Below are positions 1-64,000 of a DNA stretch of 64,000 nucleotides, in pieces. A program made the position numbers and the translations under genes. The stretch is from Globomyces pollinis-pini (lineage: Eukaryota > Chytridiomycota > Chytridiomycetes > Rhizophydiales > Globomycetaceae). The notes under the pieces were generated by a model, which was not told where the DNA came from, ran no database searches, and saw only the letters and a program-made list of their open reading frames with translations. The stretch is from assembly GCA_025399215.1 (NCBI GenBank), contig MU621128.1, forward strand, positions 1 to 64,000, read 5' to 3'. Position 1 is the stretch's first letter; each line of letters opens with the position of its first letter.

Positions 1-142
1 TATAGTATTGAAATAGTCTATGGTCTTCTTCGTGTTTAAGTTTGATATTCCATCTTTTTCGATAATGTTGATACTCTAATCTTTTTTCTATTTCTTGTTC
101 CAGATTGTAAATTAGTTCTTCTCTTTTTGATATCTTGGGCAT
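1..142 (-). CDS. Partial unknown gene, N-terminal part only
   Basis: An open frame on the minus strand begins at an ATG (142-140) and runs off the left edge of the window without a stop. The 47 visible residues start MPKISKREELIYNLEQEIEK and are rich in Lys, Arg and Glu, as in an amphipathic helix. I do not recognise the family. The charged helical start and the repeat-rich flank to the right would fit a transposon-encoded protein, but that is only a guess. Confidence 0.35.
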   Translation of the reverse strand, partial: MPKISKREELIYNLEQEIEKRLEYQHYRKRWNIKLKHEEDHRLFQYY

Positions 143-517
143 TTTCTAATAGAAAAAATAAATAAAGAAATAAAAAGGTGCCTCAACTTACAAATAGAAA
201 TCATATGTGTGTAACAATTTATTGTCCGAAATAAATAAATGAAAAAAAAAATGAAGTTGAGGACCACTAATGCATCAAAGTCGTACCTTGGGGAATCTCT
301 AAATTACAGGAAAACAGCGATTTTAAGAAGATTTCTTAAAAAACCAACACTAGGATTGGCATTTTGACTGTAAATCTTTAAAGTTTCCCCGCAAATGGCC
401 GTTTACAGACTTACAGACAACGGCTAGGGATGCTCTAATGCACCTATTATTAGTATTAGTTAAAACTAATAGTGATTTTGGTATTATTTGATATTAGTTA
501 ATAGAAGAACAGTAAAA

Positions 518-544
518 CCACTATTAGATTATATCTAATAGTGG
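518..544. repeat. Perfect 12-bp hairpin
   Basis: CCACTATTAGAT, a TAT loop, then ATCTAATAGTGG forms an uninterrupted 12-bp stem. It overlaps by three bases the left arm of the inverted repeat at 542-557, which suggests the end structure of a small transposable element. Confidence 0.6.
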
Positions 545-1105
545 GTGACTTCATTAATTGGTATAAACGGCCATATATCCAGAAAAGGATAAATTTTATG
601 CCGTATAAACGAAATCTATTCACGGATTAAGACCCCCGAATAAATTTTTATTCCAAATTCATTCATGCCAGAGACCATCTACAAATCCAAACGTGTTCGT
701 TAGTAATGGTTCTCGTTTAGCAATCAGTAAACTATATTCTTTCATTTGAATTGGGCAACTGAATATTTGGCATATTTTCAAGGACAAGCAGAAGCTGATT
801 CAATCCTGAATTGACATACAGACAAACTGATGAAGGGACAATTCCAAATATTTGTGCGAACGTTTTCTGTTTCACATTTTAGTTTAACCAATGAAGAACC
901 AGTCCCAAAACATCAATGTTTTTTCATTAAACGACGTCTTCTTGCTTTTTTGGGTGATGTTAAAGGAAGATACTGTTTAAATTTCGAAAATAAGAGCGTG
1001 AACGCATTAAACGTTAAACCAGTAGTGTTCAAAAAGGCAAGATTGTCTTTTCGTTTCAAGATTTCTCTCGATGGTGATGAAAAAAGATGAACCAGTGAGT
1101 CTCTC

Positions 1106-1139
<34 letters not shown>

Positions 1140-1328
1140 TTGTCTTCTTCTTAAGGATATTCTCGTTTTTGATAGAGCTCACAATTCATACAAAAGAAGT
1201 TTTCGAATTTGATTCATTTTATGCTGTGTAAAAAATATTCTATAACTTGTCCTGCCTTCAAAAACTATAGAATAAAATAAATAATATTCTGAATAAAATA
1301 GAAAATATTTTTTTAATGAAGTCACCCA
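542..1328. mobile_element. Possible MITE-like element with 16-bp inverted ends
   Basis: TGGGTGACTTCATTAA at 542-557 is exactly reverse-complemented at 1313-1328, bounding 787 bp. A 12-bp hairpin abuts the left arm. The interior has one 86-codon frame (830-1090) without recognisable motifs and a TA microsatellite. No clear target-site duplication is visible and no transposase is encoded, so a non-autonomous or decayed element is the most that can be argued. Confidence 0.35.
1109..1136. repeat. (TA)14 microsatellite
   Basis: An uninterrupted alternating TA run of 28 bases in the gene-poor border region. Confidence 0.9.
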
Positions 1329-2361
1329 GTATATCTAACAAAGAAAAATCAAGGGATGCATTCATTTGGAATTGCCTCTTTGCTCCTTCTTTGCTTTCTT
1401 CTGAAAAAAAGTTCAGTTATTTCTAAATGGCAATAGAAAAATTATAAAATTGTAAGCATTGTAACACACGGACTTTAGTTGAACTTAATATGCATCTTAC
1501 GGTTTGGAAAACACCCGAAAAAACAATTAGTGCATTTACCAAAGTAGTTTTGTATGCATTGCTTGTTTTTGTACAAGTAGATTTGAGTTGAGATTTAAAT
1601 ATTCTACTTACCCTTTTCTTGTTTTGAACTTCAAATTATAATCATCATCAAATGAGTCTTTTAACCCATTATCAGATTCCTCTTCTAACCATGATAATCA
1701 TCATTGGAGAATGAATGTATCATATTTTATTAAAAAATTAAGTGCAGGGTTCGGACAGTCTTAAGGCAGTTCACAGAAAGCAGAATGAGCGATATCACAA
1801 TGATATCGCCAAATTCCATTGATGCACTGGACACCAATGACATGATTGGCCCCTAAAGCTCCATCAAAGAGGTTTCGTTGTACTGGACCTAATAGTAAAC
1901 TATTGTATTACATGCTACAATAAATTAGGGTTAGGGTCGGACACACTATGTGTTTTTCTTTTCCGCTCTGCGAATATATAAGAAGACTGTGCAAAAATAT
2001 CAGTTACTTAATTATTAGCTAATACCGTCTAGTACATAAGGGATTTTCCACGGTGGCACTTTTGACATGAAACAACCTAGGCAACTAGAACTTCATTCTA
2101 AGGCAATACTGATCTTTTGAGAAAGAAAGATAGTTGAATACAGTCGTCAATCTCACAGGATTCTATGTTTTAAAATCTCATTGGAGATTTTTTTTTGTAA
2201 AGGTGAACAGATTTTGGTCAATAAAAGAAACAGTGTTCAGAACCATAAAATCACGCACAATTTCTAAAAGCTGTCTCTAATATCGACTAATTATTAGGAT
2301 CAGCTTATAATAATTAGATAGGAGCGCTCCGAGGGGTCATGTCATAGAATGTTTAGGAGCC

Positions 2362-4321
2362 TCTTAAATTTTATTTGTGACATGACATAAAAAACCAAAA
2401 AATCGACTTTTGGACTTTTGGAATCTTCCAATGAGCTCTCTATTTTTCATAAATACAATGCGCTATACTTAGAATGGGGGTTTAAACTCGGTAGTATAAC
2501 CAAATGTAGAGCCATTCATTAACAATGAAAAATCATGAGGAAGACCCAGATGGATCTAAAAACAAAATTAACTCCTTAAGTAGTAATTGTAGACGCTGTC
2601 ATTACGGCGGGCGTAATTACTCTCTATAGTGTTAATTGTTCACATCGAGTTTCGCACACTTTGATTTATTCAAATAATTTTTTTTAATAGGATACTAACT
2701 ATCGATACTAATAGAATTCCGTACCTCAATAGCAGCTTTGACATTGGTATAATGTTTTTCTGCAGTGTGACAGGGTGTCAAATCTCCCAGACAGCTACGC
2801 AACAGAGTGGGGTTACAACTTTAAAAGGTGGACATAAGATCAATCCCGCTTAGACCATAAAGACATAAGGCTAAATTGAGGACAATCTGCAAATGATTTT
2901 GTTTTAACAAAAACTCGTCAGAGACAGTTCAAAATGTCTTAATTTGACGCTTACAAACCTAATAATTCTATTGAGAAACTCTATATGAACTATGTTTGCG
3001 TGGTCATAAATTCCACATTTACAGCAAAAACCGTATTCAAAACCTTTTCCCCGTTCTATGTTGATGTTGTTAATGATTTGACAGTGAGATGTTTACTTGT
3101 TTATGAAAACAATAGAAGAGATTTTTGATGTTGTTGATGTGAGTCACCATTGTTTGAAACTTACCACATTTAAATTAATCGGAATTTTATGGATTTTGTT
3201 GAGTTATTCTATCTAACTATGGTTGTAAGATGGCACGATGCCAATCTTAAATAATATACTTCGATTAAAGTCAAATTATTTCTCAAGTGAATGTTGAAAA
3301 ATAGGTTTCTTGAATATAGACCACGATTATTAACAAAATAACTCGATGAGATTAATCTTTGACGGTTTAAGAGCCACGGCGGCCAAAAATCAGTAATAGA
3401 AAACGACATTGTACTCTTCGTTGTACTTCTTGTACTTCTGTATAAGTAACCAATCCATATACATTGACTTTTCAGCCACTATTAAGTTCAAAGACAGTAT
3501 GCAGTAGGGGTATTTAAGTGTTCAAATAATACATTGATTGCATATTTCGATTCTTTTTTGCTGTTTCTTTATAGTTTTTACGATTGTTTCAAGTGTAAAG
3601 AAGTAACAAATATTTCAAATATATTATATCGTTCTTGCATTTACTCATTGAAGAACCTTTCTTGAAATTACGTGAAGGTATCGAAGAACAGGTGACCGAC
3701 AAACTATCTCAATAAAATCCAATCCAATTCAGAAGCGAAAAACAGATTATTAAATTCGAGCCTCAGCGCTTATATCCATATAGGAGAAATTTTTTGATTT
3801 CCAGAATGTACACTTTTTACACGGATAACACAAAATTTTTCGCTCCAGATGCTCTTATTACAAATCCAAATGTCACTTTCTTGAAGGGCCCTCAATATAT
3901 ATCAACTTACCGAAAAACATTACCTTTTTAGAATACAGAGGCAAATCAGGAGTGTAACTTCTATTCAAATCCAATTAATCCATGATTGATTTGATATTGA
4001 AATTCATTTCAATTGAAATTGATAAAAGTTCTACCATTTAGAGATATGTAGATGTGTGTGGCTATTAGTGGAAAACTTTCAACAATCCTCATTATGCTGC
4101 AGATTTCATCTTTTATAACCGTACTCAGTCTATCATTGCTGATAAGACATACTTCAACCATTCCTGTATGTCTTATTACATCGAAGATAAAAGCCCCATT
4201 CTAATCAAAATGTCTGTTTGTTATCGATCTATCTTGTTTTTATATGCTGTTTAATACCAACTGTGAGACTTCCAAAAATCGATATTTCACTTTTTATGCC
4301 CGTCACAAATAAAATTTAAGA
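2362..4321. mobile_element. Inverted repeat pair about 1.95 kb apart (decayed element?)
   Basis: TCTTAAATTTTATTTGTGA at 2362-2380 is perfectly reverse-complemented at 4303-4321. The similarity continues imperfectly inward for about 50 bp (2362-2414 against 4270-4321), ending near TCGA-TTTTGGA in both. Beside the left arm, GTCATGTCA and TGACATGAC form a further short inverted repeat. The interior contains no recognisable coding sequence. This could be one degenerate element with terminal inverted repeats, or two opposed copies of a short repeat. Confidence 0.4.
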
Positions 4322-5686
4322 CAGTCTTTAAGTTTTTTTATGAACCCTCCTAAATTTGCGAACACACAGAAAACGTCTCTGCACATTTATAATTTGACAT
4401 GAACCTCACAGATTTTCACAAATGTTTAAAAGAATAATCACTAATCTTTAAACGGAAAGTATCAAAATATCAAATTGATAGTTGAATCTATTTTACATAC
4501 TTTAAGTCAAAGAGTGATGAAAGTTCACAATAACAGCACCTTAAACCTAACCAACAGTAAGCCATTGTAAGAAATTTTCCAGTTTTTTATGATCCTATAT
4601 AGACTGATTAAACACATCTAACCAAAACTTACCAGAACGAAAAAAGGGTTAGGGTTACTTAGATTTTAACCAATTAAATGAGGAGAATAGCTGTGGCGCA
4701 AAATGTCCATCAGAATTATTCTGAATTGCAATTGAAAACCAGTAAAATGTTTTGATGTTGGATTAGATTAATCCTAACAATATTTTTCTTGTGCTGGACA
4801 ATAAACACCGATCACAAAGTTTTCTTTTACCAACTGCTATACAAATTTTTGGCGTTCTGCCGTTTTTGATAAGAAAATCTGTTCATTTAACAAATTTGGT
4901 TCAATAAAATGAGGAAATTTTCTGCGACTCGAGGTATTTTAATCAGATACCACTTTAATTATTAGTGTTGGCCTTAGTTGAGCGAAAATTTAATAAATGG
5001 GAGGATTGGCGTACTATTTTCATCCTTTGACTCAAAACTCAACACGATATGCAAAAATAGTTATTTCCATGGTCTTTCAGTAAAAATATGAAATACAGTA
5101 ATTAAGTATTTGTTCGGTGTTAATTTTAACTTTAATTGGTTACATCCCCAAAACCAGATGCAATTTTTTTGGACAGCTCGTTTGTACTTCTCTTGAATTA
5201 ACCTCAAAACTGACAATTATTGTATATTGAGTAATAATTGGAACGATTGGCACTGGATTTCCGCCCTATTGCCAAAACTCTGATAAGAAATACTCTCATT
5301 TTTATGTATTTCAATTGAAAAAAATTGTGTTAACACCAAAAGATAGTTTTCCATCATATCAGCATCCAAACTCAACTACTTATAGTTGATATTTGCGAAC
5401 GGTAAAGGAATTAGGAAACAATCCACTAACAAGTTAGATTTTTTGATTGTGCCTCTGTTGTCCTTGTCCCGAATCTTTAATAATTACTCTACAGGATGCA
5501 TCCTCAAGTTAATGCTGTGAGAGATCTGGAAAACAGTGAAATATCCTCCATTCTGTATTCAGCATTCTGACTGTAAACCTTGGTGATGATGACTGTAGAA
5601 ATACGCTATTCGGCATTTAGCTATAAACATATCAGCTTCTATGATTATTTCAAATGTGCAAGTTAAGTGGTGCCATATAATATTCA

Positions 5687-6145
5687 TTAAATTATCAAAC
5701 AAACCGAAAAGTGTCGGAGCCAATCAAATCTAAAATTGTAAATGACATCCTTCACTAACTTACATTGAGAATTGTGTTTAGTCAAAACAAAGACTTCAGA
5801 AAACTTCTTGGGCTTTGATTTTCCATATGCGACAGTTCCATAAACGGTAAGCATAAAGTCCATATCATCTTTTAATTGGGGAATTGGTTGCGCATCATAT
5901 GATAAAATAACATGCTCTGTTGTTGGGAATGAGAGAATAAAAGTGTTGATTTGCTGTGAACCTGAAAAAGGATTTCCATTCCATAACATTATACTCTGTT
6001 CTGCATAGTAACTCGACACAAGATTCCTTTTGGAGTCGTAAGAATTATAGAATGACGAGATAAATTTGTCAGCTGCCTTTCCCGTTATATCAATAACCTA
6101 AAAAGCAATTAACACTTTTGGAATTATGAAAACCTGCGAGTTCAT
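5687..6145 (-). CDS. NXT1: NTF2-related export protein NXT1/p15
   Basis: Small NTF2-fold partner of the mRNA exporter Mex67/NXF1, acting at nuclear pores. A 12-nt first exon (MNSQ, from the ATG at 6145) is joined through a 36-nt intron (6133-6098) to an exon reading VIDITGKAADKFISSFYNSY. The second exon carries the LWNGNPFSG segment, the family's LVWNGNAVSG signature, then a Gln-Pro-containing strand like the VVDCQPV region. The protein is about 135 residues, close to the usual 140. It ends FRFDWLRHFSVCLII, a few residues longer than the typical FRFQDW end. It is the leftmost clear gene, transcribed toward the gene-poor border. Confidence 0.85.
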
Positions 6146-6305
6146 TGGAAAAAATTTCAAAGAGAAAATTTCATCTCCTAACTACTACTGAATTCCCTAT
6201 CCTATAGATTTTCAACTGCTTTGAATTGAATCGAAAATAAACTTTTTTAAAGTGCTCAAATAAATAAAAAAAAGCATTTTCATGATCAGTTACTCCGATA
6301 TTTAT

Positions 6306-6801
6306 TTATTTTTGGCTATCCAAATAAGCCTTGTAAGGACCTCTATGTGGGTTCTGCTTTCGTTCAATTGCTAATTGTGCTTCAGCAGCTGCCCATTCAG
6401 GAGTTTCAGAGATTGCTCTTGGCTTATCTAACAATTTAAAAAAAACTCATTACTCTTTTCAAATATAATCCAAAGTACATAAGCAATTCCAGTTAGACCT
6501 AAGGTCCAACCAGCAACTCTCCATTTCAAAGTAGGATCAGTTGGAGCACGGGCACCATAAGTACCATAAGCAATGTAATATGCTATTGGGTAAGTATTTA
6601 AATATTACCAGCTCTCTTTTGTTCCAAGGTCATTTTCTTCCAGTCACCTTTTTGTAATTCAGCCAAATGGTCAGCAATTGCACCTTGTTCAGCATCAGGT
6701 AGTTTGACCCATCGTGATTCCAGTTCAGTGAGAGCGTTTACAGTGGTGGAATTAAATCTTTTTTGAGCTAGTGTGGAAATTCTGGTAGGTAAACGCAACA
6801 T
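6306..6801 (-). CDS. COX5: Cytochrome c oxidase subunit Cox5 (COX4 family)
   Basis: Nuclear-encoded single-span subunit of mitochondrial complex IV. From the ATG at 6801 the protein starts MLRLPTRISTLAQKRFNS, a basic amphipathic mitochondrial presequence. It continues with ELESRWVKLPDAEQGAIADH and the conserved QKGDWKKMTLEQKRA segment before the first intron. Exon 2 follows a 26-nt intron (6608-6583) and contains the membrane span near WTLGLTGIAYVLWIIFEK. Exon 3 reads PRAISETPEWAAAEAQLAIE and ends YLDSQK. The upstream in-frame ATG at 6843 would place 14 residues before the presequence, so the downstream start is preferred. Total is about 147 residues, usual for fungal Cox5. Confidence 0.88.
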
Positions 6802-6918
6802 TTTGTGAAAAAAATTATTTTCAATTTTTGGTTTAATCACCATGATTCAAACTTATTCTAAACTCAAAAAATGGGTTCCCCAATACTTTAGTTAATGGAT
6901 TTATTCATTATACCCGAT

Positions 6919-8096
6919 CTATTTTCTCCTTGAAAACTTTACATATAGGACGATAAACATGATGAATACCATAAAAAGTAATACAACAATGCAATATTTA
7001 GCTTTTGAGTTGGATTGATACTTTTCAGCCTGTTTAATAATAAGAAATTGATTTTATCATTACCTTCAAAAGCTCCTCATGTGCAGATTCCAGTGCCACA
7101 TTCGTTTGCTCAATATTATAATCTATTCTATCTAAAACTGTTCCTTGATCAATCACCTATGGGTTATTCAACTACCCGATTACCATCGTTTGCAATTCTT
7201 GAAATATCTCTGCAACAGCCATGATCGACTTTGCAATTTCATTGATCTCCTTTTCCCGTTGAGTAATGGCATTTTCATTTGATGCAACTACAGCCATTTG
7301 GGCATCAGTAAAGACCTATAAAGTGTTAGATTTAAAACTAACTGCATCTTCATCTGCATCTTCTTCATTTGTAGCAAAGTTAGTTGCTGCCCCTTGTGTT
7401 TCCCGTTTACGCAGTTCTGTACATTAGCTGGAACTACTTAGTACCTATCATTCAGTATAGATATATCAAAACCTAGAGTTAGATATAATGCTTGAATCTA
7501 CTTTTTAGATATTTAGATTGCGACTTTCTAAACTTAGTTGATAACTCCTGTAGTCTTGAAGCAAGTGAATTTTGAATGTTCTTTCCCAAAACATCACTTT
7601 GATGTGATCCACCGTGATGCGATATATTCTTTACTAAACGTTGTGTGTTTTGAAATAGCTTAAATGAGCTTTTGTAGCATTGGTACCTTGGTTAAGTCTT
7701 CAGTAACTTGGTCTATTGATTTCTCCTCGCCAAACTTATCATCAAAACCTGGTAAAGCATGTCGTTTGTACAAAGAGTCCATCAAATTTACTACTGATTA
7801 GATACTGACTTGATACTTTTCGCCGTTATACTATTGAATGACTCCTCTATCTAGCCAATTTAATTGATAAATATTAACCTCTTCTACAACATCAACCCTG
7901 CTTCATTAACTGCCATAATTTTATACCATTTGGGAGGGAGTAGTGACATTTCAACTACAACCTCTCCTTGATGAACGACATTACTCATCAATCCAGCATG
8001 TTCAGATGTATCAATATCAGGGACTCTAGATTTTCCTCCTCTGTTAATTGAATTTCTGAAGTTTAAAAACAGCAAAGTTCTAGAACGAGTTGCCAT
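6919..8096 (-). CDS. TLG2: Syntaxin-16 / Tlg2 Qa-SNARE
   Basis: Qa-SNARE of the trans-Golgi/endosome fusion step. From the ATG at 8096 it opens MATRSRTLLFLNFRNSI, as in syntaxin-16, followed by PPKWVDVVEEIEESFNS, the family's PPKW segment leading into the Habc domain. The SNARE motif (about 7150-7320) includes QREKEINEIAKSIMAVAEIF and DQGTVLDRIDYNIEQT. The C-terminal anchor (KYCIVVLLFMVFIMFIVLYV) is followed by KFSRRK and stop. At least seven introns interrupt it, one of only 23 nt (GCGAAAA then gtatc...atcag). One 85-nt intron (7501-7417) consists of three abutting GT-AG units. It probably shares a promoter region with NAC alpha upstream. Confidence 0.9.
7417..7501 (-). other. Three tandem GT-AG intron units in syntaxin-16
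   Basis: Reading the minus strand, units 7501-7473 (29 nt), 7472-7445 (28 nt) and 7444-7417 (28 nt) each begin GT and end AG, and abut with AG|GT junctions. Removing all 85 nt restores the frame: SKYLK joins KLRKRETQGAATNF, matching the syntaxin-16 order. No exonic base lies between the units. Confidence 0.75.
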
Positions 8097-8405
8097 TAAA
8101 TAGTTGTTTGATTTTAAGTCAAAATGCGCGTTGCTAAACACCAGAATTTACACTACCCACAGTGGTTAATGGTTTACATCCATCTTTTGGATATTCTTGT
8201 ATAATATGACACGCAAGCATCAAACAGCAATTCCTGCCAGTTTAATGGTTGTTCAGAAACCCACCCGCACTGCACTCAATTACAGCAGATTTCATTATTG
8301 ATACAGATCTTGAACACTCTTAGGTTGAATTCTATTGACACTTTCAATGGGGTGGCTGCTTTTTCTTTTGATCAAACGGTTCTCTCTATTTACACATTTG
8401 AAAGG
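8097..8405. promoter_or_regulatory. Divergent promoter region, syntaxin-16 / NAC alpha
   Basis: About 310 bp between the syntaxin-16 start codon (minus strand) and the putative 5'UTR donor of NAC alpha (plus strand). It carries a GCGCG core at 8116-8120 but no motif I can name with confidence. Minus-strand open frames here are not supported by recognisable protein sequence. Confidence 0.4.
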
Positions 8406-9183
<778 letters not shown>

Positions 9184-9396
9184 AAGCATTTGTGTCTCTA
9201 GTAATTTCTTTTTTGTTTTTGTTACAATTACATCTAACCATACCTTCATCTCAGACTTTTTTTTGGAAAGACCTGTTAAAATGGTCCATTTCCTTTTGAG
9301 GACAGTATTCGAATTGGTTGAGAATTAAAATAGAAATAGAAACGAGAAGTAGGAATATATTTGATCTTGTACAATATTAAGCCAATTTCATTTCAT

Positions 9397-10276
9397 TTAC
9401 GGATGGAATTCCTCAGTGGAATCAATCACTTCAAATGCTTTGGTGAGAACTTCGAGGCTTTTCGCATGGTATATCATTTCACTGTATATCATCTCTTTCA
9501 CGCAATTCTATCGCTTAGTACAGTTGATCATACTTTAATGTCATTGTGTTTTCTTTCCTCAAATGCGTAAATACTTTCCTGTAGAGTGTCGGTACTTAAA
9601 GTAACCATCCCTGTAGCATCAGCCAGCTCTAATTGAGATTTGCTCTTAAAGATTAAAATTTGCCATTACCATTCTTCTGCTCATACTCTTGTTATTATCC
9701 CCACCTTCCTTCAAGAGTACATTCTCGGCCATCTCCCTTTTCTTTCTTTGATTGAGCAATGCCTGTTTCTGATTCTTGATATCATTCTATATGTATAAGC
9801 GCGGTTATAACTACTAGAAGACGATCACATATCATTGGATATGCTCTAATTGGCTCTGCAGAAAATCCTTGAATTCGTTCTTGTAAATCAGCTCTAAGAA
9901 GCTCATTTTCGACTAAATATTTTGACACTTGATTTAAGCTTTCTTTAATTGACTCGGAGCTCTGATCAGCAATAATTTGTAAGACTGTTCCAATCTTAAT
10001 GCCCTTCGACTGTGTTCCTAAATATCAATAACTCCAAACAAACTTTTTTGACAATCTAGATATCCATCCAACGCCTTAACCAGCATGGCTGCATTCCTTT
10101 CTTTTTGTTATTTGATATTTTGAATACCGGTGCTGGAAATGTTTTTCTTCAAGAACATTATTGATTCTTCACTAACAAATCAGACATAGAACTTACTTGG
10201 ACAATTTGGAATTGAATCCACTAATCGAGGAGCGTTTTGAACTAGGACTAAATGAGGATCTGTTTGGACTCAACAT
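9397..10276 (-). CDS. CIBAR/FAM92-like BAR-domain ciliary protein
   Basis: FAM92/CIBAR proteins are BAR-domain proteins that work with CBY1 at the base of the cilium. The frame from the ATG at 10276 (MLSPNRSSFSPSSKRSS) joins NEESIMFLKKNISSTERNAA, then helical sequence with KGIKIGTVLQIIADQSSESI and VSKYLVENELLRADLQERI. After NDIKNQKQALLNQRKKREMA the C-terminal helix reads EMIYHAKSLEVLTKAFEVID, resembling the FHAKALEVYTSAFQ signature of FAM92. It ends STEEFHP. Several introns of about 25 nt are needed, and a middle junction (around 9800) is uncertain. It is head-to-head with an LRRC43-like gene only 81 bp away, consistent with joint ciliary expression. Confidence 0.7.
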
Positions 10277-10357
10277 CTAGTTTTTTCGTAAACAAACGCG
10301 AAGAGACTCTTTAGTTTATGCTGTTGATACTCAACTATTTCTCAATTATTCGTCCAA

Positions 10358-11899
10358 ATGAATCAAACAGCTACGATACATACAAATGATCTAATGGGAT
10401 CTCATATTGTTAGTATTTGTATACGTGAACACAATCACGACGTAATTTACTTTGACAGATGAGTATCGCATCTAAGGCATTGCAGTTATTAATCAGAAGA
10501 GAACTAGATATCAGTAGCAACTACGAATCAATTAATAATCAGAAGTTAGAAAAGGTAATTATTGATTTTAATCATGAGTTAGTTGGATGATTCACGTATA
10601 GAATAAATTGTAGATAACCATTAGCACTATTAAAGTGGTCGGAATCTACCCAGTCAAATAAATGGGTCGACAATCCAAAGAAAGATTATGAAAAAAGCAG
10701 ATTGATTGGAGCTAAAATCCATAACCAGAAAATTATTGATATAGATATTGCAATGGTTGAATATCGCAATTTATTAGATTTGAGTTTTACTGGAAACTTA
10801 CTCAGCAAAATAAATCAACAACACCTTCCATCACATTTACAAATACTACATCTAAATGCAAACAAGTATATCATTGCGTCTGACTGATAGAATTACACAA
10901 ATGCCATGCCTTTATGATTTAAAGTCACTTGTTCACGTTGGGCTTGCGTACAATCTGATTGATGATTGCAGTCTTTTAAGCCAGCAACTAACACATAATA
11001 TCCAATCATTAGATCTTTCGTGGAATGACTTGTCCAACTTTGAAAATACCGTTCGTGGCTTAAAGGAGTTAAAAAACTTGAGAATATTATCATTACTGGT
11101 TTGATCAAAGAAATTTTACAGTAGGGAAATCCAATCTGTTTATTGCCACAGTATCGCCATGAGATCTCCAAAACATTGAACAACTTGATCTTTCTTGATG
11201 ATATCACTACAAGTGGGTTCATATGCGATGCATCTGTTCCTCGATCGAACGAGAGTAAATTCACTTCGATTGACCATATTAGTTTCCATTTCCATCAAAA
11301 TACACAGCGTAGAAAATGTGAAGAATGAAATTGTCAGACTGCCGTCCAGTTTAATTGAACAGAAACCTGCTGATGAATTCTTTTACTACTTCACAATTAC
11401 TCTTCCAAATTATAAGAGCATTGAAACTGCATTATTCCAACGTATAGAAGATAAGATTGATATGAATGAGACATATGTTTTCCAATTTGAACCGTCAGTT
11501 TTACTCAAAAATACTTTGGTCGGTATGACTGTATACATACAATTAAACATGGTTTAGACGGATTTGACATTCAATTTTCGGTAAAAAGGTTTGCGTATCA
11601 TTCAGTAACGGAACAACCGCCAGAAGAAGGTGTGAAAGTGAAAGTTGGTAATCAAAATTACATTTATCCCAGATAAAAAACCCGGTAAAGGGGACAAAAA
11701 GAAATCTGAAATAGCCTGGACAAAGGAGTTGGTAAACACTACAATATTAGGTGATGCAAAGTTCTCTCTTAGTTCTTTTTTGAATGGTTCGGTAAGGAAA
11801 TTTCATATTCATTGACAGAACCAAGTTTTAAATCCAAAACTTCATATTCCTGATGTTTGTGTCTTTGGAATTGAAGCTCTTCTAAATTCGAACCAATAA
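10358..11899 (+). CDS. LRRC43-like leucine-rich repeat protein
   Basis: LRRC43 is a cilia-associated leucine-rich repeat protein of unsettled mechanism. The proposed start (10358, MNQTATIHTNDLMGSH) leads into several short exons. Leucine-rich repeats are clear at 10760-11100: LLDLSFTGNLLSKINQQHLP, LQILHLNANK, LVHVGLAYNLIDD and IQSLDLSWNDLSNF. The capping segment after the last repeat, GNPICLLPQYRHEISKTLNN then LIFLDDI, is the typical LRRC43 arrangement. The C-terminal half has no recognised domain; its last exon reads VCVFGIEALLNSNQ. Exon joins between 10550 and 10650 are uncertain. Its promoter is shared with CIBAR. Confidence 0.65.
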
Positions 11900-11932
11900 A
11901 GATTTAATGGCTGTTTATTGTTTTCTATTTTA

Positions 11933-14440
11933 ATGTTCAACCTATTATTCACACCAAAGTACTTTGGATTGATAATTCCGGAAAAGAATACAACTGCATA
12001 CTTGAACTATTTAGAAAAAAGATTGAGGTTATCGTTGCAATCTGACAGTCATGCTGAGTCTAACGTAGATGAAACTTTGAAAGAACTGGCAAAGGAACTA
12101 GTATGGGCATCTGAAAATAATGAAGGTATATGGTATTTATGTATTTCTTAGGTATGTATTTTCTATTAACTCTGCTAGAATTTTGATAGTCATATTTCAG
12201 TATCAAACTTGATGTATGTTGTTGTTTAGATTCTTAACCTCTCAGTACTTAATCAGTATAGATACTTCTTTATAAACAATTTGGATAAAGTTTTATATCA
12301 GTTGCTTGCGCTGAAGAATTGCACTATCTCACAATCTCTGCTACGATTCTTCAACATTTTGTTAGAGAGTGTCGATATACTCAAACTCACCAGTATATTC
12401 TTTGCGTTCATTATATTCAAGGATTCGACATTTATGTAATACTTGCAACCCCATTTGATATGTCATTTGATGAAACATTACAATATTATATTACTGCACT
12501 TCGACTCCTGTCACAACGCTTAACAAGAGAGAATATCGATTTCTTCATCTCAGCAGTAATTAACGAATTGTAATCCTAGAATAAAACCGATTTTTGTTGG
12601 TTATACTCATTGGCTGTGGCATATTTCGAGCATCCAGAACCGTTTGTACAGATTGGAATCAAGACTGTTATATTGAATCTGTTTAAACTACGCATTCCAC
12701 AACTTCAAAGCTTCCTTTTACACGATAAAAACTTCATTTCATACTTTATTTGCGTTATTATTGATTGTTTTTCTAAACTGATTTCCAAATCGTAAATCAT
12801 TGTTGCTCATTATAGGTCTGACGTGGACATGGACTTGGAACATTTTACTGGCCTTCTCGAATATATGGAAGAGCTCTTTAACTTAGATATAGAGGAGTTG
12901 AATTCATATTTAGCAAATGCAATAGTAGATTCGATATTGGTTCAAGTAATATACCCAGCGTTCTATAAGGGTCTACAGGCTCAGGTTGGCACTTGTATTT
13001 AACTTTAGTGTGCTGCTCTTTTCTTTTGCACGAGGTTTATAAAAACTATAAGTCATGTCTACCTAATTGATTATGTTTTGGATATGGTGCTAGGTGACTT
13101 TACTGGTACTGTTACTCTAAACACTCCGAAGCCTTCCATTGGTGATCAAGAGGATAATATTTCTGATACAAAGTCGACCATTAGTTGTATTCGAGAGCTT
13201 ATTTATACTTTTCTAGAGCCACAAGAAGATGGAAGAAGAATTTGCATGACATTATCTCTACTGTATACTATAATCACGACTTTTGAATCAAACCCTTCGA
13301 GGTTGGAGCAATTTAATTTATGCCCATATCGGTTTCAGAAATCGAAAAAATTAATTGGATCTCTCATGGAAACCCTCCCTGCGAGCACCGAATTTAAAAC
13401 TGACGAGAAATTGTTTACAGCATTGATAAGGTTACTCATATCGGACTATTCAACAAAGTACTCGCTCTTGGTACAACTATCAATGTATTTATTTGTAGAC
13501 TTTGGAATTGATAGCGTATCTGTTCGTTAGCTTGTTTAGCCGAGATACAATCGGCAAAGAATGTCGGTTATGCGTAGTCGAATTACACACAGCATTAGTT
13601 GATATCTGGAATAACAGGATGCTAAATTGTTTGGAAATGGATTCACAAAACACCATAGATATAGTTAAATACGAGACAACTGATGCTGCGAGTAACTACA
13701 TGCTCTGACTATAGTGATTGACCTTTCAATCTGCTGCAATGATATGTATCAATCCACACCAAAGTATAGTGAACAAGGAACAATCCGATTTATCTTATTG
13801 GACTCAGGTAATATCACAAACATTTTTACAGTTAAGTTGTCAAGATGTGGTTATTAGTGAGGCAGATCTTGATCCATTTGGAAGTGTTTCCTCATTGTAA
13901 AATACCGCTCACTACAACTCCCAGTATGCTTGACACCAGCCTGAACTTGTAAATCTAAAATCGATAAATATCTAGATCAGGGAATATTCATTTACTACCA
14001 TGCTTGATACAAATGTCTAATTCAAACATTGTAGAGCCGCCAAAGCAATGTTACTTTGTTTTTAACGACTTCTTTATTGTTTTTACCGAACCTGATAGAT
14101 TTAGATTAGGTCGAAGTACTATTGTATTTCAAAATTTAATCGAACATTTGGAGGTTTGTGATACTTGTGTAATTGACTTTAGGTGAACCCTTCAAGTTTG
14201 TTTGGAACTGTAGATATCTATAACAAGACTCTTAGTTTTAAAACTAATCGAGATGGCAAGTCAAAAATCGGTTTAGAAGGATTTGATATCGTTGAAGAAC
14301 ACAAATCCAATTGGAGTTGTCGAGTGATTTGTTCTACCGAGGAAGCACTTCAGCGAATCCTATCACACATTAGACAAAGAAAATTAGATATATTAAACGA
14401 TAAAAGACGTCAATTGATTGAGTTTTTATCTAGTAAATAA
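11933..14440 (+). CDS. CLEC16A: CLEC16A / EMA / GOP-1 family endosomal regulator
   Basis: CLEC16A proteins act on endosome maturation, mitophagy and autophagy. The N-terminal FPL domain is visible in pieces: ENNE near 12120, NCTISQSLLRFFNILLES joined by a 23-nt intron to YILCVHYIQGFDIYVILATP, FDMSFDETLQYYITALRLLS, and the FEHPEPFVQIGIKTVILNLF block that matches family FNHPESMVRIAVRTITLNVY. A PH-like C-terminal region includes QCYFVFNDFFIVFTEPDRFR and ALQRILSHIRQRKLDIL. The gene is split by a dozen or so tiny introns, and some boundaries (notably 12125-12235) are unresolved. It starts 33 bp after the LRRC43-like stop. At about 720 residues it is shorter than the animal protein, lacking its long disordered tail. 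Confidence 0.78.
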
Positions 14441-14495
14441 AGACGCGATTGTGTATTATTAAGTGATTGTGCACAAAACAAATCTTCAACAATAA

Positions 14496-15906
14496 ATGCA
14501 ATTGAAAGAGTTAAAACTTGATAGCCGACCGAATTCATCAAAGTCGAAAGTATCATTTAATCTACAAAGATCTGGCGGAAATCGTCAAGAGATAAAAGCA
14601 ATTTCTGAAGAGGATCCCATTGTTATTCATGGCCCCAATTGGCAAATTGAACCGATAAGAAGGTTTCATTTTTATCCATTTAATTTAATATTTTAATAGT
14701 GATAAGTACGCTAATACACCATCAAAAGTTTTGAAATACATCAATGGGGAATGTAGAGCAGAACAACTGAGTCTGGCCGCTACCCCACCGCCGATACTAA
14801 ATCAGGAATTCAATCCCAAACACACCAAGGAGTTGACGGTGGGATCAATCGTAACTGTCAATAATCAATACTATGGTAGTGAAGGTGTAACTCAAAATCA
14901 TATTTGGACATATAGAATTCCTGAAAAGCTAACAGAATTACCAGCAGCTGATTCAGCTCTTGCTACTATAAACAAAGGTAGATTTAATCACCCAAGTTCT
15001 TCACGTCCTGTATCACGGTGCTCTGAATTTGGCGGAACACAGACAACTAATGAATTCAGACCACCATCTTCGCATAGTTTCGTATCCATGAATGCAGTGA
15101 ACATAGAAAAACTTGCCAAAAAATTGTTTGGAGAGGACGAGAGCGGACACAGTCACAAGAATTACTCATCGCCAACTCCTTGGAGTGAAACAAATTCGGT
15201 TATTACCATCAAAGAAAGAGCTGCTACAGCATTAGTTAGAAAACCGATTAGCAATTTCAATAGAACTGCTTCTGCACCTGCTAGACGTCGTTCAAGAAAT
15301 CAGATAGATGAAAATCCCCCTAATTCGTACTATTCTACACCAAAACCACCAGTCATACAACCTCGTCCCAATGAAAGTAATGGTTATATACTGCGGTCAA
15401 AAAAGGATACCTTTTATGTTACTGAATCGGAACTACCACAAGTATCACAACCAGTGAGTCGACCACCATCTCAGCGATCACGTCGACCTGAATCAAGTTC
15501 TATCTATAAAGCAAACAAACCAGATGTTCCCCGTAATGTTAGCACTCCAGGGTTGGTAAACCTGTCGGAACGGGTAGAAATGATGTCGTGTCTACTACCT
15601 GATGTTCTACCATCTGGAAAAGAGAATCATAAAACTATCGATGGAATTAATATTCTTAGACGCAGTGTTGATGATCTATCTCATCCGGAATACTTTCTAT
15701 CCGAAATGGATGACAAAATGACTTGTATCAAAAAGGTTTCAAATGAAAGGCAACAACCCGAGCATCTTGTTTATGGAGGTGTTATACATGTTGTCTCAGG
15801 AGGTTGGATAGATAGCGATGAGCAAGATGTTATGCACAGCATTCCCAACATAGTGACTAAAAATGCTACCGTTACACTTACAACCATTCGAAAAAATGCA
15901 TATTAA
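14496..15906 (+). CDS. Unknown Ser/Pro/Arg-rich disordered protein
   Basis: I do not recognise this gene. Exon 1 (14496-14660, MQLKELKLDSRPNSSKSKV) joins a long exon through an intron ending TTTTAATAG at 14699, giving about 455 residues. The N-terminal part has a possible structured segment (DPIVIHGPNWQIEPIRRSDK). The rest is largely low-complexity and basic, with repeated Ser-Arg-Pro patterns such as SSRPVSR, QPVSRPPSQRSRRP and SAPARRRSR, suggesting disorder and phosphorylation. A more ordered C-terminal patch reads HLVYGGVIHVVSGGWIDSDE. It is followed tail-to-tail by villidin, 87 bp away. A cytoskeletal or flagellar role is possible but unsupported. Confidence 0.75.
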
Positions 15907-15993
15907 TAGTAAAAACATCTCATATTTATGAATTTGCGTGATATATTGATATATTGAGATGTGCAATGAAACGCACTAACGTTTCTAAACGCT

Positions 15994-18900
15994 TCAGAAG
16001 AATCCTACTTTCTTCTTCAGTTGTTCCCGTTTCCACTGTGGTAACTTACAGAAGTCGAGTTTGGCCATTCCAAACTCAGTAAGAAACTCTTCATCTGAGA
16101 GATATTGTTCTAATTTCGTTTTGTCTAAGTGCGGAGGTACCATTGATGACAAAAGTATGGATTTAGAAAAGGAAGACTCGGACAATTTTGCGAGCACTTT
16201 TTCTGCAGAAGTCTCTTCGGTTAGTTTCATGTTGCGCTGTTGTTAATTGTTGAATATGTTACTTGTTTTGGGGGTATTAAATTCTCTGACCAGCCATGTA
16301 TATGTTGAATAAACGATTTGTTTTCTTTGTATCCATAAACGACATAAAAACTCATGGTAGACGCCATTTTAGATTCCAGTTTTGCTTTATATTCCTAACC
16401 TTTTAAAAATGATCATTTATCTAACCTTCATAATAGTTAATGCTGTTTTTTGATCTGAAGTTGACGAGTGGTATCCAAACCAGACATAAACGGTGTCAGA
16501 CGTAACTAAAGAGCACACTGAGTTAGAGATCAAGTCCTCTTGTGAAAATGGCATAATTTCCAGTACTTCCATTACACCGCTAACGCTGCTGAACCTATAG
16601 AGCCTAGCTGTTTCTCTTTTTACTGCTGAAACTGGCTTTGCGATATTTTTCCCAGATAAATACTTTAACAGTTCAGAGTCCCATTCCGCTCCATCCAACT
16701 TTTTCACCCTGACATCTTTCACACCCAAGATATTTATTATATGCTGAACAGATTCCACCTCATACTTAGTGGAATTACTTCCATGCCAAGCGTACATCTG
16801 ATTGGGGAATACAAAAAGTAATGAATGGGAATGGTGCATTTGAGTGTCTAGGTATAAATAGAATATAATGTTACCTTTTGGTGAAATCTCAATTGCTCTG
16901 CATAATTCGCCAATATACTGCCGGATATCAAATATTCGTACATCATTTTGAGCTAATTCCGGATTGGTAATTAGCAGTGTTTTAACATTTAACGCTCTAA
17001 AGAATTCGACAGGTTCTACTTTCAGCTATTATCTCATACCTTTTCCTTCGACTATCCTAATTTGATTGGATTGGCTGTTGGATTCTTGACTAACATCAAC
17101 AGAAATTAAAGCACTAGTGCCTTTATTGACAATAGTGGCCATCAAACCCTGCCAAAAGAAAATCGTTCGTTTTTCAACACTAGATTGAGGTGGTAAATAA
17201 GTATGCACAATCACATAACTCTCCAAGGTTGAAAAAGATCCATATTTTTCTTTTTGAATTGGTGCTTTTTCAAATCCTTTAATTACATACATATTTAATG
17301 AAACAGTTTGGAAAGAAGTATTGGGTATAGTCAACTCGGGGATTAAAAGCATTGCGTCTATATCTATTGGCTTTTGATCAGCCGCTTTGGCAATATTTCC
17401 AGGTGTTGCATCAATCTTCATACTTATTGGTAAGTCAGATGGGAAATCAATGAATTTGGACTAACATGAATTTATAAAGAATATGATTACCTTGAACAAA
17501 GCCGTCTCTCGTCCTTCAAATTCTTCCGAATACATTACATGACTGAATTGTTTTTTTAGTTTTTCAATTAAGCATTGAGCTGCAAAGTATATAAGCCATT
17601 TTCGAGGATGTGATACAGACCCAATACCAAACCAGATAAAAACTTCATTCCTAAAATGAATCAAACACAAATCTTTGAGTAATTTTTTCGATGGTTCGAT
17701 CCCAAGATATGTAGATCTTATAAGTCTTTTCATTTTCATTATTGGGGCATCTGTTGGAGTATATATAGCCAGAGGTAAAATTCCATCCTCTAATTTCCTA
17801 ATGACATAAGTGTCCGATCCAAGTCGTTTTCTCAGTTCGTTTTTATCCTCATCCTCACAAATCTTCAAAACTGGACGACATCCTCTATGCTTTCGAATAC
17901 TAGCACCAAGATTCAGCCCTTCTGCGCGGCAAAATAATGTGGCATCTGCGCCTGTCCAATGATAAATCAAATTGCCATTGTCCAGAATAAAAGTTGCAAT
18001 AGAGTTCAGAGAATCTACATGGCAATCTACACTGTATACCACCCATCTGCCAGAAATTGGTTCTTTCTCAATTTTAATTAATAGCTTTTGTACTCCAGAT
18101 AACAACTTTTGCTCATCAAGTATTGTTATACCATCAACATGCAAGATTTTCATTGTCTTTGCAGATTCTATCATTGGAAGGAGTGTTTCACCATTCATAT
18201 CGCAAAATTTTACAAAAAAATCACTGTTACTAAGTCTATAATCATCAAGAATAGTTGCAAAACTCTAAATGTTAATTCAACCAAAATCATACCTGTTGCG
18301 ATTGAATATTAGAGAATTGATGCTCTATTGACCAATTTTTTGCCATCAGACCAATTGAAATAGAATCTGCATTCGTTTTCACAATATCTGGTAACATTTC
18401 GTCATACATTGTAATATCATCTACATTAAAAGATCCTAACGCTTGAACAGAGAATTGATTATGGAAATATGTGAACGTTTCATCAATTAAAGTTATCCAA
18501 CATGAATTCAATTTCTTTTCATTGGTGTTGAAAAAAGGTGCTCGAACATTGACAGGTCCTTCAAAAATAAGTTTGTGTGTTTCTGGTAAACTGCTATTGA
18601 TTTGATTCAACCAATCATTTATATCTGATGAATCTTTCATTTTGAAATGTGCTGCTCGCGTTGCACATTGAATAGTGAAGGATGTATCTGAACCTTGTGA
18701 TTTTCTTACAATCAATGCTAGACTTAGATCAAGCATATGTATTGGTAACATTTTTTGCATAAATTTGTTCATATCTGGAGGATATATATCAATAATATTG
18801 TTTGAATTGAGAACAACAAGATTTTTTACCCATTTGCCTGCATTTTCATCCACATTTACAATAGTATCCATTATTCCGAGTAAAACTGATGATTCATCTA

Positions 18901-20696
18901 CAGTTGGTTTTGGTAAATCTGGTAACAGCAAATTAGATGAGACTTGTTTTTTCTGATGCGATTGAAGTTCAGTTACCCATTCGTCTCGATCTTCCTTTGA
19001 ATTGGTTTTCCAACGATATAGTGTTTTCCCAATATTAAACTCAAAAATCAATTGGTCGACATTGCATCCTCGAATATTGTTTAATGTTTCTAGGGTTGAT
19101 AATGGTGTAAGACAAAATTGATCAGAATTTGTTCCCATATAAAACCGTTTTGATGACAATACAACCCAACATTTAATCCATTCGCTACTCGTCCAATAGA
19201 CTTTTTCCAATTCAATATATCCTCTCTTCATCGGTTTACTTTTTGAAGGCTCTCTACTAACATTTTTTTTAGTAGATCCATGCACACTCAATGGTTTTTC
19301 CTCTTCAATAGCAACAATTGGGTTAAAATCATCAGTGAACCATTCTTCCGAGTTTTGTATAGGACTAATGGTCAATGGTGGATAAGCCTGATCATGATTG
19401 AAATAATTGTCCTCTGCTCTTCGTGGAACATAAATAGAATTCATATCGATCGTTTTATCATTTCTAATCGTCAAAATAGTTTTAGTACCCTAAGCAAATG
19501 AATCTAGCAATCTCCGACTTTTCAATTACACAATTTGATTTTGGCATTAATCCAACAGTGTTCTAAACTTGATCAATGAATTAATATTACATATTGTTTT
19601 TCTAATTTAAGCATGGATATGAATTTCAAATGTCCATCATCAAGTTCAAACACACGAATACCCTCCCCTTTGCTGGTAGCGTATACAACTGGTAATTGTG
19701 CATCACAAGTTGGTTGTAGAATCCCCACTCCCGTCTCAGGAACGGTATATTTCTCCAAAAATGACAAATTGCGAAGATCAAGTAATCGTAATTCTCGTTG
19801 ATGTTTGTCAAACCCCGAGGTTAAGATATATGGAGTCATATTCACCTGACACACCTTCATTCCTTTGTTTGGTGCATGTTCCGTTGGCCAAACCTACAAA
19901 TCAGCAATTCATCGATACCTTAATAGGGAAATTATGGTTTCTAGGATCAAATAATTGAACCGTAGCATCATTCATTCCACAAATAATCAAATCACCTTGA
20001 GCACGGAAAATCATATTGGAAGGTATAGCAGCATTGACCGAATCCATTGTCATCATCTCCTCATATCGATTGATATTCCATAATTTGATGGTTTGGTCAA
20101 TCGATGCTGTTGCTATTACTTGTTCACATGTAGGATGAAATGCCATGATTTCCACTCGTTTATCGTGACCTGCCAAATACGATTTCACCATATCATACTC
20201 ACCCACATCCGTTTTTGGGATATCCCATATTCGTACCAAATTATCCGATTTCGTAGTCGATGCGATAATATTGGTTGTTCCACTACCAAATTCGAAATCA
20301 TAAATTTGTTTTCCGTGTACTATCATCATTACATTACAAAATTGTTACTTAATTGAATGGGTGCATATTTATCCATTCGAATTGAATCTTTCACATCATA
20401 ATGAGTTTTTGTTATTGGTAATATTCCAATACTTGTTCCTGATACACTTGGTATTGCAATTGATACCCCATTCGCCTACCATTTAAACCAATCCAGATCA
20501 TACCTTTGATTAGTCATTATCGTCGTATTATACCTTAAAGTTTAGTTCCATTTATAAATCATTATACCTTTAGTTTAGTAGTACATAAATTATCAATTTG
20601 GATTTGATTATATAATTGTTTAGGATTTGGAGATGTAAAGACATTTTTGAATTTCGAGATTCGCGTTGAATTGAAAGTATTTGAATTTGAATTCAT
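15994..20696 (-). CDS. Villidin-like protein: coronin WD40, PH, gelsolin repeats, headpiece
   Basis: A single gene with the domain order described for Dictyostelium villidin, an actin- and membrane-associated protein. Reading from 20696, the coronin start FKNVFTSPNPKQLYNQIQ is followed by WD repeats (NLVRIWDIP, HPTCEQVIATASIDQTIKLW, DKHQRELRLLDLRN). The coronin-specific linker GLMPKSNCVIEKSEIARF is followed across a 25-nt intron by NDKTIDMNSIYVPRRAED and EEWF, which ties the WD part to the rest. PH-like modules follow (YIELEKVYWTSSEWIKCWVV near 19240; two more below). Gelsolin-like segments (FIWFGIGSVSHPRKW, QMYAWHGSNS, YVWFGYHSS) come next. A villin headpiece ends the protein, with YLSDEEFLTEFGMAKLDFCK, LPQWKREQLKKKVGFF and TGA. 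About 1,400 residues; the WD-to-PH and gelsolin-to-headpiece joins were checked by frame. Confidence 0.85.
20476..20567 (-). other. Three tandem GT-AG intron units in villidin
   Basis: The 92-nt intron between TTKLK and ANGVSIAIP divides into 20567-20534 (34 nt), 20533-20504 (30 nt) and 20503-20476 (28 nt). Each starts GTAT and ends AG, with AG|GT junctions. The three starts share the near-repeat AAGGTATRAT. Removal of all 92 nt is in phase. Confidence 0.7.
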
Positions 20697-20959
20697 TTTT
20701 TAAAGGTATAAAAATAGAAAGCAACTTCGAATTTATTAGAAAATATTGATATGGATAAATATGAAGTGATTGTTTTATTATTTGTATAGACAACTTGGTT
20801 TTGTCACGAGAACAAGTTGGTATTTCATTCATTGAACAATTCAATTCAAAATTGATGCGTTACTATGGAATCATCGGTAAAAATTGATGATGACGTTCCT
20901 ATGGAATCATTGGTATGCACGTATTTTAAACTCCAAAAAAAAAACCCAACCTTTTTTAA

Positions 20960-21613
20960 ATGTCCAATTCCAAATCAAATGTATTACAATTCCTATCAAT
21001 ATGTGAAAACTTGAAAACAACCAAACGAACTGGCTGGATCAATCACAATATACCCAATCCAGAATCAATATCAGACCATATGCATAGAATGGTAATTACA
21101 ATAAAAAAGTCTCATTCATAGTCTATCATATCAATGTTAATTGATGATTCAACAATACAAAAAGATAAACTTATCAAAATGGCAATCGTACATGATTTGG
21201 CTGAAGCTATCGTAGGTGATATCACACCTAATGATATCAAAATTACAAAAGATGAAAAGATGAAATTGGAATTGAATGCTATCAATGAATTCACCATTCT
21301 ATTAAATAATAATGATCAAATCAATGAAATTAAGGAATTATGGTTGGAGTATGAAGAAGCTAAAACTCCTGAAGCTTTATTATGTAAAGATATTGATAAA
21401 GTATGATGATGTTGTTTAACAATATTTATAGTTTGAAATGATTGTACAAGCTTTTGAATATGAAAAACGTATGAATTGATATTCTGATGTATAGGGGAAC
21501 GTAAAAGATTGGACTCATTTTTCGATAGCACCTTTGGGAAATTCAAACATAAACAAATAGTTGCCCTAGTAGATGAACTATATTTGCAACGTAACTCTTT
21601 CTGGAATGTATAA
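20960..21613 (+). CDS. HDDC2: HD-domain 5'-deoxynucleotidase, HDDC2 family
   Basis: HDDC2/YfbR-type metal-dependent nucleoside 5'-monophosphate phosphohydrolase. From the ATG at 20960: SNVLQFLSICENLKTTKRTG, then PESISDHMHRM, which supplies the first metal-binding His. Intron 1 (29 nt) is followed by MAIVHDLAEAIVGDITP, the HD motif, and later ALLCKDIDK, the final Asp. Two further introns lead to the conserved end LDSFFDSTFGKFKHKQIVAL. About 190 residues, usual for the family. An upstream ATG at 20863 opens a frame overlapping this start in another phase; no acceptor allows it to be an in-frame exon. Confidence 0.9.
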
Positions 21614-21718
21614 TCAAATTCATCTTAAAAAAATTCAATAAATGTCAACATTTCCATCAATATCATTTTTGTAATTGGAGAAAACTTGGAATTAGAATTT
21701 ATATTAGAAGAGTACCAA

Positions 21719-23535
21719 TCAAGGTATCACTTGACTTGCATAACACTGTTTCGTTCCATCCACGCACTCACTAGACGATCAGCATATCAATTAAAAACCT
21801 CAATTCCAATTCCAAATCAACCCACTTTTGGATTTTACTCATAGATTTAAAATCCACATCAATAACCTTCAATTCATAAAAAATTGGTGGATTGGTTTGA
21901 ATGATACCACTAAGGTTAGTGACTATGGATACCTATGGGGAGTGATTTGCGATATGGTGGGTGGATGGATAGGGGTCCGTATATATTGTTGGTGATTTGG
22001 TGGGATTGTTGTGCTGAGTGTAATGATTATGGATAAGTCTTTTAGCGATTGTGATATGATAAACTTTGATATTTCAGTGAGAGTTTCGTTATTGACGTTT
22101 TGTTTGTTCGTGTGACTAGCATCTGCATTTCTATTATTATGGCTGGAATTCGTATTTCCAATGTCACTGGATTCCATACTTATTTTCGGATCGACATTAT
22201 CTACCTCTACTTCATCTTGGTTATAGTTATTCTTGGTTTTATTTACAGCAGCATTAGTATTATTGAAATCTTTGACAGAAAATTGATTCAATTCAGACAT
22301 GTCCAGATTAGTGCTTTGAGTCTTTGAATGTAGATCCAAATAGGTTTCTGGATTATTTACAGGTAAATCCAGAGCGGTACATTGGCTATTCACATCAAGA
22401 TTAGGAATAGTATTTTGAGCCTTTAGTAGAAGATTGAGAGTATCATTTTGACCCAAGGAATCTAAATCAAAAGGACCAACAGATAAATCTTCAGGAAGAA
22501 GGTAATCAGCAGAACGATGTAGAAATGGACTGCTAAAGAGACCATTCTGACAAGAATTGTGTATATGGTCGAAGAGCAAATTATCGAGAGTGGGGATATC
22601 CGTATCCAAGGACTTGACCAAAGCATCGATACGATAAATATCAACATGAAAGACTTTTTGTGCTAATTTTAAGCGATCCAATAGAGAGTTAGAGTATAAA
22701 ACTAGAGCAAGGGTATCGACAAAAGATAATGAGTCTGAAAGAGACCATATTGAATCCATCTAAACTTAGATGAGAGTTGGTTACCTAGAATAAGGTATGA
22801 AATTCTGTACCTAAATTGAGAGGAGAGATAGATTACCTAAGGTGAGAAGATAGTGCCATTACCAATGAAGGATTTTCAATTTGAGATTGGTTTACAAAAA
22901 CTTTTAGATTATTACTTGGGGTTTGAATTAAATTTTGAATAGCCAAAGAGATATAGCTCAAATTATTGGAGAAGAGTAACATTGGGCAATATTCTAGAAG
23001 GATAAGATAAACAATAGTACTGGTGGAGTAGGATGAGTGACGCGACCGAAGTACTGAATGTCTACAAAAACGACAATGATTATTGTAATGATCAGGACAG
23101 AAACCCCATTTTGGCTTACATTAGAAAGAATGAATATTACTTTAATTTCGATTGAGATACCATTAGATGAGAGGGCATTAGGTAATATGGTAGCGTGATT
23201 TGGTAGTAAATGCAGGGACGATAGAGAACGATGAGAAGGTCTATTTAATATTATAGTATTTTTAATTTTATCCAAGAAATCGATTGAAGGATGTATGATT
23301 GACTGGTTGTTAAGATGACTTAGTAGATTACATTTTTTAGAGTATAAGAATAGTGTAAAGTACAATAAGATATGAATAAATGAAAATGGGGATGAAAAGT
23401 TGAATTTGAAGATTTTAGTAATCTTAATACTATTGGTAGTGAATTATGAGCTAGTACAACATTTGCATTTCCTGATATTAAATTAAATCAAATACCTTCA
23501 GCCAAGTAAATCCAATCATCTACTACTAATTCCAT
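21719..23535 (-). CDS. IPK1: Inositol-pentakisphosphate 2-kinase (IPK1)
   Basis: Makes InsP6 from InsP5. The start MELVVDDWIYLAEG joins GNANVVLAHNSLPIVLRLLK, the N-lobe glycine-rich pattern (GEGNKSLVVAH in animals). After a 29-nt intron comes the catalytic block GISIEIKPKWGFCP, the IPK1 EIKPK signature, with a Cys/His cluster (CPDHYNNHCRFCRH) matching the zinc site. The helical part LALVLYSNSLLDRLKLAQKV follows a 103-nt intron made of four GT-AG units. An Asn-rich insert (about 22080-22340) precedes SLKDLSIIITL and the final VIDVDFKSMSKIQKWVDLE. The last exon is ambiguous: the frame stops at 21771, or with one more 28-nt intron at 21719. Head-to-head with ATG8, tail-to-tail with HDDC2. Confidence 0.85.
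22760..22862 (-). other. Four tandem GT-AG intron units in IPK1
   Basis: On the minus strand, 22862-22837, 22836-22811, 22810-22785 (26 nt each) and 22784-22760 (25 nt) each read GTA...TAG and abut directly. Units 1 and 2 match at about 18 of 26 positions, and units 1, 2 and 4 share a TCTC-rich middle. Excising all 103 nt joins ENPSL to MDSIWSLSDSL in phase, keeping the IPK1 order. Excising only units 2-4 leaves the wrong frame. Confidence 0.75.
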
Positions 23536-23672
23536 CTATTACTAGTTACTATTACTAGTTAGTAGTTACTAGTTAGTAATTACTATTTGTAGTTACTAGG
23601 GTTAATTCACATGACTCACATTTTGAGTGGCTCAAGTTTCTTTGATCTCATTCTTATACTAATTAACAATTA
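23536..23672. promoter_or_regulatory. IPK1/ATG8 divergent promoter with TAGTTACTA repeats
   Basis: The 137 bp between the two start codons contain a dense series of TTACTAGTTA, TAGTTAGTA and TAGTTACTA variants on both strands (about 23540-23595). These are followed by CTAGGGTTAAT (23596-23606), a telobox-like half site, and TGACTCA (23613-23619), an AP-1/Gcn4-type heptamer. The motifs are seen; their use is inference. Confidence 0.45.
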
Positions 23673-24140
<468 letters not shown>

Positions 24141-24278
24141 ACGTTCAGTTTTTTTGCTGTACTCCTTTAGATCTATACATAATTCTAAGATTATAATACT
24201 ATCCCTTGTTGATATAAATCTACTACTAGAATAACTATTAGAATACAAAGGAGTTATCTCTATTTTTTATTTTTTTTA

Positions 24279-26054
24279 ATGGATTTGAATCCATTTCATG
24301 AGTTTGTTCATGTAAATACTGAATTCATTTTAAAAAACTATAGTCAACTACATTACCAATATTCAAATTAAATCCTAATCAATCTTCTATTATACAGTCT
24401 CCAAAGGATTTCTTAACTCAATTAAAAGTAATTTCTCTCTCTCTCATCATTCAGTTGGGTATTCAAAATGCAAACAATCGTATCATAATAGCTTCTCTAT
24501 ACATAGGATCCGGTGAAGAGGAACTAATTGATTTATTAAACACCAAATTATCTACAAATTCTAATTTAAAATTAGTAATCTTGATCGATTACTTTCGTGG
24601 TTGTCGTTTAGATTCTAATAACGTTTCTTCATACACTCTATTATCTCCATTGGTCAAAAACTTTCCGGATCAAGTCAAAATTCACTTTTATCACGCTCCT
24701 GTCGTGTCAAATCTTGTTAAACGTATTGTTCCTCCACGCTTTATCGAAGGTATTAACTACAAGCGCTATCATATCGTTAAGTCTTTCTGCATTCATGCCA
24801 AATCTACAGTCTTACTGAAATTACCTCATACTGTTTTCATTCTTACTCTTAACGTCTTACTGACTTTAAGCCGTAATATTTCATGCTAAATTCTAAATTC
24901 TATATGTCTTACCGATTTTAAAATGTTGTGCACGATTTTAACCCATTGGACAGGATTTGGATTACAACACATCAAAACATACGGATTTGATAATGACATC
25001 ATAATAAGTGGTGCTAATTTAAACAAGGACTACTTTGAAAACAGACAAGATCGGTAATTCTAACAACACTAAAATCAGATACATCCAAATCAAAAACCAC
25101 GAAAATTTATCTGATTACAATCATCAACTCATAAATACCATTGGTGATTATTCATATACCATACAGAAAACAGAATCAGGAATAGAATTGAAATCTCCAT
25201 TTAATGGGGATCGGAAACAATTCATCAACAATTTTCGTAATAGGATTTTACAATTAACAGATGATTGGAATCGTAAAACAACAAAGATACGGTCAAAATA
25301 TTTAAATCAAAGCGATTTTTCAATCATCATACCTGCTTTACAAATGTATCCATTTGGAATTCAACAAGATGAATTGACTTTGATGAATTTACTACAACAT
25401 TCTATTCAAAATTTAAATCAGTATTGAAATATTTTGATTATTTATGTTATAGTACTATTCATATTGCTTCCGGATATTTTAATCTCCCACAACCTTTAGA
25501 ATCATTACTATTAAAATCACAAGCAGATATCAAACTATTAACTGCAGCCCCAACCGTAACCAAATATTTTTGTAACAACAGGCCAATGGATTTTATAATT
25601 CCAAAGGAGTTTCGAAATATATCCCATCAGTATTTGATCATTCACTCATCATCAGGCATATTCATATCTCCAATGGTTATTCATGTCCAAAATCAATTCT
25701 AAAACCACCAAATCATCTATAACCTTTTATGAATATCAACGGTATATCAACATTTGACTAATTAATAGACCGCAATGGACTTGGCATGCCAAAGGAGTAT
25801 GGATTATCCCAAAACATTCCAATTCACTATTGACCGTCATTGGATCTTCAAATCTCAATCATCGATCTTGGACTAGAGATTTGGAAACTCAATTGTATAT
25901 CATATCACATGATGACTTGTTGACAAAATCGTTGAAATGTCATTTGGATAGTTTATATGCGGATTCACGACCGGTTGATTTAACTATTGTTGGTCGTCGT
26001 CGATTTCATGTTGTGTTGAAATTAGCTACTCGTATCATTAGAAATATGCTATAG
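24279..26054 (+). CDS. PGS1: Phosphatidylglycerophosphate synthase (PGS1)
   Basis: Mitochondrial CDP-DAG:glycerol-3-phosphate 3-phosphatidyltransferase, the committed step to cardiolipin; phospholipase D superfamily with two HKD motifs. MDLNPFHEFVH joins STTLPIFKLNPNQSSII, then NNRIIIASLYIGSGEEEL. HKD1 is FGLQHIKTYGFDNDIIISGA followed by NLNKDYFENRQDR; HKD2 is WHAKGVWIIPK followed by TVIGSSNLNHRSWTRDLE. Frame restoration needs several introns of 25-32 nt, for example joining APT to ANGFYNSKGVSKYIPS. One intron (24750-24953, 204 nt) is unusually long for this window. No cleavable presequence is obvious. Ends RRRFHVVLKLATRIIRNML. Confidence 0.88.
24750..24953 (+). other. Exceptionally long 204-nt intron in PGS1
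   Basis: The frame ...PPRFIEG breaks at a GTATTAAC donor and resumes at ACAG|GATTTGG as FGLQHIKTYGFD, matching PGS1 spacing. The interior stays open for 46 codons in one frame but resembles no part of PGS1. No C-box (TGATGA) is seen, so a C/D snoRNA is not supported. Confidence 0.6.
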
Positions 26055-26130
26055 TAATGGATTTGGAGATTCGAAAAATCTGAAATAAAATGAATCATCA
26101 ATTACAATTTTCTTTATTTATTTTGTATCA

Positions 26131-27036
26131 TTACTTTTTGTTGTTTTTCTTTGGCATATGATTCATGGGTGGGAAATCATCAGGATGTGGTTGATATTGG
26201 TTCATGGGTGGTGTTTCACTATATCCATCAGGGTATGGCATATTGTAACTGGGCCGGTAATACTGTTGGCCCATATTCGGATAAAAATTCTGATACGAAT
26301 CTTCGGGTGTAGATCGATTAGGTACAAAATATTGTTGTGGGGGATATTGTTGTTGAGCATATGGTTGAGGTGGATACTGAGATGTGGAATACTGTTGTGT
26401 TGGATATTGTGATGGTGGTGGACGAGGAGTATATTGACGTTCTTCAAATTTAGATCGTCGTTGTCCAGTTTCTTCCGATGAAGTTTGTTGATTTTCATTC
26501 TCATCAAAAATTCTCGCTCTTGCTTTTTGATACATGATTTCCCGTTCTTTGATTGATGGAGCAGGAGCAACTGTTGGTTCTAACGGTGTTTGTCTTCCAG
26601 TATTATTTTGTTTCGGTTTTGATTGAATTCGGACTACTGAAGATTTTATAGACCGTTGATCTTCCAGTTGGCTATTGGGTATTTGAATATCTGACAATTT
26701 GAATTCAATTCTTTAAGAATTTTAGAAAAAAAGCAACTTACAATGAAGAAGTAGGAGTTTTGTACAAAATAATAGCTTTTCGAGATGAATCAACTACATG
26801 ATCAAGTGCAAATGCTGCTGCCAAGCGATGAATTAACAAACGTTGATAAGAATTTAATCCTTCATATTCTAATTTTTGAGATTGTGGACTTTAAATTAGT
26901 TTTTCAAGTCAACTCACCTTTTATTCCGAATAAAAGTAATCAGATCTTGTTCTATCTTTAGCAAATAAATACGATCGACTCCATTTCCATTTGTTAGAGC
27001 AGTTACTAGTATTGGATCCAATAATTCGCTAGACAT
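26131..27036 (-). CDS. R3H-SUZ domain RNA-binding protein
   Basis: R3H-SUZ proteins bind single-stranded RNA in cytoplasmic mRNPs. From the ATG at 27036 (MSSELLDPILVTALTNGNGV), helical sequence leads to the R3H domain: LEYEGLNSYQRLLIHRLAAA and FALDHVVDSSRKAIILYKT, containing the R-x3-H signature. The SUZ-like segment is SIKEREIMYQKARARIFDE, ending in the family's ARxRIF pattern. The C-terminus is a Pro/Gln/Tyr-rich low-complexity tail (QYPTQQYSTSQYPPQPY) closing with a basic NKK end. Two short introns near 26720 and 26900. It is head-to-head with HYDIN, 172 bp apart. Confidence 0.82.
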
Positions 27037-27208
27037 GTTCTAAAAAAGAAGAAAAAACAAATCAAAATTCAATCCTATCACACAATAGATCTGAATTCAT
27101 AATAATTTAGATATAAAATCTAGTAGTAAAGTTCAATATAAACTATTAGTATAGTTGGTAGATTGTCGAGTGAGTCATGATGCGCGTCAACAATTTGACT
27201 TTTCACTA

Positions 27209-30200
27209 ATGATACAAACACCATTGATGGGAACATCAAAAAAACCATCAGAATATATCAAATATAAACAGAAAGCAAAATTTAAACTACAAGCATCAAG
27301 TGATAACAAAATCCCATCAGTGATTACAGAATTAATACCTGATGAAGAGAAAGTATTACAACATTGTCAAGTCGCGTATGATAAACCATTATTTCGACCG
27401 GAACCTTCTAATTTAACTTTACAGGGATTTATCCCTTTCAAAACATATGAACTTGTGATTAGTTTTCGTAATATTGACAAGGTAATCATTGGAAAATTAA
27501 TCATTAGGTATAAATGACGAATATAATGATCTATAGTTACCAAGAAAAATTAGATTAGAACCTTCGATTAGTCCATACTTTTCAGTTCAAGGTTGGAAAC
27601 GACAATCATTACAATCAGAAAAAGTAGCTCCAGGCATGGAAGTATCCTTTGTAATCAAATTTCAACCAGAAGAGAATGTAGATTATCTATTAGATTTAAT
27701 TTGTATTACTGAACGTGAAAAATTTATTGTACCTATTCAAGCTATAGGAGCTCGAGGTAATTTTAAATTCAAACTCATCAATAGGTATACTAGATTTACC
27801 CGATCAGATCTTGTTTTCTGAAGTTCCAGTTCGATTCTTATCTACCAAAACCTTACTAGTTCGTAATATTGGAGATACAGCCGCTAAATTCGATATCCAA
27901 GTAGATTCACCATTCACCATATCACCTAACCATGGATTCTTGGAATGTAATGATAGTATGCAACTTTCTTTGGATTTCTATCCTCGAGTATTTCATCATC
28001 ATTAATGGTTATAGCAAACTGGTAGTTATAATTCTAAAATGGTGGTCAAGTATAGTTCTGGTGATGAAATGGTTTTGGATGTCATTGGAAGTGCAGAAAA
28101 TTTATTGATTCGATTAGATAAAGGACATCTTAAAGTTGAGAATACAATTTCATTAACCACCACCAAAACATTCCAAATCTTTAACCGATCCAATCATATG
28201 GTATGCATGAATATGTATGAACGTATTAGGTCAGTTTTGCTTGGAAAAAATGTGTAAATGAAATGGAGGAAGAGCATATGAAAGCCAAAAGACATTTACA
28301 ACTGCTAAAATCAGAACAGGATGAGATCAATGCACTAGGTTCTACTAAAACTCAAATGCTAGATGTTTCTTTGCTTAAACGAAAATATAAGGTATCTTGA
28401 ATGTATTTGTATTGAGACTGTAGAATCAAACAAGGGAGGATGAATGTCTCCCAGTACACTACGAAAATCCTGTGTTCAAAATACAACCTCTACAAGGATC
28501 TATATGGCCTGGTTCATCAGTAGAGATCACTGTTCTTTTCAAATCGTTAATGGTTGGAGAACATAATTCGATCGCATATTGTGAAGTGGAAGGACGAGAA
28601 TCACGATTACCATTGCAATTAAAGGTGATCTATTGGTTGACTAAAACTGTCAGGGTATTGCTAATGGACCTGAAGTTGCTTTTGCGTACAGTCACTTTCA
28701 AATTGGGGAAATCTTTATTAATACTCCCCATGAGTATGAGGTAACCTTAGTTTTTATTAAGCATAGATTATGCTTGAAAATCATGGGGTAATACCTACTA
28801 AATTCCAATTAATGGAACAAAAAACACTATTTGGACCATGCTTTAGTTTCAATCCCAGTTCAGGAAATATTCTGGTTGGAGAACAGATTTTAATCACAGT
28901 TACATTCATACCTGAAATGCTAGGTACTTTCAAAGAAGAATTTCAATGGGAATTGGAGGTAATATTGACTTTTGTTTACATTTAGGGTGGTACTAAACCA
29001 TTAGTCGTGATCTTTGAAGGAAATACAATTGGACCCACCTTTAAATTTGATGTAGAAAAGTTACATATTCCTCAAGCATGTTATGGATTTTCTGTTGAGC
29101 ATGGCTTTCAATTGGAAAATACATCTCAGATCCCAATGGGTTATCAATTAGAAATTTTATCTGACGATCCATCATTAATAGACGACTTTACGCTAATACC
29201 AACGAGTGGTGTTATAGACCCACTATCGAGCAATTCGATTATTTTGGAATTTTTACCAACCAAAATTCAAACGTACTCACTGTCTATTGCTGTAAACATT
29301 GACAATATTGGTAGAAATTTACTGCAATTACCAGTTGAAGCTGAAAGCATGGTCCCTGAAGTAACTTACTTTATTCTTAACATTATCAATAGATCGTTTT
29401 GAAACAACCCATGATTGAACTTGGTGATTGCTATTTAGACTACTCTTATGTGCGGACAGTGGAATTTGTTAACGACACGGAGCATTGGGCAAAGTTTACC
29501 ATCGACTATAAAGATATGTCAAGGAACAGTGTTTACTCTTATTCATTTGATGTTTCAACTGGAGTCATTGAACCACACTCTATTTTTTCGATTACTTTAG
29601 AGGTAAAGTTGAAGAGACTTGGAACGTTAAACTTCCCAATCTTTGTATCCATTGATGGTTCAAGTGGATCTCCTCTGATTTTGGATATATCCGCAAATGG
29701 AATTGGACCAAACGTCACTTTATCTAGTACAGAATTAAACTGGGGAAAAATGAATGTTTTAACAAACATTTTCCAGACACTCACGTTGAATAATGAATCA
29801 CCAATACCTGCGAAATTTAACTGCTCTACAATAACCGAATCTCATGTTTTTCAAATTGACAAGCAATATGGAGAAATTCTCCCGGGAAAGACATGCGATA
29901 TTAATGTAACAGCATATCTGGATGATACTGTTAAGTTTACTGACGTATTGAAAGTTGATATTGGTTCTAGTAAAACTATTGATGTACTACTAGTTGCAAA
30001 AGGACAAGGTCCCACAATAGTGTTTGACGAAGGGTTGAAAAGCATTGCTTTCAACGAAGTTTTCAGTAACAGGGAATGCTCCACTCAGTATACAATGTAC
30101 AATAAAGGAAGACGAACGCAGCATTTGAGCTGGATACATATGTCAACAAAAGACCCGGAAGTCACTGCCAATCAAATTTTTGAAGTCATTCCAAATCGAT

Positions 30201-33200
30201 TTACACTTAAACCTGGAAGTCATCAAGTGATATTCATTAGAGCTTATTCAAATACTCCCAGACAAATAACCGATAAATTGATTTGTCAAGTTAACAGCGA
30301 TAAAGATCCTTCGAGAAAAGTTTTGGTTGAAACCCATCTTACCGTTACATTTATTGAACCTTTGATAACAATCGACCCGCCGTTTTTAAAATTTGATTCT
30401 AGTCACACAACTGATGATAGTTTCCAAACTCTTGAAAAATATCTAACCATTTCAAATACCACTAGCCTCGTACTTACTCCTATTTTTAAATGTACTGGAC
30501 CATTCAAAATTAATCATGCTGGTGTTCCCAAACTTTTGCAACCTGGAGTACCTGTGCAAATTTCAGTGCTATTCAACCCAGCTCATAATTTAAGCAGGAT
30601 TTCAACTAAGGAGCAAGGAAAATTGCATATTTGGTATAAAGAACACCCACAAAAGGACTACGTTGAACTGACTAGTGAAGTTTTCTTTCCCAACTTGAAC
30701 TTTAGTGTTCAATCACTGCATTTTGGATGTATTCAAAATGACATAGAGCAAAGAAAAGTCTTTCAGATGACCAACACCAGCATTTTACCTGTCAATTATA
30801 ACTGGTACTTTATTGATGAAAACAATGGGACTATAACTGAAGAACTGACACAAGCATTCGATATAATTCCTATTCGAGGAATAATCGAACCCGGTCAAAC
30901 TGAGAATGTTATTGTATATTTTTATGGGCATCGAGATAAAAAATTCAATGTCAAAGCTTTATGTGATGTATCTGGAGGTCCAAAATACGAACTTGAAATT
31001 CAAGGAGAAGCATCAACAATCACATATGCATTTGACAAAACATCATTGGACTTTGGAACTCAGTCGTACCAAAATATTATTGATCAGGAAATCACTCTAT
31101 TTAATAATGGTTTGGTATCTTTCAATTATAATACAATCATTTTCGCTGGATCGGCATTATCAGAAAAATTGGTGGTGATTCCTTCGTCAGGAATGATTGA
31201 AAGTAAAGGAAAACAAAAGCTAATTGTTCGTTTCTGCCACATGGTCCCCGAAACAATTGAAGAATGTTTCTATATTCAAGTGGCACACTTTGAACCATCA
31301 GAAATTAAGGTGTCTGCTAAATCAACCTTTCCCAGATTACTTTTTGAACTGCCACGAGAAGAGGAAGAAGCATTCACAAATATTTATCAGGAGTTGTTAA
31401 AAAAGAAGCAAAAAACTTCTTCTGTGGATGTAGCATATGAGACGGATAGATTATATTTGAAAGATAGAACTAATGCGTTTTTAAGCACGTATAGAGATGA
31501 ACTAAAACAAAAGGAAACTCCATCTGATCCTTCAAAAGTGAAATATGCTGGTTCTTATGTTTTGTTTAACAAAGGATTTCTTCCTAAATCTACCAAAGAA
31601 AACAAGCAATTATCAATGAGTGAAAGCTCCAGTGTCAATTTAGGTAAATTTATTTGTGATTTTGGCACAATTGTTCGCAATTCCAGCACAAAGAAAGTTT
31701 TCCAAATTACGAATACTGGATTTCAATCCGTTTCATTCTCCATTCAAAAAACATTGATAAGCGCATTTGGATTCTCTGTTGAACCAGAAAAAGTGAAGTT
31801 TTTGCCACCAGGTGAATCAATTGGGGTAACAATTTTATTCAATGCTCGTTCAGAAGAATCTGCTATCGATATTGATGTGCCGATCTATGTCCAAGGAGGA
31901 CCAACCTTGTTTCTAAATATCAAAGTTAACATTGCTGTTCCGGAAATAATTGTATCAAATAATGAACTGGTGGATTTTGGTGAGATTTTGTGTGGATACC
32001 GCAAATCCATCATCCTTCAAATCGAAAATGTGACACCAGTTGCTTGCGAATGGACTTCAAAAACTGGTGAGTTCGATCTTAGTCCAAAAAAATTGAAGAA
32101 AATTATCACACCAGAACTTCAGGATTTTGATATCATCCCACCAAATGGAATTCTACAACCTCTGGAAAAATCAACTATCACATTGAGGTTTTCACCATCC
32201 TCAGAAAAGGTGTATAGCACCAAGATTCCAATCAAGATTTTTATGAACAGCAAGTTCTACGAAATAGAAACAAAAGCTAAAGGAGTAGTCCCTGCTCTCA
32301 TTTTCGAGCCAAATTGTATTTCTGCGGGACCTATTTTGCCATTCGGGGATGGACTAGACACAAAGATAACCCTCTTTAACCCAACTAATCACACCATTGA
32401 ATTTGTTTGTACAGATTTTGATCTGCATTACAAAGCAGAGGAAGAATTGCTGAAGCAAATAGATGGAATAGATAGCGAAGTTTTGTATATTCCACCACGA
32501 GATTTTAATACTCCCTTAATTGATCACCTGCAAGAGCACGCAAGGAAAAAAACCAAAATAGAAAGAAAGGATATTGAATCTCCACAGCAATCTGAATCAG
32601 CTGGAGTAGGCGAATTAGCGAAACCCAATCCTGCGATACCAAATAGTAGTACAGGACCTGGTGAAGCTATGATAACACCTGAATCCCCAGTTAGTATATT
32701 AATTCACGGTCCACCATTCTCTGGAAGAACATCTCAAGCGAAAAAAATTGCAAATATTTTTGGTAGAACGTATATTCATCTGGATGAAATTGTTGAAAGC
32801 TCATTTCATTCAAATGAACCATTAAACAATGATCAAGAACTAAATTCATTACATGCAGGAATAAAAGAAGAAAGCAAAGTAGCTGAGGAGCCAAAAATGA
32901 TATCTGAAGAGACAATGATTGAATTGATTAAAGCTCGCCTTGGCAAAGATGAAAATTCTAAAGGCTTTGTTATTGATGGACTAGAATGTAAATATTTTTT
33001 GAATATCACTCCGATCATAAAGACTTTAACCAAACTGTTCTGTGATAAAGGAAAAAAGTTGATTGTTTATCACATCTTGCTAGATTACTTCAAAATAAGA
33101 GAAAGAGAAAGCAACAGACAGAATATTTTGGCTGAAAATGAATTGGCGTTATTAAGAGTCAAAGAGTTATCAGAAGATGAATATGACATTCTGCAACAAG

Positions 33201-36200
33201 CAGAGAAAGATTCCTATGATATTGCAATGCGTAAATACAAGAAGAGAGCAAAGGAAATTGAAGATAAACGCCATAAAGAAAGGAGACACCAAGAAGAAGA
33301 AATTGCAAATAGGATTGGAGATCGAAAAACAGCAGACGAATCTAAAAATAAGAACAGGCGTAATCTCCATTCTCGACTTCCAACAGTAGAGAAACCAGAA
33401 AAAACAACTACAAAATCCGAAAAAACTGCTAAAAAACCTGGATCACCAAAGCTTGGTCGTAAAAATGAGAAGTCTGACAAACACAACGACAGAGATCGTC
33501 ATTTTGATAAAGGAGATAAAGATTATGTTGACGATCAATTGACTGAAGATTATTTTATCAATGAATCAACATTTAAAAGAGTCGAAATGTATGTATCATC
33601 CTTGGAGCCCATGCTGGCTGTTTTGCGTGAAGGCAAAGAGTTAGATAAAGCAAATGTTACTCCGGCTAAAGTACCTGCTCCAGTCGGACCACCAGAAAAA
33701 ATAGATAAGAAGTCAAAGCCAGCAAAAGCAACACAAAACGAAGTACTTGTTGCTCCGATTATAGCTGATGTAGAAACGCATCTACTTGACGACATGGTGG
33801 CTGAATTTCACGAGCTCAATGGGAATGCCATGGATGAAGAGAGTTTATTCAAAGCTATATCGGAATTTATTCCAGTTGTTCAAAAGGACGATAGTTCGAA
33901 TCTATCAAAGAGTGTTACAGATAGTTATCTTGAGCAAGTCTATAAAGTAACACAAGATAGAGAGAAACTGGTTACGCAGAAAATATTTACAATTGTGACA
34001 TACTCTCCAGTAGAGGTAGATGTTGAAACGGAACTTCCCATGAACTCCATAGTCCCGCTTCCAACCAAAGGAATAGCAGTAGAGTCTCGAAAGAATAAGA
34101 CGGTGGTGAAAGCCAATGATGAAAAGGGCTTGCTAGAACATGAAGAAGAAATAGAAAAGGAAGTTCCAACTCAATATCGTTGGGTTCTTCAAGGTGGTGA
34201 GAGAAAAGACATTATTGTACGTTTTAACCCAACGGATGCTGGTAAAACAGAACTGTCTCTCAATTTCGAAACCATTGGGTATAATGCCCAATTTAAACTA
34301 CCATGTGTGGGAAACTGTCAACATAGTCATATTGTAACCGACTACCGTAAAATCTTTCCCCGATGCCGTAAAAACAAGGAAGACAAAACAATTAGCCATG
34401 GAGACTTTATCATTAGCACTTCAACATATGAATTCGGTCCTCTTCATCATAATAAACCTCGCGAGAAGTACTTGGAAAGGTTCCCCGAAAATAGAGCAAA
34501 TTTCAACATTACAAACCCTGGATTATCAGAAATCAAAGTTCTATTCTCTTTGAAAAACGATATCAAATCCGATGTATTCTTTTTTGACCCCCAAGCGATT
34601 ACGCTTGCTCCAGGTAAATCACAGCAAGTTTCATTGTGGGCATATCCAAGGTCGCCAACAACTGTAGAGGATTTGTTTATAATCAGCGTAAAGGACAACC
34701 CGGAGCCCTTCTCATTCAAAGTCAGTTGCATTGGCGTTAAACCTGAAATTGAAGTGGATAAGAAAACACTGAACTTTGACAAACTTCTGTTAGGCAGAAG
34801 TGAGAAAAGAGAAATCAAATTGAAAAATCCAACCTACATGCCTGTTGCGTGGAGGTTTGCTGGGATTGACTCTTTAGGTGAAGAATTCACTATTACTCCT
34901 TTAGAAGGTCAAGTGGAGAGCTTTCAAGAACTTACTGTCACTGCAGAATTTAGAGGGATCAAATCTCTATTGATTAAGAAAGTATTGAAGTTAGAAGTAA
35001 GTGATGTGGAAAAAATTGGGGGTGTTGTGCAAGAAATTGCTGTTGTTGTAACTGCTGAAGCATATGACATTGCAATGGATATACACTTTCCAAAAGGGTT
35101 CGAAGGTGGGCTTGACTTTGGTACTTTAAAAGTATCAGACGACGGGAAGCAATTGGTAACACTCAAAAACAAAGGAAAATATGAAGGTAAGATAAAGCAC
35201 TTTAATGAAAATAGTGGGATTTCGATTTATATTTGACTCAAATGTATATCAAGAGCTGTTAAGTATTACTCCTACTCAAGGTATAATACAACCCTCAGAG
35301 AAACCATTTTTTGTACAAGTTATCTTCAAAACATCAAATGAACTGTATCTCAAAGAAGCATCAATATTAAAATGTATTGTTTTCGAACCAGCAACTGGAG
35401 AAGTAACTGCATCTATTCCTGTCAAGGTTAGTGGACGAGCTGTTTTTTCAAAGTTTACTGTACTGCCTGTGAGAGATTTAAATTTTGGAGCTTTAGTTCA
35501 TGGAGCAAAATCTACTAAGCAATTCCTCATTGAAAACACCGGAGAATTCGATTTTAGATATTCAATTTTCAAGCTAATGGCTCGTACAGCTGAGCATGGA
35601 AAGCATAGGCCATCAGCAAAGCCTGGTAATAACGCCAAGGGAAGACCGGTCTCCCCTCCTCCAGCCATGCGAATGGTGAATAAGAAAGAAATTGTAAAGC
35701 AGACCGACACAATCAACTTTGGTGTGTTCTCTGTGTTCCCGACCAGTGGAGTCGTACCAGCAGGAACTAAACAATCAATTACAGTCGATTTTCATGCCGA
35801 CACATCAGGAAGTTTTGAAGAAACTATTGGAATAGATGTCTCTGACAGATCCCCTACTGAATTCAATGATGCTATGGAGTATCAGCTAATTGGGGAGAGT
35901 TGTATACCCGGCATTAATACTACCGACTTCACGTCAATATTTGAAGAGCAGAGTGTATGCAAACGTCTCGAACTATTTAAAACTCAAACCAGTGTATATG
36001 GAGAAGAAGATAGAGTATTTTATTATGGAGCATTTCTAGCAGGTCAGCAAGTCCAAGTTCATTTTAAAATATCCAACCCATTCAAAGTACCGTGCGATGT
36101 TTCCTTCTTCACTAAGCCCAGAGGAAAAACTAAATCAGAGGCCAGTGATTTCTCATTTGATGTAGAGCCAAAGAAACTTACCATTCCAAGTCATGAACAT

Positions 36201-39200
36201 CGATATGTCGCAGTTTCATTTCATCCAACAACAATTCAAACTTACTCTGGTATTTTTGAAGCAATCGTTGAAAACGTAACGGAAGGGAAAAATAAATATT
36301 TATCCTTTGAAATAAGGGGAGAAGGTACTCTACCAAGAGTTACTGTTGATAAACCTACTTTGAAGTCAAAAAGTGGCATAGCGTTGCTGAAATTCAGAAA
36401 ACTATTAGTGGGGACATCTCAAACGCTTTCAATTGTTCTGCGAAACGATGGTATTATTTCTGCCAATTTCAAACTTGAATGGCTGTCAAAAGACAATGAC
36501 GATTTTTATTGCTCGTCATTAAACAGTTATCAGAGTTTAAAGCCTCAAGAATCAAGGAGTATTGAAGTGAAATGCCAACCATCTTCAATAAGAAAATTAG
36601 AAGGTGAGCTCAAGTTGAAAGTCATCGACAATTCATTTGAAGATTCAAGCATTCAAGTGATGGGAGAAGGATATATGGATGATTTGACAATCGAGGGATT
36701 TGGGGAAGATGTAGAAAATGAGATGGCATTCTTGGACTGCTATATTGGAGAATCTAAAAGTATGAATTTCCGTCTGAAAAATCATTCAAACGATTGGTTA
36801 AAAGCTGTTTTTATTGAAAATGCCGATTTTGTCTTTTCTCCTTTGCAATGCCACATAAAGCCTAAAGGGGGAGAGCGTGAAATAACAGTCAACTTTTGCC
36901 CAAAACAACCAGTAGACATCCAGCATATTTCAAACGTAATTAAAGTTTCCAAATTGAAGTTCGCACAACCACCCGAATTTGATTGGGATGATAGAATGAA
37001 GATTGTGCGATGGGTTAATGTAGAACAACCTGGAATGAAAATACCACTATCTAAAAAAGTAATAGAGCAACTTCCTGAGCCGGCTTATGATGTTCTATCA
37101 AGTAGCTCAGACTATCATATTTTGTTAACAGCGTTTTCAGACTATTCTAGTTATGAATGTGATGTGAACAACATTCATTTCAAAAGCACAATGATGTATC
37201 AAAACAGAGTATATCGTTTTCCAATCCGAAACATAGGAAAGGTATCCCTTCGCTTTGCTTTCGAAATTTTCAGTGACGAATCTTTTTCAAACGAAAGTAT
37301 CGATTGCCCATTCTACATAACACCAACGTCTGGTAAAATAGCGCCAGGTGAGGTGGTGATGGCGGTTGTTCGCTTTTCACCTACCGATGTGGGTGAATAC
37401 AAGAATTTCATTCAATGCAAAATATCAAATCTTTCCAAAGATCAAAAACCGTTGCAAATACAGGTAGATGGATATTCTTTACGACCTTTCTGTCATTTTG
37501 AGTTGGAAGACACTGATCCTATGGCAGTTGAAAACAGAACACCAGAGAGGAGTCTAATGAATGGGGTACCAGTTGTTTTGGAACCAAACACCAAGATTAT
37601 TGAATTCAAGTCGTGCGGAATCCGTGTTAAAAATATCAAGAAATTCTATATTGTTAATCCTACTCAAAACAATTATGAGTTTATGTGGAAACTGGAATCT
37701 TCAGGAGAATCTAAATCTTGCTTTAAATGTTTGACACCGAAGGGATTGGTCGCTTCGAACAAAAAATCCGAAATTTCGTTTGAATTTATGTCTGATTCTT
37801 TAGATACCAAGGTAATCATAATTCCCTAAAACTTTAGGAATCTCTTTGGAGCTTTTTACTACCAGAGCATGGAATTAAAATTCCATTTCTATTGATAGGA
37901 TATGCATTGGAACCCAACGTGTACATGAATGTCGCTGGGGTCAACTTTAAGTCCGTGTTGGTTGGTAGGCATGTTAAGGAAGTCGTGAAACTGGTAAACG
38001 ATGAATTGATGCCATTTAACTTCAATTTTAATGAAACTTCGGTGGAAATGGGCAATGAAGGAGTACCAGTACTCAAATTCCATCCACTTTCGGGAATAGT
38101 ACCTCCTCAGTCCGAAGTGCCTATAGATATCTCATTCATACCGCCATCTGAAAAGATGTATAACTTTAACTTGACGTGCAATATTCGCAAAAAACCGACA
38201 CCAGTTACAATCAATGTTAAAGGGGAAGGTTATGAAATCCATGATTCGTTACACATGGAGCTAGTTGACGGTTCTATGCTTCAATTAGTGTCTGGGGGTA
38301 CTGCAGAGAATAGTATCGACTTTGGTATCGTTCAAATCAATGAAAAGAGGATCAAAAAAGTTCATATAATTAACTCTGGAAAGTTCAACTTCGATTTTTC
38401 GTGGAAAATTTCTAAAAGAGGTCCTGTGACTGTGAACCCGGAAATAGGCACAGTACTAAAAGGCGAAAGACTTCAATGTGAAATCATATTTATCCCAAGT
38501 ACGACAATGGTACTGAAAGATTTAAAGCTTCAATGTCAAATATTAAATGGTCAAACGTTTCCAATATCAGTATTTGGAACTGGTTCAAAACCATTAGTCA
38601 AAATCAGTCCAAGTTCAATAGATTTTGGAACGCAATTTATACATAGACATGGTATGACTCCTGCATCCTTTGCTTTGGAGATAACCAACAACGATGTTAC
38701 AGAAATGATCTTTGATATTTTGACGTCAGAAGTCCCATGGCTTGAATTAGATAGAGGACTTTACACATTAGCTCCTGGCGAATCGAAGACGGTAAATGCG
38801 ATTTTCTATCCAAAAGACTCAATAATCTACAATGAAACTATAAAGTTTGAAATAAATGGACTCTCAATTGTGGAAATACCTGTTTGTGGAGAAGGATCAG
38901 AATTTAAAGTTGAAGCAGAAACTTCTTCAGTCAACTTTGGAGCGTTAAGAATTGGGAATAACATGATGAGATCTGTTAAAATCGTCAACAAGAGTAAAAT
39001 TACAACATCCTTCAATATTGGACCAACAAACACAATATCCCATTTGCAAAACTTTGGTCTTTCATTCTTGCATTCAAATGAAATTATATTAAGACCGAAA
39101 GCATCACTCTCGTTGGATATTAAATTTCATCCACACAAACGTATTCCGGCCTTTTCAGAAGAAATTGCAATCGAGTTTCACGGAAATTCCAAACCTCTGT

Positions 39201-41139
39201 TTATGGTAACAGGTGCATGTCAAGGTACAGAAGTTCGATTAGAGAATGATACTTTGCCATTTGGGGCAGTTGTCCAAAAAAGTTTTACCATCAGGTAATT
39301 TCATAAACTGTTTAATACTCTAGACGACTGCAGATACAGAATACAGGTGATATTGGTGCTCGTTTTATTTGGGACGAAAGTAAATTTGCTCCTGATTTCT
39401 CCATATCCCCATCAGAGGGATATATATCCCCTGGAATGGAGATTCCGCTTGAAATTACATTCCACCCTACTGAATTGAACCCAGATATCAGAGCAGAGAA
39501 TCTACAATGTAAAATTGAAGGAACATCCAGTTTATACTTGACTTTGAGTGGTATGTGTATTCCTCAGCCAAATCAGTCAGATGTTATAAAGTTTTCAACT
39601 CCAGTTCGAACTCCTGAAGTAAAAAGCATACCAATTTCGAACAAGACCAGTAACACATGGCACATACGCCCGATTATAGAGAACTCGTATTGGTCAGGAC
39701 CAGAACTGTTGGACATAGAATCTGGACAATCTAAATCATATGATCTGACTTTCAATCCTTTAGAAAGCGTTGGGTCTGGGGAAGGCGGTAGACATGAGGG
39801 CTCAATCTTTTTCCCACTTCCGGACGGCACTGGAATACTGTATAGACTAAATGGAGCAGCAGATAAAGTCCTACCAATGGGAAACATCAATCGTGAAATG
39901 CCATGCAAAACATTATTTACAGAAATACTTCCAATCACAAACTGGCTCAGAAGAACTCAGCGATTTAAGGTCTTATTTGAATTTGCGAAACCAGAAAGTA
40001 GCATTATTGTGAAAGGGCATGAGTTTATTGATGTGTCACCTTCACTTACAAAAGATTACAAATTTACTTTCTATGCATACAAAGAGGGTGTTTGTAATTT
40101 GAAGGTTACATTTAAAAATGAACAAACTCAAGAATACTCTTTCTATAACCTTACATACAAAAGTTTGCCTCCCGGTGTAATATCTGTGATTGAAATCACT
40201 TCTCCAATCAGACAATTGCAAACTAGGGAAGTCATTATCTCAAACCCACTGACAACACCCGCAAGTTTCTCAGGCTCGAGCAATAATGTTGAGGTTACCG
40301 TGCCGAACTCATTTACCATACAACCAAAGTAAGCTTGTTGTGAAGTAACTAACCAATAGGTCCGAAGCAGCATTTCCAATTGAATTCCTTCCATTGCAAC
40401 CAAAAGAGTCCACAGCACGTATCATAATGAATTCACCAGATCTTGGGATTTATATATACGATGTAAAATTGAATTCCATACCTTCTGGACTGGAAAGAAG
40501 TCTGCATTTTAAGGTTGGACTTGGAAGTCAGCAGACTCAAACGTTCCGATTCATCAGTTATGCAAAGGCAAAGACGGATTACACATGCAAGATTGAGAGC
40601 AGCGAGTTTTCAGTAGAGAAGAGTGTTTCTGCACCAGCAGGTAAGCAGTAAATGTAATAACAATATTAGCCAGTTCAGGTGGAGTAGAAGTCAGTGTTGA
40701 TGTGCTGTACGAGCCATCGCGACTAGGAGATGTAAGAACCCAGCTGTTGGTCAGTTCTCCGAATGGAGGTGATTATGTCTGTCCATTGTTTGGTCACTGT
40801 GTGTCACCCAAACCCCAAGGTCCAATCATTATCAAACCTGGTTCAATATCCAGCGTGTCATTCAAAAATGTATTTAGTACTAGTGCTACATTCAACTGTG
40901 TTGTGGACAACCCTGCATTCGTGATAAAAGCAGCAGAAACAATAGCCCCAAAGAAGACTATATCTTTAACTATTGGGTATAAACAACCTGGAACCACAGA
41001 AAAAGAGAAAGGAGCAGCGAACACCAATGCTGCAGTAGCACAACCAAAGAACACCAACTTATCGAAGACTGGTAAGTTAACGATAACCAATGCAAACACA
41101 AACATCGCCTGGATGTATTATTTGAAGTTTTCCTCGTAA
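27209..41139 (+). CDS. HYDIN: HYDIN, giant ASH-domain central-pair protein
   Basis: HYDIN is an axonemal central-pair (C2 projection) protein needed for flagellar motility. The first in-frame ATG is 27209 (MIQTPLMGTSKKPSEYIK). Order matches vertebrate HYDIN throughout: LLDLICITEREKFIVPIQA, STKTLLVRNIGDTAAKFDI, many ASH/MSP-type beta repeats, the embedded kinase-like segment (about 32690-33080), and the C-terminal run HKRIPAFSEEIAI, FFPLPDGTG, PCKTLFTEILPITNWL to WMYYLKFSS. The first 2.2 kb are split by many short introns. Two very long exons follow (29399-35186; 35215 to about 37811), then smaller ones. A Lys/Glu-rich stretch (33100-33560) follows the kinase-like part. About 4,450 residues, near the animal length. 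Confidence 0.95.
27482..27536 (+). other. Two tandem GT-AG intron units in HYDIN
   Basis: Unit 27482-27507 (26 nt, GTAATC...CATTAG) abuts unit 27508-27536 (29 nt, GTATAA...CTATAG). Removing both joins FRNIDK to LPRKIRLEPS in phase, as in HYDIN. Confidence 0.7.
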
Positions 41140-41324
41140 TAAATTGACTAATTATGCCTTCATTTTTATATTTTAGTGCTGCACTTCGTACTCAATTCAA
41201 AAACGTGTCTGTTTATTTTTCGATTCATTAACACGTTTCGAAAGAGTTGTTTTGTACTTAGTGGTACTAAAAAGGATGGCACAGCAACAATAAATAGATT
41301 CATCTTTTTCATCTAGATTCTTCA

Positions 41325-42925
41325 ATGCTTCAATCTTGGATTGTTCTGATGCCAGTGGTGTTTTCAATCAACCAGACCCCTTTGTTGGCCTTGAATCAGA
41401 CCAATTTATTTTCCACCAAAAAGACTGGAAATTTTATCCAAATAACAGATCTTCATATTGATCCGTATCCTTTATTCTTAACTAAATGTTAGTCTGTATG
41501 TTGACAATGGTAGCTTTGACTCACAATGTCATAAAGTTGCTCGTCATCCTGGAGATGGTGGTGGAAAATTTGGAACTCCTGAATCAGGATGTGACTCACC
41601 AGTTGCACTCATTGAAGAGACTTTCAAATTCATTAAAAAGGATCTATTTAAACATCATTCTGGTTTGGATTTTGTGTTTTGGACCGGAGATAATGCCAGG
41701 TAATCTTTGTAATACCTTACATGTTAGGCATGATGGAGATAGTGAAAATCCTAGAACGCTTCAAGATGTTTATGATGCAAACAAGTTAGCTACCAGTTAT
41801 ATGTTGGACACGTTTACCAACAAACAAGATCAATCATTACCTCTTATTCCAATAATTCCATCTTTTGGGAATAATGGTACTATTTTATTTATGCTAATGA
41901 TAGATGTTCATCCACATAATTGTTTGCGATACGTTAAAGATTACCATCATCCACTCATACAATTTTTTGCTGATATCTGGAAACCTTTTATACCCAAATC
42001 ACAGATGTCTACATTTAAGAGTATTGGATGCTTTAAAGTAGATCTAGAAGTTGGAAAATTACAAGCAGTATCATTGAATACAATCTACCTCAGCCAGAAA
42101 AACAAATTTAGTGCGGATTGTAGTCCAATTGGTATTACGGATCATAACAATGGAGGTGATGTGGTTCTAGATTGGCTTGAATATGAAGTATTGAAACCTG
42201 CTCGTGACGAAGGGTTGTCGGTGTATATAACTGGGCATATACCACCAAATGAAAGGAATTACTTCAATAATTGTAACAAACGAATGAACGAAATTTCTGT
42301 CAAGTACAGGAAACAAATTAAAGGGTAATACTGATTCCAATATCTTATCTGTAGACAATTTTATGGTCATATGAATGTAGATCATTTTTATTTTCCAGTA
42401 CATCGACACACAAGTTTAGAAGATGATACGATGCAAATAATGGCACCAAGGTGGGTTAATTATTACTTCAATGGATTAATGCATCATTATCGCTCTGTCC
42501 AGACAATGGAAGATCTTCCAGCACCAGTGTTTGTTAGTCCGAGCGTTGTTCCAGCCTTCAATCCTGGTTTACGTGTCTACCATTATTCAACCAAGAAACA
42601 AACGATAGGGATACTACATGATTATACACAATATTTTGTGGATTTAGTCAAATGGAATAATTTACCTCATCCACATAAACATAAAACAAATCCTTTCTTT
42701 GAAATTGAATATCAACCAAAATCTGCATATGATATTTACAGTGAACTGTTGACAACGACAGTGTGGAAAGATTTGGCAAAACGTTTAGGACATCTCCTTC
42801 ATCATGATAGAAAACAAAGAAGTGAACGGAAAAGATTGATAAAGTTACGTCAATCATTTTTTAGAAATTTAGTCATTGGCATAAAACGATTGATTATGCC
42901 AGAACTCTTTGAAATATTCGAATAA
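41325..42925 (+). CDS. Ppn1-like endopolyphosphatase / SMPDL-type phosphodiesterase
   Basis: Secreted or vacuolar-lumen metallophosphoesterase of the acid sphingomyelinase-like family, closest in motif order to yeast endopolyphosphatase Ppn1. MLQSWIVLMPVVFSINQTP looks like a signal peptide or anchor. Metal motifs: QITDLHIDP; GTPESGCDSPVALIEETF; FVFWTGDNARHDGDSENPRT; PSFGNNDVHPHN, formed across a 27-nt intron; VYITGHIPP; and FYGHMNVDHFYFP. All expected Asp/His/Asn ligands are present. The C-terminal part is His/Lys-rich and ends in a basic helix. About 495 residues. Its substrate (polyphosphate or a nucleotide/lipid phosphodiester) cannot be told from sequence. Tail-to-tail with the next gene, 50 bp apart. 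Confidence 0.8.
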
Positions 42926-42975
42926 TAAACTGTAATTTACAACAAAGTTCATCCATTTCTTTATTGAATGTAAGC

Positions 42976-44769
42976 TTATAGCTTTGCTGCTTGCCTTCGT
43001 CGATTGATTCTTACTCTTGGTAGCTCTCGTACAATATGAATCTTTTTTGGCATACAAAATGGAATAGATTGTTCAAGCCATTGTCGAAGCTCTGACACCG
43101 ACACTTTCAATTTCGGCTTGAGTAAAACTGCTACTTCAATATCTTGACCAGATAATACACGAGGAACACCATAAAAAATGGCTTCTTCCACGGCCGGATG
43201 TTTCAACAATACCTAGTCGGATCAGATTCTATTAATAAGTTACTTGTTGCAGATCTACAGCAGAATATATTTTGCCATCATGTTTAAATGGAACAAGTTT
43301 CCTACCGACTAACATCAAATATCCTCTCTCATCTTTCCATCCCATGTCCCCTATTTTGGTCAATAATTCCAATTTACCTGTTTTAAACCACCGTTTTCCA
43401 TTTATCATTACAAAACAATGATCATTTGCATCATCATTCCAATATCCTATTAATTAGTCCCAACTCCATAGAAAACCTGAAAAAACTGTTGATCCATTGA
43501 CGCAAACTTCTCCAATGCCTCGTGATATTGGTGCATTATTGTGGTCAAGCAAACACACTGAAACGCCTATTGGTTTTCCAACAGAACCGAATTTCCTAGT
43601 ACCACTAGGAATAATGGAAGCAATTTGATGCGAAGTTTCAACCATTACGTAAGACACCACAATCGGGACTTGAAAAGCCTACAAAATTCATTATGATTCA
43701 ATCAAACCTGTTCTAGAGACAAAACTGTATCTCTTTCAGCGTCCAGTCCACATGTTTGAATAAATCGCATACTATTTGGTGGTGTTGGTTTACCATTAAG
43801 CTTTGACAAAATTAATTTGTGCAATATTGGTGTGGTCGAATACCAAGTAGCCTATCATTAATTATTGATTTATTCACTTTGAACATTGATATATTCTTCC
43901 AAAAATCGTCAAAAGATAATGCTGGTGGCAAAATAACAGAGGCACCTGCATAAAAACTAGCCAAAAGAACTCCAATTAATCCATAAGAGTCTGTATGTTA
44001 GTGATTGTATATATACGATAGAGCGGCATGACTTGGTAAGTGAGATCCGATGCACCTAATGTGAGGGAGTTGCATATATTGAAAAGAGATTCCAAAATAT
44101 TGTCATGGGTTAGAGGGACCAATTTAAAATCCCCAGATGTACCAGGAGTTTTAAGTAATACAGCAATATCAGAATCTTGATACTGATATTGTGCATTCCG
44201 ATCACCTGAAGCAGTTAAAGGAGTTGATACACCAATGTTGGTGATTGTACAAACAGGTTTGACTGTTTTGATCTGATGGCTAGCAATTGGAGATATTGTT
44301 CTTATTATTCTTGAAGTTGATTCCCAATGTTGAGGTACCAATTCCACGACAACTTTAAAGAGAGGAATTGACAAAGAATTGCAAGCAGCAGCGATGATAT
44401 GAAAATTCTCAAAAGTATCTGAAGTGATGACGAATCTAGGAGAAACGATTTTTAGATGATTGATAGTATCATTAAGGTTATTTGTAGTGTTGATAGGATT
44501 TACTATAGCACGAACGGCTACTATAGCGAAGAAAGAACAAACGAAATCTATAGAATTTGGTAGGAATAAAGATACCTAATATTAATTGATAAGAATGATA
44601 CTAATTCACCAGGGTTTAAATTACAGAAAGGACTAGTTTGTTGTAAGAATTGAGTAGCATGTCGAATACTTGAATAATGTATCTTATTATTTAAATCTGG
44701 TAATATGATAGCAGGAGAGAAAGAATCAGTTAATATTTCAGTTAAATTTCGATATAATTTCTTTTGCAT
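42976..44769 (-). CDS. Peroxisomal AMP-dependent CoA ligase (Pcs60-like)
   Basis: Adenylate-forming ligase that activates an acid as its CoA thioester. From the ATG at 44769 (MQKKLYRNLTEILTDSF), conserved pieces include LLKTPGTSGDFKLVPLTHDN, the P-loop; IASIIPSGTRKFGSVGKPIG; GEVCVNGSTVFSGF; GWKDERGYLMLVGRK (across an intron near 43300); LKHPAVEEAIFYGVP; and RELPRVRINRRRQAAKL. The C-terminal AKL is a peroxisomal PTS1 variant of SKL. Motif order resembles yeast Pcs60/oxalyl-CoA synthetase. The P-loop is TPGTSGDFK rather than TSGTTGxPK, and the usual A10 PxTxxGKI(D)R segment reads PRVRINRR, without the canonical Gly-Lys. About 530 residues over roughly eight exons. Confidence 0.75.
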
Positions 44770-44934
44770 TGAAAATAGTTTAAAATTTTTCTGATCTTTG
44801 AATCAAAATGACGAAAACTAAAAGAATTATTTCTTTTTGTTTCTTGTTTTTTGTTTCTTGTTTTTATTAAAGAATTATTTCTTTTTGTTTTTTGTATTTC
44901 TTTTTGTTTCTTTTTATTAATAATTTCAATTCGA

Positions 44935-45393
44935 CTAAAAACCGTGAACTTTAATCTTATCCTTGGTGGCTAAAAATATTTTAAAATTAAATAATTTACC
45001 AATCTCTTCAGTAGTTAAAAATGCTACAGTCTTTTGTCTTTGATCTCCTGACATTTGAATAACTTGTCCCATTTCATCATCCTGTACTATATTACCAATA
45101 CATCCAAATTCCTATATCATAAAATTATTATTAACATTACTTTCTTAAAAGCTTTTAATAACCTTTTTTGATCAATATCAGATGGTAATCCTTGAACTGT
45201 TGTAATGGTTTTACGTCCTTGACGTTGTTGAATTCGAATGTCTGATATTAATTAGTTGTCTAAAAACTTTACGAATATTTCCAGTAGATTCTAATTTATC
45301 ACTCTCTCCAGTATCTGCAAATGGATCATATGTTCCAAGACTATTCAATTATTAGTCAAACAATTTTAAATACTTTTGAATGTTTTCAGTCAT
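44935..45393 (-). CDS. SUI1: Translation initiation factor eIF1 (SUI1)
   Basis: Controls start-codon selection in the 43S complex. Five tiny exons join in phase: MTENIQNLGTYDPFADTGES, then NIHIRIQQRQGRKTITTVQG, LPSDIDQKRLLKAFKK, EFGCIGNIVQDDEMGQVIQM, SGDQRQKTVAFLTTEEI, and the end TKDKIKVHGF. These are the family's hallmark stretches (HIRIQQRNGRKTLTTVQG; KVHGF). About 110 residues. Its start faces radial spoke head 4/6, 269 bp away. Confidence 0.93.
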
Positions 45394-45662
45394 CACTAAA
45401 TTGGAAAAAAAAAATTATACTACCTACATAAAGGTAATGCTGAAATATAATGTTGAATCCAAGCAACATTCAGATTCTATAACACATAATTGAAATGAAT
45501 ATATATTTTATTCAATTGATGCAAGTATGACTGCAATGATACGTTATAGATAAATACAAAAAAACTATTTATACTAAAGAATATCAAATGATGATTCACT
45601 AGCTCCCTGTATTTTTTGTAGCATTTTCTTTTCGCGTTTTCAAATCACGAAGGTTGTTTGTT

Positions 45663-47621
45663 ATGTCTGAGGTAGAACAACCACCAACTGAAATTATTGC
45701 TCCAGAGCAAGATATAATAAATCCACCCACAGAACTCCCAGAAGAACCTATCTCAGTAGCAGAAGAACCCAAACTGGTTGCTGAATCCAAATCATACAAA
45801 CCTCCAAACTTTCTAACGGATGAAAATGAATTCTTTCAAGCTAAAGCATATTTATCAAACAAAATCGGTGTCAAACATCCAATTAGTTTATATGACCATT
45901 TAACAAGCGTGATTATGCAAGCTATGGAAAAGAGGTCGCTAAATGTTGTTGGTAAAAAACACATTCGTCTAACCTATCAGATGGATTCGAACAACTGTCA
46001 ATGGAAGTCAAGAAACAACACTTTTTAATGGATCCTACTAATCCAACTCAATTGAAGGTACAATCTTTACAGATATTCACCAATATTTAGCCAATGAAAT
46101 CGCGTCATTTAGAATATGAAACCGCTAAACAACGATTATCAAGATATATGGTATTAATAATCAAGATTAAATTATAGAAATCCAATCCTGATGATCCAGT
46201 AGAAGCAGAGTCTGGAGAAATTCCTGATATGATGGACTTGGCCGCACTTTGGGAATGGGCTGGAGTAACAATTTCAATATTTAATCAATAGGTTTCGTTC
46301 GGAAAGGAAGAAACTTATCTTTTGTTCCTCTCAATCAAAAAGCTTGTGGAAACAAAACAATTAAAGTCAAGTAGATTGTGGGGAAAAATTTCAGGTCGGG
46401 ATCAAAACTATATTGTAGTTGAAGCAGAATTAAAGGAGGGTACAGTTGACGAAGAAGATTTGATACTTAATGGGCCTGCAACAGAAGAAAAGAAGGAAGG
46501 ATTGACAGATACTGAAAAACCAGTATTGACAAAAGATAATGAAGCTGATGTTCCTATTCCAAAAGTAAAGACATTAGCACCATTAAGTAGAGAAATCCGA
46601 ACTGGTGTGAATAAATACATTTACTATGTATGCAATTATGGTAAATAGTTATTTACTCAAGGATTAGTGGGTGGGCCATGGCATCGACTACCAGATGTAT
46701 TGCCAGAAAGACTCCAAGAAGCTAGAAAAATCAGAAAATTCTTCACTGGTCGTTTGAACACCAAGGTAAACATGAAAAACTTAAATACAAGATTGTTTCA
46801 TTCCCTGAATTCAAGGGAACAGAGGCTCATTATCTTCGTTGCCAAATTGCGCGTATTTCTGCAGCAACTGTTGTGTCTCCAAAGGGCTACTATATGATTG
46901 ATCCAGAACAGGAGGAATCAGAAGATAATAATGGTTACAATAATTTTCCGCTGATTGTTTAGGAAGCCCTCCTGTGATCATCAATCCTGAATACGAAGGC
47001 TTATCTAATGAACAACTACTATCTGTTGCAAACTGGGTACATCATGTACCATACATTTTACCGCAAGGAAGAGTGTCATGGGAAGCTCCAAAATACTTGA
47101 AAGAAGAAGTTGAAGCAGGAAACGAAGATGAAGAGAAAGATGATGATGAAGGTGAAGAAGACGAAGCCCCACCAGGAGAGGCAGAGACTGGACCTCCTCC
47201 ACTTGGAATGATTTCAGCAGACGAAGGTAAGATAGATTGTTTAACATTAGAACATGGTTCCATTCCATCATGGTCTTCAAGAGTTTGCGCCAATGCTTCT
47301 CCATTGAAGTTCTCTCCAATCACTTTACGATCAAATATGTGGCCAGGTGCGTCAGTATTGGCTTATAATGATAAATTTGCAAACCTATATGTTGGAGATG
47401 GATTAAAAGATATTGGAAATCCAGCGCAATACTTTATCCCACCCAAGTTGGGACCACTTCAAAAAGAGTATGTTGCACCTGAAGCAACGCCAGATATTCT
47501 AGTGGAACAACTTGATCCTACAGTTGAACGAGAGGAAGCTTATGAAGAAGAGAAAAGAGCAAAGGATGAGGAGGGTAAAGAAGAAGGAGAGGAAGGAGAA
47601 GAAGCGGAAGAAGATGAATAG
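45663..47621 (+). CDS. RSPH4A/RSPH6A: Radial spoke head protein 4/6
   Basis: Subunit of the radial spoke head, which contacts the central pair in motile flagella. MSEVEQPPTEIIAPEQDIIN starts a Pro/Glu-rich leader. The RSP4/6 domain follows: YLSNKIGVKHPISLYDHLTS, VVDGFEQLSMEVKKQHF across an intron, WEWAGVSFGKEETYLLFLSI, SRLWGKISGRDQNYIVVEAE, VGGPWHRLPDVLPERLQEAR, RKFFTGRLNT and ANWVHHVPYILPQGRVSWEA. The C-terminus (from about 47530) is very acidic and Lys/Glu-rich, ending GEEGEEAEEDE. About 575 residues, with some eight short introns. The ATG at 45663 is the first in this frame. Functionally linked to HYDIN in this window. Confidence 0.92.
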
Positions 47622-47663
47622 TAGTAGTTCGAAAATACTATGCTTTATTTTGTTAAATGTTCA

Positions 47664-48278
47664 TTATTTTAGTTTTTTTGTTGGTAAAGAGTCTTCTACT
47701 GGTAGACTTTCGTCACTATCAATCAATTCAACATTTTGATTCTCTTTTTTTGTATCTGTCGTCTGATACTTTTTCTTTGCTCTAGCCTTCCTTTGTGCTA
47801 AATTCTTCTTTTTCTTTTCGTATTTCTTCTCCAACTTTGATTCTTTACCATTATAAAGTTGATCTAACTTCAATTTGAGTAGTTTTCGAGCTTCTTTTCT
47901 ATTGTTTGCTAATTCTCTAAACCTTTGAGTTTCGACCCGAATACCAGTAGGAATGTGTTTTAATTGTACACAATGCCTACATTTGTTGATTTTTTGGCCA
48001 CCAGGACCAGAACCTTTAACAAATTTCTCTTCTAAATCCTGATCCAATAGTTCAATTTGTACAAGTTTTTTAGGTTTTGGAATTTCAATATTCAAATCTT
48101 TGATGGTGTTTACTTCCATTAATCCATTCTCTTTCTCATCCAACTTATAATTGTCTTTGCTGTCTATTTTGCTATGCAGGTGTTTTTGAAAGGTAAGAGT
48201 AAAACGATTTTGATATAAATTATGGTTTCTGTTGAGTAGTTGACCAACAATTCTATTTGAAAAAAGCTTTAACAACAT
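47664..48278 (-). CDS. Mitochondrial release-factor-like protein (MTRFR/C12orf65 type)
   Basis: Codon-independent GGQ peptidyl-tRNA hydrolase of the mitoribosome rescue type. The start MLLKLFSNRIVGQLLNRNHN is a basic mitochondrial presequence. The catalytic motif is KGSGPGGQKINK, followed by CVQLKHIPTGIRVETQRFRE and NNRKEARKLLKLKLDQL. A long Lys-rich tail (KLEKKYEKKKKNLAQRKARA) could bind rRNA. It lacks the codon-recognition domains of a full RF1, and is intronless at 204 residues. Head-to-head with a CNBD gene, 213 bp. Confidence 0.85.
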   Translation of the reverse strand: MLLKLFSNRIVGQLLNRNHNLYQNRFTLTFQKHLHSKIDSKDNYKLDEKENGLMEVNTIKDLNIEIPKPKKLVQIELLDQDLEEKFVKGSGPGGQKINKCRHCVQLKHIPTGIRVETQRFRELANNRKEARKLLKLKLDQLYNGKESKLEKKYEKKKKNLAQRKARAKKKYQTTDTKKENQNVELIDSDESLPVEDSLPTKKLK

Positions 48279-48491
48279 TGGGATTAGTTTCTAGTTGTTG
48301 GAATAATCTGGCAAGTTTTGAATTCGTTAAATGGTAAACAAATCCCTAAATTTTTGTTTTTTGGTAAGATTTGTACTGTACATTAAATGGGGTTTGATTG
48401 CTCTTTGATTTGATATTCCAAATGAAATTAAAGAACCAATATTTGAACAACTCATGTATGACGTTTCTAAGAAAAGTTTACACTAATAACT

Positions 48492-50800
48492 ATGTCACTG
48501 TCAAATTCTAAACGACCAAACATTCTTACTTTTCAAGAGTTTATTGAAAAGAAGAAAGAGGAGGGACTAAGTACTGCTATTGTACCTACATATACAAAGA
48601 CTTTTCCAAGAGTCTTTATTCCGAAAAGGATAAAGTTCCTTGATTCTTTAAAGTTAACAGTTGCTTTGGATAAAAGATTACCTGAAATCTCAAATTCTAC
48701 ACTTCAAATTAAAAAATTAGCTGATGTCTGTCAAACTAAACGAGACAATAGTAGTGATCTCCTTGATTTCAATAGTATTGATGGAACACGCGTCTCCAAA
48801 GATGATACCATCATTAATCAAAAGAGCATTATTGGACAGATATCCAATTCTTCAGTGGATATGCTCAAAGGTGACATTGTGGATTTTGTAAGTGAGGATA
48901 AATCTCAAATGACAATGGAGTCTTCATTTAGACGATCCAGTGTTTTCAATCCTAATCCCGGGTTAAGGTAATAACATTCATATAACAATACACAGACATA
49001 TTAATTCAAAAGACATCAATCCTAATTATTCTTCCAAAAGTTTGTCAAAATTAGTAAAAGTTCCACCAAACGTTTTAACATCCAATGAAAGTATCAATAG
49101 TGAAAATATCAAAAATTCTATATCAGATTTACTTGATGATAACACTTATGCATCAAGAAGTTCAATAAATTTACCAAGAGAAATTCATCGACATTCAATA
49201 GTACAAAATCCAACCATTGCAAAAGTAGATCGACCTCATTTGGAACCTTTTGTTGAAAATGAAACTAAACCAATGAATCAAGCTACTACAATACAGTATT
49301 TTTTAGATTTAGGATGTCAAATTTGGAAAACAAGCAATAATATTAGAGGAGATACTCATGCATTTAGTGTAAAACAAAAATGGAAATATGCTATCACGAC
49401 TATTATTAAACTATTGAATGCATTAAAATACACTAATGGTCCATATCATGGATTAGTTGTTGATTACGAAAATGAAGCGGATGCAGCGATTGTGCTAAGG
49501 GTGTTTAAGTTTCAGTCAGATATTTGTACAAGTTCAAAGGTTTGTATTTCTTAATTTCATTCTAGATTGCGCATTTCTTTAACTTACCTGAACCATTAAG
49601 TCATTTAGCATTGTCCAAAAGAACTCATATCATCATGAAAAGATTATCTTTCTTTCAAAAATTTACGTATGAGCAATGTATGAAGATGTGTAACTTTGTA
49701 AACTATGAAAAACATAGAAAGGGGACAACTATTATTAAACAAGGGCATAAAGCAAAATTGGTATATTTAATCCTAAGTGGTCAAGTATCTTATACAAAGG
49801 AAGAAAAATTGAAAAGTTCAGTTGGATTTTTAATTGCAAGTGAACCGATTGCACCTGAAAAAATTGATAGTACTTTTCAAGAAAATCTAATTCGATCAAT
49901 GTAATCAAATATCGTCTTATTCAATAGGACGGCTGTTTGTCTGACTGATTGTGAATTTTTAACCTTTGAACGAAGTAAATTGTAAAGTTTTTGATAGGTA
50001 GATAGTTTTTGGAATGTCATTCTAGGAGAAGAGACAAAAGATGAAATGGAGGAACGATCGAATATACTTAAATCAGTTAATGTATTTAGCATAGCAGATG
50101 AAGCAACTTTGGAACAAGCTGCTCCAAGAACACAAATCAAATATTTTGACAAGTATTCGGAGATTTTGGTAATTTCATTGGTAATTGAATAAATAGACTC
50201 AAGGACAACCAAACAAGCGATTGCATTGGATTTTGACTGGAGCAGTACGTTTAGATAAACAAACATCCTTCGTTGCTAGAATGGGTAAAATGTCTTTAGC
50301 TAGACCTGATACCGTTGACCATCACATTAAAGGTTCCGAGAAACGAATATCGGAAAGACTCAGTCTTGGTGTTTTAGAAAAGGATGGTTGTTTTCCAGAA
50401 CCAATTCCAGAGACATTACATATTCCAGAACCAGGCAGTGATAAATTGGAACTACTTTCCAAAATCAGTGATAATGATGCATTGATTTTGAATCGTTCAA
50501 CAGTGACTGTTACAGCACTCACAGCTGTAACATGTTTAGTTATGGAACGAATCGACTTTGCACGTATAATGACATGGCAAATGTTTAATATTTTATTAAA
50601 ATCTGGTCAAATTTACTCTATTCCGGTAAAATCATTGAATTAATATCCAGAGTCGCGATCTTCAAAATCAATGGATCTTGACAAAAAAGTGGGATTTACA
50701 TAAAAGAAAAGTGTTAAAAGATGCAATGAAATACGTTGATTATCGGAAAGAAAAGAAAAAAGCAGATCTTCAAAATTGGAGAAATTATGCTGGTGTTTAA
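48492..50800 (+). CDS. Cyclic-nucleotide-binding-domain protein (CNBD2-like), copy 1
   Basis: A long N-terminal region (MSLSNSKRPNILTFQEFIEK) without recognised domains precedes the first CNBD: RLSFFQKFTYEQCMKMCNFV, RKGTTIIKQGHKAKLVYLIL, SGQVSYTKEEK. A second follows near 50020-50260 (NVFSIADEATLEQAAPRTQI; LHWILTGAVRLDK). The usual phosphate-binding cassette (FGE-x-ALL-x-x-x-x-RAATV) is not evident; the region reads RPDTVDHHIKGSEKR and NRSTVTVTALTAVTCLVME, so ligand binding may be weak or lost. The C-terminal helix (WDLHKRKVLKDAMKYVDYRK) ends NYAGV. About 715 residues, six or so introns near 25 nt. CNBD2-type proteins are linked to sperm flagella in animals. A degraded fragment of this gene lies downstream. 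Confidence 0.7.
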
Positions 50801-51525
50801 TATGTACAATACAACTTTGTTATATAATTGATTTTTAAAATTAAATCAGTATCATCTAACTGATTCAATAAATCAAGAATTTGATTGAAACCTCTGCCAT
50901 TTTATAATTTATTCAGTAATTAAGCATGAGCTTGCAAAATGAGTTTAACAATTAAATTACTGCAATATTAGTTGAAATAGTTTGAATTTACTGTGTGCGG
51001 TTTGTGTGCATAGCACTGTCGGGTGATTTTAAGCTCCAACGCGCAGTCTTATAAATATTTTTCATGACTATCATATTGGAAAGTCCGAGTATTGGTGTTT
51101 TAAGAGAAGGATGGATTTTTCAGAACGATATATTACATATTTCGCCCGTAATAATCGTTCAACAGGGACTATTACAGCACTCTGAGCAGTGACTTATAGA
51201 ATTGCCTGAAATAATAGCAATGGATAAAGTATTTCTCTGATATGTTTCTATCTAGCAATTGCATTGAATCTTTTCATAGTATTTTGAAATTTACTTCTTG
51301 CAACTTTGTTTTGATCTTTATGTATTTGGCTATGTAAGTAAAATCCACTTGAACCGTGTCAAAGACCAAATGGAGATACTCTCCAAGACCATGGCAATGT
51401 TGAGCTGATCTAACCTTGTGTATACCCCACCAAAGTTGATGTTGTTTTCGTTGTATCATGACAGTATGTGGATATTAATTTGATATCCTATTAAAACACA
51501 AAGTTAAACAAGAAAGAATTTATTG
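50801..51525. other. Intergenic stretch holding a CNBD pseudogene fragment
   Basis: About 725 bp without a supported intact gene. Its middle (51078-51200) is a degraded copy of part of the CNBD gene just upstream. A 61-codon minus-strand frame at 51274-51459 has no recognisable motif. Confidence 0.6.
51078..51200 (+). pseudogene. Degraded partial copy of the upstream CNBD gene
   Basis: GGAAAGTCCGAGTATTGGTG at 51078 parallels GGAAAGACTCAGTCTTGGTG at 50352, and both continue to a TTACATATT block. After a deletion of roughly 60 nt relative to the gene, AATCGTTCAACAGGGACTAT at 51153 parallels AATCGTTCAACAGTGACTGT at 50491. Substitutions, indels and an in-frame TGA show it is non-functional. Same orientation as the parent, about 0.7 kb downstream. 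Confidence 0.75.
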
Positions 51526-52243
51526 CTAAAAAGTAAACAATTGATCATAAATGTAATCCATTGGTATATCAATAGATTCATACCAACCACCCAAAGCTAC
51601 TACAGTTGACATCATCACTAATCCAATTACAATTCCAAACCGAGACCAATTTCCAGCTTTAATATCCGTAAATGATGAAAATAAATCAAATGTTTTTAAT
51701 GCTGATACAATTCCATAACATGAATGATAGATACCAGTGGATCCTAATAAAAAATAATATGGATAGAAAATAATTGGTAAATCAACCAATGTTTTAGTCA
51801 CCATGGTAAGATCTACAATTGATGCATCAGGTAATTCTATAATTTAAGTAACTGGGAATATTACTAAAAAGTGGCAGTAATCTGGTCGCAGTTATATGAC
51901 CAAACATAGCAATTGAAAGAAAGTATCCACTATATCGATGTAAATGACGTTCATATATTTTTCGTTCTAATAATGGTGTTGTAGTGGATGATTTAGATTC
52001 AGGTTTTCGAAGACTTAATCTCCAGTAGCCAGTAATTGAATGTATAATTAATGACCCTCCGATGGTGGTAAATTCCCACAAGGGACTACGCCAGAATAAT
52101 TCTCGGTTGATGAACAAGGCTGTATCAGCTGCACGAAATGATATATTTGATAGTAAATGACCTCCCAAGTGGATCGTTGAAAACATGGCAAATGTTAGCC
52201 CAGAGATCGCCTGAATAGTTTTTAGTGTCTTGTCTGTTGGCAT
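51526..52243 (-). CDS. MCP1: Mcp1-like mitochondrial membrane protein (DUF1691)
   Basis: Homologue of yeast Mcp1, a multi-span mitochondrial outer-membrane protein with a succinate-dehydrogenase-cytochrome-b-like fold, tied to lipid transfer bypassing ERMES through Vps13. From the ATG at 52243: MPTDKTLKTIQAISGLTFAM, FSTIHLGGHLLSNISF, then WEFTTIGGSLIIHSITGYWR, ERHLHRYSGYFLSIAMFGHI, and after a 28-nt intron VTKTLVDLPIIFYPYYFLLG and STGIYHSCYGIVSALKTF. About five membrane spans and several conserved His (HLGGH, HLHRYSGY, GHITATR, YHSCYG) that could hold haem. About 229 residues. An upstream TTG-started extension is not needed. Confidence 0.82.
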
Positions 52244-52573
52244 GCAAGTCAAAGAATTTCAAGTAAAATTCACATTGAGTTAATCACAAAAACTGAAGTT
52301 GACTTTGGCCATGTATTCGAGAATTCGTAGTCAATTCAGTTACTGCATGTTGACCTATATAGCTCTGATTATATCCTGAACGGTTAATGCGGGTTCATTA
52401 AACGATATTAAATGTGCTTCCATCCGCAACTGTTATAATTCCTTAGGTACATTAAACTATTCTTACTCAAGCAATATAAATCTAATTCAAATTTACTTTC
52501 CAGATTTACTAAAGCATTTAAAATGTAAAAAAAAGTATGGTGAAATAGTTGTATATAACAGTGCAATTGTTAT
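52244..52573. other. Promoter-side spacer of MCP1
   Basis: 330 bp between the MCP1 start codon and the eL27 stop, both on the minus strand. No open frame or repeat of note. Confidence 0.6.
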
Positions 52574-53163
52574 TTAGAATCGGAGCTTTTGGAAGAACCA
52601 TTTGTTCTTTCCACTGTTAAAACGGTCTTCGAACAACTTCTTGACGGCCTTGCGGGCAGCAACTCGTTGGGTAGGTTCCTTGAGGGATTCAGCAGTGACA
52701 ACTTGTTTAACATCCACATCAAGGTTGTAACGAGTAGGCATGATGTGGTTGTAGTTCACGGCCTTGATGAAAGCCTTGACCTTTGATCGTTTAGCGACCT
52801 TCTTTTGTCCCATTCCATTGGTGATTTTTCCTGGGTAACGTTCAATACCGGCAACGATGGCGTGAGGGTAAGGACGTTCCTTGGTACCTTCATCAAAGTT
52901 CTTGACAATGACAGCTTTCTTACCAGCTTGACGACCTTGGAGGAGGAGAACAACCTAAAATAATTAGAATTATTCCCAATGAAGAATATGAATGAATTAA
53001 ATTAGGTAATAATTGGTTTAAGGAAGTAGATAATTGTATTCAATATCCATCCATCCATCCAATCCAAGGAACATATTGTAATGAATGCATAAAAGTGATT
53101 AAGATAAATTGTATGATGATTGCTGTGAGTACCGACCTTTGAGTTCTTTAAGAATTTGACCAT
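52574..53163 (-). CDS. RPL27: Ribosomal protein eL27
   Basis: 60S subunit protein. Exon 1 (53163-53137) encodes MVKFLKNSK. Exon 2, after a 182-nt intron (53136-52955), starts [20 protein letters not shown], continues [38 protein letters not shown], and ends [16 protein letters not shown], the family's invariant end. 135 residues. The long first intron stands out here and carries (GGAT)n on the sense strand. It shares a 388-bp divergent promoter with uL14. Confidence 0.97.
52955..53136 (-). promoter_or_regulatory. Long first intron of eL27 with (GGAT)n
   Basis: 182 nt, starting GTCGGT and ending TTTTAG. The sense-strand motif GGATTGGATGGATGGATGGA lies at about 53047-53066. Most introns in this window are 23-35 nt. 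Confidence 0.7.
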
Positions 53164-53551
53164 CTTATAATGTGAAAAAATTTATCTCCACTTTGACAAT
53201 TTTTGGAAATTTGCATAACCCTAGACACAAAGTGTTAGGGTTAGTTGAATAGACTGTTGACGTGAACAGAAAAGATAAAATAAGAGTGTAAAGAGTATTC
53301 CTATGTGAAAGAGCTAGTTTATCATAGCAAAAGTTGGTCCTATTACACGTTCTATTATTAAACTGCTTTAAATTCAAGTAGTTTGAATTGCGATTATCAC
53401 ATTCTGGTACTTGAATTATCACATTAACACATTGATTATTACATTCTGGTACTTTGTCACTTTGAAATATCTTTGGTTTCAAAATTGTGACTGTCTTTGT
53501 CACAAAACACTTCTGCAAAAAAATGAAAATCTTACTTTTTAAACCGTCAAA
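53164..53551. promoter_or_regulatory. eL27/uL14 divergent promoter with inverted teloboxes
   Basis: Contains TAACCCTA (53217-53224) and, after a 12-nt spacer, TTAGGGTTAG (53236-53246), an inverted pair of telomere-repeat-like sites. Telobox (AAACCCTA-type) elements are known in ribosomal-protein promoters of plants, and telomere-repeat-binding factors act on such promoters in several fungi. ACATTCTGGTACTT occurs twice (53398-53411 and 53440-53453). Confidence 0.55.
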
Positions 53552-54145
53552 ATGTCAGCAAGAGGTAAATTAATTCAATCAGCATCGTCAATCAAAAGAC
53601 ATATCAAATTATTCATACACCCTTATCATTGCAAATGATTAGATGGATGGATGGATATATTTTCATATCAACTTTTTCAATTCGAATATCGTACTAACTT
53701 TTGCAGGACGATCAGGAGCTACCGGAACTAAATTAAGAATGACCCTTGGTCTGCCAGTTGCAGCCACCATGAATTGTGCTGACAACTCTGGTGCCAAGAA
53801 CTTGTACATCATGGCCGTCAAATGTATCAAGGGTAGATTATCTCGTCTCCCTTCAGGTGGTGTCGGTGATATGGTTCTTGCTACCGTCAAGAAGGGTAAA
53901 CCAGATTTGAGAAAGAAGGGTAATTATATATAGTTTTTAACCTCTTAGTTCACCCTGCTGTCATCATTCGTCAAAGAAAAGCATGGCGTCGTCGTGATGG
54001 TGTCTTCCTTTACTTTGAAGACAATGCTGGTGTTATTGTCAACCCAAAGGGTGAAATGAAAGGATCAGCTATCACCGGACCAGTTGGAAAGGAATGTGCA
54101 GATATCTGGCCAAAGATTGCTTCATCTGCCGGTACCGTTGTGTAA
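53552..54145 (+). CDS. RPL23: Ribosomal protein uL14 (RPL23)
   Basis: 60S subunit protein. A 13-nt exon (MSAR and one base) is joined through a 142-nt intron to [60 protein letters not shown]. After a 29-nt intron come [20 protein letters not shown] and [18 protein letters not shown]. 140 residues, all family hallmarks present. Intron 1 ends with a canonical TACTAAC branch site and carries (GGAT)n. Confidence 0.97.
53565..53706 (+). promoter_or_regulatory. Long first intron of uL14 with (GGAT)n
   Basis: 142 nt, GTAAAT to TTGCAG, with AGATGGATGGATGGATATAT at 53641-53660 on the sense strand and a TACTAAC branch-site match at 53693-53699. Confidence 0.75.
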
Positions 54146-54288
54146 TTTACATAATAAATGTTCCACATTTCATTAATAATATCTCTTTTTTATATATCAT
54201 TAGAAGGAAATAAGCAAAGGGAGTGATGTGTGATGTAGATAGATATTTCATTAACGAACAAAAAAAAATTTAACAATTTTAATCAGGA

Positions 54289-56016
54289 ATGAACGTTCCT
54301 GAGGAGTTGCTTTCTTGCTACTCACAATTCAAATTTGGAAATATAAAAGCAGTCGATCGAACATTGTATTTCCCAGAGTCAAAAATTACTGGTTTCGGGG
54401 TACCTTTATCATCTACTAATTTAAAGTTTCCTTGGGTAAATGATAACCTTGCTACTTCAAAATCTGAATCAAATTTGGATCAAAATCATGGAATAATTGT
54501 ATTCGGTTCTGTTCCTGTCAATGGTTTGATTTTAAATCATCCCTTTACTAACCATGCTAAAGAAATTCCAATTGAACACAGATATAATAATACAAATACC
54601 CAAACTATCTCTCATGGCTCAGTTAAAAACGATACTCATCTTAAAACTTCAAATTATCCGTTGAAACCTACTACAAACGGAATTAGCTCTCAACCAGCTC
54701 CAACCCAAAAGCTATGGTCTGCACTACTAAAAACAGATGAAGTTCCTTCTCTCCCTTCTGAAACTTCATCTACAAAACAGAAACTTCCACAAATTAGTAA
54801 ACCAACACAGCCAATAGGTAGTCACTATGTCTAACAATTAGAATTGTGGAAATCAATCTCACTCAAGAACAAAGGACCTCTTATCATTCCTCGTGGGCTA
54901 ATTAACAATGGAAATATGTGTTTTATGAATGCCATCCTCCAACCTTTGATTCACTGTCCACCATTTTACGTTTTCTTCTTGGAACTTTCCAAACATACCA
55001 CACATAACTTTACCTCTAAAACTCCTATTCTTGATGCCATGTTTGTCTTATGTCAGTTAAATATTAGGATTGACTTTACAAAGCAATTTCATCATGGATC
55101 TGAACCTGATGCAGAACAAGGTGATTATTTATGACTGATTTTATAGACTCTGCATTTGAAGCTGAATTTGTTTATGATGCCATTCGGCTGCGAACCAAAA
55201 TAGATTCCTTAAAGGGTCGACAAGAAGACGCAGAGGAATTTTTGGGATTTTTGTTGGATGGAATACACGAAGAATTATTGTTAACTGTTGATAAACCACT
55301 AGTTGCAATAGAAAAACCAAATGATGATTGGATTGAAGTTGGGAAAAAGAATAAAACAGTTACTACACAACGGATTGAGATCCAGCCTTCTCAAATAACT
55401 CGATTGTTTGGAGGGCAGCTACGTTCGATTGTCAAAAGTGTCGGGTCCAAAGAATCGATTACACTCGAACCATTTCAATCTCTTCAGTTAGATATTACTG
55501 TATTTTCAACGAATGTTAATATGTAGGACTCTCATGTGCAATCAATAGAAGATGCAATTCAGAATATGACAAAATCTGAAGTTTTGGATGATTTTGCAAC
55601 TCATAATAATTCTACTACAACAAAGCAATCATTCTTTGAAGCAGTACCACCAATTTTAATTATTTCCCTCAAGCGTTTTGTGTATGATATCAATATTGGA
55701 AAAACCCAAAAACTACACAAACATATTCATTACCCAATAGAGCTAAAGTTTAATCCATCGATTATGACACCGTCTCCTATCAACAAACAAGGAGCACAAT
55801 TCCGACTTTTTGCGGGTAATTCTGTTTCATTTAATTGTAGTTGTGAACCATCACGGAAAGTTTGCTCAAGGAGGCCATTATACCTGTGACATATCTCATC
55901 AATCTGGCGTTTGGTACAGATTTGATGACTCTAGTGTGACTGTAGTTGAAGAGGACTTGGTGATTAGCCAGCAAAGTGACCGTCAACCCTATATGCTCTT
56001 CTATATTCAACTGTGA
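54289..56016 (+). CDS. UBP3: Ubiquitin carboxyl-terminal hydrolase USP10/Ubp3
   Basis: USP-family cysteine deubiquitinase that in other species partners a G3BP/Bre5 protein. A disordered N-terminal half (MNVPEELLSCYSQFKFGNIK) precedes the catalytic domain: RGLINNGNMCFMNAILQ, with the nucleophile Cys codon at 54919-54921; GRQEDAEEFLGFLLDGIHEE; DDWIEVGKKNKTVTTQ; RLFGGQLRSIV; FQSLQLDI; ILIISLKRFVYDINIGKTQK; and QGGHYTCDISH with the catalytic His (codon 55876-55878); end PYMLFYIQL. The FKFGNI near residue 15 sits where USP10 has its FGDF G3BP-binding motif, but is degenerate. About 540 residues, several introns near 25 nt. Confidence 0.88.
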
Positions 56017-56213
56017 ACAATAAATGTTTTCTTATATTGAACATTAACGAAACCCTTGCTTAAGCGTTTGTTGTCTCACATGTGGTGTTGATTGAAACCC
56101 TCTTTTTCTGTGGGACTCATTCCCCACTTTTTTAATTTTTCCATTTTTTCGTGGCAATATTTTTCCATTACAAGAGTATTTAAGACTTCAATGAGACGCG
56201 CTTACATTTTAGC

Positions 56214-60353
<4,140 letters not shown>

Positions 60354-60820
60354 ATATCTAAATATATAATACCAATACATCTTCTTGACAAATATCACCA
60401 TACTAATCAAATGGGTATCGGGATATTCCTTTTCAATATAGTGTAATATTTACTCGCACAATGCAGCTGTAGTTTATGTATCATAACTTATGGTCCCATC
60501 ACAAAATGAATGCACACTGTTATCTGGGATTTCAATTTGAGTTTGATGGGTTTCTTACTAAATGGCCTTTGGATGTTGATACTCAGCCAGATAACTTAAA
60601 AATCGCTTTGTTATTATTATTATCATCACTACTGATTAGTAGGTATGAAGAAATTGTTCACTTTCAGGCCAGACCATTGACAACCGATTTCCAATTATAA
60701 GGATGTGATAACAGCATCATCATAATGATATCCCCTATTCTTCCGAACTACGCATAACTTGCTAAGTGAGAACAATGCAATGTATCCTTTGTTGATATCA
60801 AAATTTGTTCAATTGTATAG
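60354..60820. other. Spacer between ABCC gene and CNBD gene 2
   Basis: 467 bp. It contains a 74-codon plus-strand frame (60476-60700) with a Leu/Ser-rich run from a TTA repeat, no recognisable motif and no supported splicing partner. I see nothing else. Confidence 0.5.
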
Positions 60821-62706
60821 ATGAAAATGTCGGAGCCAGCAGTAGAATATGCAGAGAGTCTGATGTTCAAAAGGCCAAAAATCAAATCTGTCCAAAATCA
60901 TGTTATCAGGTAAAAAATTACAGGATGTAAAACAGCAGTCGCGCGAATCAGCTGAAGATGAAAGAAGACGAGTAAACTAAAAAGCATACTAAGGATTAGT
61001 TTCGATCTCTCACTACTACCGTCTCCCTCAATGTCGAAAGAAATCAATAAAAAGCTGATTTTGGGAAAGCCAAACTTTACAGTGACTCCAAAACTTCGAC
61101 AAATTGGTAGCATGATAGAAACCAAAAAGACAGGCATCAAATTTCCATCAATTGTACCCCTACAAGGATCGGTTATTGATATTGATACCAAATCAAACAC
61201 CAATATTAATTTACCATCGATTGGTAAAAACCATCGACAGCTTCTTCGAAAAGATAAAAACAAGAAGTCAATTATTTTTCAGAAATTTCTAGAGTTGACA
61301 GAAACGGAAATGATGAAAGATGGGGCTGAGAGCGTGAACTCAAAACGAAATGTAATGCTCGTTTACTTAAGCTAGAATTATCTGGAGAAGGTGCTTGATA
61401 TATTTAAAGACAAAAATACGGGTATGACAAAAAATGGGTTTGAACCAGAAACATGGGAAAGGCTCTCTGGAAAGCTGTTACATGAAAAAAAGAGTTTGAG
61501 TAAAAGAAGTTCTACTAATGAAGAACATATTAATGCTAATATGCCAATGCTGCAGCGACTATCCATTAGGTGAGCTAAACATTATCTGATGTTAGTCTAA
61601 ATCATCCACATCCCGGAGAATTGCGACAAATATTTCAAGAGCTTGACCAAAAAGCGAGATCTGTTCGGGAATTAGTATCACAGTCAGAATTCGTTCGATT
61701 AATATCTAAAACGCCCCAGTTGTATTCTCGAAGCGAGAAACAACTTTTACAGATTGATGACTTTTTAAGAGTACTTCCTGCATTTAAATCATTACCAGAT
61801 TACACTTTCCCGCAAATTTGTAAAAAGATTTTGTCAGAATCGCTGAAACGTGGACAGCTTCTTTTCAAACAACATGAACCAGGTGCAAAATGGTACGTGA
61901 TTCTGACTGGGAGAGTAAAACTTCTCTATGACCCAGATGACAGTAAAACACAAAATGTTATTGCAGTATTGGGCGAAGGAGAATCTTTTGGAGAATCATC
62001 ACTGATAAATAACGAACCTAGAACTTGCTACGCTATGGTTGATTCAAAGTCATGTGTACTTTTGACATTATCAAAACAAGTGTATCTTGAATATATGTTA
62101 CCACTTGCAAAACTAGAGACGCATAGTCGTGTTTCTGTTGTCAAGAAATTACCATTGTTCAAAGCACTGGAATTTACAAGCTTACGAGAAATATCGAACA
62201 AAACGGTAATAAGAAAGTTTGAAGCCAATTCCGTGATAATTCGGGAAGGCGATATAAACTATTCTGTATTCTTTGTAAAATCAGGAAAGTGTGCAATATT
62301 TAGAAGTTTAGAACTGAAAGAGGGATCGTATGTTCTTGAATTTAACTTTGATAGGAAAATAATACAAAAGAACGTATTATTGGGATATCTGGGACCCAAC
62401 ACTTCTTTTAATGAGGAATCAATTTTTTCAAATGGTATATCGAACAGAAGGCCTGCACCATATAGTGTGATAACTGTATCTGATTCTGAAATTGGCTCGG
62501 TGATAGCGAAGAAGGAATGGGCCAACTATGGATTATGCTATGAGCCGTCTATATACGCTGAAATGACACAAAAACAATTATTACACCGTTATCGTATAAG
62601 TTGCGAAGTAGACAAATTTAGAAAGTACCAAGAACGGTATGTAACTGCATTGCTTTCTGAAAGTAAAGAAGTAAAGCACCACAAACAAACTCGTTATCAA
62701 TTGTAA
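60821..62706 (+). CDS. Cyclic-nucleotide-binding-domain protein (CNBD2-like), copy 2
   Basis: From the ATG at 60821 (MKMSEPAVEYAESLMFKRPK), three or four introns of 22-27 nt join SSRANQLKMKED, ISFDLSLLPSPSMSKEINKK, FQKFLELTETEMM and NYLEKVLDIFKDKN. The main exon has two CNBDs. The first reads LRVLPAFKSLPDYTFPQICK, KRGQLLFKQHEPGAKWYVIL, TGRVKLLYD, GEGESFGESSLINNEPRTCY, which retains the FGE-x-SLI and Arg of a phosphate-binding cassette. The second reads KLPLFKALEFTSLREISNKT, NSVIIREGDINYSVFFVKSG, with a degenerate cassette. About 595 residues. Domain layout resembles the CNBD gene at 48.5 kb. Tail-to-tail with UTP20, 52 bp apart. Confidence 0.75.
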
Positions 62707-62758
62707 TTTATATATATAAGCATCAATAAATTTTTAATAAGAATGTATTTATTAAATT

Positions 62759-64000
62759 TTACGTTTTACGCATTTTAGACGATTGATTTGTTTTCACACG
62801 CTTTGAAGCGAATTCCGAAGCCTTTCGTTTGCGATTGTTCTGTTTTGTTGCATTTTTCTTCAGCCGATGTTGTGCATATGCAACTGGATCTGCTACTGCT
62901 TGTATTGATTTCCTTTCCTTTCTTGCACGTCTTTGAGAGACCACATTTTCATGTACAATTTGAAATACTTCCACATAAGTTGTAGTACCAGCCTCTTTCT
63001 GTAAAAAAGACATTACTTCTGTGGCCAATTGTTTGAGAGATGCTAATTGTCAATGCTTATTTAAAAATTACTTATATCTTCCCCTTTTAATGTTTCATCT
63101 TTCTCTGTATGATATAAACAAGTGATCATCATTTGTAATGACACCTTTTCGTATGACTTTGGAATATGTTTGAATATCGCTGCAAAATATTGGAAGACGT
63201 TGGCTCTCTAATGGTTATTAAAAATTATTATATACCAAAGTAATTCCTCTATTCTTCTTTGCACTCTCGCTTCTTGAAAGAAAACAAAGTCTTTTCATCA
63301 ACCATAGCAAGGATTCTCCCTTTTTCACTACAGTCTCCAAAGCATCATCTTCGTTGAGTTCATCAATGTCAGGCTTGTCTTGGCTCAGGAATGGTATCAA
63401 GCATTTAGAGAGGAATACTAGATTCTTGGTAACTTGTTTGGCATGGATAGTTGTAATATAGTCTGAATCTAATTGATCACAGCATTGTTTTGCTAAACTT
63501 CTAATGTCCCCTTCAGTTTTAAGTAAAAAGTAAGATTCTTGAGTGTTTGATTTTCCGACTGCAGAAGCAACAAGTTTTCTTGTTGAAGGGTCAATAAAAG
63601 AAAATATTGAACCAATTAGTTGCGAGGCTAACAATCTAATCCATTGGTGAGGATGCAATAATTGCTGTGTTACTACACTCCACAAGTCCGGTGAATTGGT
63701 TGTAATTGATGGAAAAGCACGTAACATTTTGGTAACACTCTTTAAACTCATATATCCCAATTCCCAGTACTCTAGCTCCTCATCTATATTTGTGTTATCA
63801 TTTTGCAAATTCTTCCATTCATTCAGAGTAATTGTGAGTGATCCAGTTAAGCTAAGTTTCCAATCATCGATCCATTTTTTTGTTCGATCTCCAAATGCGT
63901 CGATCACCAACCCAACTAATTGGCACGCAACTTGCTTTAGCTCTTTTTGCTCCTGGTCAAACCATTTCTTCAAAAGAAGGAGAGGTTTGTCCATTTTTCC
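62759..64000 (-). CDS. UTP20: UTP20, C-terminal part (runs off the window)
   Basis: HEAT-repeat component of the small-subunit processome (U3 snoRNP), nucleolar. The first visible residues near 63994 (MDKPLLLLKKWFDQEQKELK) are interior to the protein. Then WELGYMSLKSVTKMLRAF and LLHPHQWIRLLASQLIGSIF, matching UTP20 HPHAWVWLTASQIFGLLF, then ESLLWLMKRLCFLSRSE. Introns near 63210 and 63060 lead to the last exon: FLQKEAGTTTYVEVFQIVHE and the basic nucleolar tail RKERKSIQ, NNRKRKASEFASKRVKTNQS. Stop at 62759. The N-terminal bulk (UTP20 is usually over 2,000 residues) lies beyond the right edge. Confidence 0.85.

Follow-up and report, generated by a model that had tools for sequence, protein, structure and literature searches.

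Four abutting GT-AG units in one gap of the IPK1 gene

How is a coding sequence restored when the segment that interrupts it appears to consist of several complete introns laid end to end? The question is raised by a gene on the reverse strand of the window, by which we mean the whole 64,000-nucleotide stretch of Globomyces pollinis-pini DNA that was analysed (GenBank assembly GCA_025399215.1, contig MU621128.1, positions 1 to 64,000). The predicted product of this gene is identified as IPK1 by a match to the Pfam family PF06090 (Ins_P5_2-kin; E 6.9e-52) over residues 10-498, which hence spans the junction discussed here. The upstream coding exon (22863..22993, minus strand), placed from the limits of the gene model, the sequence and the Pfam match, ends ...QIENPSL; the downstream coding exon (21933..22759, minus strand), placed from the gene model, the sequence and the predicted protein of Globomyces sp. 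JEL0801, starts MDSIW.

Between these exons lies a block of 103 nt (22760..22862, minus strand) that an earlier note on this DNA had described as four abutting GT-AG units, and the coordinates, lengths and boundaries given there all proved exact. The units occupy 22862-22837, 22836-22811, 22810-22785 and 22784-22760 (26, 26, 26 and 25 nt); each begins with GTA and ends with TAG, and all three boundaries read TAG|GTA with no exonic base. Inspection by eye finds YTNA in every unit, with exactly 6 nt from the A to the unit end, and identity between units 1 and 2 at 18 of 26 bases in an ungapped count. When unit interiors were compared with gaps allowed, similarity was 0.60 for units 1 and 2, 0.65 for units 2 and 4 and 0.30-0.50 for the remaining four pairs; the comparison level for these values, the 99% point for pairs of units from different arrays, is 0.565.

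Fusing the flanks gives the open frame ...ENPSL|MDSIW..., and each of the 15 possible non-empty combinations of retained units brings in a stop codon 9 to 44 codons beyond the junction. Thus the IPK1 frame does need the removal of all four units, as had been claimed. The one match in a search of public proteins was the predicted IPK1 of Globomyces sp. JEL0801; G. pollinis-pini itself was not represented. The JEL0801 protein (97% identity over 71% of the model) reads ENPSLMDSIW, with the two exons directly joined, and so backs complete removal of the block. Among solved structures, the best alignment to IPK1 stops just before the junction.

Abutting introns recur across the genome

We examined a sample of 264 kb, made up of the window and 20 ten-kilobase stretches at fixed positions in the 18.5-Mb assembly, with a custom, strand-resolved gene finder in which introns may be 18-45 nt long and zero-length exons are permitted but not favoured. 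It yielded 147 genes with 751 introns, whose lengths peak at 28 nt and of which 704 fall within 24-35 nt; the IPK1 units thus have the size of ordinary introns, as the earlier note had observed. Between successive introns there were 27 zero-length exons, against 125 exons for all lengths from 1 to 60 together, or about 2 per length. These 27 zero-length exons make up 18 arrays of 2-5 units, 4 of them in the window and 14 elsewhere. The window cannot serve as independent evidence here; the 20 other stretches by themselves supply 14 arrays in 200 kb. Extrapolation to the whole genome gives about 1,260 arrays (Poisson range 750-2,000), and in the sample arrays account for about 2.5% of intron sites (18 arrays, 706 single introns). 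An initial training run, on both strands and with a wider intron range (15-120 nt), called numerous long introns judged to be false, and it was replaced; even there, exons of length zero numbered 40 in the last round, where each length between 1 and 29 had 4-20.

The three window arrays beyond IPK1 were placed by the gene model and sequence and are absent from the earlier note. One of three units (34, 30 and 28 nt; 20476..20567, minus strand) lies in a gene that we take to encode a WD40/PH/gelsolin-like protein, and a second of three units (29, 28 and 28 nt; 7417..7501, minus strand) in a gene presumably for a syntaxin-like protein. The last has two units (26 and 29 nt; 27482..27536, plus strand) and falls in a gene modelled at 4,981 amino acids.

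The abundance of such sites can also be counted without the gene finder. Over the whole genome, pairs of the form TAGGTA...TAGGTA spaced by 10-20, 23-33, 36-46 and 51-61 bases number 23, 332, 30 and 123, respectively, and the counts are highest where the spacing equals one intron or two. At the same four spacings the backward pattern shows no peak (221, 215, 182 and 196); it is the commoner of the two at three of them and gives no base rate for TAGGTA, only its flatness being used here. The excess of AG|GT sites at intron spacing, whose absence the earlier note had named as a refuting result, is thus strong at one intron length and returns as a second peak at two. Triple sites number 137, against 55 for the backward pattern. 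The first 30 triple-site matches represent 21 distinct loci, IPK1 included, and when IPK1 is left out 18 of the other 20 parse as arrays of at least two units in a gene on the strand of the pattern; at two of these 18 (L011 and L026) the antisense reading scores higher. The remaining two loci gave no unit (L006) and one unit (L030).

A variant of the finder that accepts introns of up to 150 nt, with 3, 10 or 30% of the prior placed on 46-150 nt, allowed long introns to be compared with shuffled sequence, as had also been proposed. Under these three priors, 19 of 78, 17 of 107 and 17 of 151 of the long blocks can be divided without remainder into GT..AG units of 20-42 nt, whereas dinucleotide shuffles lead one to expect 1.4, 1.1 and 1.4. 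None of the blocks that were called as single long introns (57, 87 and 131) can be divided in this way, with 0.2-0.5 expected.

It is hardly credible, in light of these counts, that the arrays are chance AG|GT sites or an artefact of gene finding. The finder does err on its own account, since it mis-split a long array in the PHYHD1 gene (below). However, the finder-free counts over four spacings, the excess of triple sites over their backward pattern and protein homology all oppose such an explanation, which we rejected on the strength of the backward patterns, the wrong spacings, the dinucleotide shuffles and the long-intron models.

Inner units carry the signals of ordinary introns

We scored a branch-site motif, defined as YTNAY with its A 6-11 nt before the intron end. 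It is present in 463 of 706 solo introns (66%; shuffled 25%) and in 70 of 99 inner units that were picked solely by TAGGTA spacing (71%; shuffled 26%); the latter set is 100 of the 332 TAGGTA pairs at intron spacing, 99 of them distinct. Stretches taken at the wrong spacing have the motif in 10 of 30 cases (33%; shuffled 23%, with 48 of 400 shuffles reaching that value). In the sample arrays, 10 of 18 final units have it, and so do 20 of the 27 units before them. Inner units bear the branch-site motif as often as ordinary introns do. The distance from the branch-site A to the intron end peaks at 6-8 nt in ordinary introns.

Array units of the sample are 24-37 nt long; they start with GTA in 35 of 45 cases and end with TAG in 30 of 45, against 593 and 530, respectively, of 706 ordinary introns. 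Across the 36 arrays compared below, all 82 internal boundaries are AG|GT, which the method required, and 64 are TAG|GTA. As a separate observation, the 706 solo introns have a weak donor signal past GTA, and their branch motif sets in sharply where the A is 6 bases from the end.

These features bear on the main rival explanation, which treats each block as a single longer intron, excised at once between its first GT and its last AG; past duplication would then have left the AG|GT sites inside it as non-functional relics. Single-step removal would yield an identical mRNA and protein, and there may be some single introns in the 46-150 nt range: a model with lax length limits returned 18 that have strong coding flanks, together with 12 arrays and 358 short blocks, and if these 18 are real the length gate is not absolute. 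Single-step removal fails to explain why inner units retain their branch sites and their length. Relics would be expected to lose the branch site, yet it is found in inner units at the ordinary rate, and the sites lie at intervals closely confined to intron length. We consider this explanation unlikely.

Protein homology supports removal of whole blocks

Several arrays interrupt genes whose products can be aligned to known proteins. The gamma-tubulin gene has four units between FFYQ and ADDAHYIPRA, and its unaided gene model aligns without gaps over residues 8-180 to tubulin gamma-1 (PDB 8va2). The PHYHD1 gene contains an array of ten units and 285 nt (contig C12:42085-42369; positions 1475-1759 of stretch L012), between MLIFK and QPDIGGE. 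The gene model had retained a piece of this array, and the flanks were joined by hand before alignment; the hand-joined protein is gapless across the junction when aligned to the solved PHYHD1 structure PDB 2opw, with small gaps elsewhere. We take PDB 2opw to be the human protein. The proteins of Boothiomyces, Kappamyces and Batrachochytrium salamandrivorans, read by eye, also run through the PHYHD1 junction uninterrupted. In VPS35 (three units) a four-residue alignment gap lies three residues upstream of the junction, and in MCM8 (five units) a two-residue gap adjoins it. For CDC23 (four units) a homology match is listed over residues 12-517, but the alignment printed is that of another protein. 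Eight abutting units around position 1500 of L005 (contig C7), in a gene that presumably encodes a GDSL-type lipase, were parsed by the gene finder alone. Alignments thus support the view that whole blocks are removed from the predicted gamma-tubulin, PHYHD1, VPS35 and MCM8 messages, and complete removal, as proposed for IPK1, is supported by homology for several arrays, in the case of IPK1 itself through the JEL0801 protein.

The PHYHD1 array also illustrates what such structures can do to annotation. The residues of the public G. pollinis-pini model of this gene (BC833DRAFT_47563) map onto L012 in exact pieces, and they show that two of the ten units, 4 and 8, are treated as exons in the model; the 57 nt involved are in frame and add 19 residues to the protein just before a conserved HVD. 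These residues are missing from the three related chytrid proteins that were read. We take the retained units for an annotation error, since the relatives lack the residues and our own finder, which was trained on the very sequence analysed, too kept a similar stretch when it mis-split the array, an error of the same kind. An annotation program that is barred from zero-length exons would be expected to keep PHYHD1 units as exons.

One might instead suppose that the units are optional micro-exons or intron-retention switches. The stops in all IPK1 retention combinations are what regulated retention would lead one to expect, and in the public PHYHD1 model two complete units are retained in frame. 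But a frameshift or stop is equally common in the array units of the sample (43 of 45) and in ordinary introns (609 of 655), so that arrays are not set apart in this respect, and the absence of the extra PHYHD1 residues from three chytrid relatives likewise speaks against their use. We regard regulated retention as very improbable.

Similarity among units and the origin of arrays

The earlier note had suggested tandem duplication from the likeness of units 1 and 2 of IPK1. We compared units within a set of 36 arrays and 118 units (the 18 sample arrays and 18 from triple-site loci). Mean similarity is 0.435 for adjacent units and 0.357 for units of different arrays, and 12 of 82 adjacent pairs lie above the between-array 99% level where 0.8 would be expected; at least four of the 12 are in PHYHD1. 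That array contains an identical pair, units 2 and 3 (28 bases), and the interiors of units 1 and 8 show 83% similarity. A pair of any kind above the 99% level is found in 7 of the 36 arrays, and the remaining 29 have none. The proposal of tandem duplication thus holds up for some arrays and finds no such pair in the majority; the 29 may be old duplications or have another origin. When the 285-bp PHYHD1 array, one of the 36, was searched against the genome with very common words skipped, it was itself the single match; for this one array there is no sign of an introner-like family dispersed as near-identical copies over unrelated loci.

The plainly repeat-like PHYHD1 array might suggest a DNA minisatellite of about 28 bp that sits in introns by chance, its splice motifs being incidental. 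This seems to us extremely improbable. The 29 arrays without a pair above the 99% level nevertheless consist of units that run from GT to AG at intron length, inner units keep their branch sites, and the 18 of 20 triple-pattern loci described above are multi-unit arrays within a parsed gene and on the strand of the pattern.

The surroundings of arrays give some indication of how they may have arisen. An exonic AG stands directly upstream of 11 of the 18 sample arrays, against 177 of 706 solo introns (p 0.0015). An intron that is preceded by AG and also ends in AG would become exactly an AG|GT array if one intron length were duplicated in tandem. Other possible reasons for the upstream AG excess are a better donor context or a missed upstream unit. 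Sample arrays also lie nearer the gene start than single introns do (mean relative position 0.33 vs 0.50, p 0.016). Exons that follow arrays seem to start with GT too often (12 of 36), but we make no claim of this: the sample has only 3 of 18 (p 0.25), and the remaining 18 arrays come from a pattern search that can of itself enrich for flanks with AG or GT.

A proposed model of stepwise removal

Our main reading of these structures, of their genome-wide excess and of their branch-site motifs, to which we assign a probability of about 0.7, is that each block is a head-to-tail series of complete minimal introns which were duplicated whole and are removed unit by unit, and that about a thousand such arrays are present genome-wide. 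They would have originated by tandem duplication of whole introns, perhaps eased by an upstream exon that ends in AG, and the copies would then diverge while selection for splicing acts on them. If the spliceosome sees introns across themselves and mostly accepts those of 24-35 nt, such intron-wise recognition would mean that a block is excised one unit at a time. We infer from the arrangement of splice sites that this unit-wise removal proceeds by zero-exon (recursive) splicing, and stepwise ("ratchet") removal is likely. With AG|GT at every boundary, excision of any unit or run of units would yield the finished junction or else a similar array with fewer units, and excision in any order, with any skipping of internal sites, would give the same mRNA. 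Because all orders would lead to one mRNA, extra units should be nearly neutral, and this near-neutrality could let introns multiply in place.

A broader reading, for which we put the odds only a little above even, is that intron concatemers are a regular feature of this chytrid lineage, in which tandem copying of whole introns, a minisatellite-like copy number and unit-wise splicing in any order would combine to make multiplication near-neutral. If so, the arrays provide a concrete route by which intron number may grow without altering the protein.

Relationship to known splicing systems

Ratchet points and zero-length exons are established in recursive splicing in Drosophila and rat tropomyosin, as the literature describes (PMC2773006, PMC6110457). 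The earlier note's reading of the IPK1 block as a zero-length-exon array of minimal introns is supported, and the juxtaposed sites are present. The recursive systems share with the Globomyces arrays the juxtaposition of 3' and 5' splice sites without an exonic base, and removal in several segments is known for them where for Globomyces it is deduced from sequence (PMC2773006, PMC6110457). Fly recursive sites divide very long introns, and are found in most fly introns over 40 kb (PMC6110457). In contrast, Globomyces segments come in runs of at most ten, each about 28 nt long and of typical intron size for this genome, and the blocks measure 51 to 285 nt rather than the length of a very long intron. 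We file the arrays as a form of recursive, zero-length-exon splicing that is distinct in its minimal unit size.

Human UBC has tandem, dual-specific AGGT sites, arranged head to tail at fixed spacing within a repeat, and a series of AGGT sites in a head-to-tail repeat is thus common to UBC and the arrays (PMC10809524). The UBC segments are described there as 228-nt in-frame coding monomers that may be retained or removed (PMC10809524). Globomyces units are unlike these, in that nearly all of the sample units (43/45) shift the frame or hold a stop; retention that preserves the frame is not found in IPK1, and the two PHYHD1 units stay in frame together.

The stwintrons of fungi contain more than one U2-type intron in an intervening sequence and are removed by successive reactions, and such complex, multi-intron intervening sequences are shared with Globomyces (PMC7138796, PMC8469720). 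In Lipomyces starkeyi a stwintron can be excised in one or two steps (PMC7138796). Stwintrons are described as nested, with the internal intron breaking a splice element of the outer one and so fixing the order (PMC7138796). Globomyces units differ in that each is complete from GT to AG, in series.

In intron gain of the type seen in Cryptococcus and in potato RdRp, which follows an AGGT model, the repeats include coding sequence. The Globomyces repeat unit is instead intron alone, with no coding sequence. Excerpts report that repeat expansion creates introns in Cryptococcus (PMC2395259) and that tandem duplication of existing sequence makes them in potato RdRp (PMC4974935); the appearance of new introns from duplicated existing sequence is common to both (PMC2395259, PMC4974935) and, on our main reading, to Globomyces. 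The word "tandem" is absent from the main text, as far as it was available, of a survey of fungal introns that includes chytrids (PMC8476143). Among the matches listed from the open-licence literature, as judged by titles and the openings of abstracts, no account of minimal-intron arrays was found. Zero-length exons have hitherto been known as helpers for very long introns, and here they occur in a genome of minimal introns; the arrays form a natural set of tandem introns from which splicing order, directionality and length limits should be directly readable.

Two minor observations concern other gene models of the window. The model at 42976-45469 (minus strand) seems to join an eIF1-like N-terminus to an AMP-binding enzyme and is probably two genes merged, and two adjacent models at 24279-26083 (plus strand) resemble parts of what we take to be one gene for a phospholipase-D-type phosphatidylglycerophosphate synthase.
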